A stretch of DNA of 64,000 nt from Methanobrevibacter olleyae (GTDB lineage: Archaea > Methanobacteriota > Methanobacteria > Methanobacteriales > Methanobacteriaceae): contig SUTG01000002.1 of NCBI GenBank assembly GCA_015063035.1, positions 1 to 64,000 on the forward strand. The letters run 5' to 3'. The notes beneath the pieces were generated by a model. The model ran no database searches. It saw only the letters and a list, made by a program, of their open reading frames with translations, and had not been told where the DNA came from. This document shows positions 1 through 64,000 of this stretch, piece after piece (position 1 is the first letter of the stretch; each line of letters begins with the position of its first letter). The translations under genes and the position numbers were made by a program.

Positions 1-82
1 AAAAAAATAAAGAAGAAACTAAAAAAGATGTTTTTAAAAAATAGAAGAGGTTGAGAAATATAACATCTTTAGTTAAATAAGG

Positions 83-100
83 TGTTTATTTTAATAAACA
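83..100 (-). terminator. Terminator-like hairpin after the ABC permease
   Basis: A perfect inverted repeat (TGTTTATT, two central T, AATAAACA) lies just downstream of the permease stop on the minus strand. It is flanked on both sides by the direct repeat TTTAGTTAAAT. Its position suggests a transcription end for the exporter operon. Nothing else is visible at 1-118. Confidence 0.4.
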
Positions 101-118
101 AATTTAGTTAAATTTAAT

Positions 119-844
119 TTAAAGAGGAACATCCTTTTTTGTAAAGTAAATATATGAAATAGCCAATCCAATTACGAAAGTAGCTAAAATCACACTATAC
201 GGAATAAACAGATTTACCCCATAATCTGCTATCTCACCTGATGAAATCAAATAAGGGCATGCCCAAGGGACATATGGAGCCCAACTTTGACCATTAACCA
301 ATAAGCTCACTAAAGTTAAACTTGCACCACCAACCATTGCAGGAACCATATTTGTAATGAACAATGAAATGAACACAAATGGGGAAAATGTCAAGAACAA
401 TAGGATATTTGCAAACAGCAATTCCGCAAAGCTATTAATGAATAGATTCAATGTAAATCCGGTAAGCCCTGCTGCAAAACCAAATGCAAGAGTTGATAGG
501 CTTGTCACCACTGTTAAGATTAAAATCCAAATTAGGAACATGACATATTTGGAAATCAAGAATTTTCCTCTGGATATTGGAACAGTCAGCATGGTCTTTA
601 ATGTATGTTCATTGTATTCCCTTCCAAAAAGGTAGGAAATGATTATTGAAAACAAAAGGATTGCAAATAATACAGACATATACATATTCACAGTGGAGAA
701 TAAAGCATCAAAGCTTTGTGTTTCATCAAAAGCAAATGTTGCAATGAACATTAAAACTGAAGGCAATGCGGCCATAAGTATACTCAATAAGAATATCTTG
801 GATCTTTTTAGCTTTAGAAATTCCATTTTTATAAAAGTTAGCAT
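119..844 (-). CDS. ABC-2 type transporter permease subunit
   Basis: This 241-residue protein is almost wholly hydrophobic, with about six predicted membrane helices. It begins with a short cytoplasmic segment (MLTFIKMEFLKLKRSKIF) typical of ABC-2 permeases. It contains the loop FGREYNEHTLKTMLTVP, which is characteristic of the family between the first helices. The ATG is preceded by GGGTGATTAG, a good ribosome binding site. It follows the ATPase gene on the same strand after about 50 bases, so the two probably form one exporter, of the type used for bacitracin or lantibiotic efflux in other prokaryotes. The substrate cannot be told from sequence. Confidence 0.85.
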   Translation of the reverse strand: MLTFIKMEFLKLKRSKIFLLSILMAALPSVLMFIATFAFDETQSFDALFSTVNMYMSVLFAILLFSIIISYLFGREYNEHTLKTMLTVPISRGKFLISKYVMFLIWILILTVVTSLSTLAFGFAAGLTGFTLNLFINSFAELLFANILLFLTFSPFVFISLFITNMVPAMVGGASLTLVSLLVNGQSWAPYVPWACPYLISSGEIADYGVNLFIPYSVILATFVIGLAISYIYFTKKDVPL

Positions 845-897
845 CTAATCACCCATATAAAAATAATAAATTAAAGTATAATAAAGATAAAATTTTT

Positions 898-1878
898 TTA
901 AGTATTGGAAATTATTCTTGTAAAGAACTCTTCCAAATTCTCTTCACACAAATTCACTTTTCGGACTTTGATTCCAGAACTTACAAACAAGCAATTGAAC
1001 TCATCCCTTAAATCCAAATTGGAAAGCAAATGAATGGTTCCGCCAATCACCATTTTTTCACTGTTCTTATTAGAATCCAAATCATCAATATATTCGCATA
1101 AATTCCTTCTAAAGCAGTAATCTACATTTTCCTCCATTCCTGTTTTATTCATAAGTTCAATTGCCAAATCAATGTCTGAAACTTCAAATTCAACGAATTT
1201 ATTTAATCTATTGTGAAGCTCTTCCCGACTTATCTCATCTATTAAGACACCATTGTCCATGAAACCTATTACATCAGCAATGTTTTCTATTTCACTGAGG
1301 ATATGGCTTGAAATCAGGATTGTCACACCATATTCACAGGAGAGCTTTTTAAGCAAATCTCTGATTTCCTTAATTCCAAATGGATCAAGACCATTGATAG
1401 GTTCATCAAGAATTAACAAATCAGGATTATGCATAATAGCAGCTGCTATTCCTAAGCGCTGTTTCATTCCTAATGAAAAATCCTTGAATTGCTTGCTCTT
1501 TTCATGGTCCAAATTAACCATCTCCAAAACCATCTTAACATTTAGAGGATTATAGTTTCCTCGAAGCCGAGCAATTATCTCTAAATTTTCATAAGCAGTC
1601 AGGTTCTCATAGAATCCAGGAGTCTCTATAATTGAACCTATGTTAGAATAAACTTCATTTGAATATCTTTTAGGATCTTTTCCAAAGAGAAGAATCTCCC
1701 CTCCACTTGGATACACAAGGTTTAAAAGCATACACATTGTAGTGGTTTTTCCTGCCCCATTTTTACCTAAAAGACCATAAATCTTTCCCTTTTCCACATG
1801 CATATCTATAGAATTCACAACTAAGTTTTTTGAATACCTTTTGGATAAGTTAGTTGTTTCAATAACATAATCAGTCAC
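898..1878 (-). CDS. ABC transporter ATP-binding protein
   Basis: A 326-residue ATPase that powers the adjacent ABC-2 permease. Walker A is GKNGAGKTT (residues 38-46), the ABC signature FSLGMKQR lies near residue 134, and Walker B LLILDEP is at about 154-160. The last 100 residues form the accessory domain common in CcmA/BcrA-type ATPases. The start is GTG at 1876-1878, placed by the GGTGAT ribosome binding site directly upstream; no ATG fits as well. It is the first gene of a two-gene operon with the permease. The substrate is unknown; drug or peptide export is the usual role of such pairs. Confidence 0.9.
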   Translation of the reverse strand: MTDYVIETTNLSKRYSKNLVVNSIDMHVEKGKIYGLLGKNGAGKTTTMCMLLNLVYPSGGEILLFGKDPKRYSNEVYSNIGSIIETPGFYENLTAYENLEIIARLRGNYNPLNVKMVLEMVNLDHEKSKQFKDFSLGMKQRLGIAAAIMHNPDLLILDEPINGLDPFGIKEIRDLLKKLSCEYGVTILISSHILSEIENIADVIGFMDNGVLIDEISREELHNRLNKFVEFEVSDIDLAIELMNKTGMEENVDYCFRRNLCEYIDDLDSNKNSEKMVIGGTIHLLSNLDLRDEFNCLFVSSGIKVRKVNLCEENLEEFFTRIISNT

Positions 1879-2073
1879 TATATCACCTTTGATAATAAAA
1901 TAATAATAAATATAGTTTTAAAAGAATTTTTTCAAACTTTTTCTAAAATTGAAATAATAATTTTTTCCAAATTATTTGAATATTATGTGCACAAAATAAT
2001 CAAAGGAGGAAATTAGAAATATGTAATTAATTTTTTACTTTTGTTAAAAATTATTTACTTTTGTAAAAAATAC

Positions 2074-2087
2074 ATTACATATGTAAT
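2074..2087. promoter_or_regulatory. 14-bp palindrome in the ABC/hisA divergent promoter region
   Basis: The 405-base region 1879-2283 separates the divergent ATPase and hisA genes. It holds a perfect 14-bp palindrome (ATTACATATGTAAT) and, before it, two near copies of TTTACTTTTGT(A/T)AAAAA at about 2033-2070. A TATA-like CATATATAAATG follows at about 2100-2111. The palindrome could be an operator, but simple AT palindromes are common here, so this is tentative. A ribosome-binding-like GGAGG at 2005-2009 is followed only by ATG-TAA. Confidence 0.3.
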
Positions 2088-2283
2088 AATTATTTTACAT
2101 CATATATAAATGTTTTGTTAAAATCAGCGCAAACTTTATGAGATTATTGAAAAAGAAGAACTAAATTCCATATGAGAAAAGTATAAAATAAGAAATAAAT
2201 TAATAATATAAAGTGAATATATTATAATATTATAATTGTTAATAATTCAAATTATAAATTCAAAGATTTAAAAAGGAATCAAA

Positions 2284-3024
2284 ATGTCATTTCAAGATAA
2301 TAAAATGCTAATTATGCCTGCTGTAGACATTAAGAATGGAAAATGCGTACAGTTAGTGCAAGGGGAACCAGGAACCGAACAGGTGATTATTGAAAACCCT
2401 GAAAAGGTTGCTAAGAAATGGGAAGATTTAGGTGCGGAAGTTGTTCATGTGATTGACCTTGACGGTGCACTTGAAAGTGAAACAAACATTGAAACCATTA
2501 GGAAAGTTCTTGATGAGGTAAGCGTTCCCATTCAACTTGGCGGAGGCATAAGAAGCATTGAATATGCAGAAGAGTTGCTCAACCTTGACATTGATAGATT
2601 GATTATTGGAACCATGGGAATCAAGAACCCTGATACAATAACTAAACTCTCTGATGAATATGGCAGCGAAAGGGTAATGATTTCCCTTGACAGCAAAGAC
2701 AATAAGGTTGTCATAAAAGGTTGGCAGGAAAAGATTGACAAGTCTGCAACTGAAATAAGCAAAGAATTCCAAGATTTTGGTGCAGGAAGCATATTGTTTA
2801 CAAATGTTGATGTGGAAGGACTACTTGGAGGATTCTATGTAGACCCAGTCATAGACCTTGTAAACTCTGTAGACATTCCAGTTGTATACTCTGGAGGGGT
2901 TACAAACTTAGAGGACCTAAAGCAACTTCAAACTACTGGTGCAAAGGGAGTTGTAATCGGTTCAGCGTTATACAAAGACAGGATAAATCTTGTAGATGCC
3001 TTAAAATACCAAGAGATTAAATAA
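2284..3024 (+). CDS. hisA: HisA, phosphoribosylformimino-AICAR ribotide isomerase
   Basis: Fourth enzyme of histidine synthesis: it isomerises ProFAR to PRFAR in the cytoplasm. The 246 residues form a single (beta/alpha)8 barrel of normal length. Visible are the N-terminal catalytic motif PAVDIKNGKCVQLVQG with its Asp, the phosphate-binding loop QLGGGIRS, the second catalytic Asp in SLDSKDNKVVIKGW, and the C-terminal phosphate loop YSGGVTNLEDL followed by GVVIGSALY. It stands alone rather than in a his operon. Its neighbour 160 bases downstream is ribL, which is not a histidine gene. Confidence 0.95.
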   Translation: MSFQDNKMLIMPAVDIKNGKCVQLVQGEPGTEQVIIENPEKVAKKWEDLGAEVVHVIDLDGALESETNIETIRKVLDEVSVPIQLGGGIRSIEYAEELLNLDIDRLIIGTMGIKNPDTITKLSDEYGSERVMISLDSKDNKVVIKGWQEKIDKSATEISKEFQDFGAGSILFTNVDVEGLLGGFYVDPVIDLVNSVDIPVVYSGGVTNLEDLKQLQTTGAKGVVIGSALYKDRINLVDALKYQEIK

Positions 3025-3187
3025 AAAAAATTAAAATGATAATAAAACTAATTTAAGAAAATAATTAAATTTAAAAAAATAACTAAATTTAGAAAAATTA
3101 ATTGAATTTAAAAAAATAACTAAATTTAAAGAAAATTAACTAAATTAAAATTATATTATATATTTTATTGAAATGGAGAATTAAAAC

Positions 3188-3658
3188 ATGAAAGTGATGG
3201 CAACAGGAGCATTTGACTTATTGCATCCGGGACATGGATTGTATCTTGAAAAGGCAAAGGAATTAGGTGGAGAGGATGCAGTCCTTGTAGTTGTAATAGC
3301 AAGAGATTCAACTGTGAAAAAGAAAAAGAGAATTCCTGTTATTGATGAGAATCAAAGGTTAGAAATGATCAAATATCTCAAGCCCGTTGATGAAGCATAT
3401 ATTGGTTATGATGGGGATATGTTCAAGATTGTAGAGGAAATAAAACCTGACATAATAGCTATCGGTTCAGACCAAAACCATGACATTGCAAAACTTCAGG
3501 AACAGCTGGATAAAAGAGGAATCAAAGCTGTAGCTAAAAGAGTTAAAGATTACAGAAAGGGAGAACTTGACAGCACATGTAAGATAATCAATAGAATCAA
3601 GCACTCTGAACTGGAAGAGAAAAACTTGGATTGTACCAATGTAATTAATGAGGACTGA
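3188..3658 (+). CDS. ribL: FAD synthase RibL (archaeal cytidylyltransferase family)
   Basis: Archaeal-type FAD synthetase that adenylates FMN to FAD. The 156-residue protein is a compact nucleotidyltransferase with [20 protein letters not shown] near the start, giving the HxGH signature (residues 13-16), and the ribityl/nucleotide loop [10 protein letters not shown] near residue 95. Length and motifs match the RibL family known from Methanocaldococcus rather than glycerol-3-phosphate or CDP-choline enzymes. The C-terminal 40 residues are charged. GGAG precedes the ATG. It is followed closely by argC, and the two may be cotranscribed. Confidence 0.85.
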
Positions 3659-3740
3659 TGAATTAAAATCAAATAATGAAAAATATTAGATATTATAATT
3701 ATTCTTAAAACAAGAAAAAACAAGAAATCAAGGTGTAAAA

Positions 3741-4757
3741 ATGGTAAGTGTAGCAATTGTAGGTGGAAGTGGATATACTGGAGGGGAATTAATCAGACTT
3801 CTTTCTGCTCATAGTGAAGTTGAAATAGCGGACATAACCTCAAGACAGTTTGAAGGAACTCCAGTTCATAAGGTTCACCCACATATTAGAGGAACTGATT
3901 TAGTGTTTAGAAACAAGAAGCCAAGTGAATTGGATGCAGACATCATATTTACAGCAACTCCACATGGAGCCTCTATGAAAATAGTGCCTGATTTGCTTGA
4001 TACCGGCGCAAAGGTAATCGACTTAAGTGGAGACTACAGATTCAATGACATTGATGTTTATGAGAAATGGTATGGGATTGAACATACTTCAGATTTAAAA
4101 GGGGTTTTCGGACTTCCTGAAATTCACAGAGAAGAAATCAAAAAGGCAACCTTGCTTGCAAACCCAGGATGTTTTGTAACTGGAGCTATCCTATCAGGAT
4201 ACCCCTTGTCAAAGGCAAAACTTGCAGATAGAATGATTTTCGATTCCAAAACTGGAGTAAGCGGTGCTGGAGTAAACCCTGCTGCATCAACCCATTATCC
4301 AAACATTGGCGATAATGTGAATCCTTACAAGGTAACCCAACATAGGCATATGCCTGAGATTCAACAGGAACTTGGTGCATTTTCAGATGTGAAAGTTTCA
4401 TTCACACCTCATTTGGTGCCAGTGATTAGAGGAATACTTACCACTAACCATTGTTTCCTAGTTGATGGTGCAGACATAACTAGCGAAGAGGTATTGGACA
4501 TCTATAAGGAAACCTATAAAGAAGAGCCATTCATTCAGATTCTGGAAGATGGAGAGATTCCACGCTTAAGCAGTGTAAGAGGATCAAACTATGCTCAAAT
4601 CGGTTGCTTTGAAATAGATGAAACCGGCAGATTGGTCATCATTTCAGCTATTGACAATTTGGTTAAAGGAGCATCCGGCCAAGCTATTCACAACATGAAC
4701 ATCATGTGTGGATTTGATGAAAAGACAGGTTTGGACTTCTTTGGAATGCACCCATAA
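3741..4757 (+). CDS. argC: ArgC, N-acetyl-gamma-glutamyl-phosphate reductase
   Basis: Catalyses the NADPH-dependent reduction of N-acetylglutamyl phosphate in arginine synthesis. The 338-residue protein has the N-terminal Rossmann motif [14 protein letters not shown] (residues 7-20). The catalytic Cys144 sits in [10 protein letters not shown], and the arginine-binding [11 protein letters not shown] segment follows. Length is normal for the family. It lies 80 bases after ribL; no other arginine gene adjoins it, so the arg pathway is scattered in this genome. Confidence 0.95.
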
Positions 4758-4860
4758 TAATTTTGAAAAAAAATTGAAAATGGTCTAAATTTGAATATTT
4801 GGCAATCATGCAAATATTTAAATAGATTATTTTTTATAAAATAGTTCAAGGGGAAAAAAT

Positions 4861-5349
4861 ATGGAAAGAATAATTTTATACTATTCCGATGGAGGAAAAA
4901 CAAAGGTGGTTGCAGAAACACTTGCAATCAATTTAAGGTGTGATATCTGTCAAATCAAGGATATGAAAAAACGTGACGGAATCAGAAATAGATTTACTTC
5001 AACCATCGATGCATTCAGGGAAAGCAAGACAGAAATCTATCCGCCTGCTCTTGATTTAGAAGAATATGATACAATTTACATAGGCACACCTACTTGGGCA
5101 AATAATCCTACCCCTGCAATCATTACATTGATTGACAGATGCGACTTACGTGGAAAAGACATCGTATTGTTTACAACTACAAACACCTCAGATGGAGAAT
5201 CCGCTTTAGGAAAAATGGAGATGAAAGTTAGGGCAAGAGGTGCAAGGGTTGTTCAGCAATTTAGCGTAAAGACCAAAGACAAAAGTCTTACTCAACTCCA
5301 AAAGGATACTGACAGATTATTCATGACTTTAGATTTGGCATTATACTGA
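4861..5349 (+). CDS. Flavodoxin family protein
   Basis: A 162-residue FMN-binding electron-transfer domain. The phosphate-binding loop appears as YYSDGGKTKVVAETLA near the N terminus, slightly altered from the usual T/SxTGNT. The second flavin loop YIGTPTWANNPTPAI is near residue 75 and the third region FTTTNTSDGESALGKM near 100. There is no export signal or membrane segment. The start has a strong AAGGGG ribosome binding site. It probably acts as a low-potential electron carrier or oxidoreductase; the partner is not evident from its neighbours. Confidence 0.75.
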   Translation: MERIILYYSDGGKTKVVAETLAINLRCDICQIKDMKKRDGIRNRFTSTIDAFRESKTEIYPPALDLEEYDTIYIGTPTWANNPTPAIITLIDRCDLRGKDIVLFTTTNTSDGESALGKMEMKVRARGARVVQQFSVKTKDKSLTQLQKDTDRLFMTLDLALY

Positions 5350-5354
5350 ATCTA

Positions 5355-5454
5355 TCTTTTTACTTTTTCACTATTTAAAAATTATCTTACTCTTTTTACT
5401 TTTTTTACTTTTTTAAAAATTATCTTACTCTTTTTACTTTTTTTACTTATTCTT
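5355..5454. repeat. Degenerate pyrimidine-rich tandem repeat, about 38-bp unit
   Basis: Directly after the flavodoxin stop, a unit beginning TCTTTTTACTTTTT and ending AAAAATTATCTTAC occurs twice (5355-5390 and 5391-5428), followed by a partial third copy. The plus strand is T-rich, so the repeat supplies several terminator-like T runs. The rest of the gap to secF (to 5681) is AT-rich with no other recognisable feature. Confidence 0.6.
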
Positions 5455-5681
5455 AATTTTTATATATTTTAAACTTTTTAACTTTTTTTATACTGTTTTT
5501 AACAATTTCTTATCAATTTTCTAATTTAAATAGAATATTAAAATGATAATTAAGCAAACTATTTAATACTATAAATTAGAAAATTATTAATGTATAACTT
5601 TTAATGAATAAACAATCATTAAATTAATAATTATACTAAATCATTAAATCAAAAATTAAATATTTTAGGTGCAAAAGAAAA

Positions 5682-6827
5682 ATGTTAGAGAAAATGATGG
5701 AAAACCACAAGATCTTAATTGCTATTCCAATTATTCTTGCACTTTTATCATTAGTTCTTATAGGCTTTAATGGCTTAGAACAAGGTGTTGACTTAAAAGG
5801 AGGTTCACAAGCAGAATTGCAGCTATTGGGTTCTGTAAGTCCAAGTGAATTGGAAGACACACTTGATGCCAAATTGAACACCAACAATATAAAAGTTACA
5901 AATAATGGAAACAATAAGGTTACTGTGGAATTGGAAAACAATATCAATTCAAGTACATTTACAAGCGCCATAAATGGAAAGGCAAAGGTAATCAGCTATA
6001 ATGAAATTGGACCTGTCTTAAGTGAAGAAGCAATGGGACAGATTTACATCGCTATGATTTTTGCATTCCTGTTTATGGCAATTACCGTGTTTGTTGTATT
6101 TAGAGAACCTATACCATCTGTTGCAATTATCCTTGCAGCATTGTGTGATATACTTATCGCACTTGGAGGAATGTCAATATTTAAGATTCCATTGTCAATT
6201 GCATCTGTAGGTGCATTATTAATGCTTATTGGGTACAGTGTAGATACAGATATTCTTCTTACAACCAGACTATTGAAAAGAAGAGAAGGAACTGTGGAAG
6301 AGAGGGCTAAAAATGCTATGTATACCGGTTTGACCATGTCCTTTGCAGCAATAGCTGCAATGGGAATCCTATTCGCTGTAACCAAGATCATTATGCCTGA
6401 AGCAACTACATTAAGCAATATTTCTGCAGTTTTAGTAATCGGATTGATTGGGGATATTCTTTCAACTTGGTTAATGAACTTAGGAATTCTTAAGACTTAT
6501 ATCGATTGGAAGCAATCCAAAAAACAGGAAAAATATGATGTGGGTTCATCTTCAAGCAGAAACAAATCTTCCAAATCCAAAGAAGAAAGTTCCGATAAAG
6601 AATCCAAATTAAGTCTTAAGGATAAGCTTAAGAGGAAAACTGAAGTTGAAGATGATGAGGTAATGTCTAAAATCCAAGAGGAATTGGAAAAAATAGACAA
6701 TATGGAAGAAGTTGAAGAGAATATTCCAAAATCCAAGAAATCTTCTAATAAGAAGTCAAATAAAAAACAAAAAACTAAAGGCAATAAACGTAAAGCTAAA
6801 AAGAAAAAAGGAAAAGGAGGTAAATAA
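5682..6827 (+). CDS. secF: SecF, preprotein translocase subunit with long charged tail
   Basis: Membrane subunit that works with SecD at the Sec translocon. The first membrane helix is at about residues 10-30, followed by the family motif GLEQGVDLKGGSQAEL. The periplasmic-side domain runs to about 110 and five further helices occupy roughly 117-275. The VGALLMLIGYSVDTDILLTTRL segment is the classic SecF signature. The last 100 residues (about 280-381) are an unusual hydrophilic Ser/Lys/Glu-rich tail ending in a nearly pure Lys/Gly run, which ordinary archaeal SecF proteins of about 280-300 residues lack. AGGTG precedes the start. secD begins 2 bases after the stop. Confidence 0.93.
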   Translation: MLEKMMENHKILIAIPIILALLSLVLIGFNGLEQGVDLKGGSQAELQLLGSVSPSELEDTLDAKLNTNNIKVTNNGNNKVTVELENNINSSTFTSAINGKAKVISYNEIGPVLSEEAMGQIYIAMIFAFLFMAITVFVVFREPIPSVAIILAALCDILIALGGMSIFKIPLSIASVGALLMLIGYSVDTDILLTTRLLKRREGTVEERAKNAMYTGLTMSFAAIAAMGILFAVTKIIMPEATTLSNISAVLVIGLIGDILSTWLMNLGILKTYIDWKQSKKQEKYDVGSSSSRNKSSKSKEESSDKESKLSLKDKLKRKTEVEDDEVMSKIQEELEKIDNMEEVEENIPKSKKSSNKKSNKKQKTKGNKRKAKKKKGKGGK

Positions 6828-6829
6828 TT

Positions 6830-8053
6830 ATGGCAAGCGATTTATCTAAATTCTTTAAAGATAGGCAAGTAATTATCCTCTTATTATTCCTATTGATCAG
6901 TATTGGAAGCATTGCTTTTTTAGGTGTGGAACAAGGCCTTGACTTGAAAGGTGGATCTTCCATCCAATTGCAATTGGAACATCCGGTAAATGAGAGTACA
7001 ATGAAAGTTGTAACCTCTGTTCTAGACAAAAGGCTTAACCTTTATGGTGTAAGTGATGTGAAGGTTAGGTCAAGCGGAGACCAAATGGTTATAGTTGAAA
7101 TGGCTGGAAAGACACCTGAAGAGGTGGAGCGGCTAATTGGAAACCCAGGTATCTTTGAAGCGAAAATAGATAATGTGACCGTCCTTACAGGCAGTGATGT
7201 GGCTTCAGTTGAGGCACCTGTTGTTGGAGACAGTGGAGAGTGGCATGTTCCATTTACACTTACAACAGAAGGGGCCAAGAACTTTGCAGAGCTTGCTAAA
7301 GGAAAAGGGGGTCATGAAGTAGTGATGTATCTGGATGGAAAGCAAATTGACGATCATCCTCCACAACTATCTGGAGAACTGGCTGGTGGAGAGCCTGTAG
7401 CTGAAGTTGAGGTTACCGGCAGCGCAGCAGATGTTGAAACTGCAAAAGAGGAATCCAATACAGTGTACACTGTTTTAAAAACAGGATCACTTCCTGTGAA
7501 AATCCACACTATCGGTTCAAATACAGTTTCACCGGAATTAGGTCAGCAATTTGCACAAGGCGCTTTGATTGCAGGATTATTAGCTATACTTGGTATTGCA
7601 TTGGTTGTATATATCAGATACAGAAGAGCATTCCTGGCAATTCCTATCTTAATCACAACAATTTCTGAGATTATAATTATTTTAGGTGTTGCATCAATTA
7701 TCCATTGGAATATTGACCTTGCAGCAATTGCTGGTTTGATTGCATCTGTAGGTACTGGGGTAGACGACCAGATCATCATTACAGATGAGGTATTGCACCA
7801 CGATGATGAAAACACAAGACACAGAAGAACCAGAACACAAATGAATGTTAAAAATGCATTGTTCATTATCTTCGCATCTGCAGGAACCTTGATAGCTGCT
7901 ATGTTGCCACTTGCATATGTTGGATTTGCAAGAGGAAGCAGTGGTATCGGTACCATAGCAGGTTTCGCATTCACTACCATCATAGGGGTATTGATTGGTG
8001 TGTTCATCACAAGACCGGCTTATGCTAAATTTATTGAAATATTCGTTTCATAA
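6830..8053 (+). CDS. secD: SecD, preprotein translocase subunit
   Basis: Partner of SecF that assists protein export across the membrane. The 407 residues comprise an N-terminal helix (about 14-32), the conserved VEQGLDLKGGSSIQLQLE motif, a periplasmic-side domain to about 225, and five helices in the C-terminal third. The signature IAGLIASVGTGVDDQIIITDEVL lies within these. Its ribosome binding site GGAGGT lies inside the last codons of secF, so translation is coupled and both form an operon. The secF-before-secD order is the one seen in archaea. Confidence 0.95.
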   Translation: MASDLSKFFKDRQVIILLLFLLISIGSIAFLGVEQGLDLKGGSSIQLQLEHPVNESTMKVVTSVLDKRLNLYGVSDVKVRSSGDQMVIVEMAGKTPEEVERLIGNPGIFEAKIDNVTVLTGSDVASVEAPVVGDSGEWHVPFTLTTEGAKNFAELAKGKGGHEVVMYLDGKQIDDHPPQLSGELAGGEPVAEVEVTGSAADVETAKEESNTVYTVLKTGSLPVKIHTIGSNTVSPELGQQFAQGALIAGLLAILGIALVVYIRYRRAFLAIPILITTISEIIIILGVASIIHWNIDLAAIAGLIASVGTGVDDQIIITDEVLHHDDENTRHRRTRTQMNVKNALFIIFASAGTLIAAMLPLAYVGFARGSSGIGTIAGFAFTTIIGVLIGVFITRPAYAKFIEIFVS

Positions 8054-8083
8054 ATTAAAGAAATTTAACAAATCAAAACTATC

Positions 8084-8111
8084 AAAAAGAATAATTTAAA
8101 TTATTCTTTTT
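8084..8111 (+). terminator. Terminator-like perfect palindrome after secD
   Basis: A perfect 28-bp palindrome built from AAAAAGAATAATTT and its complement begins 30 bases after the secD stop. It is followed by a T-rich run, the form of a strong intrinsic terminator. The remaining gap to 8337 is AT-rich with nothing else recognisable. Confidence 0.6.
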
Positions 8112-8337
8112 CTATTTTTATTTTTCATAACACAATTAATCATTTAATAAAAAAATAAAAAAAATAGACCTTAAAAATATAACAATTGTTAAATTTAAAT
8201 ATCATAAACAACTAATAAAATAACAATACATTAATAATTGATTAAAAAATAAAATTATATTAACTATTTAAAAATTTATAAAAATTAAAATAAATTAACT
8301 ATTTGATAATTTTTTAAAAGAGAAAGGGAGATAAAAA

Positions 8338-9579
8338 ATGGTTATAGTCATAGGTACTGGTGCAGGAGGTTCATTAATCGCTATGGAACTTGCAAAGGCA
8401 AATATCTCTGTAACAATTATAGAAAGAGGGCCATACATTAAAAGCAAGGATTCGTTTGAATATTATGATATGAAATACTACGATAAGCGTTTGAAAAATA
8501 CAAGCAGTATCGACTTATTGAAGACAACTTGTATTGGAGGATCCACTATCGTATCTGCAGGAAATGGCGTAAGAATGCTTGAAGATGAATTCAAGGAACT
8601 TGGAATAGACATATCTGCAGAATATGACAAAATAGAAGAATTGCTTGGAATACATCAAATGGATGATGAACACATAGGTAAAGGAACTCAAGCTTTCATA
8701 GAGTGTGCAAATGAACTGGGATTTGATGCTATCAGAATGCCTAAATTCATAAGGGATGAGGACTGCAAGCCATGTGGAAAATGTTCATTCGGCTGTCCAA
8801 GAGATGCTAAATGGAGCGGAAAGGACTTTGTAGATATTGCAATTGAAAACGGTGCAGAACTCATTACAGATGCGGAAGTCACAAAAGTGGTCTTTTCAGA
8901 TAAAAAGGTCACAAGTGTAGAATACATTAAGGATAATAAGAAAGAAAACATTAATTCTGATTTGGTAATCCTTTGTGCAGGAGCGGTTGACAGTGCGGTA
9001 ATCCTTCAAAAATCAGGAATTGATGCGGGAAATAAGCTTTTCTTTGACCCATTTGTAAGCGTTGGAGGATATTTAAAGGATATCAACTTCAACAGTGAAG
9101 TTCAGATGAATGGGCTTGCAATAGGAAAGGAATACATTCTTTCACCGCATTTCTCATCATTTATAGCAAAATACATTAAGGAAACAAACCCTGAAGTTGA
9201 AGATAAGGATATCTTAAGCATTATGGTTAAGGTTAAGGATGATATGGTAGGCACTGTTGATGCAGATGGAAACGTATTCAAATTCAATACAATTGATGAC
9301 ATCCGAAGAATAGCTCAAGGATGTGCTGCAGCCGGCTCAATACTTGAAAAGGCAGGTGTCGATCCAACAACCATGACTTCAACAATATTTAGAGGAGCGC
9401 ACCCTGGAGGAACTGCAGCTATTGGAGATGTGGTTGACAATAACTTGAAAACAGAAATAGACGGTTTGTATGTAGGAGATGCAAGCGTAATCCCAATGTC
9501 TCCTGGAAAACCACCAATATTATTAATTTTAGCATTAGCCTTAAGATTAGCTAATCACTTAATTGAAGAAGTTGTTTAA
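8338..9579 (+). CDS. GMC-type FAD-dependent oxidoreductase with Cys cluster
   Basis: A 413-residue flavoprotein of the glucose-methanol-choline oxidoreductase superfamily. The N-terminal Rossmann dinucleotide fold is VIGTGAGGSLIAMELAKA (residues 4-21), and the FAD-contact segment TCIGGSTIVSAGNG lies near 65. The C-terminal GGTAAIGDVVD...GLYVGDASVIP motif is typical of the family. Near residue 142 it has CKPCGKCSFGCPRDAKW, a CxxCxxCxxxC arrangement that could bind an Fe-S cluster, though this is inferred. The substrate is unknown. Its 3' end has been copied into a tandem repeat array immediately downstream. Confidence 0.8.
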   Translation: MVIVIGTGAGGSLIAMELAKANISVTIIERGPYIKSKDSFEYYDMKYYDKRLKNTSSIDLLKTTCIGGSTIVSAGNGVRMLEDEFKELGIDISAEYDKIEELLGIHQMDDEHIGKGTQAFIECANELGFDAIRMPKFIRDEDCKPCGKCSFGCPRDAKWSGKDFVDIAIENGAELITDAEVTKVVFSDKKVTSVEYIKDNKKENINSDLVILCAGAVDSAVILQKSGIDAGNKLFFDPFVSVGGYLKDINFNSEVQMNGLAIGKEYILSPHFSSFIAKYIKETNPEVEDKDILSIMVKVKDDMVGTVDADGNVFKFNTIDDIRRIAQGCAAAGSILEKAGVDPTTMTSTIFRGAHPGGTAAIGDVVDNNLKTEIDGLYVGDASVIPMSPGKPPILLILALALRLANHLIEEVV

Positions 9580-9754
9580 CTTATTAAAAATAGAAATTAA
9601 TGATAAAAGAAGTCATTTAACTTCTTAAAAAATAGAAAATAAATAATAAAAGAAGTAATTTAACTTCTTAAAAAATAGAAAATAAATAATAAAAGAAGTA
9701 ATTTAACTTCTTAAAAAATAGAAAATAAATAATAAAAGAAGTAATTTAACTTCT
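9567..9754. repeat. 43-bp tandem repeat array seeded from the end of the GMC gene
   Basis: Short dyads of the form AGAAGT-6 nt-ACTTCT recur at 9608, 9651, 9694 and 9737, an exact 43-bp spacing. A related sequence (AGAAGTTGTTTAACTT) covers the last codons and stop of the upstream gene from 9567. The array looks like repeated duplication of the stop-codon region. Each unit carries a small hairpin, and the last one is followed by a T run, so the block probably ends transcription. Confidence 0.8.
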
Positions 9755-9824
9755 TTTTACTTTTTTTAAAAATAGAATCTCTAATGACAAAAAGTAAAAA
9801 AAAAAGCTTTTTTTAAAAATGAAT

Positions 9825-10286
9825 TTATTCAAATTGATTATAAATCTCATCCGCTTGAACCAATCTTTCACAATAATGGCATCTCACAGTAATAGGATTT
9901 GATTCGACAAGATAGAATTTGCTTTCAATAGGTTCTTCAGTATTTGAAATGCATTTAGGATTGGTGCATTTTACAATTCCATTCAATTCATTTACCATTC
10001 TAACTTGGTCCTTTGCAACAATTTCATAATCACGAATAATGTTAATGGTTGCATCAGGAGCTATTAATGAAATCTTATCTATTTCAGTATGTTCCAACAC
10101 CCTATTTTCAAATTTTACAATATCCTTAAAACCTAATTTTGAAGAGACATTCATAGCAAGAGTAACATTTGTTCCTTCCTTTGGAAGACCTAATATCTTC
10201 AATACTTGAAGTGCCTTATTGGCAGGAATATGGTCAATCACAGTGCCATTTTCAATAGGCTTAACCTTTAGTTCATGTTTAGTCAT
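9825..10286 (-). CDS. pyrI: PyrI, aspartate carbamoyltransferase regulatory chain
   Basis: Regulatory subunit that binds ATP/CTP and joins PyrB trimers in the pyrimidine pathway. The 153 residues comprise an N-terminal allosteric domain (about 1-100) and a C-terminal zinc domain. The four zinc cysteines are visible as Cys107, Cys112, Cys136 and Cys139 (CTNPKC and CHYC). Length is normal. No clear ribosome binding site precedes the ATG, so the message may be leaderless. pyrB is not adjacent. The gene is divergent from tldD. Confidence 0.95.
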
Positions 10287-10450
10287 GAATAATTATATCT
10301 TTTAAATTTTATTTATAATTTATTATAATGAAATCATATTTATGAATAGTTATATTTATTAAAAACAATAAAATAATAATGATTAAACTTTATAAAAAAT
10401 TAAACCATAAAAAAATAAAAAATATTCAAAATGCAAAAAGGAGTCTTAAA

Positions 10451-11821
10451 ATGGAAGAGCATATAGACTTATTTAAAAAGATATTAACTAAAATTGATGA
10501 TAAGGTTGATTATGCAGACATAAGAGCAGGAAAAGGAAACAACACAAGCATAATCATGAAAGACAATCAAATACAGGAAATCAACACAGGCCTTTCCACT
10601 GTTGCAAGAATAAGGGTATTGAATAATGGAGCATGGGGATTCGCTTCTACAAACGATTTCTCCAAATTGGAAGAGATAAGTGAAAAGGCAATTAAAATAT
10701 CAAACTCACTTACTGGAGACATTGAACTTGCAGAATGTGAAATTGTTGAGGATAAGGTAAAGACCGATAGAAAAATATCTCTAAGTGATGTAAGCATTGA
10801 AGACAAGAAGGAATTGATTCAGGAAGCAAACAAGGCAAGCAATGTTGGAAAGGTAGTGAGTACAACCATCAGCTATTCAGATGGTGAAAGCCAAACAGCC
10901 TTCGTAAGCAGTGAAGGAAGCGAAATCCTTGTAGACAGCTCAAGAGTGGCACTTGCACTTAATGCAGTTGCTTCAAATGGGGAACTGATCCAATTCAACC
11001 ATGGCAGTTTAGGTGGAGTGAAAGGGTTCGAGATATTGCAGGATGCAGACATTGAATCCTTTGGAAGAAAGATTGGAGAGAAAGCAACCGAGCTATTGGA
11101 TGCTAAGCCAGCCCCATCAGGACGCTTTACAATTGTAGCAGACAACAATCTTACAGGAGTGTTCATTCACGAAGCTGTAGGGCATGCTGTTGAGGCAGAC
11201 CTTGTCCTTCAGGATGATTCAATATTGCATGACCAGATGAACAAGAAAATTGGAACTGACATTGTAAACATTTATGACGATTCAAGCTATAAGGATGGAT
11301 TCGGATATTACCCATATGACGTTGAGGGAGTCAAAACCAGAAAGAATCAAATCGTTAAGAACGGTGAGCTTGTTTCATTCCTCACATCAAGAGAAAGTGC
11401 AGGAAAATTAGGAATTCCACTTACTGGAAATGCAAGGTCATCAGTCAGTGACCAACCTATTGTCAGAATGAGTAACACTTTCCTTGAGCCTGGAGAATTA
11501 AGCTTCGAAGAACTTATTGAAGACATCCACGATGGAATCTATCTTAAAGGTTCAAGAGGCGGACAAGTTGATACAGGTAAAGGAATTTTCCAATTCAATG
11601 CAACTGAAGCATACAAGATTGAAAATGGTGAACTTGCAGATCACTTCAGAGATGTTTCATTATCCGGAAACATTCTTGAAACACTCAAGGGTGTTGATGG
11701 AATAGGTTCAGATTTCAAGCTTAGTGTTGGCTACTGCGGTAAAGGTGGACAAACTGCACCTGTCGGTGATGGCGGACCACACACCAGAATCTTAAATGCA
11801 ATGGTAGGTGGAAGCAACTAA
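10451..11821 (+). CDS. tldD: TldD family metalloprotease
   Basis: Metallopeptidase of the TldD/PmbA (modulator of gyrase) family, which in bacteria processes microcins and CcdA. I start it at the ATG at 10451 because AAGGAG sits 6-10 bases upstream. An in-frame upstream ATG would add 24 Lys/Asn-rich residues without a binding site. The 456-residue protein has the zinc motif HEAVGHAVEAD (His240, Glu241, His245) and the C-terminal family segment GYCGKGGQTAPVGDGGPHTRI. The heterodimer partner TldE/PmbA is not in this window. No peptide substrate gene adjoins it. Confidence 0.9.
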   Translation: MEEHIDLFKKILTKIDDKVDYADIRAGKGNNTSIIMKDNQIQEINTGLSTVARIRVLNNGAWGFASTNDFSKLEEISEKAIKISNSLTGDIELAECEIVEDKVKTDRKISLSDVSIEDKKELIQEANKASNVGKVVSTTISYSDGESQTAFVSSEGSEILVDSSRVALALNAVASNGELIQFNHGSLGGVKGFEILQDADIESFGRKIGEKATELLDAKPAPSGRFTIVADNNLTGVFIHEAVGHAVEADLVLQDDSILHDQMNKKIGTDIVNIYDDSSYKDGFGYYPYDVEGVKTRKNQIVKNGELVSFLTSRESAGKLGIPLTGNARSSVSDQPIVRMSNTFLEPGELSFEELIEDIHDGIYLKGSRGGQVDTGKGIFQFNATEAYKIENGELADHFRDVSLSGNILETLKGVDGIGSDFKLSVGYCGKGGQTAPVGDGGPHTRILNAMVGGSN

Positions 11822-12063
11822 TATTTATAAAAATTAATTTTATACTGATTTCATCACACCATCAATTTAATTGAAGCTATATTCAAAATAAACGATTGAT
11901 AATAAATAGTAAACAAATTGATAAATGAATATGTAGATGAAGTTGTTGAAAAATAATATTTTAAACAAAAAGTCGATTTTGAGAGAAATATTTTTAAAAA
12001 TTTTTCTAAAAAATGCAAAAAATATAATTCATGAATTAGGTTCAAAAATTTGAAGGTGAAAAT

Positions 12064-12621
12064 ATGTTAAGTGAAGATGATGGAAAATATTTGTTAAGTG
12101 TAGCAAAAGATGCTATTGAAACATATGTTAAAGAAAATAGAAAAATTGACACACCTTCAGATTGTCCGGACTATATGTATGAGGAACTTGGTGTATTCGT
12201 TACACTTAACAAACATCATAATCTTAGAGGATGCATTGGTTACCCAGAACCCGTCTACCCATTACTTGATGCAATTATTGATTCTGCAATTTCAGCGGCA
12301 ATGAGAGATCCTCGTTTTCCAAGTGTGGATGAGAGCGAATTAGATGAGCTTGAATATGAAATCACCGTCTTGACTAAACCACAACAGATTGAAGTTGAAA
12401 AGCCAATTGATTATTTAGACAATATCATCATAGGTGAAGATGGATTGATTGTAGAGAGAGGTTTCTATAGAGGATTGTTACTCCCTCAAGTTGCTCCAGA
12501 ACACAATATGGATAAGGAAGAGTTCCTATCACACACTTGCATGAAGGCAGGGCTCAGACCAGATGCCTGGTTGGATGAAAATACAAGAGTATACAAATTC
12601 CAAGGGCAAATATTTAAATAA
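12064..12621 (+). CDS. AMMECR1 domain protein
   Basis: A 185-residue protein of the AMMECR1 family, conserved from archaea to human but of unproven function. The invariant LRGCIGYPEP motif is at about residues 55-64, and a second conserved block (DPRFPSVDESELDELEYEITVL) follows near 80-100. In some archaea the domain is linked with the MEMO1 and radical SAM (AmmeMemoRadiSam) proteins, which are not adjacent here. AAGGTG precedes the ATG. Confidence 0.9.
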   Translation: MLSEDDGKYLLSVAKDAIETYVKENRKIDTPSDCPDYMYEELGVFVTLNKHHNLRGCIGYPEPVYPLLDAIIDSAISAAMRDPRFPSVDESELDELEYEITVLTKPQQIEVEKPIDYLDNIIIGEDGLIVERGFYRGLLLPQVAPEHNMDKEEFLSHTCMKAGLRPDAWLDENTRVYKFQGQIFK

Positions 12622-12673
12622 AGCTTTTTATAAAAGTATTAACTTAAACAATAGAATTATAAGTATTATAATT

Positions 12674-12737
12674 ATTAAATATTAAATTATTACAATTATT
12701 AGATAATTAAATATTAAATTATTACAATTATTAGATT
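12674..12737. repeat. Two tandem copies of a 32-bp AT-rich unit
   Basis: The unit ATTAAATATTAAATTATTAC followed by AATTATTAGA and two more bases occurs twice head to tail just upstream of the NOG1-type gene. It probably reflects slippage duplication in noncoding DNA; no function is apparent. Confidence 0.65.
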
Positions 12738-12787
12738 ATTAAAAAAATTACAAAAATTAAATTATTATGATTACATGGTGATAAAAA

Positions 12788-13840
12788 ATGATGTTACCAA
12801 CTATTCCAACTCCAGATGAATTATTAGATAAAGGTTTTAGAAGAGGTAAAAAGGCAGCTGATTTGAGAAGAGGGGAAAAGATGCCTAAACACTTAAAAGG
12901 CAAGCGTATTGAAGAGACAAGAGTGATCACTGCTTGCCAAGTCATTAAGGACAGACTTAAAATGATCTTGGACCGTACCCCTGAAATCGAAGAATTACCT
13001 GAATTCTATCAAGATTACATAGACATCACAGTAGGTGTAGATGATTTCAAGCAAGCATTAGGTGCACTTAATTGGGCTTATGGTATCATTACCCAACTTG
13101 AAAAGGAATATGGTGCAAAAATCAGGAAATCCTCCTCTGAAAGGGCAACTGGCCTTAGAAAACAGGCATATGGAAGAATCTCTTCAGTTGTTCATAAGAT
13201 TGAAAAGGACCTTGATTTCCTGGACTTTGCAAAGCAATCCTTAAGAAACATGCCTACTGTCGACTTTGATGCAATAAGCATTGTAATTGCAGGTTTTCCA
13301 AATGTAGGCAAATCAACATTGCTTACCCATATTACAGATGCTGAGCCTCAAGTTGCTAACTATCCATTTACCACAAAAGGTATACAAATAGGACACTTTG
13401 AGAAAAAATGGCAGCATTACCAAATCATTGACACCCCAGGTTTATTGGATAGGCCTATTGGAGACATGAATGATATTGAATTGAATGCTATGGTAGCTCT
13501 TGAACACTTGGCAGATGCAATACTGTTCATTTTTGATGGATCTGAAACCTGCGGATACCTTCTTGAAAACCAATACAACTTATTAGAAGAAATTCAAAAC
13601 GTATTTGATGCCCCTATCATCTACTTGTTCAATAAGATGGATATTGCCGAGTATGATGGCATAAGACATGATTACCTACAGCAGTACATTGACAAATGTG
13701 AAGATCCATTGCTTATCTCAGCTGCAGAAGGGGAAGGCATTGAAGAGATAATCGATTTAATCATGAAAGTTGAAAAAAGAGAAAGAATTGAAGAAGAAGA
13801 TGAATACGAAGATGATGAAAATTACTTTGATTTAACTTAA
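12788..13840 (+). CDS. NOG1 family GTP-binding protein
   Basis: A 350-residue GTPase of the Obg/NOG1 group, related to nucleolar GTP-binding protein 1 that acts in large ribosomal subunit assembly in eukaryotes. Residues 1-165 form the helical NOG1 N-terminal domain. The G domain shows G1 GFPNVGKST (from residue 169), G3 DTPGLLD, and G4 NKMD. The C terminus is a short acidic tail ([16 protein letters not shown]). A GGTGA ribosome binding site precedes the ATG. A ribosome assembly role is inferred from the family. Confidence 0.9.
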
Positions 13841-14062
13841 GTGATTTTTCATAACTCTTTTTTAAAATTTTTATTCTAATTTCTTCTTTTTAATTTCTTT
13901 ATTCTAATTTATTCTTTTTAAAATTTTTATTCTAATTATTTATAATATTTTAAATTTTTATAATATTTTAACTATTTTTTAAAAAAATAATTCCTATTTA
14001 TCTCAAACTTTTAGTAACTTTTATTTACTAAAATAGAAAAGTTTATAAATGATGAATTACTA

Positions 14063-14242
14063 GTATACATTGTGAACAAAAAGTATACTAAAAAATTCTA
14101 AATTTTTTAAATTTCTGAAAATTTTGAGAAAAACCTTAAAAAAATTAAGATTTTTGTATACTAAATAAATAAAATGTATACAATTCATAGAAATATTTAT
14201 AAGTTATGAGATATATAGTATACATTAGGAATAAATGTACAC
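14063..14242. promoter_or_regulatory. Three paired GTATAC operator sites upstream of hsp20
   Basis: Between the GTPase gene and hsp20 (13841-14365), GTATAC occurs at 14063, 14083, 14156, 14176 and 14218, with a variant GTACAC at 14237. They form three pairs with start-to-start spacings of 20, 20 and 19 bases. In each pair the flanks are mirror images (TAGTATAC...GTATACTA, TTGTATAC...GTATACAA, TAGTATAC...GTACACTA), so each is an inverted repeat with a 13-14 bp spacer. This is the signature of a regulator binding two helical turns apart. A heat-shock or stress repressor is the likely reader. The rest of the region is AT-rich, with repeated TTTTATTCTAATT at 13860-13950. Confidence 0.75.
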
Positions 14243-14365
14243 TAAGTTTTATAATGAATTATTATAAACTTTTTAGATCATGTTTATAATTTATAAAAAT
14301 TTTATCTATAAAACGTAGGTACAAGTTTTATGAATTTTAAAAAATAATGTAAAGGAGATATTAAA

Positions 14366-15010
14366 ATGCCTGAAGATGTAAAAGAAGACATTGAAGTAGA
14401 ATTTGAAGAAGTTGATGTAGAAGTGGAAACTTCCAAATCTGACGAATTAAAAGAAAAAGCAGAAAAATTCAGAGAAGACTTCAAGACCAAAGCGGAAGCA
14501 AGAACTGAAGCTAACAAAGAAAAATTAGATGAAACCTTAAACAAAAGTAAAGATGTTGCAGGAAAAGTTGGTGAAAACCTTAGCAAAACTATCGATGACA
14601 CCATCATTGCAATGAAAGCTCTTCAAAAGAATTTCGATTCCAGATACCAAGTCTACAAAGACACCGTTACAACCGGAAATATAAGCATTGACTTAGCAGA
14701 AAACAAAGATTTCTACTACTTGCAAGCTTACTTAGCAGGTATCGAAAAAGAAGACATCTCAATTGAAGCAACTAACAACTCTGTAACCATCAAAGCATGC
14801 TTTGAAAACATCATGAAAAACATTGAAAGCACTGAAGAAGATCCAGCAACTTTAATTGTTTCCGGTATCAAAGTAGGTGAAGCAGACAGAACAGTTACTT
14901 TAACTGAAGACATTGTAAAAGAAGAAATTACTGCAAAACACAACAACGGAACATTATTCGTAACAATCCCAAAAAGAATAGTTCCTAAAACTAAAATAGA
15001 CATCGAATAA
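14366..15010 (+). CDS. Small heat shock protein (Hsp20/alpha-crystallin family)
   Basis: ATP-independent holdase chaperone. The 214-residue protein begins with about 90 charged, helical residues rich in Glu and Lys. The alpha-crystallin domain follows (about 105-205), with the conserved AYLAGIEKEDISIEATNNSV and NGTLFVTIPKR segments. The C terminus carries the I-x-I oligomerisation motif in KTKIDIE. It is longer than typical archaeal Hsp20 (about 150-170) because of the N-terminal extension. AAAGGAG precedes the ATG. The 500-base upstream region carries three paired GTATAC sites, so strong stress-responsive control is likely. Confidence 0.9.
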   Translation: MPEDVKEDIEVEFEEVDVEVETSKSDELKEKAEKFREDFKTKAEARTEANKEKLDETLNKSKDVAGKVGENLSKTIDDTIIAMKALQKNFDSRYQVYKDTVTTGNISIDLAENKDFYYLQAYLAGIEKEDISIEATNNSVTIKACFENIMKNIESTEEDPATLIVSGIKVGEADRTVTLTEDIVKEEITAKHNNGTLFVTIPKRIVPKTKIDIE

Positions 15011-15053
15011 ATTTATTATATTTAATAAATTATTTCGAAACTATCTCAACCTT

Positions 15054-15083
15054 AAAAAGATTAAATTAATATTTAATCTTTTT
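15054..15083 (+). terminator. Terminator hairpin after hsp20
   Basis: A perfect 12-bp stem (AAAAAGATTAAA with TTTAATCTTTTT) and a 6-base loop lie 43 bases after the hsp20 stop and run into a T tract. Confidence 0.6.
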
Positions 15084-15134
15084 TAATTTTTTTAATTTGA
15101 CTGAAACAACATTGAACACCTCGACTTTTTTTTA

Positions 15135-15161
15135 ATTTTTGCAAGATCTTCTTGCAAAAAT
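15135..15161. terminator. Second terminator-like hairpin between hsp20 and histone
   Basis: A 12-bp stem (ATTTTTGCAAGA, loop TCT, complementary arm) with a GC-containing core stands out in AT-rich DNA and is followed by TATTTTTTAATTTTT. It may be a back-up terminator insulating the histone gene. The remaining gap to 15412 holds a 12-bp palindrome AGTATTAATACT at 15354-15365, probably in the histone promoter region. Confidence 0.5.
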
Positions 15162-15412
15162 ATTTTTTAATTTTTCCCACTTATATCCCATTAAAATTTT
15201 CCAACTAATTTTAATATAACTTTCTAAAATTTTAAAATATTATATATTAATAATTATTTTTTTAAAACAAATAAAAAATTCAAGTATAATTGAAAAATAA
15301 GTCTTGACAATATAGATATGGGAATTTAAGATAATTTAAGTAAAAAAAGGAAAAGTATTAATACTAAGTAGTGATAAAATATTACTATACTATTATAACG
15401 GAGGTGAAAAAT

Positions 15413-15616
15413 ATGGCAATTCCTAAAGCTCCTGTAAATAGGATTATTAAAGAAGCTGGTGCTGAAAGAGTAAGTGACGCAGCTGTAGTTGCATTAGTAG
15501 AATACTTAGAAGCTGACGCAGCAGCAGTAGCTAAAAAAGCAATAGAATACGCTAAAATTGCAAAAAGACAAACTGTAAAAGCAGATGATATTGCTTTAGC
15601 TATCGACAAAGAATAA
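15413..15616 (+). CDS. Archaeal histone
   Basis: A 67-residue histone-fold protein that wraps DNA as dimers and longer hypernucleosomes. The start is ATG at 15413, placed by a strong GGAGGTG ribosome binding site at about 15400; longer in-frame readings lack one. The full histone fold is visible: PKAPVNRIIKEAGAERVSDA (helix 1 and loop), the long central helix, then RQTVKADDIALAIDKE (helix 3). No tails are present, as in HMf-type histones. It is monocistronic, with terminator-like hairpins before it. Confidence 0.97.
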   Translation: MAIPKAPVNRIIKEAGAERVSDAAVVALVEYLEADAAAVAKKAIEYAKIAKRQTVKADDIALAIDKE

Positions 15617-15736
15617 GTAAATTAGCTTTTCTTTAATTTTTTTATAAATTTATTTTATTTTTTACTATTTTTTAATTATTTACTGTTTTATTAACAATTT
15701 GAAAACTATCCCTAAAGACCCTTACTACTTTTAAAA

Positions 15737-16402
15737 CTATTTTAAACTATCTTGAGCTATTTTTACACCCATATTATAAGCATCTTCCAAGTCAATAGGG
15801 AAATGTTCCTCTTTTCTTTTAGCCTTTAATTCAGGATCAAATGCATAGTTTTCATATTTGGAATAATCTGAAAACTGAAAAGTGTCATAAACTTTTAGTG
15901 AATGTGGCTTTGAATATAAATTTCCAATTGCATTTTCTAAAATATCAAATTTTTCCCCATACAATTGTTTGAATATCTCTTCTGTAACATTCATTGTATA
16001 AATCATTCCAATAGGCATTCTTTTAGGAGCATTGGATTGGCCTCCATAAACAAGTGCAGAAAACAAAAATCTTTCAAAAAATGACCTAAGCTCACCGGTT
16101 ATCTCGCCAAAATAAATTGGACTGCCAAAAATAATTCCATCAGAATTTTTAATTTCAGGAAGCAGTTCTCTCAAATCATCCTTAATAGGGCATTGCGCAT
16201 AATATTTGCCACCGATTCTTTTGCAATGGAAACAGGATTTGCATCCTTTAAAATCCAAATCATAAAGATGAATATGGCGAATGTTTATATCCTCAACGTT
16301 ATTCTTCTTTAATTCATCGAAAATGCCCCCACTTGCTTTTTCCAATAATTGAGCAGTATTATACTTCTTTCTTGGACCGCCATTAACAATATAAAACTCC
16401 AT
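15737..16402 (-). CDS. Iron-sulfur flavoprotein / NADPH-dependent FMN reductase family
   Basis: A 221-residue flavodoxin-fold protein. The FMN phosphate loop is NGGPRKKYNTAQLLEKA near the N terminus, and the second flavin loop is FGSPIYFGEITGELRSFFER near residue 95. Between them a cysteine set, CKSCFHCKRIGGKYYAQC (about 53-70), resembles the compact [4Fe-4S] motif of iron-sulfur flavoproteins found in methanogens. It probably transfers electrons, perhaps reducing oxygen or peroxide, as is known for some family members. The start has GGTGATCTC. The C-terminal third is specific to this gene. Confidence 0.8.
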   Translation of the reverse strand: MEFYIVNGGPRKKYNTAQLLEKASGGIFDELKKNNVEDINIRHIHLYDLDFKGCKSCFHCKRIGGKYYAQCPIKDDLRELLPEIKNSDGIIFGSPIYFGEITGELRSFFERFLFSALVYGGQSNAPKRMPIGMIYTMNVTEEIFKQLYGEKFDILENAIGNLYSKPHSLKVYDTFQFSDYSKYENYAFDPELKAKRKEEHFPIDLEDAYNMGVKIAQDSLK

Positions 16403-16522
16403 GAGATCACCTAAATTATAAATTAAAAATTATCTGATAAACTAATAAAATAAAAGAAAATGAATTGCAATATTAAAAAAATTAAAAAAAGAAAATGAAA
16501 AAAAGGAATAAATAAAAATTAT

Positions 16523-17536
16523 TTATTCATATCTTACTTTACCAATATGTCTTGTGCTGCCAGGATCTTCACCATTGAAGTGTGCCAAATAGTAAACAAA
16601 CCATTCTAAAGGTATTACAAGTACAAATGGTGCAAGCAATGGATTGACATCAGCATAATCCTTTAAATTATAAATGATTGTTTTAGCTCCCAATTTGTTT
16701 TTAGAGAAATTAACAGCTATTTTAGTTAATTCATCACTTTCCAAATCAGCATCCAAGAAAATCAAAGGAACATCTTTTTCAGCCCGTTCAATCAAACCGT
16801 GCCTGAATTCTGCAGAGTAAAGAGGGCAAGCATGCTTGATAGCGCCTTCCATCAACATGGTCATAGCTAATTTATATGCAAGACCGAAGTTAACTCCACT
16901 TCCTAAGCAATAGAATCCTTCTTCATCTTTTAATTCCTCTGCCAATTTTTTATTGTCCTCTTCAGTGGTTTTTAGAAGTTCTTCAATTAAATCAGGCATG
17001 ACAGATAACTGTTCTAAAATCTCATCTGCCTTTTCGTATCCTGAAACGGCAAATAAAATCTGATAAAGACATGCCAATTGAGTAATGTAAGTTTTAGTTC
17101 CAAGGATGGCTGTTTCGGTATTCCCTAATGTGATTACAGGATATTTTGCCTCTTTAATCATTGAGCTTTCAGGCTCATTGGAAATGGAAACAGTGTCAAT
17201 ATTGAATTCATTAGCCCTTCTTAAAGCGGCTAATGTATCTGCAGTTTCACCAGACTGGGAAGTGGCTATAAATAAGGAATTTTCACCGTCAGTTAATTTC
17301 TTATTATAAAAGAATTCGTAACCAGTGAAAACTTCAATTCTTAAGTCAGATATGGATGCCAGTGCATCCCTAATGGAATAACAAGTGGAAATGGAACTTC
17401 CACAACCAATTAAATAGATAGTGTCAACAGATTCGGCTAATTTAGAAATATTGGCCATATTATCCAACTCAGAAGCAAAAGTCCTTCTTAAGGCTTCTGG
17501 CTGTTCCATCATTTCATAATACATTTGATATCTCAT
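16523..17536 (-). CDS. SIS-domain sugar isomerase/deaminase-like protein
   Basis: A 337-residue protein with two SIS (sugar isomerase) domains. It is equivalent to the isomerase half of glucosamine-6-phosphate synthase GlmS without the glutaminase domain. Visible are [20 protein letters not shown] (about 40-59), the phosphosugar-binding [13 protein letters not shown] near 95, and a C-terminal helix like those closing the GlmS active site. Stand-alone enzymes of this type act as GlcN6P deaminases or fructosamine deglycases, so it should handle a phosphorylated amino sugar; the exact reaction is not decidable here. It is transcribed alone. Confidence 0.75.
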
Positions 17537-17640
17537 ATAAGCACCCTACTAAGTTGAAATAGAAATCCTTGGAATTTTTGATTAAATAATGTGATTTAAA
17601 CAATTATCATAATCTTTAGCATTTGATATATTATATATAA

Positions 17641-17715
17641 CTTTATTATCTAGAACTTTATTATCTAGAACTTTATTATCTAGAACTTTATAATCTAAAG
17701 CTTTATTATTATAAC
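17641..17715. repeat. 15-bp tandem repeat upstream of the DUF447 gene
   Basis: CTTTATTATCTAGAA is repeated three times exactly (17641, 17656, 17671) and then decays over two further copies. It lies between the SIS and DUF447 genes, which are divergent. The core CTAG-containing unit is itself part-palindromic. It may be slippage or an array of protein-binding sites. Confidence 0.75.
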
Positions 17716-17801
17716 TTTATTATTTATACTATAAAAAGTTTATATAATAAAGTCTTATATAAATACTAATAAGACTAAAAAACAATTTATTGGGGCAAAA
17801 A

Positions 17802-18458
17802 ATGGATATCGATTTAAGTGAAATTGGGATGGGAAAAGGACAGCAATATGAAACAATCATTAGCACCATAGACAAGAATGGAAATCCTAACACAGCGCCT
17901 TTCGGCCTAAGAGTATTGGATAAGGATAAGATTCAATTGAGAATTTTTGAAGGTGGAAGCAGCATAAAAAACATTAAGGAAAAAAAAGAATTCATTGTAA
18001 ATATTACAGAAAATCCTTTAATGTTCACCCTTTCAACCATTGACACAATCCCAAAGGAATACCTAAGCAAAATCGATGAAAAAACAAGAAATGACAATGA
18101 ATTGTTTTACTTGACAAATGCAGATGCCTATTTTATTTGTGAAGTTGAAACCTTAAAATCAGCATTTAGAGAAAATGATCCAATTAAGGATACTGAAGTC
18201 AATATTATTAAGGCAAATGTTGTTGAGCTTAATGTCAAAAATAAATGTGCAAGACCAATCAATAGGGCAATTCATGCTTTAATTGAAGCTTTAGTGAATT
18301 ATTCCAGAATAGATATTGTCAATGATGAAACACAAAAGTATTTCCTTGAAAGGTTTTTAGAATCTGAAAGAATTATAAAAAGAGTGGGAAATAACGAAGA
18401 AAAAGAATCCATAAGAATCTTAAAGGAAAATATAATAAAAAAAGGGTATGAGATTTAA
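17802..18458 (+). CDS. DUF447 family protein (flavin-reductase-like fold)
   Basis: A 218-residue protein matching the archaeal DUF447 family: the N-terminal half has YETIISTIDKNGNPNTAPFGLR, resembling split-barrel FMN-binding proteins. The C-terminal half (about 140-215) is helical and contains NRAIHALIEALVNYSRID. I start it at the ATG at 17802, since GGGG at 17792 forms the binding site; a TTG 12 bases earlier is less likely. Some genomes place DUF447 genes near methanopterin cofactor genes, but its function is unproven, and here its neighbours give no clue. Confidence 0.75.
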   Translation: MDIDLSEIGMGKGQQYETIISTIDKNGNPNTAPFGLRVLDKDKIQLRIFEGGSSIKNIKEKKEFIVNITENPLMFTLSTIDTIPKEYLSKIDEKTRNDNELFYLTNADAYFICEVETLKSAFRENDPIKDTEVNIIKANVVELNVKNKCARPINRAIHALIEALVNYSRIDIVNDETQKYFLERFLESERIIKRVGNNEEKESIRILKENIIKKGYEI

Positions 18459-18477
18459 GCAATCCCATATAAATCAA

Positions 18478-19479
18478 TTAATCAAACTGGAAACATCTGC
18501 TCTCTTTTTTACCATAGCAATTATTGCATCCTTTACATCTGGATACTCCTTCACCATTTTCCTTCCATTCCAACAAAAAGTCCTGTTGAGCAACAAAAGG
18601 CTTTGCAAGAGATAAGAATTCAATTTCAGTATTATTTAAGATCTCATTCATTGTTTTCATATCCCTTAAGGTGCCGCCTAATATTAAAGGAATATCCAAT
18701 TCCTGAGCCAGATCATTTGCATATGACAAGAAGGCATGATCCCCCTCTTCACCAAACTTAAATGAAATGGTTCTTGCTGTAATCTGAATGCTATCTGCAC
18801 CGTTTTCTGCCAATATCTTAGCAATTTTATAGCTTTCATCAAGTGTCATTCCGCCTTTTCTACCATCAACAGCATTGATTCTGAAGCTTACATGAAAGCC
18901 AACCATCTTTTTAATCAACTTGATGATTTCCACTACAATCCTTAATCTGTTTTCAGTGCTGCCTCCATAATCATCAGTTCTCTGATTGAAATAAGGATTT
19001 ATGAACCTTGCCAAATAAAAATTATGCGCCATATTGATTTGAATTCCATCAAAACCTGCAAAAGAAAACTTTTTGGCTGCCATGACCACTTCTGCCTGGA
19101 GTTTTCTAATTCCCTCAATAGTCAAATCATTAGGCTCTGCCTTTTGATTAACTCCATCATCATAAAAGAAAAATGCCAATTGTCCCAAGATAGGCACTTC
19201 AAAATGGTGAGATAGGTTAGTAACCTGCTTATAATCCTTAATGAAACCCTTATAATTCATATTCGCACAATATGGATAGAATCTATCCTTTGAATCGAGG
19301 GCAAACATTTCAGATACAATCAACCCAACTCCACTTTTTGCAATATTCTCATATCTGTCAAATACTGTAGGCTGGATAAATCCTCCGTCTTCACTCTCCC
19401 TTTCCCATCCACCAGTCCTAATGATTCTGCTTTTAAGATTAAATTCACCAAACTGGCATTCATCAAATATTCCTTTCAT
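18478..19479 (-). CDS. Old yellow enzyme family NADH:flavin oxidoreductase
   Basis: A 333-residue FMN-binding TIM barrel of the old yellow enzyme/enoate reductase group. Conserved segments are FNLKSRIIRTGGW, INMAHNFYLARFINPYFNQRTDDYGGSTENRLR and LILGGTLRD. The protein ends with CKGCNNCYGKKESRC, the cysteine set that binds [4Fe-4S] in 2,4-dienoyl-CoA reductase-type members. The C-terminal FAD/NAD domain of those larger enzymes (about 650 residues) is absent. So it must take electrons from another protein. The usual HN/HH substrate pair appears as His-Asn in MAHNF. Substrate unknown. GGTGAT precedes the ATG. Confidence 0.85.
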   Translation of the reverse strand: MKGIFDECQFGEFNLKSRIIRTGGWERESEDGGFIQPTVFDRYENIAKSGVGLIVSEMFALDSKDRFYPYCANMNYKGFIKDYKQVTNLSHHFEVPILGQLAFFFYDDGVNQKAEPNDLTIEGIRKLQAEVVMAAKKFSFAGFDGIQINMAHNFYLARFINPYFNQRTDDYGGSTENRLRIVVEIIKLIKKMVGFHVSFRINAVDGRKGGMTLDESYKIAKILAENGADSIQITARTISFKFGEEGDHAFLSYANDLAQELDIPLILGGTLRDMKTMNEILNNTEIEFLSLAKPFVAQQDFLLEWKENGEGVSRCKGCNNCYGKKESRCFQFD

Positions 19480-19494
19480 AAAACATCACCTATT

Positions 19495-21381
19495 TTAAAA
19501 ATTATGTATTAAATCTACAAACTCCAGTTTATCCACATCAAATAAACCTGAATCGCTAATTTTAAAGTGAGGGATAGTTAGCAATGCCATAAAGGATAAT
19601 TTAGTAAATGGAGATGTTAAGTCACATCCGAACTCCTTCACTGCATCATGCAATTTCCTGTTTTTTTCTGCAACATAAGAGATATCCCTATTGGACATCA
19701 AACCTGCAAGAGGCAACTCCAACATTTCACAGATGTCATCTTCTGTTGATAGAGCAACCAATCCTCCTTTTTGTTTTCTGATTAGATTTACCACTTTAGC
19801 CATGTCTTCACTGTTTGTTCCAATAACTAGGATATTATGGGAATCATGTGATACAGAAGCTCCAAAAGCTCCTTTTTTTAGATGGAAACCTTTTACAAAA
19901 CCATTAACTATCTTATTAGAACCATACCTATTTACAATGGCAATCTTAACAATATCCTTATTCAAATCTGCTTGAATGACATTGTTTTTAACGAGGAGAG
20001 TCTCTTCAGATTTATCTGTAATGAGATTATTGTCATGAGCATTGATTACAAAAACATTAGTGGTTTCATCCATAAGGGAATTTGTCCAGCTCATTTCAAT
20101 TTTAGCATCAAAATCCTCTCCCTTCACTTCATCTAAAATCATGCAAGACTTTAATTGGGATTCTTCAGTTTCAAATAATAGCTCACCGTCATCAACAACA
20201 AGCTCACCGTGAACCCAGACCTTTCGGACATTTAGGTTTCTTAAATCGTCAACCAATAGGAAATTGGCAATTCTATCTGTCTCTATTGCACCACAATTCA
20301 AGCCATAATGCTCTGCAGGATTAAATGTAGCCATTTTAATGGCTTCCTTAGGATTGATTTTTAATGAAATTGCTTTTTTTATCACTTTATCCATATGCCC
20401 TTCAGACAATTCTTCGGCGACAATGTCATCACATACTAAAAGTCCAAATGGAGGAACAGCCATTGCATCATCAATGGTTTCTACAACAATTCTTCCTGCC
20501 ATCTCCTCTTCAATTAGGTAATTCAACCTATCATCATAATTTAAAAGAGCATCCATATCCTTTCCAGATGACCCTTCACGAACCATGATCTCCATACCTA
20601 ATTTTGCTTTTTCAATAGCTTCTTTAAAGCTAGTGCATTCATGGTCAGTGGTGATTCCATAGGAAATATATTTTTCCAAATCCTCACCTGATAATAATGG
20701 AGCATGACCATCGATTGGTTTTCCTATTTCATGAGCAGCCTCTATTTTCTTTAAAACTTCTTCGTCTTCTGCTATAATTGCCGGAATATCCATCATTTCT
20801 CCAAGAGCAACCATTTCATCACGTTTAAGCAATTCTCCAATGTCAGAACTTGTAAGTTCTGCTCCAGAGCTTTCAAAACTTGTAGCTGGAACACAAGATG
20901 GGACAGCATAATAAAAATCAAATGGTGCTTTCTTTCCATCCTCCACCATCCAGTTAATTCCATCAATCCCTAAAACATTTGCAATCTCATGAGGGTCCGC
21001 CACTACAGAAGTGGTCCCAAATGGCAAAACAGCTTTAGCAAAATTGGATGGGGTTAATCTTGAACTTTCAATGTGAATATGTGAATCTATAAAACCTGGA
21101 ATTAAAATGCCTTCATAATCCAATTCAAGGTCCTCTTCATCATCAGTGATGATTGGAATGACCTCCTTAAAGAGCCCATCTTCAATAACAATTTCTGCGG
21201 GGTAAACTTCTCCGAATTCAACATTAAGAATTTTCGCAGTGATTATAAGGTCGCCTTCAAGATCTTCTGCATCTTCAATTATTATATCCGCAATTTCCAG
21301 TCCTGAAATATCCATATCCCCATTACCTTCTACAGATATTATAATTTCATTTCCATCCACATCTATAATTCTTTCATCCAT
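19495..21381 (-). CDS. ade: Adenine deaminase with acidic N-terminal extension
   Basis: Metal-dependent amidohydrolase converting adenine to hypoxanthine and ammonia for purine salvage. Metal-binding segments are visible: GFIDSHIHIESS, PIDGHAPLLSG and TDHECTSFKEA. The family-specific C-terminal domain holds FGASVSHDSHNILVIGTNSEDM. At 628 residues it is longer than common adenine deaminases. The first 45 or so residues are an acidic segment that precedes the usual start around AKILNVEFGEVYPAEIVIEDG. The GGTGTC binding site before the ATG supports this extended start. It lies 15 bases before the old yellow enzyme gene on the same strand. Confidence 0.92.
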   Translation of the reverse strand: MDERIIDVDGNEIIISVEGNGDMDISGLEIADIIIEDAEDLEGDLIITAKILNVEFGEVYPAEIVIEDGLFKEVIPIITDDEEDLELDYEGILIPGFIDSHIHIESSRLTPSNFAKAVLPFGTTSVVADPHEIANVLGIDGINWMVEDGKKAPFDFYYAVPSCVPATSFESSGAELTSSDIGELLKRDEMVALGEMMDIPAIIAEDEEVLKKIEAAHEIGKPIDGHAPLLSGEDLEKYISYGITTDHECTSFKEAIEKAKLGMEIMVREGSSGKDMDALLNYDDRLNYLIEEEMAGRIVVETIDDAMAVPPFGLLVCDDIVAEELSEGHMDKVIKKAISLKINPKEAIKMATFNPAEHYGLNCGAIETDRIANFLLVDDLRNLNVRKVWVHGELVVDDGELLFETEESQLKSCMILDEVKGEDFDAKIEMSWTNSLMDETTNVFVINAHDNNLITDKSEETLLVKNNVIQADLNKDIVKIAIVNRYGSNKIVNGFVKGFHLKKGAFGASVSHDSHNILVIGTNSEDMAKVVNLIRKQKGGLVALSTEDDICEMLELPLAGLMSNRDISYVAEKNRKLHDAVKEFGCDLTSPFTKLSFMALLTIPHFKISDSGLFDVDKLEFVDLIHNF

Positions 21382-21508
21382 ATTGACACCAATTGAAAAA
21401 TAATTAAAATCGTTAGAAAAATAATAAAATACTTTAAAAATTCTAAAAATGTTTAAAAATAATTAAAAATTAAAAATTAAAAAAAAAGAAAAAAAAGAAT
21501 AAAAATTT

Positions 21509-22726
21509 TTATTCATGTAATGCATTGTATAAAACTGGCAAGAATGCACCTACATCAGTTACAATACCAACAACTTGTGCACTGCCTCTATCTGCAAGCT
21601 TAGTAACGGTAGATGGGTTAATGTCTACACAAATACTTTTAACCCTTGAAGGCAATAGATTACCAGTTGCAATGGAATGCAACATAGTTGAAATCATAAT
21701 GACCATATCAACTTCCTGAGCATATTTACGCATTAACTTTTGTGATTCGATAACATCAGTGATTACGTCTGGAAGTGGACCGTCATCACGAATTGAACCG
21801 GCCAATACAAATGGCACATCATTTTTAACACATTCATACATTATACCGCTTTTCAAGGTTCCATCTTCAACAGCTGCCTTGATTGAACCTGACCTGTTGA
21901 TTCTATTGATTGCTCTCATATGATGAGTATGACCATGAGCAACCACTTCACCTGTTTTTACGTTTACACCTAGGGAAGTGCCGAATTGATCACATTCGAT
22001 ATCGTGAGTAGCCAATGCATTTCCTGCAAAAATGACATCAATGAATCCTTCTTTTATGAGCTGTGCCACAACACCTGCAGAACCTGTGTGAACAATAGCT
22101 GGTCCACCGACAAGAGCTATCTTTCCACCTTTTTCCTTAATGTTTTTAATCTCACCAGCCACATCATTGATGATGCTCATCATTGGCTTTTCAGAAGAAA
22201 CTTCACTGTTCATGAATTCGAATACGCCTTGCTTGCCCCTTGCTCTTTGAGGTGGTGTGATTTTCACTCCTTCTCTACCAACTACAATCAAGTCTCCTTC
22301 TTTAATGTCTGCAATTGGCTTGCATCTGGCAGTCTTGTTTTCCTCATCAATGACGATAAGACAATCCATTTCAATTTCTTCTACAAGAATCCATTCACCT
22401 TTGTAGTAAATATGAGTTACATGATGGCTTGTTGAATAAAAGCCTTCTGGAGCAACTTTATCTTTTGGAGAAGGGACAAGATTTACCTCTTCAATTTCAG
22501 ATATTGAAACCCCAATAAAGTTAAGTTCATCAAGAATAGAATTTAAAATATCGGGAGATCCTGCTGAAACCATTATTTTAGCTTTACTAGTATCAGATTT
22601 GCGTTTTCCTATATCAAACTCCAGTATATCAAAGTCTCCACCATTATCCATGATAATATCCATGGTTTTAGGAAGAGTTAAAGAATCGATGATATGACCA
22701 GACAATTCTATTTCTCTCTTATACAT
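21509..22726 (-). CDS. Archaeal ornithine cyclodeaminase (LOR/SDH family)
   Basis: A 405-residue member of the LOR/SDH family (TIGR00300 type), whose Methanococcus member is the archaeal ornithine cyclodeaminase. That enzyme makes proline from ornithine with loss of ammonia. Characteristic segments are [14 protein letters not shown] at the start, [20 protein letters not shown] near 200, and [21 protein letters not shown] near the end, where NAD binds. The ATG at 22726 follows AGGAGAT. It sits between adenine deaminase and agmatinase, so several nitrogen and arginine-family reactions cluster here. Confidence 0.88.
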
Positions 22727-22964
22727 CAAAAATCTCCTTAATTTTTTATAATTTAGTAAATATGATTAATAATTTTGTTATTTTTAAAAATGACTTGCAA
22801 TAATTTTATTTTTACATGTATAGTAAATAATAAATTATAATTAAGATATGTGTTTAAGTAATATTTATATTATTTGTTAAAAAAATAAAGCTTAAGTTAA
22901 AGTAAAAGATAAATGTTGAGAATTGAAAAAATTATTGTTTAAAAAGTAATTTTAAAAATAAATA

Positions 22965-23918
22965 TTAAGCGAATAAAGTCAAGAAATCATAAATCATTTT
23001 AGCTGCAAGAACAGCTGTGATATCCCCTAATTTATCACTTGCGACTTCTACAAGGTCAAACCCTATAATGTCAATGGACTCATTATTAGCCAATGCTTCA
23101 AAAATGTTTTCTACATCAAGAGGATGCAATCCATTTGGAGTCGGATTTCCTACAGAGGGTGCAAATGATGGATCGATTACATCCATATCAATTGAAATGT
23201 ACACTTTTCCATCTATTGAATCGAGCTTTTCCAAAAGACTATCGAAATCATCAAAAAGGTCTTTCGCTAAAAAGCTGGTGATATTCTCTTCGCCTTCAAC
23301 AAATTCCTTTTCTTCAATGGAGAATGATCTGATGCCTATTTGAATCAATTCTTTTGGATTTAAATCATGAACTCTTCTCATAATTGTAGCATGGGAATCC
23401 TTTTCTCCAATATAAGTGTCAATAATATCTCTATGGGCATCCAAATGGATGATTGTAATATCAGACAAATCATTTCCCTCTTCCAAATCAGCTAATGCCT
23501 TGATGGATCCGACACTTACGCTATGTTCACCGCCAATGACAATCGGCTTTATATTGTACTCAATTAATTCTCCCACAGCATCTTCAAGATAATCACAAGT
23601 TTTTCTGCAGTTTCCATGAACAACATTCAAGTCTCCACAGTCATAGAATTCCCCATCCAAAATCTTTTCAAATGCGGAATTATACTGTTCAAAGCCAAAT
23701 GATGCTTCTCTAATGATTGTTGGGCCATACCTTGAACCATGATGGTAAGAACAGGTGCTGTCAAATGGAACTCCGATTATCCCCCATTTTTTAGATTTTG
23801 CAAAATGAGCAGCATCAACAGATTCATGATCATTACCATTATCATCTTTTAATTTGTATAAATCAATTGATTCTGCTGAAAAAGCAAATTTTCCTGGTTC
23901 AAAAGTATTGAAAAGCAT
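22965..23918 (-). CDS. speB: Agmatinase SpeB
   Basis: Manganese ureohydrolase that splits agmatine into putrescine and urea. The 317-residue protein has the metal-binding motifs GGEHSVSVGS, IIHLDAHRDI and ISIDMDVIDPSFAP, and normal length. It lies near the pyruvoyl arginine decarboxylase gene (25009), which supplies agmatine, and aIF5A, whose hypusine derives from spermidine. Together they suggest a polyamine-to-hypusine neighbourhood. GTGGT precedes the ATG. Arginase or guanidinobutyrase activity is less likely given the context. Confidence 0.92.
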   Translation of the reverse strand: MLFNTFEPGKFAFSAESIDLYKLKDDNGNDHESVDAAHFAKSKKWGIIGVPFDSTCSYHHGSRYGPTIIREASFGFEQYNSAFEKILDGEFYDCGDLNVVHGNCRKTCDYLEDAVGELIEYNIKPIVIGGEHSVSVGSIKALADLEEGNDLSDITIIHLDAHRDIIDTYIGEKDSHATIMRRVHDLNPKELIQIGIRSFSIEEKEFVEGEENITSFLAKDLFDDFDSLLEKLDSIDGKVYISIDMDVIDPSFAPSVGNPTPNGLHPLDVENIFEALANNESIDIIGFDLVEVASDKLGDITAVLAAKMIYDFLTLFA

Positions 23919-24125
23919 TATACCACTAACTCTGTAACTTATTGTTTTCTTGAATTAAACTTCTTTTTGAAATTTCAATTAATAATTTCAATTAATTAAT
24001 TGATTAAATAAAGTCCTCTTAGTTAATCAAGTAATTAATTAAAAATAGGAATAAATAGAATGAATAAAAAAATAAAAAAGTTGATTTGATTTTAGATTTG
24101 ATTTGATTTGAAAAAAGATTGAAAT

Positions 24126-24144
24126 CGGATTTTAAAAAAATCCG
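24126..24144 (-). terminator. Terminator-like hairpin after aIF5A
   Basis: An 8-bp perfect stem (CGGATTTT with AAAATCCG, 3-base loop) lies about 25 bases past the aIF5A stop. On the minus strand it is preceded and followed by T-rich runs. Its GC clamp is unusual for the surrounding DNA. Confidence 0.5.
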
Positions 24145-24169
24145 CAAAAAAGTGTAAAAAACTAAAAAA

Positions 24170-24577
24170 TTATACTTTTTTAGTTCTCATAATTTTCATA
24201 TTGCCTAAAGCAATGATATATTCTACACCTAAATCAGTACCTACAGCACCTCTGATTTCTTCATCGAATTCAGCAGGTATAGGCAATTCAAAGGTTTCGA
24301 ATGTTTCTAAGTCCATGATTTGAACTTGGTCACCCATTACAGCTAAAATTTGACCGATTCTTTTGTCAAGAATAGGTACTTCAACTTTAGTGTCCACAGG
24401 TTTTACTAAACTTCTTTTTTGACCATCAAAAATACCAACAGCTTCTAATCTTGCTTTTGCAGCTCCATGTTTACCTGGAGATGAAGTGGTTAAGCTAGTT
24501 ACTTTAGAAGCTTCTCCGTCTAATACAATATATTTTCCGACTTTTACGGTTTTAAGTTCTACAACTTTGGTTGACAT
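24170..24577 (-). CDS. Translation initiation factor aIF5A
   Basis: Ribosome-binding factor that relieves stalls, notably at polyproline. It requires hypusine or deoxyhypusine on one lysine. The 135 residues match the usual length. The modification loop is [10 protein letters not shown], with Lys36 as the target. An SH3-like N-terminal domain is followed by an OB-fold domain ending KIMRTKKV. I start at the ATG at 24577, which follows GAGGTTA; an upstream in-frame start would add 15 hydrophobic residues. Its neighbours speB and pdaD make the polyamine precursor needed for the modification. Confidence 0.95.
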
Positions 24578-24622
24578 TAAAATAACCTCACAATAATAAT
24601 TAAAAATAAATTTAAATTGCAA

Positions 24623-25008
24623 TTTATTGATTGAATTTGCAATTTATCATTTACAACATATCTATAAATTAAAAATTTTGTTAAAAATTAATAATTTCTA
24701 TATTTAATTTCTTAATTTAATTTTCATTTTTTTTTTTTTGAAATTAAATACGATTAACCTAATAAAATATAGATTAATAATATATTAATTTAAAATTATA
24801 TATAAACTTTCGTATGGAAAATATGTCAAAAGAGAATATGCGAAATAATATTTTATAAGTTAATATATTATAAAAGATAAATATTATTTAAGATAAAAAA
24901 GTTTTTTAATCGAAATGATTTTTAGATTAATTAAACGAATATTTACTAAATATGACAAGACAATAATATGGAATAATCATTAAGAAATTTCAAAAATAAA
25001 GTGGTAAA
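24623..25008. other. Divergent promoter region between aIF5A and pdaD
   Basis: This 386-base gap is AT-rich. It holds a ten-T run near 24731-24740 and a TTTCGTATGGAAAATATG stretch at about 24808. Near-repeats of AATATTTTATAAG / TATATTATAAAAG at 24848-24875 look TATA-like. I see no convincing operator or RNA gene. Confidence 0.35.
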
Positions 25009-25467
25009 ATGAGAATAGCTATTGTTTCAGGTGTAAGCGAAGGCCCAACAGAATTGAATGCTTTTGATAACGCTTTATACGAAGCGGAAATTGGTGATGT
25101 GAATTTAATAAAGGTTTCAAGCATGTTAGGCGCTAATGCTAAAGTGGAAAAATTACCTAAATTGAAAGCGGGATCAATGGTGAACTGTGTCTTATCAAGC
25201 TTAACCTCCGAGAAGAAAGGGGATGAACTTATTGCTTGTGTTGCAGTGGCTATTGGTGAAGAATTAGGATGTGTCGTTGAGGCGAATGGAAGCAATAGGA
25301 ATCCAGAAGAAATAAAGAACGAAGCAATAGAAATGGTGAAATACATGATGGACAAGCGCAATGTAAAGATTAAGGAATTGATTGTAGAGGAAGCCCATCA
25401 TACCGTGAAAGAAATAGGATCTGCAATAGCTGCAGTCATTTACATTACTGATGACATTTTAGAATAA
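25009..25467 (+). CDS. pdaD: Pyruvoyl-dependent arginine decarboxylase PdaD
   Basis: Makes agmatine from arginine, the first step of archaeal polyamine synthesis. The 152-residue proenzyme self-cleaves at a Ser-Ser bond to give the pyruvoyl cofactor. The site is KVSSMLGANA (Ser37-Ser38). Other family segments are GSMVNCVLSSLTSEKKGDEL and AIGEELGCVVEANG. Length is that of the Methanocaldococcus enzyme. It starts with ATG, with GTGGT upstream. It is divergent from aIF5A and speB, its pathway partners. Confidence 0.93.
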   Translation: MRIAIVSGVSEGPTELNAFDNALYEAEIGDVNLIKVSSMLGANAKVEKLPKLKAGSMVNCVLSSLTSEKKGDELIACVAVAIGEELGCVVEANGSNRNPEEIKNEAIEMVKYMMDKRNVKIKELIVEEAHHTVKEIGSAIAAVIYITDDILE

Positions 25468-25500
25468 AACCATATTCTGAAATTATTAGAATAATAAAGC

Positions 25501-25708
25501 AATAATGGGAATTGAAACAAATTATAAAAATTTTAAAACAAGAGAAACAATAATAGGAATTGAAACAAATTATAAAAATTTTAAAACAAGAGAAACAATA
25601 ATAGGAATTGAAATAAATTAAAAAAATTTTAAATCAAGAGAAACAATAATGGGGATTAAATAAATATAAAAATTTTAAATCAAGAGAAACAATAATATAG
25701 GGGATAAA
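25501..25708. repeat. 48-bp tandem repeats duplicating the leader of the NAD kinase gene
   Basis: A unit beginning AATAATAGGAATTGAAACAA and ending TTTAAAACAAGAGAAAC is repeated about four times (25501, 25549, 25597, 25645). A fifth partial copy (AATAATATAGGGGATAAA) runs directly into the start codon at 25709. Each copy therefore carries a version of the ribosome-binding region of the gene. The first two units are nearly identical, and later units drift toward the functional leader. Confidence 0.85.
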
Positions 25709-27580
25709 ATGAATCAAGAGGATATAGATATTTGCAGAAACATTGCCACTACAGTTTTTGAAAAAGTGGAAAATCTCCTTGAAGGGCAAGTTGGAAATCC
25801 AAAAGCAGGAGAATTCGTTAAAATAGGTGCAGATGGCACTCCTACATCTTACATTGACATCATCGCTGAAGATGAGGTAATCAAACTCCTTAAGGATGCG
25901 GATTTTGAGTCTTATTTGATTAGTGAGGAAATAGGAGAACTCAAACTCGGAAAAGGAAAACAGGAAGCAATCAGCCTTAGTGAAGAATTGCTTAATAATG
26001 TTCCAAAAAATAAAAAGGAAAGAGAAGATCAGGAAAAACCAAAATTCATATTCCTAATCGACCCGCTTGATGGAACAAGCAATGCAATAAAGAACATCCC
26101 AGCATATGGAATGTCCATTGCAGTGGCTAATGTGCCGGAAGGAAGAGAAGCCACATTGAATGATGTCCAACTTGGATTTGTAAAGAATTATGCTAATGGA
26201 AACTTTTATGAAGCGATTAAAGGAAACGGGGCTAAAAGAAATGGGGAACCGATGACTCCAAGCAGTGAAACTGACTTGACAAAAATAAGCCTTGGAGGAT
26301 TTACAAAAAGCAAAACATTGTCTGTTTCCAAATTAGTGGACACTGCAAGAAGAATGAGGGTATTAGGTTCTGTAGTGCTTGAACTTGCATATGTTGCAAG
26401 CGGCAAATATGATGCATTTCTTGATTTGAGAGGAAGTAGAATCATTGATATTGCCGCATCAAAGCTTATCGTAGAAGAGGCAGGAGCTATTGTAACAGAC
26501 AAGTATGGTGAAAAATTAGACAGCAGATTAAGCATCTATGAAAAGGCTGTGGTTGTAAGTGCAGGAAATCCTGATTTGCATAATCAAATAATCAAAATCA
26601 TAAATAACGATGAATTGGATAAAATCCAGAGCGTTGCAATCGTAAGTAGGGTAGATGAGTATAAATCAGTCCTGTTTTCACTTAAAATCTTTGAAACATT
26701 GATTCAAAAGAATATGGAAACTGTTATTGAATCATCACTTGCAGAAAAGCTGGAGGAAATCAAAGAAGACCCGGAACTCCATAAGATCATTGCAAAAACA
26801 ATGAATGAAACTCCAGAAATTGCAAAGCACATTGAAAGCTTGAACTTTAACTACAACTTCAGGGATTATGCTAAGGAATTGAATGTGCTTAGAACTGATA
26901 TGGCAATAATCCTTGGAGGGGATGGAACCCTCCTTAGAACCCAAAACCAATTGACCAAGGAAATTCCTATTTTTGGAATCAATATGGGTACTGTAGGATT
27001 CTTGACAGAAATTGAAGTTGAAAACACTTTCAAGGCTCTTGATGCGATTTTAGATGGGGAATGGTCTAAAGAGAAAAGGACACAAATCATCATTTCTCAT
27101 GAAAACCAAACTTTCCGTGCATTGAATGAAGTTGTAATCATGACAGCAAGACCTGCTAAAATGCTTCATTACGAGATTTCTGTAGATGGGGAAGTTGTAG
27201 AGGAATTAAGGGCAGATGGTTTAATCATCTCTACACCAAGTGGTTCAACCGCTTATTCAATGTCTGCAGGAGGACCAATTGTAGACCCTAAAGTAGGCGC
27301 ATTCATCATTGTGCCAATTTGTCCTTACAAACTTGGAGTAAGGCCATTTGTTGTCTCTGATGGAAGTGAAATCAGAATCAAGCTCCTAAAAAGAGGTAAG
27401 AAAGCAATATTCGTAATGGATGGGCAAATTCAAAAAGAAGTGAACTATATGGAAGAGCTAGTGATCAAGAAATCTGAAAAAGACGTTTACTTCATGAGAA
27501 TAAATAAGAAATACTTCTATAAGAAAGTTAAGGATAAACTTAATGAGGGAGGATTAAACAGCATCAATAGAGTATTATAA
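25709..27580 (+). CDS. nadK: Bifunctional NADP phosphatase / NAD kinase
   Basis: A fusion that controls the NAD/NADP balance. The N-terminal inositol-monophosphatase domain (about 1-300) has DPLDGTSNAIKNIPAYGMSI (from residue 118) and DIAASKLIVEEAGA. The C-terminal NAD kinase domain has GGDGTLLRTQNQ (residues 403-414) and STPSGSTAYSMSAGGPIVDP. The same order is known in Methanocaldococcus MJ0917. At 623 residues it has a 10-15-residue lysine-rich C-terminal tail. The ribosome binding site AGGGG lies in the last unit of a tandem repeat. A terminator-like stem overlaps the stop codon. Confidence 0.93.
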   Translation: MNQEDIDICRNIATTVFEKVENLLEGQVGNPKAGEFVKIGADGTPTSYIDIIAEDEVIKLLKDADFESYLISEEIGELKLGKGKQEAISLSEELLNNVPKNKKEREDQEKPKFIFLIDPLDGTSNAIKNIPAYGMSIAVANVPEGREATLNDVQLGFVKNYANGNFYEAIKGNGAKRNGEPMTPSSETDLTKISLGGFTKSKTLSVSKLVDTARRMRVLGSVVLELAYVASGKYDAFLDLRGSRIIDIAASKLIVEEAGAIVTDKYGEKLDSRLSIYEKAVVVSAGNPDLHNQIIKIINNDELDKIQSVAIVSRVDEYKSVLFSLKIFETLIQKNMETVIESSLAEKLEEIKEDPELHKIIAKTMNETPEIAKHIESLNFNYNFRDYAKELNVLRTDMAIILGGDGTLLRTQNQLTKEIPIFGINMGTVGFLTEIEVENTFKALDAILDGEWSKEKRTQIIISHENQTFRALNEVVIMTARPAKMLHYEISVDGEVVEELRADGLIISTPSGSTAYSMSAGGPIVDPKVGAFIIVPICPYKLGVRPFVVSDGSEIRIKLLKRGKKAIFVMDGQIQKEVNYMEELVIKKSEKDVYFMRINKKYFYKKVKDKLNEGGLNSINRVL

Positions 27581-27600
27581 ATGCTCTGACACTAATCCTC
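27549..27600 (+). terminator. Terminator-like stem straddling the nadK stop codon
   Basis: GAGGATTA (27549-27556, inside the coding region) pairs with TAATCCTC (27593-27600), enclosing a smaller AGCAT/ATGCT stem. A T-rich stretch follows. The stop codon lies within the loop. Confidence 0.5.
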
Positions 27601-27709
27601 TATTTTATTTATTTGCAAAGCTAATCTATTTTTTATTTTTTTATTTTTTTACTTTTTATTATTCTATAGCAATTTTTATACTAATAACAATTTAAACAAG
27701 AGTGAAACA

Positions 27710-29404
27710 ATGAATGTTTTTTTAGTTGATTTGACTCATGGTGGAGTCAAGATATCCTCTGAACTTGCCAAATCAGGAAATTATGAAAATGTATATGCTT
27801 ATGACTTATACAATACATTGAAAAGTGAAGATGAAGATCTTTTAATCACTTATGATGTTAATATCATTAAGGACTTGGACTCATTTAAAAATCAGCTAAA
27901 ATTAAATTCATTTAACAGGATTGTAGAAAAAGGAGAAAAAGGAGAAAAAGAAAGAGATGATGAAAGAGAGGAAAAGGACCTGATAATCAATCCTATTCAC
28001 TCATCATTAAACATTAAGGAATTATTGATTGAAATAGCTGAACTGATTGATTCAAATGTTGAATCCATATTAAATCAATATGACATCATCAATCATCATC
28101 AAGCTACTGAACTGGTTTTATCCCTTTGGAAAGAGGAGACAATTAAGCAAGATGTGAAAACCATTGAAATCACTGGAGTTAAAGGAAAAACAAGCGTTGC
28201 ATTCCTATTGAAGGAAATATTTTTAGAAAATAATAAGGACACCTTGCTATTGTCCAGTTTAGGAGCTTATCTATTTAGAAAAAACAATTATGATGAGCAG
28301 AAGATTATCTTGCAAAAGGATATAAGCATAACCCCTGCAAATATCATAAACACCATTCAACTAGCTAAAAAGATAGCGAATCCTAAATGCAGCACATTTC
28401 CAATATGCGATAAGAATCTGGATTTGGAGGAAAGAATGGAAGATAGTGAGATTCTTGAAGAGTTTAATGAAAATCCATATCTCGATTTGAATTATGAAAT
28501 GGCAATTTTTGAAAATTCTTTAGGAATTTGCGGTTTGGCAGACATTGGAATATTGACTAATCTTGTTGAAAACTATTCCATCGCAAAAGGCCAATCAGAT
28601 GCAAAGAACGCTAAAAGGCAAGTCTTCAATTCCCCATCAGTTGTGATAGAATACGAAACCTTGAATGAATTCTATCCAAATGAAAAAGATGAGTGCAAAG
28701 ATAAGATCAATAGCTTTTCCTTAAATGACGCAGAAGCAAATGTCTACTGCGAATCCATTGAATATGATATTGATAAGACAAAAGCCGGAATCATTTATCA
28801 TGACTTAAAAACTATTGATGGAAAATTAATAAATGGTAAGTTGAGTATAGATTGCTTTGCACCTGGACCCCACCATATCCTAAACGTTTTAGCAGCTGCA
28901 ACAACCGGATTAGCATTAGGCATTAAAGAGGAAACAATTCAAAATGCTTTATCAAACTTTAAAGGAATCGATGGCAGAACAAATGTTAGAGAAATCTATG
29001 CTGAAAAAGGATTGAGGATTATTGAAGAAATCAATCCAGGAATCAATACAAAAGCTATCGAAAGCTCAATAAATATGATAAATGACATTGAAGATTACTA
29101 TATCATCATTGGTGGAAAGTATGGAGTTACTTGTGAAGAGATAGATGAGGAAAAGCTATCTGAATTTTTACAGGAATACCTAATCCATAATCCAAATGCT
29201 AATTTAATCTTGACTGATGAACTTGGAAAAAGTTTAGAGAGTAAAATCAGATTATTAAATAATAAAGATGATGAAGATGCTGAAGATAGATTTAAAATAG
29301 AATTTATTGAAGATTGGGAAGAAGCACAAAACGTAGCAATTGATAATAATAAGAATATCCTATTTGTCTATAGATCTAATTATTCACAAGTTTCTAAACG
29401 TTAA
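27710..29404 (+). CDS. cfbE: Coenzyme F430 synthetase CfbE (Mur ligase family)
   Basis: Last enzyme of F430 synthesis: an ATP-dependent Mur-ligase-like cyclase that closes the final carbocyclic ring of the nickel cofactor of methyl-coenzyme M reductase. The 564-residue protein has the P-loop GVKGKTS (residues 156-162). A central-domain segment ends FAPGPHHILNVLAAATTGLALG, and the C-terminal domain has FKGIDGRTNVREIYAEKGLRIIEEINPGINTKAI. An insertion rich in Lys/Glu (about 75-95) and several acidic loops make it longer than other members. Its neighbour hemC makes the tetrapyrrole precursor. This gene marks the organism as a methanogen. Confidence 0.9.
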   Translation: MNVFLVDLTHGGVKISSELAKSGNYENVYAYDLYNTLKSEDEDLLITYDVNIIKDLDSFKNQLKLNSFNRIVEKGEKGEKERDDEREEKDLIINPIHSSLNIKELLIEIAELIDSNVESILNQYDIINHHQATELVLSLWKEETIKQDVKTIEITGVKGKTSVAFLLKEIFLENNKDTLLLSSLGAYLFRKNNYDEQKIILQKDISITPANIINTIQLAKKIANPKCSTFPICDKNLDLEERMEDSEILEEFNENPYLDLNYEMAIFENSLGICGLADIGILTNLVENYSIAKGQSDAKNAKRQVFNSPSVVIEYETLNEFYPNEKDECKDKINSFSLNDAEANVYCESIEYDIDKTKAGIIYHDLKTIDGKLINGKLSIDCFAPGPHHILNVLAAATTGLALGIKEETIQNALSNFKGIDGRTNVREIYAEKGLRIIEEINPGINTKAIESSINMINDIEDYYIIIGGKYGVTCEEIDEEKLSEFLQEYLIHNPNANLILTDELGKSLESKIRLLNNKDDEDAEDRFKIEFIEDWEEAQNVAIDNNKNILFVYRSNYSQVSKR

Positions 29405-29603
29405 ATAAAAATAAAAATAAAAATCAAATAAAAATTAAGATGATGAGGAGATATCCCAAAATTAAAAGTTTGAATAATTATATTAAGAATAATTTACAAA
29501 ATTAATATGTTAAAGATTAAAGACATTTAATACAACGATTTTAATCATTAAAATCATTTTTATAAATTCACAAATTTTCATATAAAAAGCTAAGGCGAAT
29601 CAA

Positions 29604-30473
29604 ATGATTGTTGGAACTAGAGGAAGCAAACTTGCACTTGTACAGACAGACTACATCAGAACCTGCCTATACAATATCACTGGAGAAGAAGTGGAAAAGA
29701 ATATCATAAAGACCAAAGGGGACAAGATTACAAACTCCCAGTTATATAATATGGATTCTAAAGGACTTTTTACAAGAGAACTTGACAATGCATTACTTGA
29801 TGAGGAAGTGGATTTTGCGGTTCACAGCCTAAAGGATGTGCCAACCGAATTAAACGAGGACCTTGAGATTGTTGCGGTTCCTCCAAGGGAAAGTCCTAAC
29901 GAAGTGCTCATTTCAAACTACAGCTGGAGCGAACTTGAAGAAGGCTCCACACTTGGCACAAGCAGCTTAAGAAGGGAAGCATTCTGCAAGCTCCACGACA
30001 AGGACTTTGAATTAAAGCCTATCAGAGGAAATGTTGAAACAAGAATCAAGAAGGTCATGGACGGAGAAGTTGATGCAACAATCATGGCAGAAGCGGGATT
30101 AAACAGGTTAGGCCTTCAAGAATACATTAAAACCAAGTTCCCAACAGATTACATTATGCCTGCAGCAGGCCAAGGGGCTTTGGCAGTGATAACAAGAAAA
30201 GACAGTGAATTTAAAGATACAATAGCTAAATTAAACCATTATTTCTCATTCCAGGAAGTGCTTGCTGAAAAGACCATCCTTGAAGAGATTGGAGTAGGCT
30301 GCCAATGGCCAATTGGAGCAATAGCTGGAATAAAAGACAACAAGCTAGAGCTTAATTCAATATTGCTTGACAAGAATGGAGAGATCCTTTATCAGGAAAC
30401 AATTAGGGGAAGCATTAGAGAAGCTCAGGAAATGGGAAGGAAAATAGGTAAAAACATGCTTGAATTCCTTTAA
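29604..30473 (+). CDS. hemC: Hydroxymethylbilane synthase HemC
   Basis: Polymerises four porphobilinogens to hydroxymethylbilane, the linear tetrapyrrole that leads to F430, siroheme and cobamides. The 289 residues contain IVGTRGSKLALVQTDYIR at the start, HSLKDVPTEL, SSLRREAFCKLHDKDFELKPIRGN, and the cofactor-bearing Cys233 in EIGVGCQWPIGAIAG. It lies 200 bases after cfbE in the same direction, and the two share a pathway. AAGGCGA precedes the ATG. Confidence 0.95.
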   Translation: MIVGTRGSKLALVQTDYIRTCLYNITGEEVEKNIIKTKGDKITNSQLYNMDSKGLFTRELDNALLDEEVDFAVHSLKDVPTELNEDLEIVAVPPRESPNEVLISNYSWSELEEGSTLGTSSLRREAFCKLHDKDFELKPIRGNVETRIKKVMDGEVDATIMAEAGLNRLGLQEYIKTKFPTDYIMPAAGQGALAVITRKDSEFKDTIAKLNHYFSFQEVLAEKTILEEIGVGCQWPIGAIAGIKDNKLELNSILLDKNGEILYQETIRGSIREAQEMGRKIGKNMLEFL

Positions 30474-30834
30474 ATATCTAAAAATCCTAAAATTTTTTCA
30501 AGCAACTGAAAAGACTGAATTCCTTTTAAGAAATTTATTGTTTAAGATTTTTTAATGGCTGATTACATTTCATGAAAAAACTTGAATTTTCATGAAATCA
30601 AAAATTTATCAAAATTTAAAAAAAGGTTAATAATTCTTAAAAATCAATTTATTCTATTTTTTACAATTTTTTAAGAAAATTAACCATTTAATCGTTTTTA
30701 TTTTAGATATTAATCTGTATAATAGCTATTATAATAATTATTAAGAAAAAAATTATATAAAAAAATATAAAATTTTAATAATATTTATAAGTTATAAAAC
30801 ACAAAAATATAGTTGAATAATTGGAGGAATATCT
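30474..30834. promoter_or_regulatory. Intergenic region with two TTTCATGAAA palindromes
   Basis: The 361 bases before the Gfo/Idh gene hold two copies of the 10-bp palindrome TTTCATGAAA (30568-30577 and 30588-30597), spaced exactly 20 bases or two helical turns. That geometry suggests cooperative binding of a dimeric regulator, but they lie about 240 bases from the next start, so the target gene is unclear. The rest is AT-rich, with a TATA-like TTTATAAG near 30784-30791, about 45 bases before the TTG. Confidence 0.4.
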
Positions 30835-31782
30835 TTGAGAACCATAAATGTTGGAGTTATAGGTGTAGGTGCAATGGGATATAACCATGCACGTGTATAT
30901 TCGAAATTGGAAAATGCCAATCTCGTGGCAGTGGCTGATGTAGTAAAGCCAACCTTAGACAAAGTAGTGAAAAAATATAAGACAAAAGGTTACTCTGAAA
31001 TTGAAGACTTATTGAAAGACCCTGAAATTGAAGCGGTAAGTGTTTGTGTGCCAACAACCTTCCACCACGAAGTGGTTATGGAAGCCATAAAACATGGAAA
31101 ACACGTTTTAGTTGAAAAGCCAATTGCTTTTACTGCTGAAGAAGCTGAAGAAATGATTGAAGCTGCAAAAGAAGCTGGCGTAAAGCTTGCAACCGGTCAC
31201 GTTGAAAGATTCAACCCTGCAGTGCAAAAGGCTAAGGAACTCATTGAAAATGAGGTTATCGGTGACTTAGTAACAATTTCAGCTAAAAGAGTAGGTCCTT
31301 TCCCACCAAGAATCAAGGATGTTGGAGTGGCAATTGACCTTGCAATTCACGATTTAGACGTGATGAACTTCTTGATTGAAGCACCTGTAAAACAAGTTTA
31401 TGCTACTATGAGCAGCATTTTAGATCAATCTGACTTTGAAGACCATGCAGAAATCATGATCAGCTTTGATGAAGACATTACAGGTATTTTAGAAGTGAAC
31501 TGGTTAACTCCATACAAACGTAGACAAATCGAAATCACTGGTACTGATGGAATAATTACCATTGACTACATAGACCAAAGCATTGAAGTTTACGGCAAAT
31601 TTGCCCAAGACATTCAAATCAAGCCAGTTGAGCCATTAAGTGAAGAACTAAATTCATTCTTATGTAAGATTGAAGCGGATGAAGAACCTGAAATCACTGG
31701 TGAAGATGGACTTAAAGCTCTTAAGATGGTTCTTGCAGCAAACAAGTCATCTAAAGAACACAGCCCAATCAATTTTAGATAA
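30835..31782 (+). CDS. Gfo/Idh/MocA family NAD(P)-dependent dehydrogenase
   Basis: A 315-residue sugar- or sugar-nucleotide-type dehydrogenase. The Rossmann motif is VGVIGVGAMGYNHARVY (from residue 6), and the family EKP motif is in HVLVEKPIAFTAEEAEEM near residue 95. The C-terminal alpha/beta domain has HVERFNPAV and AIDLAIHDLDVMNFL. The start is TTG, set by GGAGG at 30823-30827 with good spacing. Methanogen proteins of this type include the UDP-GlcNAc 3-dehydrogenase used for surface glycans. That assignment is plausible here but not proved by neighbours. Confidence 0.82.
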   Translation: MRTINVGVIGVGAMGYNHARVYSKLENANLVAVADVVKPTLDKVVKKYKTKGYSEIEDLLKDPEIEAVSVCVPTTFHHEVVMEAIKHGKHVLVEKPIAFTAEEAEEMIEAAKEAGVKLATGHVERFNPAVQKAKELIENEVIGDLVTISAKRVGPFPPRIKDVGVAIDLAIHDLDVMNFLIEAPVKQVYATMSSILDQSDFEDHAEIMISFDEDITGILEVNWLTPYKRRQIEITGTDGIITIDYIDQSIEVYGKFAQDIQIKPVEPLSEELNSFLCKIEADEEPEITGEDGLKALKMVLAANKSSKEHSPINFR

Positions 31783-31937
31783 AAATTATTCCACTATTAA
31801 TTAAAACTAATAACTCAAAGATTCCTATAATATTTAACCCAAAATATTAAACTAAAATTTTAAACTAAAATATTAAACTAAAAATTTTAAAATATTGACC
31901 TATATTTAATAAAATTTATGATTAATGAGGTAAAAAA

Positions 31938-32552
31938 ATGAACCAAGATCTTATTAACAGAGCTCAGGAACTTAGAAACCATGGATTTACAACTGGTGAA
32001 ATAGCTGATGAGCTTAATGTATCAATGGATACTGCACAATGGTTAACATTACAAAGAAAAGAAGAGCCTGCACAAACAGAAGCCCCTGTTGACATTGCAA
32101 TTAACTGGAACAGTTTAGGCGGTAGTGCAAGCAGACTCAGATATGTTGCAGCGGCTTTAAGTGACATTGCATTGAAACATGGTGAAATCGACCTTGTTGT
32201 AGGAATTGCAACCAGTGGAGTCCCATTTGCAACCATGATGGCTGATGTAATTGAAGAGTTGACTGGAACCACCACATGCATATCCATTTTCCACCCTAAA
32301 AAACACAGAACCAATCCAGCTAACAGTGATGAAGGAGCTATAAGCAGCAACTTCGGTACTGTAGAAGGCAAAAGAATAGTTATTGTTGATGATGTGACTA
32401 CTAGCGGTGACACCATTACTGATGTAATTAAAGTAGTTAAGGACCATGGTGGAAATCCAATTGTAGTGACTGTTCTAATTGATAAGTCAGGACTCGAAGA
32501 AGTGGATGGAGTCCCAATCGAATCATTAATTAAAGTAAGTCAATTAAGATAA
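31938..32552 (+). CDS. PRTase-fold regulator (GfcR/orotate-PRTase-like)
   Basis: A 204-residue protein. The N-terminal 45 residues form a helix-turn-helix ([33 protein letters not shown]), followed by a type I phosphoribosyltransferase domain. The PRPP-binding motif is [16 protein letters not shown]. It is of the COG0856 orotate-PRTase-like kind. Haloarchaeal relatives (GfcR) act as transcription factors for sugar catabolism, so a DNA-binding metabolic sensor is more likely than true PyrE. Target genes cannot be told. A terminator-like hairpin straddles its stop codon. Confidence 0.82.
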
Positions 32553-32561
32553 TCTTAATTG
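32541..32561 (+). terminator. Terminator hairpin straddling the GfcR-like stop codon
   Basis: CAATTAAGA and TCTTAATTG pair around a loop that is the stop codon TAA itself. The pyrimidine run CTTTCTTTCTTTTTTT follows. This has the form of a bacterial-type intrinsic terminator with the gene end inside it. Confidence 0.55.
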
Positions 32562-32625
32562 CTTTCTTTCTTTTTTTATTGAATGTTAATTAGTTTGATA
32601 AATTGCGAATAAATTAAGATGTCTT

Positions 32626-33018
32626 TCATTTTTTATCCTGATTCCCAATATTCAATGTAGTTCTGAACAGATGAATAATCTCATCACGTTTATTGTCTGA
32701 TGGAAAATCATCTTTTTCTAAAGTAAACATAGCCAATTCATAGATGATCTTATTCATTCTTTTTCCTTCATCAGTCAAATAGTACTCAGTCACTTTAGAA
32801 TTGTCCTCAAAAGTCCTTTTCCCAATCAATCCATTAGATTCCAAATCCTTTAAGCAACTTGTTAAAACCTTATTGCTCAAATCAGGCTTATCTTCTTTGA
32901 ACTCTTTAAATCTATTTTTACCAAAGAACAAATCTCTGATAATCTGAATATGCCACTTTTTGCTAAACAATTTTAAAGACTGATCTACAGGACAGATATT
33001 ACCCTCTAATTTTGTCAT
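32626..33018 (-). CDS. HxlR family winged-helix regulator
   Basis: A 130-residue transcription factor of the HxlR type. Typical elements are CPVDQSLKLFSKKWHIQIIRDLFFG, FKEFKEDKPDLSNKVLTSCLKDLESNGLI and the wing RTFEDNSKVTEYYLTDEGKRM. The N-terminal Cys (residue 8) corresponds to the redox-sensing Cys seen in some HxlR proteins; such a role here is inference. It is divergent from the PNPOx-like gene, with two related 16-bp sites between them that it may bind. Confidence 0.88.
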   Translation of the reverse strand: MTKLEGNICPVDQSLKLFSKKWHIQIIRDLFFGKNRFKEFKEDKPDLSNKVLTSCLKDLESNGLIGKRTFEDNSKVTEYYLTDEGKRMNKIIYELAMFTLEKDDFPSDNKRDEIIHLFRTTLNIGNQDKK

Positions 33019-33145
33019 AAAATACCCCTTTTAAATTAGCATTAAAATATTTTTTTAAATTCGACAATTTTTATAAAATTTCATAACTTAGTTCATATAA
33101 CAATTCATTAAAACTATTTTATTAAAAATTATTTATAAAATTTTA

Positions 33146-33219
33146 GTTACTAAAAAGTAACCAAAACCATATAAATGATTATACTCCAATTTGAAGCATT
33201 TATGTTACTTTTTGGTTAC
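33146..33219. promoter_or_regulatory. Two related operator-like sites between hxlR and the PNPOx gene
   Basis: Site 1 (33146-33161) is GTTAC, six bases, GTAAC. Site 2 (33204-33219) is GTTAC, six bases, GTTAC. The reverse of site 1 matches site 2 at most positions (GTTACTTTTTAGTAAC against GTTACTTTTTGGTTAC). Both keep the half-sites 11 bases apart. They lie between the divergent regulator and its neighbour, as expected of HxlR-type autoregulation. A similar pair occurs at 34881. Confidence 0.6.
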
Positions 33220-33322
33220 AAAACCTTTATATTTACCTCTAAACAATCTATAATTAACGTTAAATCCAAAACGTTCAAAATAAATAAAAATATGAACTTA
33301 TATAAATTTGCGAGATGATAAA

Positions 33323-33727
33323 ATGGAAGAAGTAATTAAATTCTTAACTGAAAACCCACAACAATATTTGGCAACTACCGGACTTGATGGAAATGCAAAA
33401 GTAAGGCCTATCCTATTCTACTTTGCAGAAAATGACAAACCATACTTCTGTACTAGCAATCAAAAGCCTATGTACAAAGAATTGGAAGCTAACCCTAACT
33501 TTGAAATGACTGCAGCAACCCCTGAATTCCAATGGATAAGAATTGCAGGAAAAGTTGAATTTGTAGATGATTTGGAAATCAAACAAAAGGTCATTGAAGC
33601 AAATGAACTTGTAAAAGCATTATATGAAAGTGGAGACAACCCAATCTTTGAAGTATTTACAATTAGTGAAGGTAAGGCAACAATTGCTGACTTCTCTGGA
33701 GAACCTCCAAAAGTTTATGAAATATAA
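33323..33727 (+). CDS. Pyridoxamine 5'-phosphate oxidase-like flavin protein
   Basis: A 134-residue split-barrel protein of the PNPOx-like family: EEVIKFLTENPQQYLATTGLDGNAKVRPI at the start and EFQWIRIAGKVEFVDD near residue 72. These usually bind FMN, F420 or heme and reduce small molecules. I place the start at the ATG at 33323, which matches the family N terminus; an in-frame TTG lies 15 bases upstream. It is divergent from hxlR and probably controlled by it. No substrate is apparent. Confidence 0.85.
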   Translation: MEEVIKFLTENPQQYLATTGLDGNAKVRPILFYFAENDKPYFCTSNQKPMYKELEANPNFEMTAATPEFQWIRIAGKVEFVDDLEIKQKVIEANELVKALYESGDNPIFEVFTISEGKATIADFSGEPPKVYEI

Positions 33728-33747
33728 ATAAGCGAATGCTTATTTAT
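33724..33747 (+). terminator. Terminator hairpin at the end of the PNPOx-like gene
   Basis: A 10-bp perfect stem (ATAAATAAGC with GCTTATTTAT, loop GAAT) starts over the stop codon and is followed by TTTTC. Confidence 0.6.
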
Positions 33748-33750
33748 TTT

Positions 33751-33830
33751 CACTTATTTATCTACACATTATTTACTTCACTTATTTATCTACACATTAT
33801 TTACTTCACTTATTTATCTTCACTTTATTT
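33751..33830. repeat. 28-bp tandem repeat
   Basis: The unit CACTTATTTATCTACACATT plus ATTTACTT occurs at 33751 and 33779, with a diverged third copy from 33807. It lies between the convergent PNPOx-like and DUF169 genes. Confidence 0.7.
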
Positions 33831-33873
33831 TTTTAAAACATCCAATGCTATTTTTATAAAAAACATTGACTAA

Positions 33874-34683
33874 TCAATATTTATTTCCAAAATCATCCCA
33901 GAAATGAGTTTGGAAAACACTTCTTTTACTAAGTTCCTCTAATTTTAGGAACAGTTTCCAAGGCATTGACAAGTTCATGTATTCATCTGGAATCAATCTT
34001 CTCATATGAGCCCTTGCAGCAAAGTCAAGGGGACTTAATACAGGAACAGGATCATCACTATCATTTTGCTCAAAAGTGAATGCGCCAATAGCTTGACATG
34101 CAGATGCCTGAGGAGTCATGATGTGAGCGCTTTCAGCTCTGAATGAACCATTCAATTGGAGTATTGCAGATAATTCCATAGTGTTTAATGTAAATACTAC
34201 AGAATCAGGAAGTTCTCCCTCACCAAGAAGCTCTATTGGCTTAAAGACCACATATTCACCTTCATCATATAAAGGTCTGTTCTTGATGTTTTCATAAGCT
34301 GTATCAAAATCTGAAAAGATCCTTTCCCCTTTCTTAAACATTTCTTGAGTTGGTTTTGGCATGAAACTTAACCTATGAAGAAATGCTTCCTTATCCTTAG
34401 CGGATTCTGCGCCTAAAGATAAAAAGGTAGCTTGAAACTCCCTGTCTTCATCTGTCTTGAAACCAGTTCCCCAACCGAAACCTGCAGAGACCCCACCGCA
34501 AGTGATGTTTTCACGACCAAATGCAGTGATTTTCCTCTTAGCAATAGTTTGGGCTACAAGAGACATGACACAACCACCCCTACCGGCTTTAGGTGCCAAT
34601 GCATCCTCTGGCTTTTCATCTGCTTTTAAGAGAACAATAGGATTAAACCGCCCATTCAATTCCTTTACAATATTAAATTCCAT
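33874..34683 (-). CDS. DUF169 family protein
   Basis: A 269-residue soluble protein of the DUF169 family, seen in methanogens and anaerobes and without an established function. It has a cysteine in GGCVMSLVAQTIAKRKITAF (about 36-55) and a conserved ENITCGGVSAGFGWGTGF block near 60-75. A later segment, ESAHIMTPQASACQAIGAF, is also typical. The pattern of scattered Cys and Gly suggests a metal or cofactor site, which is inference. It is convergent with the PNPOx-like gene and divergent from the macrodomain gene. Confidence 0.75.
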   Translation of the reverse strand: MEFNIVKELNGRFNPIVLLKADEKPEDALAPKAGRGGCVMSLVAQTIAKRKITAFGRENITCGGVSAGFGWGTGFKTDEDREFQATFLSLGAESAKDKEAFLHRLSFMPKPTQEMFKKGERIFSDFDTAYENIKNRPLYDEGEYVVFKPIELLGEGELPDSVVFTLNTMELSAILQLNGSFRAESAHIMTPQASACQAIGAFTFEQNDSDDPVPVLSPLDFAARAHMRRLIPDEYMNLSMPWKLFLKLEELSKRSVFQTHFWDDFGNKY

Positions 34684-34880
34684 TTTAAAAACCCCATTTA
34701 AAAAATCATGAAAAAACTAATGTTTTATTCAATTTATATTTTATAGAAGGACATATAAAGATTTTACTATTAACTATTTTAAATACAAATTATTATCAAA
34801 TTAAGTATTAAAAATAAGATAATATATCTGAAAAGATATTAAAAATGATTAAATAAGATTTGAAGCCATGGCAATGATTA

Positions 34881-34896
34881 GTTACAAAAAAGTTAC
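34881..34896. promoter_or_regulatory. GTTAC-A6-GTTAC site upstream of the macrodomain gene
   Basis: Two GTTAC half-sites lie 11 bases apart, the same spacing as the sites beside hxlR. They sit just before a TATA-like GATTTATATATTG (34902-34914) and about 60 bases before the macrodomain start. A shared regulator is possible. Confidence 0.45.
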
Positions 34897-34958
34897 AAAA
34901 AAGATTTATATATTGCGAACAATATTTAATATAATAAATAAAAAGATGGAGGTAAAAA

Positions 34959-35780
34959 ATGAGCAAAGGCGATAAAAGTTTTGAAATTGATTTTCTTATA
35001 AGGGAATTGATTTCAGCTAATGGAAAATTGGATAGCAATATGAAAATTCCAAATGATTATAATGAGAAAAGAAAATTGCTTAGAGCTTTAATGAATACAC
35101 AAAGCCCAGTTAGATTAAGCGATAGATTCTATGAAATCCAAGATAGGCTCCTTAGTGAAGAGACTGACAATAAAAATCTAATCCGAGAGGAAGACATTGA
35201 GACAATAAGCAAGGATTCCAAGGAAACAGACTCAAAAATAGCCTTATGGCAGGGAGACATAACATGCCTTCAAGTTGATGCTATTGTTAATGCAGCAAAT
35301 AGCCAACTGTTAGGATGCTTTATTCCATTACACAACTGTATTGATAATCAGATACATTCCGCTGCAGGATTTCAGTTGAGAATGGATTGCTACAAAATTA
35401 TGGCAAAACAAGGCCATGAAGAGGCAAATGGAAAAGCAAAAATCACCTCAGCTTACAATTTGCCTTCAAAATATGTAATACACACAGTAGGTCCAGCCAT
35501 TCCTAATGGAAGAAAGCCAAATGATAAGGAAATAAAAGAGCTTAAAAACTGTTATAATTCCTGCCTAGAAATTGCAGACAATTATAACTTAAAATCAATA
35601 GCTTTTTGTTCCATATCAACTGGAGTATTTAATTTTCCAAAGGACCACGCTTCTGAACTAGCCATTAAAACTGTGAGAGATTATTTAAAACATCACCCTA
35701 AAACCAGTTTAAGAAAAATTATTTTTAATACATTTTCAGATGAAGCTACAGAAATCTATAAGAATAATCTGGAAAAATAA
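34959..35780 (+). CDS. Zinc-type macrodomain ADP-ribosyl hydrolase
   Basis: A 273-residue macrodomain protein expected to remove ADP-ribose from proteins. The N-terminal 75 residues show the family preface (KRKLLRALMNTQSPVRLSDRF...QDRLL). The macrodomain follows from about residue 93, with GDIT (99-102), DAIVNAANSQLLG (107-119), the zinc site Cys120-x4-His125-x-Cys127 within the segment GCFIPLHNCIDN, and STGVFNFP (220-227). This zinc-containing subtype is the one found in bacterial operons with class-M sirtuins, and a SirTM gene follows 125 bases downstream. GGAGGT precedes the ATG. It should reverse modification made by SirTM. Confidence 0.92.
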   Translation: MSKGDKSFEIDFLIRELISANGKLDSNMKIPNDYNEKRKLLRALMNTQSPVRLSDRFYEIQDRLLSEETDNKNLIREEDIETISKDSKETDSKIALWQGDITCLQVDAIVNAANSQLLGCFIPLHNCIDNQIHSAAGFQLRMDCYKIMAKQGHEEANGKAKITSAYNLPSKYVIHTVGPAIPNGRKPNDKEIKELKNCYNSCLEIADNYNLKSIAFCSISTGVFNFPKDHASELAIKTVRDYLKHHPKTSLRKIIFNTFSDEATEIYKNNLEK

Positions 35781-35904
35781 AAACAAATATCAAAAAATAC
35801 TAAAAAATAAGAATACTCCAGAAGGGAAAATAATGGCATTAAAGAGAATTATTGAAGAAATTGGTAAAAAATTGAATGAAACTAAAATGGGGGGAAATTA
35901 TCTT

Positions 35905-36807
35905 ATGGAAGATTATAGTATTAGAGTAGAAAAATTAAAAGAATTAGTTGAAACTGCAGATTACATATTAATAGGGGCAGGTGCTGGATTATCAAGCTCT
36001 GCAGGGCTTGAATACTCTGGAAAACGTTTCACAGACAATTTTGAAGAATTTATTGAAAAATATGGATTTCAAGACATGTACTCTTCAATGTTTTTTCCTT
36101 TCAAAAGTTCAGAGGAAAAATGGGCTTACTTCGCAAAACATGTTTATATTAACAATATTGCAATGGAAGGAACATACCTTTATAAAAAATTATTCAATCT
36201 CATAAAAGACAAGGATTATTTTGTAATCACAACAAACACTGACGACCAATTCCTGAAATCCGGCTTTGAAAAAGAAAGATTCTTTAGAACACAAGGGACT
36301 TATGCTAAACTGCAATGTTCAAAAGCTTGCCATAACAAATTATATGACAATGAAGAATTAATATTAGAGATGATTGAAAGAACAGACAATGAATTGAGAA
36401 TCCCTAGCGAACTGGTTCCAAAATGCCCTGTTTGTGGAGAGGAAATGGATTTGAACCTAAGAAAAGACCATCTATTTGTAGAAGATCTTGAGTGGCATGA
36501 ACAGAATCAAAGATATAATGATTTTAGAGAAAATGCATTAGGTGGGAATTTATTGCTTTTGGAATTTGGAATAGGTTTCAATACACCCATAATAATTCGT
36601 TTTCCATTTGATGATTTAACCCGATCTTATGAAAATGTAAATCTTGCCAGATTCAATAGAAGTCACTTGGAATTGACTGTTCAGCAAAATGGAAATTATT
36701 ATTTGCTTATGGAAGATGAATTGGACAAATATCTGACTTCAAATATTAAAGAGAGATATATTCCATTCAGTGAAGATATTGGCACAACCTTAGATAAGCT
36801 AATGTGA
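35905..36807 (+). CDS. Class-M sirtuin (SirTM), predicted protein ADP-ribosyltransferase
   Basis: A 300-residue sirtuin-fold protein of the SirTM class. Known SirTMs ADP-ribosylate a lipoylated GcvH-L carrier in bacteria and fungi. Visible are the NAD loop IGAGAGLSSSAGLEYSG (GAGAG at 24-28), ITTNTD with Asn111, and Gln130 in RTQG where ordinary sirtuins have the catalytic His, a SirTM hallmark. The zinc cysteines are Cys138, Cys142, Cys174 and Cys177, and FGIGFNTP is near 221. The start at 35905 aligns exactly with the paralogue downstream. In-frame ATGs at 35833 (after GAAGGGA) and 35887 are alternatives. It forms a probable operon with the macrodomain gene. Confidence 0.88.
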   Translation: MEDYSIRVEKLKELVETADYILIGAGAGLSSSAGLEYSGKRFTDNFEEFIEKYGFQDMYSSMFFPFKSSEEKWAYFAKHVYINNIAMEGTYLYKKLFNLIKDKDYFVITTNTDDQFLKSGFEKERFFRTQGTYAKLQCSKACHNKLYDNEELILEMIERTDNELRIPSELVPKCPVCGEEMDLNLRKDHLFVEDLEWHEQNQRYNDFRENALGGNLLLLEFGIGFNTPIIIRFPFDDLTRSYENVNLARFNRSHLELTVQQNGNYYLLMEDELDKYLTSNIKERYIPFSEDIGTTLDKLM

Positions 36808-36873
36808 TTTGATATATAAAATTAATTCCGCAAAAGATGAAATTGGAAAATATATAAAATTAATCATACATAT

Positions 36874-36963
36874 TTAAGATTTGAAAAATTAATGAATAGT
36901 TTATATTTACCTAAATATACTATAAAATAAAAAATTTTAAAACTATTGAAATTCAAATCTTAA
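36874..36963 (+). other. Nested inverted repeats between the two sirtuin genes
   Basis: A 12-bp stem (TTAAGATTTGAA at 36874-36885 with its complement at 36952-36963) encloses an 8-bp stem (AATAGTTT at 36895, AAACTATT at 36940). Inside these lies TATATTTACCTAAATATA (36902-36919). In an mRNA this would fold into one long hairpin between SirTM and its paralogue. Each arm alone could be chance in DNA this AT-rich; the nesting is what draws attention. Confidence 0.4.
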
Positions 36964-37052
36964 TATAAGTAAGAATCTAGTTAAAAAAATTCTTTAAAAA
37001 ATATAATTTGAAGCAAAAATTGAAAAATAAAGATTTTTATAGGTATGATTAT

Positions 37053-37910
37053 ATGGATGAATTATCAAAAAAAATACAAGATGTGAAAAACCTGATTGAA
37101 AATACAGACCACATTCTAATTGCTGGGGGAGAATATCTCTCAGAGCAGGCAGGACTTGACATTTACGGCCCTATGTTTACAGATAATTTTCAGGACTTCA
37201 TAGACAGATATGAATTTACCAATATGTACAATGGAACATTCTTCCCTTATAAATACAGCGAAGAGAAATGGGCTTACATTGCAAGATATTTCCATGTCTA
37301 CTTAAATTTCGAGCCAACCCAATTATACAAAAAGATTTACAGACTAGTTGAAGATAAGGATTATTTTGTCATAACAAGCACTTTTGATGAGCAATTCTAT
37401 AAGACAGGATTTCCAAAATCAAAGATCTATGCAAGCAATGGAGACTGCAGACACTTGCAATGCAGCGAACCTTGCCATAACGAACTTTACGATTTTATCG
37501 AATTGATTGACAGAATGGTCAAGCAGACAGACGATAAAAGAAAAATCCCTCGTCAGCTCATCCCCCAATGCCCAAAATGTGGAGGGTCAATGGATTTGCA
37601 CTTGACTACAAACAAGAACTTCATACAGGATGCCGATTGGAAAAAGCAGCATGAGAAATATGGAAGGTTCACAACCAGAAACAAAGATTCAAAAACTTTA
37701 GTATTGCAATTCGGAAGCCCTAAAGTATTTGAAAAAACAATTAGGGAAAATCCTAAATGGCATTTGGTAAGATTCATGGAACCAAAAGGAAAGATTGGAA
37801 ACATAGGATCTTCCCTATTCAAGCCATTCAAAAAGAACACCGAATATTTGAATAGGATTATAACTTTTGAAGAGCCAATAGAAGAGATAGTTGATCAATT
37901 ATTGAAATGA
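37053..37910 (+). CDS. Degenerate SirTM paralogue (predicted inactive sirtuin)
   Basis: A 285-residue protein clearly homologous to the preceding SirTM along its length (TDNFQDFIDRYEF, EEKWAYIAR, KDYFVIT are shared). The key sites have changed: GAGAGLSSSAG is now AGGEYLSEQAG, Asn of TTNTD is Thr110, Gln of TQG is Asn129, and FGIGFNTP is FGSPKVFEK. All four zinc cysteines (137, 141, 173, 176) remain, with an extra Cys132. It therefore looks like a folded but non-catalytic partner or target-binding protein rather than a decayed gene, since the frame is open. The start at 37053 matches the SirTM start; an in-frame TTG lies at 37008. Confidence 0.8.
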   Translation: MDELSKKIQDVKNLIENTDHILIAGGEYLSEQAGLDIYGPMFTDNFQDFIDRYEFTNMYNGTFFPYKYSEEKWAYIARYFHVYLNFEPTQLYKKIYRLVEDKDYFVITSTFDEQFYKTGFPKSKIYASNGDCRHLQCSEPCHNELYDFIELIDRMVKQTDDKRKIPRQLIPQCPKCGGSMDLHLTTNKNFIQDADWKKQHEKYGRFTTRNKDSKTLVLQFGSPKVFEKTIRENPKWHLVRFMEPKGKIGNIGSSLFKPFKKNTEYLNRIITFEEPIEEIVDQLLK

Positions 37911-38021
37911 TCTAAATCAAATGACAATTGTAAATGGTCAATGAAAAAATTCATTGATTTTTAACTATTCTAATTTAAACTATTCCTTAAATTGTAAATT
38001 CTTATAATTTTAATCAAGCGT

Positions 38022-39395
38022 TTAATTATTTGCTTTTATTAATCTTTTAATATGCAAATCTGCCCATATCATTGTTATTGTATTCACCACTATCTCACCA
38101 AGGATTATTCCCCACCATGCACCATATTCCCCATAACCAAGCACAATGGATAAAAGTATTGCAAATGCGAGAGTGAAAACAGTCTCACGCAATATTGTCT
38201 GGAACATTGCAGTGATTCCATTTCCAGTCCCTTGGAAAACAAATGTTGATGTGCACCCATAACCCATTGTTGGGAAATAAATGACTATTACAGATAAGAA
38301 TGCAATAAGCTGTGGAGTCAATCTTGTGCTTGTGCCTGCATATGCAAATACTGAAACAATTTGAGGAGCGAACAAATAAACGATTATGGCAGCTAAAAAT
38401 CCGAATAAAATGGCTATTTTCATTGAATATCTGTGAGCGAATAAAATCTCCTCATACTTTTTAGCGCCATAATTTGCACCTACAACTGATATCAAAGCTG
38501 TAGCTATTGCAATGATAGGGGTTGTTGCAATTGTAACAACTCTCCAACCGGTTGAATATACAGCAACAGCATCCGTTGAAGCCACAACAACAAGCAAAAG
38601 TGAGAACAAAGCCGCAAACAATGCATTATTTATCAATTCCAGACTTGCAGGCAAACCCACTTTCAAGATATCGATTGAAATGGATCTGCTGAATTTATAA
38701 TTGGATAAGAATGGCTTTAAGTAAGTATCCTTCTTAATGTAGAACCAATAGAACAAAACAATATTTACAAGCAATAGGGAAATCAATGTTGCAATGGCTG
38801 CACCTTTAACTCCCAAATTCAGGCCATAAATGAAAATAGGGTCCAGAATCATGTTTAAAATTGAAGAGAACAGCATAGCATACATTGTCCTGCTTGCATC
38901 ACCTTCACCCCTAAGGACCCCGTACAATGCATTTGATAGAATAACAAGAATGGAAGCGGAAGATAAGATTAGCCCATAATCCATTGCATAATCAATTGTG
39001 CTTCCTGCACCCATTCCAAGGAGAATGTCCTTAAGGAAAATAAGCAGCAGAATTGTTGTAATTATTGAAATGATTACAGTGATGAAAATTGTGTGAATTG
39101 CCCCATTATTTGCCTTTTTTCTATTTTCCTCACCGATATACTTCGATAATGCAGAGGCGGAACCTGCTCCCAATCCATTTCCGATTCCCATAAGTGCTAT
39201 GAAAATGGGGCTTACAAAACCAACACCTGCAAGTGCATCTGCACCTAAACCGGATACCCAAATTGCATCGATGACACTGTAAAGGCTTGTGATAAACAAT
39301 GAAATGATAAGAGGAAGTGACATCTTCCATAAGGCCTTCTTAGGGTCTCCCAAAATGGAGTCCACTCCATCATGTCTTAGATTATTTTCATTCAT
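38022..39395 (-). CDS. MATE family efflux transporter
   Basis: A 457-residue, twelve-helix multidrug/antimicrobial extrusion transporter driven by an ion gradient. Conserved MATE segments are visible: ALWKMSLPLIISLFITSLYSVIDAIWVSGLG at the start, GALIAGVG-like ADALAGVGFVSP, and GLGAGSASALSKYIG. I start at the ATG at 39395 because GTGAT lies just upstream; an in-frame TTG exists 18 bases earlier. A second MATE gene lies at 55600. Its substrate is unknown. Confidence 0.9.
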   Translation of the reverse strand: MNENNLRHDGVDSILGDPKKALWKMSLPLIISLFITSLYSVIDAIWVSGLGADALAGVGFVSPIFIALMGIGNGLGAGSASALSKYIGEENRKKANNGAIHTIFITVIISIITTILLLIFLKDILLGMGAGSTIDYAMDYGLILSSASILVILSNALYGVLRGEGDASRTMYAMLFSSILNMILDPIFIYGLNLGVKGAAIATLISLLLVNIVLFYWFYIKKDTYLKPFLSNYKFSRSISIDILKVGLPASLELINNALFAALFSLLLVVVASTDAVAVYSTGWRVVTIATTPIIAIATALISVVGANYGAKKYEEILFAHRYSMKIAILFGFLAAIIVYLFAPQIVSVFAYAGTSTRLTPQLIAFLSVIVIYFPTMGYGCTSTFVFQGTGNGITAMFQTILRETVFTLAFAILLSIVLGYGEYGAWWGIILGEIVVNTITMIWADLHIKRLIKANN

Positions 39396-39562
39396 TTTAT
39401 CACAAATTATCAAATAGTTTTGAATACTTAAAATTAATTCTTAAAATAGCTTAAAAATCTTTAAAACTTGAATAAATTAACTGTTTTTAATTCTTTTAAG
39501 TTTAATCCCTATAATTATATATTAATCAAAATTTATATAAGTAACTATCAAGATGTGGTATT

Positions 39563-39976
39563 ATGGATGAAAATAATTACGTGATATTCAAAAAACAGTA
39601 TGGAAACATTAAACGCCCAAGAGTAAAGGAATTGTCCATCAATTTAAATGGGGTTAAAATATACGAAAAAGAACAGTCCATGATAATCAATATCATAGTT
39701 CCTGTTGAAGATTCAACTAAAACAGTTCAATACTTTGAAGAGTTTAATTTGGGGGAGGATATTCAGTTCAATATTGCAAATACTGGAGACTTTGAATGCA
39801 CTTTTAGAGGAATTTCACCAGTAATCGATAAAAACAGCTATTCATCTTTTTCAATCACAGTACAGGAAAAGAATCCGAGACTTGATCAACTTCAAGTTGA
39901 ATCTGACTGCAATCAAGTTGATGAATATGGAAATCCAATTCATGAATGCATTGGCTGTGGACTGCATAGAGAATAA
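39563..39976 (+). CDS. Hypothetical protein with C-terminal Cys motif
   Basis: I do not recognise this 137-residue protein. It is mostly predicted beta strand, has no signal peptide or membrane segment, and ends in a short Cys-rich stretch (ESDCNQVDEYGNPIHECIGC, then GLHRE), which could bind a metal. The reading frame is open, with codon use like its neighbours. It starts with ATG behind a weak site, in a gap between a divergent MATE gene and the paralogous pair at 40551. Confidence 0.6.
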   Translation: MDENNYVIFKKQYGNIKRPRVKELSINLNGVKIYEKEQSMIINIIVPVEDSTKTVQYFEEFNLGEDIQFNIANTGDFECTFRGISPVIDKNSYSSFSITVQEKNPRLDQLQVESDCNQVDEYGNPIHECIGCGLHRE

Positions 39977-40550
39977 GGCCATGTATTCTAAAAATCGAAA
40001 AATCACAAAAACAATTCCATTAATTTAAATAAAAATTCGATTAATATTTTAAGCATTTAGTAATTAAAATATAAATCTAATCAACCATACATTTCATTAT
40101 TCCATATCTAAAGCTTTTTTTAAAAAATAAAACTAACCTTATCAATGGCTACTCACACCAATATTACCATTTTTATTAAAATTTTAAAAATTTATAATTT
40201 AAAAAAATTTATTATTCCTAAAAATTTATAATTTATAAAAATTTATTATTTATAAAAATTTATAAAATAAAGAATTGAAGATTTTAAAAATTTTTCACAA
40301 CACTCCTTTTTAAAAATTTTTTATTGAACTATTTTTCAAGCTTATTTTTAAAAACAAATATCTAAAAAAAGACATTGTTGTGTTTTAAATTTTTCAAAAA
40401 ATTACGAACTGACATCAATATTAAAATAAAGTTGCAAAATTGCTTTAATTTTATAATAATATCCTAAAAACTTTTTATAAACGAAAATAATTTAAATAAT
40501 AAAGATAAATAAAAAAATAAAGAATATTAAGCATTATTAAGGTGAAATAT
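39977..40550. other. AT-rich intergenic region with repeated AAAATTTATAATTT
   Basis: The 574 bases contain four to five imperfect copies of (T/A)AAAATTTATAATTTA or AAAATTTATTATT at 40180-40275. A TATA-like CTTTTTATAAACG near 40471-40483 lies about 70 bases before the next gene. The repeats are simple and AT-only; no RNA gene or operator is evident. Confidence 0.4.
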
Positions 40551-41408
40551 ATGATTGACGAAATTTTCGAAGAGTATAAAAAGCAGGAAAATGACAACAT
40601 TATCCTTATGACAAAGCACTTTGGAATTGATGTGAAGTGTCTCCTCTATCCAAATATAAACAACGATTTTGTAGTCATTTTAGATAGCGTAAATCTCTTA
40701 AATGAAAAAGTGGACTCATTTAGGATTATAGATATTTTTTATGAAAAGATCATTAAGGAAGGGATATTGTTAGGAATCGGTTTTGGCAAAGCCCATATGA
40801 TAAAGAAGATTTTAGAATTTCCCCTTAGCAAAAGTGAAATCCTTGATATGGATCTAAAGGAATACCATGAATATTACCCTCATTTTGACGAAAACAAATC
40901 AGAATTTGAAAAAGTTGATGAGGATGGAATCGAAAGACTCAAAGTGTCTGTAAATGATGAGCCAAGCCAACTTGAAGTAGAAATATCTGCAGTGGCATAC
41001 ATCTCCAAGATAATTGATGATAATCATAAGGAATTAAAGAAGATTCTATTTGAAGAGTTTTTAGATGAATTCAAAATAGATAGGAAAAAAGCCAAATTCA
41101 CATCCAATAAAAAGATTAGGATAGATGGTGAAAATCTAAGGCCAAAAATTAAATCCAGATTTTTCAAAGAGAAAAGAGGGAAATATAAAATCAAGAAGAT
41201 AATTGAGGACTACTTTGAATATATGATAGATATGGGTTTGGACATAGGAATCAGAACAGGATTGAGATTGGTTATTGAAGACATTCAAAAGGACATCATG
41301 CCCTATGAGATATTGGGAAACTTATCTGAAACGGAAACTATGATGTATATTCAAAAGGAGCATAGCGATTATATCTATAAGAAATACGACACTAAAGTTA
41401 GCATTTAA
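40551..41408 (+). CDS. Unknown protein, paralogue of the next gene, with twin Gly motifs
   Basis: I do not recognise this 285-residue protein. It is acidic to neutral, soluble and largely helical. A motif IIKEGILLGIGFGK (residues 67-80) recurs near the C terminus as YMIDMGLDIGIRTGLR (224-239), suggesting an internal duplication. The start is the ATG at 40551 behind GGTGA; a GTG 9 bases upstream overlaps that site. The next gene encodes a diverged paralogue with the same two motifs, so the pair arose by gene duplication. No link to a known pathway is visible. Confidence 0.65.
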   Translation: MIDEIFEEYKKQENDNIILMTKHFGIDVKCLLYPNINNDFVVILDSVNLLNEKVDSFRIIDIFYEKIIKEGILLGIGFGKAHMIKKILEFPLSKSEILDMDLKEYHEYYPHFDENKSEFEKVDEDGIERLKVSVNDEPSQLEVEISAVAYISKIIDDNHKELKKILFEEFLDEFKIDRKKAKFTSNKKIRIDGENLRPKIKSRFFKEKRGKYKIKKIIEDYFEYMIDMGLDIGIRTGLRLVIEDIQKDIMPYEILGNLSETETMMYIQKEHSDYIYKKYDTKVSI

Positions 41409-41503
41409 ATCTAATGAATATTGAATTTATAGAATTTGCAGACTTTATGGAATTCAGATGGGGGTGTTTATAAAGGCAGTTTATGAATAAAAAAGGTGAA
41501 AAG

Positions 41504-42457
41504 ATGAGCTATTTAATAAATGAAATTTATGAGCTTTACGAAAAGCATTTGGAGATAACAGAACCTGTTTTGAAGGATATGGGAGTTGAAGACAATATTC
41601 ATAATTATCTTATTGATGTGAATATAGACCTTGAAATATTGCTTGAATCCAATGACATAATCAGATATGAGTATGATGAGCTTCAAGAGAAAGTGAAGCA
41701 GGCATATGATGAGATATTCAAGGAAGGAATATTGTTTGGAATAATAGTCGGGAAAATCATCAAGCTAAACAACTGCTTGGAAGATAAGGAAAAGTACAAT
41801 GAATATCTCGGTAGAAACTATGATTATTACACTGAATACAGCTTTAAGATAGATTTCTTCAAAAAGGTAATTCCACCAATAAAAATCAGAAAATCCACAA
41901 GGGAAAGCAGTCCAAGACAATTGAATTACAGAAACAAAAAGTATGAGGAAAAAAGGAAAGTCAATGGAATCAATGTAAGCTGTGAGGAAATCAAGGATTC
42001 ATACTACACAATCAATGAGGAAATAATTGAATATAAAAGGATAATAGAAGAAGGGGGAATAATGAAATTCCTAGAAGATGAGGGAATTGATAAAGAGATA
42101 AAGAACCAATACTCAAACATAAATGAAAAATTATTCGAAAAGCTATTTAATATTTTAGAAGTAAATCTGAACAATGCGGAAAGGGCTTGTCAAAATTACT
42201 ATCGCTTCGATACATTTACAGCCCATGACATGTTTGTATCAAATTTGTTTGCAACCCTGGAAGGGGAATTCGAAGCGAGGGAACTGATTAATTTCTACTT
42301 AAAACATGTCTTCTTTAAAGGAATAGACATTGGAATATTGAATGGGAAAATGTTTTTTGTATATGATATCCAAGAGGGATTCTTGAATTACTATAAAATA
42401 CAAAACATGAGCCTTGAAGAAAAAAGCAGATATTTGATTAAAGAATTGTTTGATTAA
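41504..42457 (+). CDS. Unknown protein, paralogue of the preceding gene
   Basis: A 317-residue, mostly helical protein of unknown function. It shares with its upstream neighbour the opening NEIYELYEK (IDEIFEEYK there). It also shares the motif IFKEGILFGIIVGK (71-84), and its C-terminal copy FFKGIDIGILNGK (270-282) is followed by YDIQEG. The middle (about 130-200) is a Lys/Arg/Glu-rich insertion not shared. GGTGA precedes the chosen ATG at 41504; an earlier in-frame ATG at 41483 lacks a site. A terminator-like stem straddles the stop codon. Confidence 0.65.
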   Translation: MSYLINEIYELYEKHLEITEPVLKDMGVEDNIHNYLIDVNIDLEILLESNDIIRYEYDELQEKVKQAYDEIFKEGILFGIIVGKIIKLNNCLEDKEKYNEYLGRNYDYYTEYSFKIDFFKKVIPPIKIRKSTRESSPRQLNYRNKKYEEKRKVNGINVSCEEIKDSYYTINEEIIEYKRIIEEGGIMKFLEDEGIDKEIKNQYSNINEKLFEKLFNILEVNLNNAERACQNYYRFDTFTAHDMFVSNLFATLEGEFEARELINFYLKHVFFKGIDIGILNGKMFFVYDIQEGFLNYYKIQNMSLEEKSRYLIKELFD

Positions 42458-42479
42458 GTTTTATAAGAACTTAATCAAA
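42449..42479 (+). terminator. Terminator hairpin straddling the stop codon
   Basis: TTTGATTAAGTT and its exact complement (12 bp, 7-base loop) cover the last two codons and stop of the paralogue gene. The M48 gene converges from the other side. Confidence 0.6.
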
Positions 42480-42523
42480 AAAGATAAAAGTTAAAAAAAT
42501 AAACTTTTTAAATTAAATAAAAA

Positions 42524-43465
42524 TTACTGTATCTTCTGACCGCAATTGGTACAGAAATTGTCACCAGGGTCAATTTGAGTTCCACATTTCGGACATGCAT
42601 TAGCTTTTGAAGCTTGAGGGGTAGCAGGATTCGCTTTACCATACTCTGCAGTTGGTTTAGCATCACCAATTACAGGACCCTTAGTGAAATCTTTATCACT
42701 TTCGATTTCAGCAATTAAAGCTTTCATGTTTGCAATTCTTTTTTCATCAGATGGGTGTGTTGAGAAGAATTCAAAATTGTTTCCTCCTCTTTGACTCATG
42801 TTTTCCCAAAATGCAGGAATTTGATTGATGTCATATCCTGCCCAGTGGATAATCAACATGCCTAACCTATCTGCTTCCAGTTCCTGATCTCTTCCGAATG
42901 GCTTTACAAATAAGAAGTCAGACCCAATGTTTGCAGCATTAATGGATGCTCTTGTAATGTCCCCTATTGCACCCATACCAAAGATATCTAAAAGAAAACT
43001 TCCAAAGTAACCTGCAGTTGCAATGGTATTTTTAGCGCTTTCAACACTTGCACGTGTCCTTGAATGGTCAAGCAATGCATGTGCCATTTCGTGACCTAAA
43101 ATGAAAGCTATTCTCTCTTCGGTATTTGCAATGGAAAGAATGCCTGAAAACATCACTATCTTTCCACCAGGCATACAAAAAGCATTTACTGTTTTATCAG
43201 CCAATAAATGCACATCCCAATCATAATAGTCTTGAATGTAGTCCATTCTTCCGATTCTTGTTAAATATGCTTCCACTGCCTTAATCAATCTTACAGCAAC
43301 AGCCCTAACCAATTGACCTTCAGGGGCATTGTCTAGAACTTGAGCCTGTTGGACCATACCATAATACTGCTTGTAGGAATCCTCTAAAAACTTATCATCA
43401 TTCACTATATCAAAATGACTTTTGCCAGTGAATGGATTTAAACTGCTTCTTTGATCTTTTGCCAT
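42524..43465 (-). CDS. M48 family metalloprotease with C-terminal zinc ribbon
   Basis: A 313-residue peptidase. The catalytic zinc motif is GHEMAHALLDH (His125, Glu126, His129) and the third ligand is Glu197 in ELEADRLGM. The protein has no clear membrane helices, unlike HtpX. It therefore resembles the soluble, Oma1/YcaL-like M48 proteins. The C-terminal 25 residues are a zinc ribbon (CPKCGTQIDPGDNFCTNCGQ). The linker before it is Pro/Ala-rich. GGTGAT precedes the ATG. It probably degrades damaged proteins; the substrate is unknown. Confidence 0.9.
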   Translation of the reverse strand: MAKDQRSSLNPFTGKSHFDIVNDDKFLEDSYKQYYGMVQQAQVLDNAPEGQLVRAVAVRLIKAVEAYLTRIGRMDYIQDYYDWDVHLLADKTVNAFCMPGGKIVMFSGILSIANTEERIAFILGHEMAHALLDHSRTRASVESAKNTIATAGYFGSFLLDIFGMGAIGDITRASINAANIGSDFLFVKPFGRDQELEADRLGMLIIHWAGYDINQIPAFWENMSQRGGNNFEFFSTHPSDEKRIANMKALIAEIESDKDFTKGPVIGDAKPTAEYGKANPATPQASKANACPKCGTQIDPGDNFCTNCGQKIQ

Positions 43466-43535
43466 CTTATCACCAAAAACAATTAATCGCTTTATGATAT
43501 CATATATTGTTCATCAATAAAAATAATTTACATTT

Positions 43536-43694
43536 GATTGGAAATTTGTTTTAATAATTGGAAATTTATTCTATTGATTTAAAATTTGTTTTAATAATTG
43601 TAAATTTATTCTATTGATTGGAAATTTGTTTTAATAATGGAAATTTATTTTATTAATTGTAAATTTATTTTATTGATTGAAATTTATTTTAATA
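43536..43694. repeat. 40-bp tandem repeats between M48 and thioesterase genes
   Basis: A unit beginning GATTGGAAATTTGTTTTAAT and ending AAATTTATTCTATT is repeated at 43536, 43576 and 43616, with a diverged fourth copy reaching the thioesterase stop codon. Copies share phase exactly apart from one base lost in the third. It fills almost the whole intergenic space. Confidence 0.85.
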
Positions 43695-43697
43695 AAA

Positions 43698-44096
43698 TTA
43701 CATTTTATATCCAGTTCCAACAAAGTGGGCAATTTCCCTTCCAGTGTCATCTGTAATGTCAACATTTATGACTGAGGTTGTCCTCCCATCTTTACGGACT
43801 GTAGCCTTTGCTATAAGCTTTTCCCCTTTTGCTCCACTTAAATAGTTTATGCTTACCTGAAGACCTACTGTCAGCTTATGCAGTTGATTGGACATTACTG
43901 CAAAGGCAAAATCACCTAGAGTGAATATTGCTCCACCCATTACAGCACCGAACCCATTTCTGAAATCATCCTTGATCTCTACACTGCAAATGCAATAATC
44001 CTCTCCAAGCTCATCTAACTGAATACCCAATTTAGCTGCAAATTTATCTCCATTGAAAAACTCTCTTGCTTCCTCTATTGATTCAAATGTTGTCAA
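43698..44096 (-). CDS. PaaI family hotdog thioesterase
   Basis: A 132-residue hotdog-fold acyl-CoA thioesterase-like protein. The central helix motif is GFGAVMGGAIFTLGDFAFAVMSNQL and the strand LTVGLQVSINYLSGAKGEKL follows. The catalytic Asp is likely in TLGDFAF. The start is TTG at 44094-44096; GGTGAT lies 6 bases upstream and there is no nearby ATG. The acyl substrate is unknown. Confidence 0.85.
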   Translation of the reverse strand: MTTFESIEEAREFFNGDKFAAKLGIQLDELGEDYCICSVEIKDDFRNGFGAVMGGAIFTLGDFAFAVMSNQLHKLTVGLQVSINYLSGAKGEKLIAKATVRKDGRTTSVINVDITDDTGREIAHFVGTGYKM

Positions 44097-44205
44097 AAAA
44101 TCACCTAATTAAAACGTGCATAAAATTAATTTATAATATTATTATATTCGAAATCATTAAAAAGATTATTCTACTTAATAAGGTTTAGAAATAATGAAAA
44201 AGAGA

Positions 44206-44784
44206 TTATTCCTCAGTTTTAACCTTTCTAATAAATTTAGCGGGAATTCCTGCAACAACGGAACATTCCTCAACATCCTTTGTCACAACTGCACCAGCTG
44301 CAATGATTGCTCCGTCTCCTATTGTGACTCCAGGCAAAATAGTCGCATTCGAACCTATCCAAACATCGTTTCCAATCCTGATTGGAGCTGCAATTAGATT
44401 AGCCCTGTTTTTTGGATTTTCATCATGATTTAATGTAGCCATTACAACATTATGACCTATCAATGCATTATCTCCAATGTAAATTCCTCCCTGATCTTGA
44501 AATCTGCAACCAGAATTGATAAAGACATTTTTACCAAGATGTATGTTTTTTCCAAAATCGGTAGTGAATGGAGGGAAAAGCCTGAAGTCCTCACTAACTT
44601 CCTTTCCAATTAACTGTGAAAATAATTCTCTAATTTCATCAAAATCATGATATTTGCCATTAATTTCAAATGTGATTTTTTGAGCTTCCTGTGAATAATA
44701 ATTGCATGCAAAAGCCGCTTCTTCATCCATGACCAAAGCTTTACCTGCATTAAAAATTTCTAAGAGTTTTTTAAGTTCCAACAT
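44206..44784 (-). CDS. Maltose/galactoside O-acetyltransferase-like protein
   Basis: A 192-residue left-handed beta-helix acetyltransferase of the Maa/LacA kind. Hexapeptide repeats are visible in [39 protein letters not shown] and [37 protein letters not shown]. The catalytic His is in TLNHDEN near residue 118. The ATG has only a weak site. It probably acetylates a sugar or polyol with acetyl-CoA. Confidence 0.9.
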
Positions 44785-44992
44785 AATATTAAATTGAATT
44801 TTATAAAATATAAATATTTATAGACAAGAATTTATTGTAAAAATGAAATTAAATTAGAAAAACAGCATATTTTATAGGGGGAAATATGAAATAAAAAACA
44901 ATAATGCTGGTATGGAAAATAAAAAATAGATAATGAGAAACTAGAAAATAAAAAAAGAAAAGAGAAAAAATAGAAAAATGATAAAGAGATTA

Positions 44993-45113
44993 TTTAAACA
45001 TGCTCCTTTAGATTGAAATCCTATTTAAAGTCTTAAGTTTTTATGCAAAATTATTTTATTTGACTTGAGTTCACGGGATGAGTAGAATCCCAATCCAAAA
45101 GAACATGCTTAAA
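44993..45113 (-). ncRNA. Candidate structured RNA after the adhesin gene
   Basis: On the minus strand, the 20 bases from 45110 to 45091 pair with 45015 to 44996 through 16 Watson-Crick and 4 G-U pairs, without a single mismatch. Three A-U pairs (44993-44995 with 45111-45113) extend this to 23. On the plus strand the four wobble positions would be A-C mismatches. Inside are a GGGAT/ATCCC hairpin (45075-45091) and a possible AAGTC/GACTT stem, giving a three-way junction. It starts 20 bases beyond the adhesin stop, so it may be a 3' untranslated element, terminator or processed RNA. The other bases of 44785-45132 are A-rich and featureless. Confidence 0.5.
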
Positions 45114-45132
45114 ATAAATATGATTTTTTGAA

Positions 45133-47511
45133 TTAATCAATGAGTTTGAGTGGTATATTTTGCTCAAAATCCCATAATATATGATTATCAATCACATTCC
45201 CATCTACAACACTATAATCAGCTAATGGAGCGTCAACACTTGAAACTGATGCAGTGTCAGATACTGATGCAGTATCAGATACTGCCTCACCAGCTGAAGC
45301 CATTGATAAATGACCTCCTAAAACACCACCAGTAACACCAGCAACAACAGATCCACCAATCACAATCAAAGCAGTCTTTACCCTATCATAATTTGCATCA
45401 TAATGGTTAGCAACAATATAAGCAGTTCCTGCTGAACCTACAGCTGCTCCTACAGCTGCTCCTACAGCAGCACCTACTACAGGGTTAGCAGTGACAACAC
45501 CAGTAACAAAACCTGCAACAAAACTTACACCAATACACAAAGCACCAGTAATAACAGTATTGGTAGTAGACATACTTTTAACAAAGGTAACAGGACCGGT
45601 AGTGCCATTTAAAGCTACACCGTTGAGGATGACTTTTCCGTTGTCTCCAACACAGACATCATTGCCTTCACCGTAAGCTTTATTGTTTGCGAATAAACAG
45701 TTTTCCAATATTAAGGTTCCTTGGTTGAATATAGCTCCGCCGTTTTTAGCGTAGTTGTTTTCGAAAGAACAGTTGTTACAAATTACAACACCTAAGTTAA
45801 GCATTGCAGCACCCCAATCTCTATCAAAAGTGTAATCCATACGATTATCCTTAAATAAGACATTGTCGAATATGCATTGCCCTGCCATATTTTCAATTGC
45901 AGTGTTGAATCCGGAAACTGTTAAGTTATTAGCGCAGAAAATAACATTATTGGTAAGACTTACCCATTTGTTTTCATCATCATCCTTGGATGTGGTCTTG
46001 ATATGTGATCCATGACCATCAATATTAATTGCATCAAATCCGAGATTGGAAGCCATAATTGTTTCGCCGTTATCAATAGTCATTCCATCTGCAAGAACAA
46101 TGTTTAATAATTTGGTTTTGATGTAAGAAGGATTACCTGAATCAGCTTTTTCCATCATATAACCCATAACAGACTCGAAACAGTCACTAGTGGTTTTGAT
46201 TGCAGAGGAGTAACTGTTGCTGTCATTTACATATACGTTTTTGATAAGGCTGTAGTCCAATTGATAGTTAAAGTTTTTAGTTAATGCAAATACATCTGAT
46301 ACTGCAGATACATTTTTGAAGTGGTAACCTTTACCAAACAATATTCCAGTGTCGGCAAAGTTTCTGAAGACATTCAATACCACATCATGTGATTCATTAT
46401 AGTAATCACAGTAGTACCAGGTATCCTTATCGAGGTAGTGAGTACCTCCTTCACCTAAAGCGTAATATAACATTCCATATAATTCAATATCTTTGTCAGC
46501 TACTTTTGATGGGTATGAATCAGCAAAAAGGCTAACATTCAAACTAGACCCTTTACCATCATAGATCTTTGAGTTTCTATCCAATATGCATTTTTGAATT
46601 ATTGCATTTTTTTGACAGTTTTCGAGATATATTGCATCCTGGGTTAATCCAGAAGAACAGTTATCGAAACGGCAGCTGCTGATTATGTTACGGAACCCTT
46701 CCATATATATAGCTCCACCGAAAGATTTTGCTTCAACATTGGAAAAGCTGCACCTATTAATTTTACCGTAATTACCGGTCCAGAAGATTGAACCACCGTT
46801 TACAGCTTTGGTTGCTATGAATTTACATCCGTTAATTTCATCATGATTTCCGTTCACTACAACTGGGCTGTAACCATAGTTACTGACTTTTACATGACTA
46901 CTAGATGGTAGATGAAGTAAAAGTTCACTGTTACTTAACTCATAATCCGGATTGGTAAAAACAAGATTATTGATCTTTACACCATCAGCAGTGATCTTGA
47001 AGATTCTGGAATCCCCTTTGTAGCCGATAATCTTATGGCCGTTACCATTTATGGTAACGTTCTCTTTGTCTAAAGTGAGGAAATGGTAATTTTTGGAATC
47101 CAAATTATAATCTTTAGTTAATTTGACAACTGAACCTGGAGTTAAATTTCCAAGGTCCTTAACGAAATCCTCATAAGTACCAGGAGTTTTAACTGCTCTT
47201 TTGTTAGATAAAGCCTTTTTAGAAGTCTTGTGAATATTATTGTCCTTAACTTCATCCAAAGTATTTTTAGAGGTCTTGTGAACATTGTTGTCCTTGACTT
47301 CATCTAAAGCATCATTTAATTCAACAGCACTTGCTTCATCATCAATAGCGCTAATTTCAACGTTATTGATTTCAAAATCAACAGAATTTTCATATACATT
47401 TGATGCGTCGTTAATGTCGCTTGCAGCACATACACAAGACATGCTTAAGACAACACATAAAGCAAGCATCAATAATAAAATTGGTTTAAAAATATTTTTT
47501 TCAATTTTCAT
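45133..47511 (-). CDS. Secreted adhesin-like beta-helix protein
   Basis: A 792-residue surface protein. Residues 1-30 are a signal peptide (FKPILLLMLALCVVLSMSCVCA). Then come two copies of LDEVKDNN(V/I)HKTSK (about 68-97). A right-handed parallel beta-helix follows from 120 to about 640, with recurring NGNGHKIIGYK-, NCSFENNYAKNGGAIFNQG- and NCLFANNKAYG-type turns. Next are two hydrophobic segments (about 650-735), the first with a glycine zipper VVGAAVGAAVGAAVGSAG. A short tail ends it, with SDTASVSDTASVS. Adhesin-like proteins of this kind are numerous in Methanobrevibacter and are thought to bind host or microbial surfaces. The ATG at 47511 follows GGGATGA; an alternative ATG lies at 47520. 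Confidence 0.88.
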   Translation of the reverse strand: MKIEKNIFKPILLLMLALCVVLSMSCVCAASDINDASNVYENSVDFEINNVEISAIDDEASAVELNDALDEVKDNNVHKTSKNTLDEVKDNNIHKTSKKALSNKRAVKTPGTYEDFVKDLGNLTPGSVVKLTKDYNLDSKNYHFLTLDKENVTINGNGHKIIGYKGDSRIFKITADGVKINNLVFTNPDYELSNSELLLHLPSSSHVKVSNYGYSPVVVNGNHDEINGCKFIATKAVNGGSIFWTGNYGKINRCSFSNVEAKSFGGAIYMEGFRNIISSCRFDNCSSGLTQDAIYLENCQKNAIIQKCILDRNSKIYDGKGSSLNVSLFADSYPSKVADKDIELYGMLYYALGEGGTHYLDKDTWYYCDYYNESHDVVLNVFRNFADTGILFGKGYHFKNVSAVSDVFALTKNFNYQLDYSLIKNVYVNDSNSYSSAIKTTSDCFESVMGYMMEKADSGNPSYIKTKLLNIVLADGMTIDNGETIMASNLGFDAINIDGHGSHIKTTSKDDDENKWVSLTNNVIFCANNLTVSGFNTAIENMAGQCIFDNVLFKDNRMDYTFDRDWGAAMLNLGVVICNNCSFENNYAKNGGAIFNQGTLILENCLFANNKAYGEGNDVCVGDNGKVILNGVALNGTTGPVTFVKSMSTTNTVITGALCIGVSFVAGFVTGVVTANPVVGAAVGAAVGAAVGSAGTAYIVANHYDANYDRVKTALIVIGGSVVAGVTGGVLGGHLSMASAGEAVSDTASVSDTASVSSVDAPLADYSVVDGNVIDNHILWDFEQNIPLKLID

Positions 47512-47927
47512 AGATTTCATCCCATAAAATCATAATAATTTTGCATTTTGATAGTAGTATTATGTATTGAAACATATATAAAGATAATCGAATGCAAGTG
47601 CTTACTTACATCGTATAAACCAATAATTATGCTTAATTTAGAATATAAAGGATAAAAAATACGAATTAATTAAAATAAATAAATATTTCCAATTAAAAAT
47701 GTGAAAAACAACATTTAAGGAGAATAAAAAATAGGATTTTTCAGGCAAAAAATAAAATTTATAAAATATTAAAATTAATAAAATAAAAAATTAAAGAATA
47801 TGAAAAATAAAAGAATAAAGAAATGAAAGAATAAAAAATAAAAGAATATAAAGAATAGAAGAATATAAAAAATAAAAGAATAAAAAAATTTTAAAAAAAA
47901 AGAAAAAATAAGAAAAGTATAGAAGAC
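47512..47927. promoter_or_regulatory. Adhesin promoter region and A-rich spacer
   Basis: On the minus strand a TATA-like CTTTATATATG (47573-47583) would start transcription around 47550, about 40 bases before the adhesin start codon. From about 47640 to 47927 the spacer to gdhA is composed of degenerate AAAGAATAAAAA(T/A)-type repeats, with no other feature. Confidence 0.45.
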
Positions 47928-49265
<1,338 letters not shown>

Positions 49266-49530
49266 TTAATCTCCATTTGTTTAAATAAAAAAATGAATTT
49301 AAGATATTTTTAAATTTGAATAATTAATTAACTAATAATTAATTATTATTGATTAAAAATAGCTAAGAAAATTCAACTATATTTCAACTAACTATACTTA
49401 ACTACAAAAGACATTTAACTATTTTTAGCCATTTCTAAACAAATATAAGAAAATATTAGTAAATTAATTATTAGTAAAACATTATTTAAAGAATTTAAAT
49501 AATATCTTTAGACATCTTCAGACAAGATCA

Positions 49531-49548
49531 ACTATCATTAATGATAGT
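49531..49548. promoter_or_regulatory. 18-bp perfect palindrome abutting the NrpR-type site
   Basis: ACTATCATTAATGATAGT is a perfect 18-bp palindrome directly next to the GGAA-N6-TTCC site. It could be a second operator or the stem of a leader hairpin. Confidence 0.5.
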
Positions 49549-49562
49549 GGAAAACCATTTCC
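49549..49562. promoter_or_regulatory. NrpR-type operator upstream of gdhA
   Basis: GGAA-AACCAT-TTCC fits the GGAA-N6-TTCC operator of the methanogen nitrogen repressor NrpR. It is about 287 bases before the gdhA start. A TATA-like TATTATTTAAATTC on the minus strand lies about 55-75 bases nearer the gene, so the leader would be about 200 bases long. One such match is expected by chance in perhaps every few hundred kilobases of this composition; being next to a nitrogen gene raises its credibility. Confidence 0.55.
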
Positions 49563-49593
49563 GATTTGATGCCTAATTATAAATTGAATAATA

Positions 49594-49774
49594 TTCAATA
49601 TAAAGGTACCTATTTTTAAAAAAAATTTATTTACAATTCAATATCAAAGGTATACAAATTTTAAGCATCTGAGAAAATTAAAACCAAAAATATAAAATAT
49701 CACTAATAAAGCTTTAAAATAAAAAATATTAGCGAAAATAATATATAGACAAGTCAATGTTAAAGGTAGACAAA
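49594..49774. repeat. Three dispersed copies of TCAATNTNAAAGGTA
   Basis: TTCAATATAAAGGTACC (49594), TTCAATATCAAAGGTATACAAA (49637) and GTCAATGTTAAAGGTAGACAAA (49753) are direct repeats in otherwise unstructured DNA between gdhA and the winged-helix gene. They may be operators or remnants of an old duplication. The remainder of 49263-50209 is AT-rich, apart from a near-palindrome at 50066. Confidence 0.45.
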
Positions 49775-50065
49775 AACAAAAAATTTAATAATTATCAACT
49801 ACAATAATAAAAAATGTAGGCAAAATATTAAGGAAAATGCTAATTTTTCCAATACTGAAAATAATTTTAGAAGATAAAATCTCATTGAAATTTTTGAAAA
49901 ATTTAAAATTTGATCCAAACATTATTTTCAAAATATTTTAACAAAATAGAATTTATTTAAAATAAAAATAAATAATATATAAAAAATAAATAAAAAAAAT
50001 AAAAAATGTTTAAAAAATTTATGAAATAATTTTCAATGATAACCATAATTTAAATTTTTCATTAA

Positions 50066-50080
50066 TCCGCACTAGTCGGA
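50066..50080. promoter_or_regulatory. Near-palindrome TCCG-C-ACTAGT-CGGA upstream of the regulator gene
   Basis: A GC-rich, 15-base near-palindrome stands out against the AT-rich background about 130 bases before the winged-helix gene. It may be its autoregulatory operator. This is inference from position and symmetry. Confidence 0.35.
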
Positions 50081-50209
50081 AAACAAAGTGCCAATCAAAA
50101 TTGAACAGAATAATAATAAAAATAATTATTTTATAGACAATATAATAAATCATATCTTAAAAAATTGAACGTTAATAAATTTGAAATTTTTAAAAAATGA
50201 GGGAAACAT

Positions 50210-50761
50210 ATGAGAATTTTAATATCAAACCTTAAGGGAAAAGAACTCTTAGACATAGCTATGAAAAACAGGATTGAAAAATTGATATCAATATATACAA
50301 ACTATAACGAAACCAGCTTGCTTGATCAGTACATGGTGAAGGAAAACATTAAAATCAGCACAACAAGCGCTATTGAAGCTTCAAAGCAATTAAGTTATAT
50401 AATCAGAAATGCAAAGGAAGATGGAAATGAAATCTTTGTTGCAACTGACGGGAACTTCATAGGATCCCTCTTAAACTTCGTTGCAAATAAGGAATGTGCA
50501 GACCACATTTACTATTGCTTCAATGACCAAGCCATACAAATGCCAAAATTAAGCATAAACCTATCCAAAACAAAAATGAAAATCTTAAAAACCCTTGAAG
50601 AGTCAGAGCAAACCGCAATCCTAATTGGAAAGAATGTTGGAATTTCAAGAGCTATGGTCTACAAACATATCAATAGCTTAATGGAAGACGGTTTGGTGGG
50701 ACAAACAAAACAGTACGAAAAATATTACCTTACAAATGCAGGAAAGATGGTAATTATTTAA
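50210..50761 (+). CDS. Winged-helix regulator with CARF-like N-terminal domain
   Basis: A 183-residue protein. Residues 1-110 alternate strand and helix in a Rossmann-like order. A strand-loop-helix EIFVATDGNFIGSLLNFVANK near 83-103 resembles the ligand-binding segment of CARF domains. Residues 115-183 form a winged helix (TKMKILKTLEESEQTAILIGKNVGISRAMVYKHINSLMEDGLV). This is the layout of Csa3-type regulators, but no CRISPR or cas genes lie in the window, so CARF is a hypothesis and the ligand and targets are unknown. GAGGGA precedes the ATG. It stands alone in a long AT-rich region. Confidence 0.65.
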   Translation: MRILISNLKGKELLDIAMKNRIEKLISIYTNYNETSLLDQYMVKENIKISTTSAIEASKQLSYIIRNAKEDGNEIFVATDGNFIGSLLNFVANKECADHIYYCFNDQAIQMPKLSINLSKTKMKILKTLEESEQTAILIGKNVGISRAMVYKHINSLMEDGLVGQTKQYEKYYLTNAGKMVII

Positions 50762-51017
50762 AAATTCAAATTTCAGATTTAAAAAAAAATAATGGCCAAT
50801 GAAAAAATATGCCCATAGAAAAATTTACTTATAGAAAATATCCCATAGAAAAATAACCCCTAGAAAAAATAGAAAATTACAATCCATATAAATCCAATAA
50901 AAAAAAGAAAATGTTAAAATGTGAAATCAAAGATGAATTTACATTTTTTAAAATTTTTAATTTAATTTTAATTTGATATAACTAATTAATATTCGCCTGA
51001 AACTAATTTTAAATTAA

Positions 51018-51659
51018 TTAAGCTTCTGCTGGCTTTCCTTTTTCAGCCCATCTTACTGTCATGGTAGTGAATGGCTGAGCAATAGCTGTCCAGATTAAAC
51101 TGAGTAACCAATGAGTGATAATCATTATTAGAATATCAACAACTGAGTAAACTCCAATAAATGCTAATCCAATGAATACGAAGTTATCTATAAATTCACT
51201 GAAAGCAAGAACCAATAAGTTTATTCCAGAGGCATAAGCCTTACCTTCGTTTACAATTGTAGTCAATCTTGCATTTACCAAGTTACCAATCAAGTAACTA
51301 ATGTAGGAAGCTACAAGAATTCTTGGGGTTTGGGTAAATACAAAGGATAATGCTGCATCACCAGTGAAGAAATCTGGGGATGGCAAGAATAATATTAAAG
51401 TAGTCATAAATACGAATAATACGTCAGCAGCAATTCCTAATACAAGGGTTCTTTGTGCAACTTTTTCACCGTATACATCAGCAATTACGTTAGTTAAAAT
51501 ATATACTAAAGGATAGATCAATACTCCAGCAGGAGTTTCCATACCTAAGAAATTAATATTGATAATCTTAACTGTAATTAAGTTTGCAATGGTAAAAGCC
51601 ATACAGAAGAATACTGTGAGTATTACTCTTTTTTCTGTAAAGTCAAAATTTAAATCCAT
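51018..51659 (-). CDS. Queuosine/archaeosine precursor transporter (VUT/YhhQ family)
   Basis: A 213-residue membrane protein with about six helices. Family segments are visible: FTIANLITVKIININFLGMETPAGVLIYPLVYILTNVIADVYGEKVAQRTL, and FTQTPRILVASYISYLIGNLVNARL. These proteins import preQ0 or preQ1 in bacteria. In an archaeon it may import preQ0 for archaeosine, inferred from the family. It is transcribed alone. Confidence 0.88.
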   Translation of the reverse strand: MDLNFDFTEKRVILTVFFCMAFTIANLITVKIININFLGMETPAGVLIYPLVYILTNVIADVYGEKVAQRTLVLGIAADVLFVFMTTLILFLPSPDFFTGDAALSFVFTQTPRILVASYISYLIGNLVNARLTTIVNEGKAYASGINLLVLAFSEFIDNFVFIGLAFIGVYSVVDILIMIITHWLLSLIWTAIAQPFTTMTVRWAEKGKPAEA

Positions 51660-52060
51660 TTAATCAATCCTTAATCAAATAAAGTTAAAATAATAGATTA
51701 AAATATTTAAGTTAATGAAATATTAATTTAAAAAGAAGATTTTTAAAAAATAAGATATTTCATACAACATATTAAATATTTAACTTAATCTAATATAAAT
51801 ATTTAGTATTGCTTAACAATCTAATTTAATTCATATATAATCAATTATACAGCTTTTCATTAAAGCAGTGAAATTTCATGAATCTAAGAAAATTTTATAT
51901 AATTCATAAACATATTAATTAATAGAATTAAAAGATTTAATTAATTAAAAGAATAAATTAACTAAAAGAATTAATTAACAGAATTAAATGAATTAATTAA
52001 TTTAAGATTAATAATATTCAATTAATTTTTATCTAATTTTAAAAAATAGGGAATAAAATA
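51660..52060. other. Low-complexity spacer
   Basis: The 401 bases consist largely of AATTAATT- and AAAAGAATTAATTAAC-type repeats (51910-52010). GGGAATAAAATAATG gives the binding site of the next small gene. I see no RNA gene or clear operator. Confidence 0.35.
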
Positions 52061-52294
52061 ATGAGCTCCAAAGACAAACAAGAAAATCTAAGTCCAATTG
52101 AGGAAATCAAAAAGGAATACTTGGAAAAAATAGACTATTTTGGAAATAGAAGAAGCAAATATGCTCTTTATAAAAAGTTTTCTAAAAAATACAACCTTAA
52201 CAAGAGAGTTTTCCTTTACATTATCAATCAGGCACATGAAGATGTTGGAAGCCCAAAAAGATATGAATTGAATGGAAATAGAAATAGAAAATAA
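52061..52294 (+). CDS. Small basic hypothetical protein
   Basis: A 77-residue basic protein that I do not recognise. It is rich in Lys, Arg, Tyr and Asn. Helices are predicted for IEEIKKEYLEKIDYF and KYALYKKFSKKYNLNKRVFLYIINQAHEDVG, a layout that could be a small helix-turn-helix. It has a GGGA binding site and ordinary start, and codon use resembles neighbours. The function is unknown; DNA or RNA binding is a guess from its charge. Confidence 0.55.
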   Translation: MSSKDKQENLSPIEEIKKEYLEKIDYFGNRRSKYALYKKFSKKYNLNKRVFLYIINQAHEDVGSPKRYELNGNRNRK

Positions 52295-52429
52295 GAAATG
52301 AACTTAACTAATTTTTAAAAGATTTCATATTGAAATAAAAAATGTTTCATATCCTAAATAATATCTATTTTTTATATCCTTTAAAAATAAAACGAAAGAT
52401 TTATAAGTTTCCATAACATATTATTATAC

Positions 52430-52451
52430 GATATGTATATAATTACATATC
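52430..52451. promoter_or_regulatory. Palindrome just downstream of a strong archaeal promoter
   Basis: GATATGTA and TACATATC flank a 6-base spacer. Upstream at 52392-52407 is CGAAAGATTTATAAG, a good BRE plus TATA match, predicting a start near 52430. No coding gene follows for 800 bases, so the promoter probably drives a noncoding RNA or is controlled by a protein binding the palindrome. Confidence 0.4.
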
Positions 52452-52508
52452 ATATTAATAAATTTATAATCTCCAATAAAAATAATTTATTAAGCAATAA
52501 TATTAATA

Positions 52509-52666
52509 TAAGAGGATATTTGGATATTATCTTTAATTGAAAAGTCCTATATAAATTACCTTAAAACTTGATATTTTGCTCAAGTAAAATATCTTATACA
52601 AATTACCTAAATACTATAATAAAGTGCTTATTAATTTTTAAAAAGATAATGAAAAATATCCTCTTA
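52509..52666 (+). ncRNA. Candidate noncoding RNA closed by a long stem
   Basis: TAAGAGGATATTT (52509-52521) pairs with its complement at 52654-52666 (13 bp). Inside, ATTATCTTT (52526-52534) pairs with AAAGATAAT (52642-52650). The enclosed region carries a perfect hairpin GATATTTT-GCTCAAGT-AAAATATC (52570-52593), and TATAAATTACCT and TACAAATTACCT as direct repeats flank it. A TATA-like TTTATAAT is at 52459-52466. No coding potential is visible. A single 13-bp repeat could be chance here; the continuous second stem and promoter make an RNA plausible. Confidence 0.4.
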
Positions 52667-52918
52667 TTTTAAATTTCTTTTAAACATAAACCAATTAATA
52701 AAATATCTTTATATGATAATTAACCATTATTTTTTTAAATTTTTAAAAAATAATATAATATTTTCATAAAAAACTAAAAAAATTTTAATTATTAGTAATG
52801 TTAAAAATAGTTCTAAAATATGAAAATATTTATAAATTAAAAAAATAAAAATAAATATAGGATTAACATCCATTGGGTAAATGAAAAATATTATAAATTC
52901 TTTATAGTAATTTTCATT

Positions 52919-53035
52919 AAAGAACATAGTAAAACGGAATTTTTATGATTTATATTGTAAAAATAAATTTTAAAAATTTTTAAAAGATTAGAAGCTAACA
53001 AACTAACTACTATGTTCTTTCCAATCTTTTTTTCT
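52919..53035 (+). ncRNA. Candidate small RNA with paired ends and T-run terminator
   Basis: AAAGAACATAGTA (52919-52931) pairs perfectly with 53008-53020, and ATT/AAT extends the stem beyond a CC bulge. A TATA-like ATTATAAAT near 52889-52897 predicts a start at about 52919, exactly the stem's edge. A T-rich tract begins at 53027. Inside is an ATTTTTA/TAAAAAT hairpin. AAAAGATT (52982-52989) can instead pair with AATCTTTT (53023-53030), which would form an alternative terminator stem. Confidence 0.4.
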
Positions 53036-53111
53036 ATTTTTTCTTTTTTTTCTTTTATTTAAATTTTTAAACACTGTTAAAACCGTTTACTGTTTTAAGA
53101 ATTTTTAAACG

Positions 53112-53215
53112 CTCTTAAAACCATTCAAAGTTAAAAAATCAACAGAACACTCTTAAAACCATTCAAAGTTAAAAAATCAACAGAACACTCTTAAAACCAT
53201 TCAAAGTTAAAAAAA
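53112..53215. repeat. 38-bp tandem repeat, three copies
   Basis: CTCTTAAAACCATTCAAAGT continuing through TTAAAAAATCAACAGAACA occurs at 53112, 53150 and 53188 (last copy partial). There are no spacers. It lies just beyond the dphB stop codon. Confidence 0.8.
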
Positions 53216-53245
53216 GATGAAATTAAAGCAAATCATTAAATGAAT

Positions 53246-54043
53246 TTAAATATCATCAAGGATTTCTTTTGGAGCTCCAGCAATTTCCACCAAATATTCC
53301 GCTTCAACAATATGCAGTTTGGAAGGAATTACAATGCAATGAAGAGGACCGCCAAAATCAAAATCAATCAAATCCTTAATATATCCTGCCTTTACAAGAT
53401 TATCCTTTGATCCAACTCTTGCAATTCCGATTGCTAAGGTATCCTCATTAACGAGTCCTTCATGTTCAAGATTATCCTTGATTGTCATCAAATTCTCTAA
53501 ACCTTCATTTACAGTCATGTACTTATCATTATGGGCTTGGATATCCAATAGAACCAATGTATGCATATCCATCTTTAAGTTCTCTTCAATAGCAATATAA
53601 GGGGATTTGGGGAAATAATTATATTCCAAATCAGGAAATGGAATGGTTGTGACCTTACCGAACTTATATGCCTGAAGGCCAGAAATAGCTGGTGCCGAAG
53701 ACAAGATGCTTGATCCATGAATTACTTCAAAATCAATATCGTTTCTTGCACATTCAACTAGAAAATCAGAGTGTGTTGTAGCTATTAATGGGTCTCCGCC
53801 AGTAATCAATGCGACATCCAAATCTTTTGATTCCCTTAAAAAGATTGACTCCTCTTCCACCTGAGTTCTGTCAAGAACAATGATCTCCTTTCCAATAATT
53901 GATTCAATCTTCTCAAAATTGGAACCGAATAAACGTGAAGTGAAAAACTCAGCATAAACCTTATCCACTTTTTTTAATGCTTCCACACCTTTTAAGGATA
54001 TGTCCTTTTCATCGAATAATCCTAAACCAACCAAATAAAACAT
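53246..54043 (-). CDS. dphB: Diphthine synthase DphB
   Basis: SAM-dependent methyltransferase that makes the diphthine intermediate on the conserved histidine of elongation factor 2. The 265 residues match the family length. Conserved segments are MFYLVGLGLFDEKDISLKG at the start, LITGGDPLIATTHSDFLVEC and VIHGSSILSSAPAISGLQAYKFGK, which are characteristic of the DPH5 tetrapyrrole-methylase fold. Transcribed alone. Its upstream region holds a candidate small RNA. Confidence 0.95.
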   Translation of the reverse strand: MFYLVGLGLFDEKDISLKGVEALKKVDKVYAEFFTSRLFGSNFEKIESIIGKEIIVLDRTQVEEESIFLRESKDLDVALITGGDPLIATTHSDFLVECARNDIDFEVIHGSSILSSAPAISGLQAYKFGKVTTIPFPDLEYNYFPKSPYIAIEENLKMDMHTLVLLDIQAHNDKYMTVNEGLENLMTIKDNLEHEGLVNEDTLAIGIARVGSKDNLVKAGYIKDLIDFDFGGPLHCIVIPSKLHIVEAEYLVEIAGAPKEILDDI

Positions 54044-54142
54044 AAAATCACTTAAAGAATATTAATAAAATCAATCTAAATGTACAATCAAAATAACAAA
54101 ATAAAGAGTTATAATTTTAAGTAAAAAGTAAAAATAGATTAA

Positions 54143-54265
54143 TAAAAAAAGGGCGCTTAATAACACAGGCCCACCATAAACCTGCTCTTCACGTTAAAAA
54201 GCAACCCTTTTTACACCATACATCACCACTTTATTTTAAAAAAAAAGCGTAGCTGTTTTATAAAC
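54143..54265 (-). ncRNA. Candidate small RNA with GC-rich hairpins upstream of dphB
   Basis: A GC-rich island in AT-rich DNA. On the minus strand AAAAAGGG (54212-54205) pairs with CCCTTTTT (54153-54146). A U-G wobble and one bulge follow, then GCTT (54202-54199) with AAGC (54158-54155). Inside sits CAGG/CCTG (54184-54166). A T run follows the last stem. A minus-strand promoter (BRE-like CGAACC plus TTTAAATATAAG, about 54287-54305) predicts a start near 54262. Two tiny frames, MYGVKRVAF and MVGLCY, lie inside. It could be an independent RNA or a dphB leader with a terminator; I cannot name a family. Confidence 0.5.
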
Positions 54266-54269
54266 AGCT
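54239..54269 (-). terminator. Terminator hairpin after the aldo/keto reductase
   Basis: AGCTGTTT-TAT-AAACAGCT (54251-54269) forms an 8-bp stem. On the minus strand it is followed by ACGC and at least nine T. It probably ends the AKR transcript. Confidence 0.6.
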
Positions 54270-54312
54270 AATAATATTTTATACATAACTTATATTTAAA
54301 GGTTCGTGAAAA

Positions 54313-54327
54313 TTCGTATCATATGAA
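54313..54327. promoter_or_regulatory. Near-palindrome at the small-RNA promoter
   Basis: TTCGTATCATATGAA is a 15-base near-palindrome just upstream of the minus-strand BRE/TATA at about 54287-54305. It resembles half of the MsvR redox-regulator motif TTCGTA-N4-TACGAA but does not match it fully. It may be an operator for the RNA at 54143-54265. Confidence 0.35.
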
Positions 54328-54378
54328 ACATTTCCAAATCCTAGAAAAGTCAAATATTAAAATTAAAGGATTCGCCTA

Positions 54379-55512
54379 TTAATCAAATAATGCAGACACT
54401 TTTTTCATTTCATCACTTATCTTCAAGTGTTGAGGGCAAAAGTCTTCACAATTGCCACACCCTATGCACTGGGAAGCTTTAGGGGAATTCTCTGAAATTC
54501 TCTTATAAGTATCGTAAACATCAGATTCCAATTCAAATGAGTTCTTATCTAAATTGTATAAATCAAAATATTTGGATATTGGCATGTCAATAGGGCAATG
54601 GCCTACACAATAATCGCAAGTTGAACAGTTTATGGGAGAGTCATATCTGCTTAATTCCCTTGCTTTATTGATAACCCTCAATTCTAATCCATTCAATTTT
54701 TTGAATGATTGGATGAATTCAATATCCCTTTCCATTTCATCAATATTGCTTATTCCACTTAATACCATATCAACATTATCCAAATTAAAGACAAAGGAAA
54801 ATGCCCAATCTGAAGGACTTTTAAAGTCATTATTTCCATTGGCAGAATTTTCATACTCTTTAAAAAGCTTTGAAACATCTTTATTGACTCTTGCTAAGCT
54901 CCCTCCCTTAAGTGGACCCATTACAAAAACAGGAATGCCATGATCCTTTGCCACATCATACAATTTATCAGTTTCAAGACTTGGATTGAACCAATCCTTA
55001 TAATTGACTTGCAATAATACAAATTCCATTTCAGGATGCTCTGTTAATATCTTGTCGAGAACCTTAGGACTGTCATGCAAGCTTAAACCTAATCTTCTTA
55101 TTTTACCCTCATTTTTGTATTTGGACAAGAGATTGAAAATGTCCAATTCATTACATAAACCTCCATAATATCTGTCTTCAGGGTCATGAACCAAATAATA
55201 GTCAAAATAATCGACACCGCATCTTTCAAGTTGGGTTTTAAAGATCTCTTCGGGGTCATCCCCTTTAGACATTGAATAAACAGGCATCTTATCGGATATC
55301 AATATTTCATCACGAGGATATCTTTTCACAACCGATTCCCGTATAGCGATTTCACTTTCACCGCCCAAATAATCATAACCTGTATCAAAAAAATTAGCTC
55401 CTGATTCAATGAACTTATCCACCATCTGATTAGTCTTTTCATAATCTATATCAAAACCTTTACGAGGAAGCCTCATAAAACCAAAACCAAACCTCTTCAT
55501 ATCCTCTTCCAT
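54379..55512 (-). CDS. Aldo/keto reductase with C-terminal [4Fe-4S] domain
   Basis: A 377-residue reductase. The TIM barrel carries the AKR catalytic set: Asp in FFDTGYDYLG, Lys in ISDKMPV, and YYLVHDPED. The C-terminal ferredoxin-like part has CSTCDYCVGHC and CIGCGNCEDFCPQ, predicting two [4Fe-4S] clusters. I start at the ATG at 55512 after GGTGAT; a longer reading would add a hydrophobic 25-residue segment. It follows a MATE gene at 87 bases, and a paralogue lies at 57176. Substrate unknown. Confidence 0.87.
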   Translation of the reverse strand: MEEDMKRFGFGFMRLPRKGFDIDYEKTNQMVDKFIESGANFFDTGYDYLGGESEIAIRESVVKRYPRDEILISDKMPVYSMSKGDDPEEIFKTQLERCGVDYFDYYLVHDPEDRYYGGLCNELDIFNLLSKYKNEGKIRRLGLSLHDSPKVLDKILTEHPEMEFVLLQVNYKDWFNPSLETDKLYDVAKDHGIPVFVMGPLKGGSLARVNKDVSKLFKEYENSANGNNDFKSPSDWAFSFVFNLDNVDMVLSGISNIDEMERDIEFIQSFKKLNGLELRVINKARELSRYDSPINCSTCDYCVGHCPIDMPISKYFDLYNLDKNSFELESDVYDTYKRISENSPKASQCIGCGNCEDFCPQHLKISDEMKKVSALFD

Positions 55513-55599
55513 ATAATCACCACTAATGACCCTCATGATAAATATAACTATAAATATAAATATAAAAAATTTTTTAGAAAATATCACATTTCCCTTTCG

Positions 55600-57000
55600 T
55601 TAAACATTATTTCCAACTGCCCTATATTCCATCCACTTGCCGCTGAAGTACCTGTAAATATAGAAACCTGCCCGTACATACCAGTCTATAAACATTGCAA
55701 TCCATGTCCCAAATACACCTACTCCCATGAAGTCTGCAATCACATAGGACAATCCAATTCTGCAAATGAACATCACAGCTAAACTAACCATCATCGGCCA
55801 TCTTGCATCACCAGCTCCCCTAAATGCAGTTGGCAAAGTAAATGCAATCGGCCAAATCAAGATTGCAAAAATCCCATGCCAAATAATCATTTCAGTGGCC
55901 ATGGAAGCAGTTGTTGAAGATAAATCATATATCTGCAATATAAATGGCAACAATGCAAATATAATTAAATTAATGATTAAATGAGCCAAGAAAACATTGA
56001 GCAATATCTTCTTATTATAAAACTTAGCCTGCTCATAATCATTGCTTCCGACACAACGTGAAATGACAGCAGTGAACCCAAGATTTATTGCAAAGCCAGG
56101 CAAGACTGAAAAAACCCCAATGACATAACCTACAGAATTTGCAGCAATAGCTATTGTTCCAAAGGTGGATACCAGACTTAAGATTAAAACTCTGCCCAAT
56201 TGGAAAAGTCCATTTTCAATACCATATGGAATACCTACATCCAACACTTTCTTAAGCAATGATTTGTCGAAGTGATGCTTTAAGGTCTTTTTGATATGTA
56301 TTTCATATCTTTCCTGAAGCATGTAATGCAATATTACAAATGCAGCAAGGGCTCTTGCCAATACTGTTGGAATAGCAACACCTTCAACTCCAAAACCAAA
56401 CCCGAAAAGCAAAATGGCATTTCCAATGATATTCAGAATATCACAAACGAACATTATCTGCATAGGCAAAATGGATTTCCCCAATGTTCTAAACATTGCT
56501 GCACCACAGTTAAAAATAGCGATAAATGGAATTGAAATAGCCATATAACTTAAATAAATATCTGCAGTGTGAAAAACGTCTTGATCTATTTGGCCAAAGA
56601 GGGTATTGATTAAAAAAGATTTTGCAAATAAAACAAGCACAGTCATTATTATTGCCAAAATAGTTGTAAACCATATCAATTGATTAGAGGCATCACATGC
56701 CTTATCACTCTCGTCATTTCCCAAGTACTGGCCAGCAATTACCGCTCCCCCAGTAGCCAGTGCAGAAAAGCTGAATATAAGCAGCTGAACTAAAAAATCA
56801 ACTAATGAAACTCCTGAAATAGCAACTTCACCAAGAGAGGCAACCATCATTGAGTCAGCAAGACCTACAAAAAATTCCAATGCCTGTTCAATTAAAAGTG
56901 GGATGAATAATGCCCATAAAAGCTTGTTAGTAAAAAAATAACCCCTTTCATGAACCACCCTATCACTTAAAATATCTGCAAAACTTCTAATAACGTTCAT
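55600..57000 (-). CDS. MATE family efflux transporter
   Basis: A 466-residue, twelve-helix exporter with typical MATE elements: LLWALFIPLLIEQALEFFVGLADSMMVASLGEVAISGVSL near the start, ATGGAVIAGQYLGNDE, and PTAFRGAGDARWPMMVSL near the end. GGAG precedes the ATG. It lies between two paralogous aldo/keto reductases on the same strand, so the three may form one detoxification unit. Confidence 0.9.
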   Translation of the reverse strand: MNVIRSFADILSDRVVHERGYFFTNKLLWALFIPLLIEQALEFFVGLADSMMVASLGEVAISGVSLVDFLVQLLIFSFSALATGGAVIAGQYLGNDESDKACDASNQLIWFTTILAIIMTVLVLFAKSFLINTLFGQIDQDVFHTADIYLSYMAISIPFIAIFNCGAAMFRTLGKSILPMQIMFVCDILNIIGNAILLFGFGFGVEGVAIPTVLARALAAFVILHYMLQERYEIHIKKTLKHHFDKSLLKKVLDVGIPYGIENGLFQLGRVLILSLVSTFGTIAIAANSVGYVIGVFSVLPGFAINLGFTAVISRCVGSNDYEQAKFYNKKILLNVFLAHLIINLIIFALLPFILQIYDLSSTTASMATEMIIWHGIFAILIWPIAFTLPTAFRGAGDARWPMMVSLAVMFICRIGLSYVIADFMGVGVFGTWIAMFIDWYVRAGFYIYRYFSGKWMEYRAVGNNV

Positions 57001-57175
57001 AAATACTCCAATATCATTAAGAAATTATTAAATAAATTAATAAATTAAATAAATTAATTAAATTAAATAAATTAAATAAATTAATTAATTAAATAAATTA
57101 AAAAAATAAAAAAATAAGAATTACAAAAAAATTAAGCTAAAAAATTAAATTTGATACAGATTAGGAATCCTCTGA

Positions 57176-58327
57176 TTAATCCTTAGAAAATCCATAAACT
57201 TCTGTTTCAAATGTTTTAGCAACCTCAGGCATTAAGCTTGCAATGTCAAGCTGTTGAGGGCATTCCTTCATGCATGCTTCACAGCCAGTGCAATCAGAAG
57301 CGATTCCCACACCATCTAAGCATGAATAGTTCCTATATGCATTTCCAACTGCAGTGAATTCACCAACCTTTAAACCTTGGATCTTCTCATTGTTATACAA
57401 GTCAAACAATTTAGGAATCATGATGTTTGAAGGGCAGGAACTAATGCAGTAATTACATTTAGTGCAAGGGATTGCAATGTTGCTGTTAATAATTTCAGTA
57501 ACGTCCTCAATGATCTTATGCTCTTCCTCATTAAGTGGCTTGTAGTCATCCATGAAACCGATGTTTTCTTCCATTTGCTCCAAGCTGCTTGCACCAGACA
57601 ATACCATGAACACACCATCGATTCCTGCTACATAACGCAATGCCCAAGATACGGGAGATTCATCAGGATCATATTCCTTCAATTTTTTCTCTGCCTCTTC
57701 AGGAAGATCCGCTAAAAATCCTCCTTTCAATGGTTCCATAACAATAATTGGCAAATCATACTTATGAGCAACTTCAACACATTTTCTTGATTCCACACCA
57801 TCATTTTCCCAATCCAAATAGTTTATTTGCAATTGCACAAATTCCATTTCCGGATGCTCCTTCAAGATATTGTCCAGAAATTCCGCATTTGCATGGGTGG
57901 AAAGACCTAACTTTTTGATTTTACCTTCCTCTTTCATCCTTTTGCAAAAGCCGAAGGTGTCCACATATTTCCATCCTGCTTCGGAAAAGCTGCTTACATT
58001 ATGAACCATGTAATAATCAAAGTAATCCACGCCACAACGTTCCAATTGTTCCTTGAAGATTGGTTCCACCTGTGACTCTTCAGTAATTAAAAAAGTTGGC
58101 ATCTTGTCGGCAATTACAAATGAGTCTCTTGGATAACGTTCTACAACAGCCTTTCTTAAAGCAACTTCACTAACTCCATCATGATATGCATAAGCTGTAT
58201 CGAAGTAATTGAAACCGTTTTCCATATAGACATCAGCCATCTTCTTTACCTGTTCAAAATCCACACTTGAAAAATCATTCTCATCCAATTGCGGCAATCT
58301 CATCATTCCAAATCCCATATTTTTCAT
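57176..58327 (-). CDS. Aldo/keto reductase with C-terminal [4Fe-4S] domain
   Basis: A 383-residue paralogue of the reductase at 54379, with the same MRLP opening, catalytic FDTAYAYHDG, ADKMPTF and YYMVHNV segments. The C-terminal cysteine sets are CTKCNYCISSC and CTGCEACMKECPQ. GGGAG precedes the ATG. It is separated from the MATE gene by 175 bases of repetitive AAATAAATT sequence. The pair presumably arose by duplication, and the electron donor is probably a ferredoxin rather than NADPH only; that is inference. Confidence 0.88.
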   Translation of the reverse strand: MKNMGFGMMRLPQLDENDFSSVDFEQVKKMADVYMENGFNYFDTAYAYHDGVSEVALRKAVVERYPRDSFVIADKMPTFLITEESQVEPIFKEQLERCGVDYFDYYMVHNVSSFSEAGWKYVDTFGFCKRMKEEGKIKKLGLSTHANAEFLDNILKEHPEMEFVQLQINYLDWENDGVESRKCVEVAHKYDLPIIVMEPLKGGFLADLPEEAEKKLKEYDPDESPVSWALRYVAGIDGVFMVLSGASSLEQMEENIGFMDDYKPLNEEEHKIIEDVTEIINSNIAIPCTKCNYCISSCPSNIMIPKLFDLYNNEKIQGLKVGEFTAVGNAYRNYSCLDGVGIASDCTGCEACMKECPQQLDIASLMPEVAKTFETEVYGFSKD

Positions 58328-58388
58328 ATTTAATCTCCCATTTTCTAAAATAATGATTTAATAAATATTTAATTAATATTTAAAAAAA

Positions 58389-58507
58389 TTCTAATAAAAT
58401 TCTAATAAAATTCTAATAAAAATCTAATTATTCTAATTATTCTAATTATTCTAATTATTCTAATTATTCTAATTAAATTCTAATTATTCTAATTAAATTC
58501 TAATAAA
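58389..58507. repeat. TTCTAATAAAA and TTCTAATTA microsatellite-like repeat
   Basis: Three copies of an 11-base unit TTCTAATAAAA are followed by about seven copies of the 9-base TTCTAATTA, with two inserted AAA. The block lies between the AKR gene and the coiled-coil gene. It is slippage-prone and likely variable between strains. Confidence 0.8.
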
Positions 58508-58536
58508 ATACATTGCTAAGACTATAATATTAATCA

Positions 58537-58884
58537 TCAATCATTATACAACATCTGTTTGTTGTATTCCTTTTCCAATTCCAATTGTCTGATTTTCCTA
58601 TCATATTGAGCAGCTTCCTCCTCTTTAAATTCTATCAAGCCGCTAATGAGAATATCAATCTTCTTTTGACAATCAGCCATAGCCTTTTCCTTTTGAATCT
58701 TCAATGATTCGATTTCATTATCTATTTCCATAAGCCTAAGTTCACTCATGGGACAATAGCTTAATCCTAAAGCTTCATCAAGAGCATGGTCCAAAAGATC
58801 CTGCAATTTCAATCCCTTGGATTTGGCAAGATCCTTTTTCTCCTTATTTATCTTCACACTAGTTGTCTCATTAAAACAACCCAT
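58537..58884 (-). CDS. Small coiled-coil protein with ribbon-helix-helix-like N terminus
   Basis: A 115-residue protein I do not recognise. Residues 6-40 (TTSVKINKEKKDLAKSKGLKLQDLLDHALDEALG) resemble a ribbon-helix-helix DNA-binding domain. Residues 50-112 are a highly charged coiled coil (MEIDNEIESLKIQKEKAM...RKIRQLELEKEYNKQ). A Cys opens the sequence (MGCFN). The ATG at 58884 is chosen because GGTGA is 5-9 bases upstream. It may be a dimeric regulator; this is inference, and no target is apparent. Confidence 0.6.
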   Translation of the reverse strand: MGCFNETTSVKINKEKKDLAKSKGLKLQDLLDHALDEALGLSYCPMSELRLMEIDNEIESLKIQKEKAMADCQKKIDILISGLIEFKEEEAAQYDRKIRQLELEKEYNKQMLYND

Positions 58885-59239
58885 AATTATCACCTAAAGA
58901 TAATCCTAATCAATATATTTCCAAATAATACTTAAATAATATTGTATAATATATAATCTAAAATTTTATATATATAAAATTAATGTTAAAGAACAATATA
59001 TATGATTTTTCAAAAAAATGATTTTGAAGATAAGATAATCTTAAAAACAATAAAAATTAAATATTTATTCAAAAGAGAAAAATAATTTAAAATAATAAAC
59101 TAATTAAATAATAAAAAAATATTGAAAATTCGATGCGAAAAAAGTATCGATTTAAACAAAATAACGATTGATAAAACTTAAGGCATATACAACAAATAGC
59201 AAAATTATAAATGATAAAACTAGTTTAATAAAAGATATT
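58885..59239. promoter_or_regulatory. Divergent promoter region of the coiled-coil and trm5 genes
   Basis: The region is AT-rich. A TATA-like AATTATAAATGAT lies 27-39 bases before the ATG at 59240, which would suit a leaderless trm5 message. No operator is evident. Confidence 0.4.
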
Positions 59240-60340
59240 ATGTTAACACTAAAAATTCCAGTGCAGAATATAGAGGCGACAAGACAAATTGTACTAAATC
59301 ATAAAATTATTGACTTTGACTATAAGATTAAAGTCGAAAATGGTTTCGGACATATTCCCATTAAAGAAGGAACAGATGAGGAATTGCTTTCAAAAGTTAT
59401 GGAAGAGTGCAAGGAAGAAATCATTAAGCAAAATGATAATTATACAATCGAAATAATAGATTTAAGCCAAGATGAAGACCTTGAAACTGTAAAGAGGTTT
59501 CCAAGAAGCATAACAGAACTTCTTAAAGACAAATTAAGTGAAGAGGAAATTGAAGAGCTTAAAAAATCCTTTGACATCATTGGAGATGTTGTCATTGTAG
59601 AGATTCCAGAAGATCTTGAAGCCCATAAAAAGGAAATAGGTCAAGCAACCCTCCAATTCACTAAACGAAAAACTGTTTACATGAAAAAAAGTGCAGTTAA
59701 AGGTGTGACAAGAGTTAGGGAACTCGAGCTTATCGCTGGAGAGGATAATCCAATCACAATCCATAAGGAACATGGAACAAGATTGAAATTGGATGTTAAG
59801 AAGGTTTACTTCTCACCAAGACTTGCTACTGAAAGGAAAAGGGTGCAAGAAGCAACACAAGATGGAGAAGAGATTCTTGACATGTTTGCAGGAATCGGAC
59901 CGTTTCCAATTGTAATCGCTCATGAAAAGAATGTGAACATAACTGCAGTGGACATCAATGAATATGCGATTAAGTACTTGAATGAGAATATCAAGCTAAA
60001 TAAGTTGGCGCCTAATGCTCACATCACGGCAATTTGTGGTGATACAAATGAAGTTGCATTAAATGAATTAAAGGGCAAGAAATTCGATAGACTTATTATG
60101 AATCTTCCAGGATTAGCACCGGAATTCTTAGATTTGGCTGTTTCATTATGCAAGGAAGGTGGAGTCATTCACTATTACGAGTTTTCAGATGGATTTTCAC
60201 AAGGTATAAAAAGAGCACAAATAGCTTGTGAGAAACAAAACAAGGAAGTTGAAATACTAAATACACGTAAAGTTAAATCATCAAGCCCGGGAATGTGGCA
60301 TGTAGCTATTGATTGTAAAGTAAGTGAAAATAATAGTTAA
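59240..60340 (+). CDS. trm5: tRNA (guanine37-N1)-methyltransferase Trm5
   Basis: Adds the m1G37 methyl group in tRNA, preventing frameshifts. The 366 residues fit archaeal Trm5: an N-terminal D1 domain (LTLKIPVQNIEATRQIVLNHKIIDFDYKI), a central KTVYMKKSAVKGVTRVRELELIAGE segment, and the SAM-binding DMFAGIGPFPIVIAHEKNVNITAVDIN and catalytic MNLPGLAPEFLD. I choose the ATG at 59240 because it matches the D1 start; a TTG at 59168 would add 24 residues. Together with dphB and aIF5A, this window holds three translation-fidelity modification genes. Confidence 0.9.
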   Translation: MLTLKIPVQNIEATRQIVLNHKIIDFDYKIKVENGFGHIPIKEGTDEELLSKVMEECKEEIIKQNDNYTIEIIDLSQDEDLETVKRFPRSITELLKDKLSEEEIEELKKSFDIIGDVVIVEIPEDLEAHKKEIGQATLQFTKRKTVYMKKSAVKGVTRVRELELIAGEDNPITIHKEHGTRLKLDVKKVYFSPRLATERKRVQEATQDGEEILDMFAGIGPFPIVIAHEKNVNITAVDINEYAIKYLNENIKLNKLAPNAHITAICGDTNEVALNELKGKKFDRLIMNLPGLAPEFLDLAVSLCKEGGVIHYYEFSDGFSQGIKRAQIACEKQNKEVEILNTRKVKSSSPGMWHVAIDCKVSENNS

Positions 60341-60407
60341 AATAGATTAAAAAAATAATTAAAAAATTATTAAAAAATTATTAAAAAATTATTAAAATAA
60401 AAAAATA

Positions 60408-60737
60408 TTATTTTTGAGGAACTACAGTATAAAACACCAAATCCTCATCACCAACATTTATTATGGAGTGAGTGGATCCCTTTGGACAAACATGACAAGT
60501 TCCAGCTTTTAAAATCTCTTCTGAATCATCACATATTGCAATCCCTTCACCAGAGACAATGAAATTTATATCATCATTTGTTTCCTGAAGATGAGGTCCG
60601 ATTGATGATTTAGGTGGAATGACAGTTTGAATAAATCTCCCACAATCATTCACATCCATTTTTGCAATTACCTTTCCTTCCCCACCATTCATATTTGGAA
60701 TTGTGATTTCTGAAAGTTCATTAAAATCAATTAACAT
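60408..60737 (-). CDS. Cupin domain protein
   Basis: A 109-residue single cupin barrel. The metal motif is visible as IGPHLQETNDDINFIVSGEGIAI and, further on, GTCHVCPKGSTHSIINVG. GGTGATGAA precedes the ATG. It immediately follows the mtnA-like gene on the same strand (22 bases), so it may be in its operon. The metal and the reaction are unknown. Confidence 0.8.
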   Translation of the reverse strand: MLIDFNELSEITIPNMNGGEGKVIAKMDVNDCGRFIQTVIPPKSSIGPHLQETNDDINFIVSGEGIAICDDSEEILKAGTCHVCPKGSTHSIINVGDEDLVFYTVVPQK

Positions 60738-60759
60738 TTCATCACCAATTTAAAGAATA

Positions 60760-61719
60760 TTAGAAAAGATCCTTAAAGTCCTTTTCTAAATTGTTTAAAT
60801 CTATTACTCCTTTTTCTGTAATGATTCCACTTATTAAGTCTTTAGGAACTATATCAAAAGCAGGGTTGATTACTTCAGTTCCTTCTGGACAGATTCTTGC
60901 TCCACCATAGTAAATCACTTCATTTGGATCTCTTTCTTCAATAACTGTATCAAAGATGGAAATCTCCTTATCAAAGGTACTGAAAGGAGCTGCTATATAA
61001 AATGGAATGTCAAATCTTTTAGCAGCAAGAGCTACCATAAATGAGCCTATCTTGTTTGCAATGCCGTCATAAGCCACTCTATCTGCACCTATAACAACCT
61101 TATCAATCTTTCCGATTGACATGAGATATCCGCTTGCCACATCTGGAATAAGTTTTACAGGGATTCCCTCCTGTTGCATTTCCCAAACGCTTAAGCTTGC
61201 ACCTTGTCCTCTTGGACGTGTTTCATCACAGATGACTTGAATATCCTTTCCTTGATTGAATGCAGAACGGAAAACACCTAATGCAGTACCATAATCTACA
61301 CAGGCAAGTGCTCCTGCATTACAATGGGTTAAGACTGTATCTCCATCATCAATAAGCTCAGCCCCATATTCACCTATAGCTAAGTTAGTGTTTATATCTT
61401 CTCCAGCCATTGCCATTGCTTCATTAAGCATATTGTCAGCCTTCATGACCCTGTCAACTGCCCACATAAGATTGACTGCAGTAGGTCTTGCATTTTTCAT
61501 CTCTACAGCAACCTTTTCCATGTCTTCACCTGCAATCTGAGCAAGAGCCATACCGAAAGCAGCTGAAACACCTATTGCAGGAGCTCCACGAACAACCATG
61601 GTCTTGATTGCATCTATAACTTCCTGATAAGTGCAGCAATAGACATAAGTCAATTCATCAGGCAATTTGGTTTGGTCTATAAGCTTTAATTTATTGTCTT
61701 CCCATTCTAAAGTTCTCAT
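60760..61719 (-). CDS. mtnA: MtnA-like methylthioribose-1-phosphate isomerase
   Basis: Isomerase of methionine salvage, of the eIF2B-like fold. The 319 residues show RGAPAIGVSAAFGMAL (44-59), the catalytic Cys133 in VLTHCNAGALA, and Asp213 in VIGADRVAYDGIANKIGS. The related ribose-1,5-bisphosphate isomerase is an alternative, but the pattern fits MtnA better. The ATG at 61719 follows GTGAT; an in-frame GTG is 9 bases upstream. The cupin gene follows, as might an acireductone-like step, though that is speculative. Confidence 0.85.
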   Translation of the reverse strand: MRTLEWEDNKLKLIDQTKLPDELTYVYCCTYQEVIDAIKTMVVRGAPAIGVSAAFGMALAQIAGEDMEKVAVEMKNARPTAVNLMWAVDRVMKADNMLNEAMAMAGEDINTNLAIGEYGAELIDDGDTVLTHCNAGALACVDYGTALGVFRSAFNQGKDIQVICDETRPRGQGASLSVWEMQQEGIPVKLIPDVASGYLMSIGKIDKVVIGADRVAYDGIANKIGSFMVALAAKRFDIPFYIAAPFSTFDKEISIFDTVIEERDPNEVIYYGGARICPEGTEVINPAFDIVPKDLISGIITEKGVIDLNNLEKDFKDLF

Positions 61720-61877
61720 AATAATCACATGATAAAAATAATTAATCTATAAATAAAATTGTTAAAATACAATAAAATATTGGTCTTTTCTAAATAAATA
61801 GATTATTATAAAAATTTCCAATGAAAAAAATAGTTAAAAAAATTAAAAAAAGAAAAAGGACATAAAGTCCTTAAAAT

Positions 61878-62921
61878 TTATTCGTCAAATTCTTCAAAGG
61901 TGATTACTGCTCTTCCTTCAACTCTTCCGTTTCTTAAGTCATCCAGAGCATCAAGAACTTTGCTGAATGGATATTGTTGAGCTTCAACCTTGATTTTACC
62001 GGCTTTTGCCAAGTCCATGATTTCATAAAGGTCAGTGATGGTTCCACCTTGAGTTAATCTTACCATAACACCAGGTTTGACAGTGGTCCAACTTACAGGG
62101 AGTGTTCCTCCACCAAGACCTAAAATGGAAATGAGACCTAATCCTTTGGTGATTTGTGCTGCAAGTTCTAAAGTGTTGTCTCTACCTACAAAGTCAAATA
62201 CAGCATCTACACCTTTGCCGTCAGTGAGTTCCATGATTTTGTCATATGCATTGTCATCCAGTACAACCAATTCATCAGCACCGTAGTTAACCATCTTAGC
62301 CATTTTTTCAGCAGATCTGTTAACTACAATTACACGAGCGGAGGTTGTTAAGGCCAAGTATTGACAGCAGTAGAATCCAAGTCCACCTACACCAATAACA
62401 ACTGCAGTACCGTTATTTGGGATGAATGGTTTTGCAGTTTGCACAGCACCGTATGGAGATAAACCTGCATCAGCCAATGCCACATATTCTGTTGGGTCAA
62501 GGTCACCTAAAGGTGCAACTTCTCTTGCATCAGCAATCATATATTCTGCCATACCTCCGTCTTCCTTAAGACCACGTGCACTTGCAACTTCACAGAAGTT
62601 GTCACGACCGGAAAGACAGTATTGACATTTACCGCATGCATGTAATGTGTCTACAATAACGTTTTGACCAACTTCGACAGTATCGACTCCAGGTCCGAGT
62701 TTTACAACCTCACCTGCATTTTCGTGACCAAAGGTGAATGGTCCTTCAAATGGAACGGTGATGAAACCTTCATCAATAACTTCAAGGTCAGTTCTGCACA
62801 TTCCCGCACCTTTCATTTTAATTAAGATTTCTCCAAAAGTAGGTTCTGGGATAGGTACTTCCTCCATTACAGGAGGTTTTCCTAATTCATTAATTCTCCA
62901 AGCTTTCATCATTTCTGCCAT
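61878..62921 (-). CDS. Zinc-dependent alcohol dehydrogenase
   Basis: A 347-residue medium-chain dehydrogenase. The catalytic zinc ligands lie in GMCRTD and FGHENAGEV, the structural zinc cysteines in CGKCQYCLSGRDNFC, and the coenzyme-binding GxGxxG in IGVGGLGFYCCQYLA. No Fe-S or other extra domain. GAGGGA precedes the ATG. Some rumen Methanobrevibacter carry NADP-dependent alcohol dehydrogenases linked to alcohol use; whether this is one is not decidable. Confidence 0.9.
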   Translation of the reverse strand: MAEMMKAWRINELGKPPVMEEVPIPEPTFGEILIKMKGAGMCRTDLEVIDEGFITVPFEGPFTFGHENAGEVVKLGPGVDTVEVGQNVIVDTLHACGKCQYCLSGRDNFCEVASARGLKEDGGMAEYMIADAREVAPLGDLDPTEYVALADAGLSPYGAVQTAKPFIPNNGTAVVIGVGGLGFYCCQYLALTTSARVIVVNRSAEKMAKMVNYGADELVVLDDNAYDKIMELTDGKGVDAVFDFVGRDNTLELAAQITKGLGLISILGLGGGTLPVSWTTVKPGVMVRLTQGGTITDLYEIMDLAKAGKIKVEAQQYPFSKVLDALDDLRNGRVEGRAVITFEEFDE

Positions 62922-63296
62922 ATTAATCCCTCAATTAATTTAAAGTAAAATTTTTAATTTTACATGTAAGTATATGTTTATAGTTAATATTAAATCTTAC
63001 TATTTTAATTAAAAAATATTCATTAAAACCAAAAAATTACTAAAAATTATTCGATAAATATAAAATAAAATATTATTTTATCTATAAATCATTTAAAAAA
63101 AATAAACATTGTTTATTTAACTTAATAAAGGGCATAAATGAAAATAAAAAATTTTGAAAAAAATAGAAAAAATGAATAAAAAAAATAAAATATAATTTAC
63201 AAATAACTAAAATTAAAAAAATAATTATTAAAAAAATAAAATTAGTAAAAAAAGAAATAGGGAATATAATAATCCCATTAAAATAAATATAATCGC
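62922..63296. other. AT-rich spacer between nifB and the dehydrogenase gene
   Basis: The 375 bases are A-rich with simple AAATAAAA-type repeats. A TTAGTTAATATT-like stretch and TTACATGTAAG at about 62959-62969 are the only local symmetries. I see no gene or RNA. Confidence 0.35.
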
Positions 63297-64000
63297 TTAG
63301 AAGTGAGACTGAGGAGCATTTCCTAAGTGATGGTCTTCGTGTTTCTTACCAGGAATTCCATAAGCGTCTGCTCTACATTGAGTGCATGCTCTGAAAACTG
63401 GAAGATACTCTTCAACATCACTACGTGCCTTTTCAATCTCTCCACATCCAGGTCTTGGATAATCAGCCATCTTGTTTAATGGAATGAGTGGGAGAACATT
63501 CACTAAGTCTGCACCACATTCTTTTACTGTTTTAGCGATTTCCACAATATGCTCATCATTCAATCCAGGAATAAGAACAATGTTGACTTTTACAACTACA
63601 CCGAGATCAGTGATTTTCTTGATTCCTTCCAATTGGTTTCTGGAGAGAATTTCAGCTGCTTCAAGTCCTTTGTATGCTTTGCCTTCATAGACAATGAAAC
63701 CATTGATTTCCTTTAGGATTTCAGGATCAACAGCATTTACGGTTACAGTTACAGTATTTACACCAAGCTCTGCAATTCTTTCAGCATACTTTGGAAGCAA
63801 AAGACCATTTGTACTCATACATTTAATTAAATCCGGCTTTACCTCATTGATTTTTTCAAAGAATTCAAAGGTAGCCTCGTTAGCTAATGAATCTCCAGGC
63901 CCTGCAACACCTACAACAGTGATTGCACTGTCTTTAGTTACATTCAATACATGTTCCACTGCTGCATCTGCATCCATAATGGAACCTGCAACTCCTGGTC
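63297..64000 (-). CDS. nifB: NifB radical SAM protein (5' end outside the window)
   Basis: The C-terminal part of a NifB-type radical SAM protein, which makes the FeMo-cofactor precursor NifB-co for nitrogenase. In methanogens lacking nitrogenase it may serve other roles. The reading frame runs through the right edge, with upstream residues PGVAGSIMDADAA in phase, so the CxxxCxxC SAM cluster lies outside. Visible are VVGVAGPGDSLANEATFEFFEKI, TVTVNAVDPEILKEINGFI, VVKVNIVLIPGLNDEHIVEIAK and RACTQCRADAYGIPG, all NifB-like. At least 234 residues are seen. Confidence 0.9.
   Translation of the reverse strand, partial: PGVAGSIMDADAAVEHVLNVTKDSAITVVGVAGPGDSLANEATFEFFEKINEVKPDLIKCMSTNGLLLPKYAERIAELGVNTVTVTVNAVDPEILKEINGFIVYEGKAYKGLEAAEILSRNQLEGIKKITDLGVVVKVNIVLIPGLNDEHIVEIAKTVKECGADLVNVLPLIPLNKMADYPRPGCGEIEKARSDVEEYLPVFRACTQCRADAYGIPGKKHEDHHLGNAPQSHF

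Follow-up and report, generated by a model that had tools for sequence, protein, structure and literature searches.

A conserved pseudo-SirTM encoded beside a zinc macrodomain–sirtuin pair in Methanobrevibacter: a candidate catalytically dead partner in a putatively redox-linked ADP-ribosylation module

Why would an archaeon encode, directly downstream of an intact class-M sirtuin (SirTM), a second sirtuin whose NAD site has been dismantled? This arrangement was found in the window, i.e., the whole 64,000-nucleotide stretch analyzed here, whose host is a methane-producing archaeon of the rumen. In PMC11490716, the targets and the control of SirTM signalling outside GcvH-L operons are stated to be unknown. 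An earlier note on this DNA had described a zinc macrodomain, a SirTM and a third gene for a SirTM paralogue, and matches to NF003163, 8RSI and 5A3A confirmed all three where it had placed them. The locus contains the following features:

32626..33018, minus strand: HxlR/DUF24-type regulator with two conserved cysteines (PF01638)
33308..33727, plus strand: PPOX / PNPOx-like flavin (or F420) protein (PF01243)
33874..34683, minus strand: DUF169 (COG2043) protein, the usual upstream neighbour in the genus (PF02596, E 2e-29)
34650..38000, no strand: exchangeable cassette P1-P2-P3, divergent from the sister genome G016 inside near-identical flanks
34959..35780, plus strand: P1, predicted zinc macrodomain (Zn-Macro) ADP-ribosyl hydrolase (NF003163, PDB 8RSI, Cx4HxC and NAAN motifs)
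35905..36807, plus strand: P2, intact SirTM, predicted mono-ADP-ribosyltransferase (5A3A match, motifs, AF2 model)
36808..37052, no strand: AT-rich spacer of 245 nt between P2 and P3 (sequence)
37053..37910, plus strand: P3, degenerate SirTM paralogue, or pseudo-SirTM (5A3A match, motif losses, purifying selection, fold)
38022..39413, minus strand: MATE transporter, the conserved right-hand border of a variable slot, outside the module (TIGR00797, genus gene maps)

P1 matched the protein-ADP-ribose hydrolase family NF003163 over its full length (9–272) with 346 bits against a cut-off of 272, and its best PDB match was MorMacro of Methanobrevibacter oralis (8RSI, E 1.6e-88). Of the features that define Zn-Macro proteins in PMC11490716, P1 has the Cx(4)HxC Zn-loop (C-FIPL-H-N-C), the NAAN motif and the N-terminal extension. 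P2 matched 5A3A with E 3e-50. Its ORF opens at 35740; the true start is probably ATG 35905, since an SD-like GGGGG lies upstream and the orthologues begin at the equivalent position. Residues are numbered here after SpySirTM (Asn118, Gln137, Arg192 and GVGx[NT]TP; PMC4518038), in which Asn118 and Gln137 correspond to Asn111 and Gln130 of P2. All the motifs were present in P2 (TTNTD, TQG, NLR, GIGFNTP and Cys4), which gives it the hallmarks of the SirTM class: QG replacing the catalytic HG, Asn118, Arg192, GVGx[NT]TP and a linked Zn-macrodomain, here the adjacent P1. AF2 models of P2 and P3, built from alignments of the locus proteins, were confident and matched SpySirTM, with a pLDDT of 93 and a TM of 0.84–0.88 to 5A3A for P2. 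Based on their intact motifs, P2 and P1 are predicted to be the writer and the eraser of protein ADP-ribose, respectively. Relatives show this linkage as well: in 76 of 78 loci, the macrodomain gene immediately precedes the SirTM gene in the same orientation, the opposite of the usually unlinked arrangement that the earlier note had named as a refutation.

Neither GcvH-L nor LplA was found in the window, as the earlier note had pointed out, nor in the genome, which is 95.6% complete. A lipoyl carrier elsewhere in the genome was rejected, the sole GCV_H-like match being the biotinyl domain of pyruvate carboxylase subunit B (PycB); LplA was likewise rejected, with BirA as the sole LplA-like match. 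That the biotinyl domain of PycB is an archaeal SirTM substrate can be offered as a speculation. The locus thus lacks both the GcvH-L carrier and the LplA2 ligase of the extended, lipoyl-dependent SirTM operons, while P1 and P2, adjacent genes without carrier or ligase, correspond to a minimal SirTM/Zn-Macro operon, to which P3 is an addition. The missing carrier and ligase are not new: minimal operons without GcvH-L and LplA, including that of M. oralis, are already described in PMC11490716, and MorMacro cannot demodify GcvH-L. The new part is P3 together with its independent bacterial counterparts.

P3 matched 5A3A with E 8e-35, and its AF2 model has the full sirtuin fold (pLDDT 89, TM 0.83 to 5A3A). 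The start of P3 is probably ATG 37053, because its orthologues begin at the equivalent ATG; the alternative TTG 37008 is less likely. The 245-nt spacer may hold a separate promoter for P3. A sigma-70-type promoter/terminator scan, which does not model archaeal promoters, gave results at the locus no better than those from shuffles, and Rfam gave no match around it.

Between P2 and P3 of the window, GAGAG has become AGGEY, TTNTD has become TSTFD, QG has become NG and GIGFNTP is gone, with Cys4 retained. The four known P3s were aligned with 78 non-P3 SirTMs (77 from Methanobacteriaceae loci, plus SpySirTM). Asn118, Gln137, Arg192 and the four cysteines were present in 78/78 of the latter, and the pyrophosphate motif G[VI]GxxTP in 76/78, the remaining two having a gap at the motif. 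All four P3s are instead fixed for Glu34, Tyr35, Asn137 and Thr192: they read NG where the class has QG with its specific Gln137, carry Thr192 for Arg192 and have lost the GVGx[NT]TP pyrophosphate loop by deletion. The four cysteines and Asp120 are retained in 4/4. Compared with the 77 other Methanobacteriaceae SirTMs, losses of Gln137, Arg192 and the pyrophosphate loop were confined to P3 and its three orthologues. The P3-specific columns (P3 fixed for one residue, at least 90% of SirTMs sharing another) concentrate at SpySirTM positions 31–35, 134–137, 190–192 and 227–241. The earlier note had listed the NAD loop, Asn111, Gln130 and the GxGxN loop as changed, which is correct for the window copy (TSTFDEQ), but the P3s of G001, G013 and G018 retain the Asn (TTNFDEQ), so the loss of Asn118 is peculiar to the window. 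Its observation that the four zinc cysteines remain extends to all four P3s (CCCC). The loss of Arg192, a catalytically needed residue, in all four goes beyond what had been noted. Since the activity of SpySirTM drops dramatically on mutation of Asn118, Gln137 or Arg192 (PMC4518038), P3 is very likely no ADP-ribosyltransferase. P3 has a sirtuin fold, the zinc Cys4 found in the SirTM lineage and a position nested among Methanobrevibacter SirTMs (support 98/99); it is a SirTM descendant but, judged by its motifs, not a functional SirTM.

Such losses could mean that P3 is merely a decaying, functionless duplicate. The many missing catalytic residues and the patchy occurrence would fit, as would the fact that the window copy has lost Asn118 in addition, but selection contradicts it. 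Pairwise dN/dS values in the same genomes, given where estimable because dS was saturated in several pairs, were 0.06–0.07 for P3, 0.07–0.12 for P2 and 0.09–0.13 for P1. In a codon model on the four-taxon tree, the optimum omega was about 0.05 for each of P1, P2 and P3, and for P3 this value beat omega 1 by 245 lnL. The P3 proteins of different species share 77–82% identity, their reading frames are intact at synonymous saturation and the four cysteines are kept. P3 is therefore conserved in its four genomes under strong purifying selection comparable to that on its neighbours, with no sign of the relaxation that would have spoken against a function, and decay is very improbable. The same constraint would fit a new catalytic activity on the sirtuin scaffold, as would the residues that have become invariant where the active site used to be (Glu34, Tyr35, Asn137 and Thr192). 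However, no new catalytic motif is evident in P3, and Asn118 has changed in the window copy with no apparent shift in constraint, so that we regard a new enzyme as quite improbable.

SirTM was found in 75 of 152 Methanobacteriota genomes and P3 in four of these, each time directly downstream of SirTM (n=4); two of the P3 loci come from the uncultured Methanobrevibacter MAGs RUG748 and SRR873602_bin.12. According to the tree, P3 falls on a long stem inside the SirTM clade of genera g1 and g14 (support 98/99) and outside the P2 clade of the genus. Joining P3 and P2 in a single clade was not rejected (p=0.27), and P3 may have arisen by recent duplication of P2 in the window. The assembly holds another macro/SirTM pair (G000:C61), which was rejected as a duplicated system and excluded from the analysis; its contig is probably binning contamination, as it matches a genome from a different genus (G134) at 99.9% identity across 12.9 kb. 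A phage search for SirTM returned only two unannotated 5.5-kb records, and among viral contigs two fragments matched, of which one is a macro/SirTM pair. PADLOC gave no match at the locus, and membership in an antiphage system is unsupported.

The gene order in the genus is (HxlR, PPOX), DUF169, macro, SirTM, [P3], [NAMPT], MATE. The slot between SirTM and MATE holds both P3 and NAMPT in G013 and G018 and P3 only in the window. Against the sister genome G016, which has no P3, sliding DNA identity was 0.85–1.00 outside the cassette and about 0.45–0.81 over P1 and P2; it falls near 34.65 kb and recovers near 38.0–38.1 kb. The flank proteins are 93–100% identical (HxlR 99, PPOX 100, DUF169 96 and MATE 93), in contrast to 76% for the macrodomain and 80% for SirTM. 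Because a single divergent block lies between near-identical flanks, P1, P2 and P3 were probably exchanged together, which gives direct evidence that they form a unit.

Given this unit, P3 might be the substrate, an ADP-ribose acceptor of the neighbouring SirTM that replaces GcvH-L as the operon-encoded target. Its gene lies in cis and probably moved together with those of the writer and the eraser, in a genome without GcvH-L and LplA, and the substrate of the extended operons is itself a co-encoded protein (PMC4518038 and PMC11490716). However, 71 of the 75 SirTM-bearing genomes keep SirTM without P3, so the ancestral substrate must have been something else, and P3 has a sirtuin fold rather than a lipoyl domain, with no acceptor site identified. 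We consider this reading unlikely.

The neighbours of the cassette point to redox chemistry. Of the 78 loci, 48 from three genera have the HxlR/DUF24-type regulator, likely a thiol/redox sensor, no more than 4 kb from SirTM (44 of them divergent), and its cysteine columns are conserved in 47/48 and 46/48; its best NCBIfam match was the redox factor RrpB, below the cut-off. PPOX is found at a distance of up to 4 kb from SirTM in 14 loci from three genera, and DUF169 near SirTM in 11 of 15 loci of the genus and in one g8 locus. The very divergent SirTM loci L141 and L142 also have HxlR and PPOX, and macro/SirTM pairs on bacterial plasmids (Treponema, Enterococcus) are accompanied by PPOX and an Rrf2 regulator. 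Together with the published link of SirTMs to oxidative stress, these linkages suggest redox control of the module. It should be noted that in genus g14 both HxlR and PPOX are missing near SirTM (0/11), which weakens this reading.

NAMPT, for nicotinamide salvage, adjoins SirTM in five loci of the genus; it was rejected as an obligate partner, as it is missing from both the window genome and G001 and is present in G002 without SirTM. In a related proposal, P3 is a ligand sensor: its altered pocket would recognize nicotinamide, NADH, ADP-ribose or some other nucleotide and signal this to SirTM. Besides these NAMPT genes, the proposal could draw on Asp120, a nicotinamide contact in SpySirTM that all P3s and the bacterial B proteins described below have retained, on Asn118 in 3/4 P3s, and on the Gln137- and Arg192-equivalent segments, which are invariant among P3s. 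On the other hand, deletion of the diphosphate loop makes it unlikely that P3 binds NAD or ADPR in full and in the usual way, the window genome and G001 have P3 without NAMPT while G002 has NAMPT without SirTM, and conservation of the former pocket, although no lower than in the rest of the protein, does not exceed that background (p=0.23). A sensor is rather unlikely.

Based on the above results, we suggest, as on balance somewhat probable, that P3 serves P2 as a dedicated but catalytically dead partner or as a regulator, or is a partner of its substrate, in a redox-linked ADP-ribosylation module. P1 and P2 would constitute the minimal Zn-Macro/SirTM core, which attaches mono-ADP-ribose to proteins and removes it again, with P2 as writer, P1 as eraser and no lipoyl-carrier part, placed next to a putative redox-type regulator (HxlR) and a PPOX flavoprotein. 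P3 would extend it, having kept the sirtuin fold and zinc module and lost the NAD-binding and activating residues, and may tune P2 activity or present the acceptor. At the sequence level, this proposal draws on the intact P1 and P2 motifs, the selective dismantling of the NAD site, strong purifying selection and exchange as one block. From these we infer a physical or functional pairing of P3 with P2 and, by analogy with the SpySirTM mutants, a P3 without ADP-ribosyltransferase activity. SirTM evidently works without P3 elsewhere, since only 4 of the 15 SirTM-bearing genomes of the genus have it, and a different ligand or activity of P3 is possible given Asn118 in 3/4, Asp120 in 4/4 and a pocket no less conserved than the remainder.

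Bacterial pairs were sampled from plasmids by tblastn with P3, followed by a paralogue search. The former turned up two SirTM genes in tandem in Mesobacillus foraminis and likewise in Paenibacillus sp. 37, the latter further such pairs on Lactobacillaceae plasmids. Protein A of these Bacillota pairs retains Asn118, Gln137, Arg192 and GVGxxTP. In protein B, Asp120 is retained, but the NAD loop is of ASNG type, residue 137 is Glu, Arg192 is lost and the pyrophosphate loop lacks TP. An HD-type protein (as annotated), PncB (nicotinate salvage) and an isochorismatase-family protein follow downstream in the two Bacillales loci, a neighbourhood that would also suit a sensor. Common descent of P3 and the B proteins was rejected (constrained grouping, AU p=0.004), so the NAD site was dismantled at least twice, pointing to a recurrent pairing logic. 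We found no report of active-plus-degenerate SirTM pairs in the literature searched, although such absence is weak evidence. More tentatively, as a possibility that we hold somewhat short of probable, SirTMs may repeatedly have become two-subunit enzymes, in which a dead SirTM in cis controls the activity or chooses the targets of an active one, independently in Methanobrevibacter (P2/P3) and on Bacillota plasmids (A/B), sometimes with dedicated nicotinamide/nicotinate salvage. The earlier description of an archaeal variant with an inactive sirtuin stands insofar as P3 is conserved, selected, catalytically degraded and linked, but is too broad, as only 4 of 75 SirTM-bearing genomes have P3 and parallel Bacillota pairs exist.

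A co-encoded, selected pseudo-SirTM travelling with writer and eraser offers a handle on the control or substrate choice of archaeal ADP-ribosylation, and the fact that active-plus-dead pairs arose independently in Bacillota hints at a general, testable principle. The HxlR/PPOX linkage provides a testable redox trigger in a strict anaerobe without lipoyl carriers.

Among known systems, the best precedent for P2/P3 pairing is human FAM118A/FAM118B, sirtuin paralogues that act jointly and need each other, their mixture being far more active than either alone (PMC12700824). However, they are SIR2_2/ThsA-like rather than SirTM, and both of their active sites are required, whereas P3 has lost its own. 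The Bacillota pairs resemble P2/P3 in that, after an active SirTM, they encode a paralogue in which Gln137 is replaced, Arg192 is missing and GVGxNTP is broken; unlike P2/P3, no macrodomain is annotated beside the inspected pairs (Mesobacillus, Paenibacillus and Lactobacillaceae), two of the loci have PncB and isochorismatase-family genes, and the Lactobacillaceae B protein bears a cupin-like tail. With the extended operon of Staphylococcus/Streptococcus (GcvH-L, Zn-Macro, SirTM, LplA, LLM, OYE), the locus shares the macro and SirTM core and nearby flavin enzymes, but window and genome lack lipoyl carrier and ligase, and the flavoprotein (PPOX) and regulator differ. In the minimal operon, known from M. 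oralis (MorMacro, 8RSI), Enterococcus and Treponema (Rack 2015 / Ariza 2024), the same families lie side by side without GcvH-L or LplA, and P1 is most similar to MorMacro. The available parts of Rack 2015 and Ariza 2024 do not mention HxlR, PPOX or DUF169 neighbours, and to this minimal operon the window adds a third gene, P3.

An HxlR/DUF24-type regulator gene lies in the window:
32626-33018, HxlR/DUF24-type regulator
HxlR genes were found in 48 of the 78 SirTM loci and are a common, mainly divergent neighbour of archaeal macrodomain/SirTM pairs. The regulators carry two conserved cysteines, and a PPOX flavoprotein sometimes accompanies them; both are missing in genus g14. In genus g11 (loci L092-L138), the macrodomain/SirTM pair occupies a different conserved neighbourhood; the module's location has therefore shifted from one genus to another.

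In five genomes of the window's genus, a nicotinamide phosphoribosyltransferase (NAMPT) gene was located immediately 3′ of SirTM or of P3, the degenerate SirTM paralogue:
L025 4944-6377, NAMPT
L026 345-1778, NAMPT
L032 59-1480, NAMPT
L035 2662-4086, NAMPT
L036 8335-9578, NAMPT
Genome G002 retains NAMPT at the equivalent position (L143 9059-10489) without macrodomain/SirTM genes.

The window also contains two neighbouring genes of one family, neither matched in Pfam or NCBIfam:
40542-42457, gene pair, 288 and 324 aa
These genes diverge fast, and their position is conserved throughout the genus.

A second macrodomain/SirTM pair is borne by contig C61 (L039), binned with the window's genome. This contig is probably a binning contaminant, since its sequence is 99.9% identical across 12.9 kb to genome G134, which belongs to a different genus.

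Stretches resembling SirTM, which may be DNA of the host, were found in two unannotated 5.5-kb phage records:
OR849908.1 3718-4545, SirTM-like sequence
MT838206.1 1319-1570, SirTM-like sequence

Tandem SirTM pairs were detected on Bacillota plasmids, with no annotated macrodomain nearby:
L149 3009-4870, tandem pair
L150 1680-3491, tandem pair
L151 3142-5326, tandem pair
L152 3115-5287, tandem pair
L154 3112-5302, tandem pair
Downstream of two pairs lie genes for an HD-type protein, PncB and an isochorismatase-family protein. Active-site motifs are intact in one member and degenerate in the other, and in the Lactobacillaceae plasmid pairs the degenerate copy bears a cupin-like C-terminal part.
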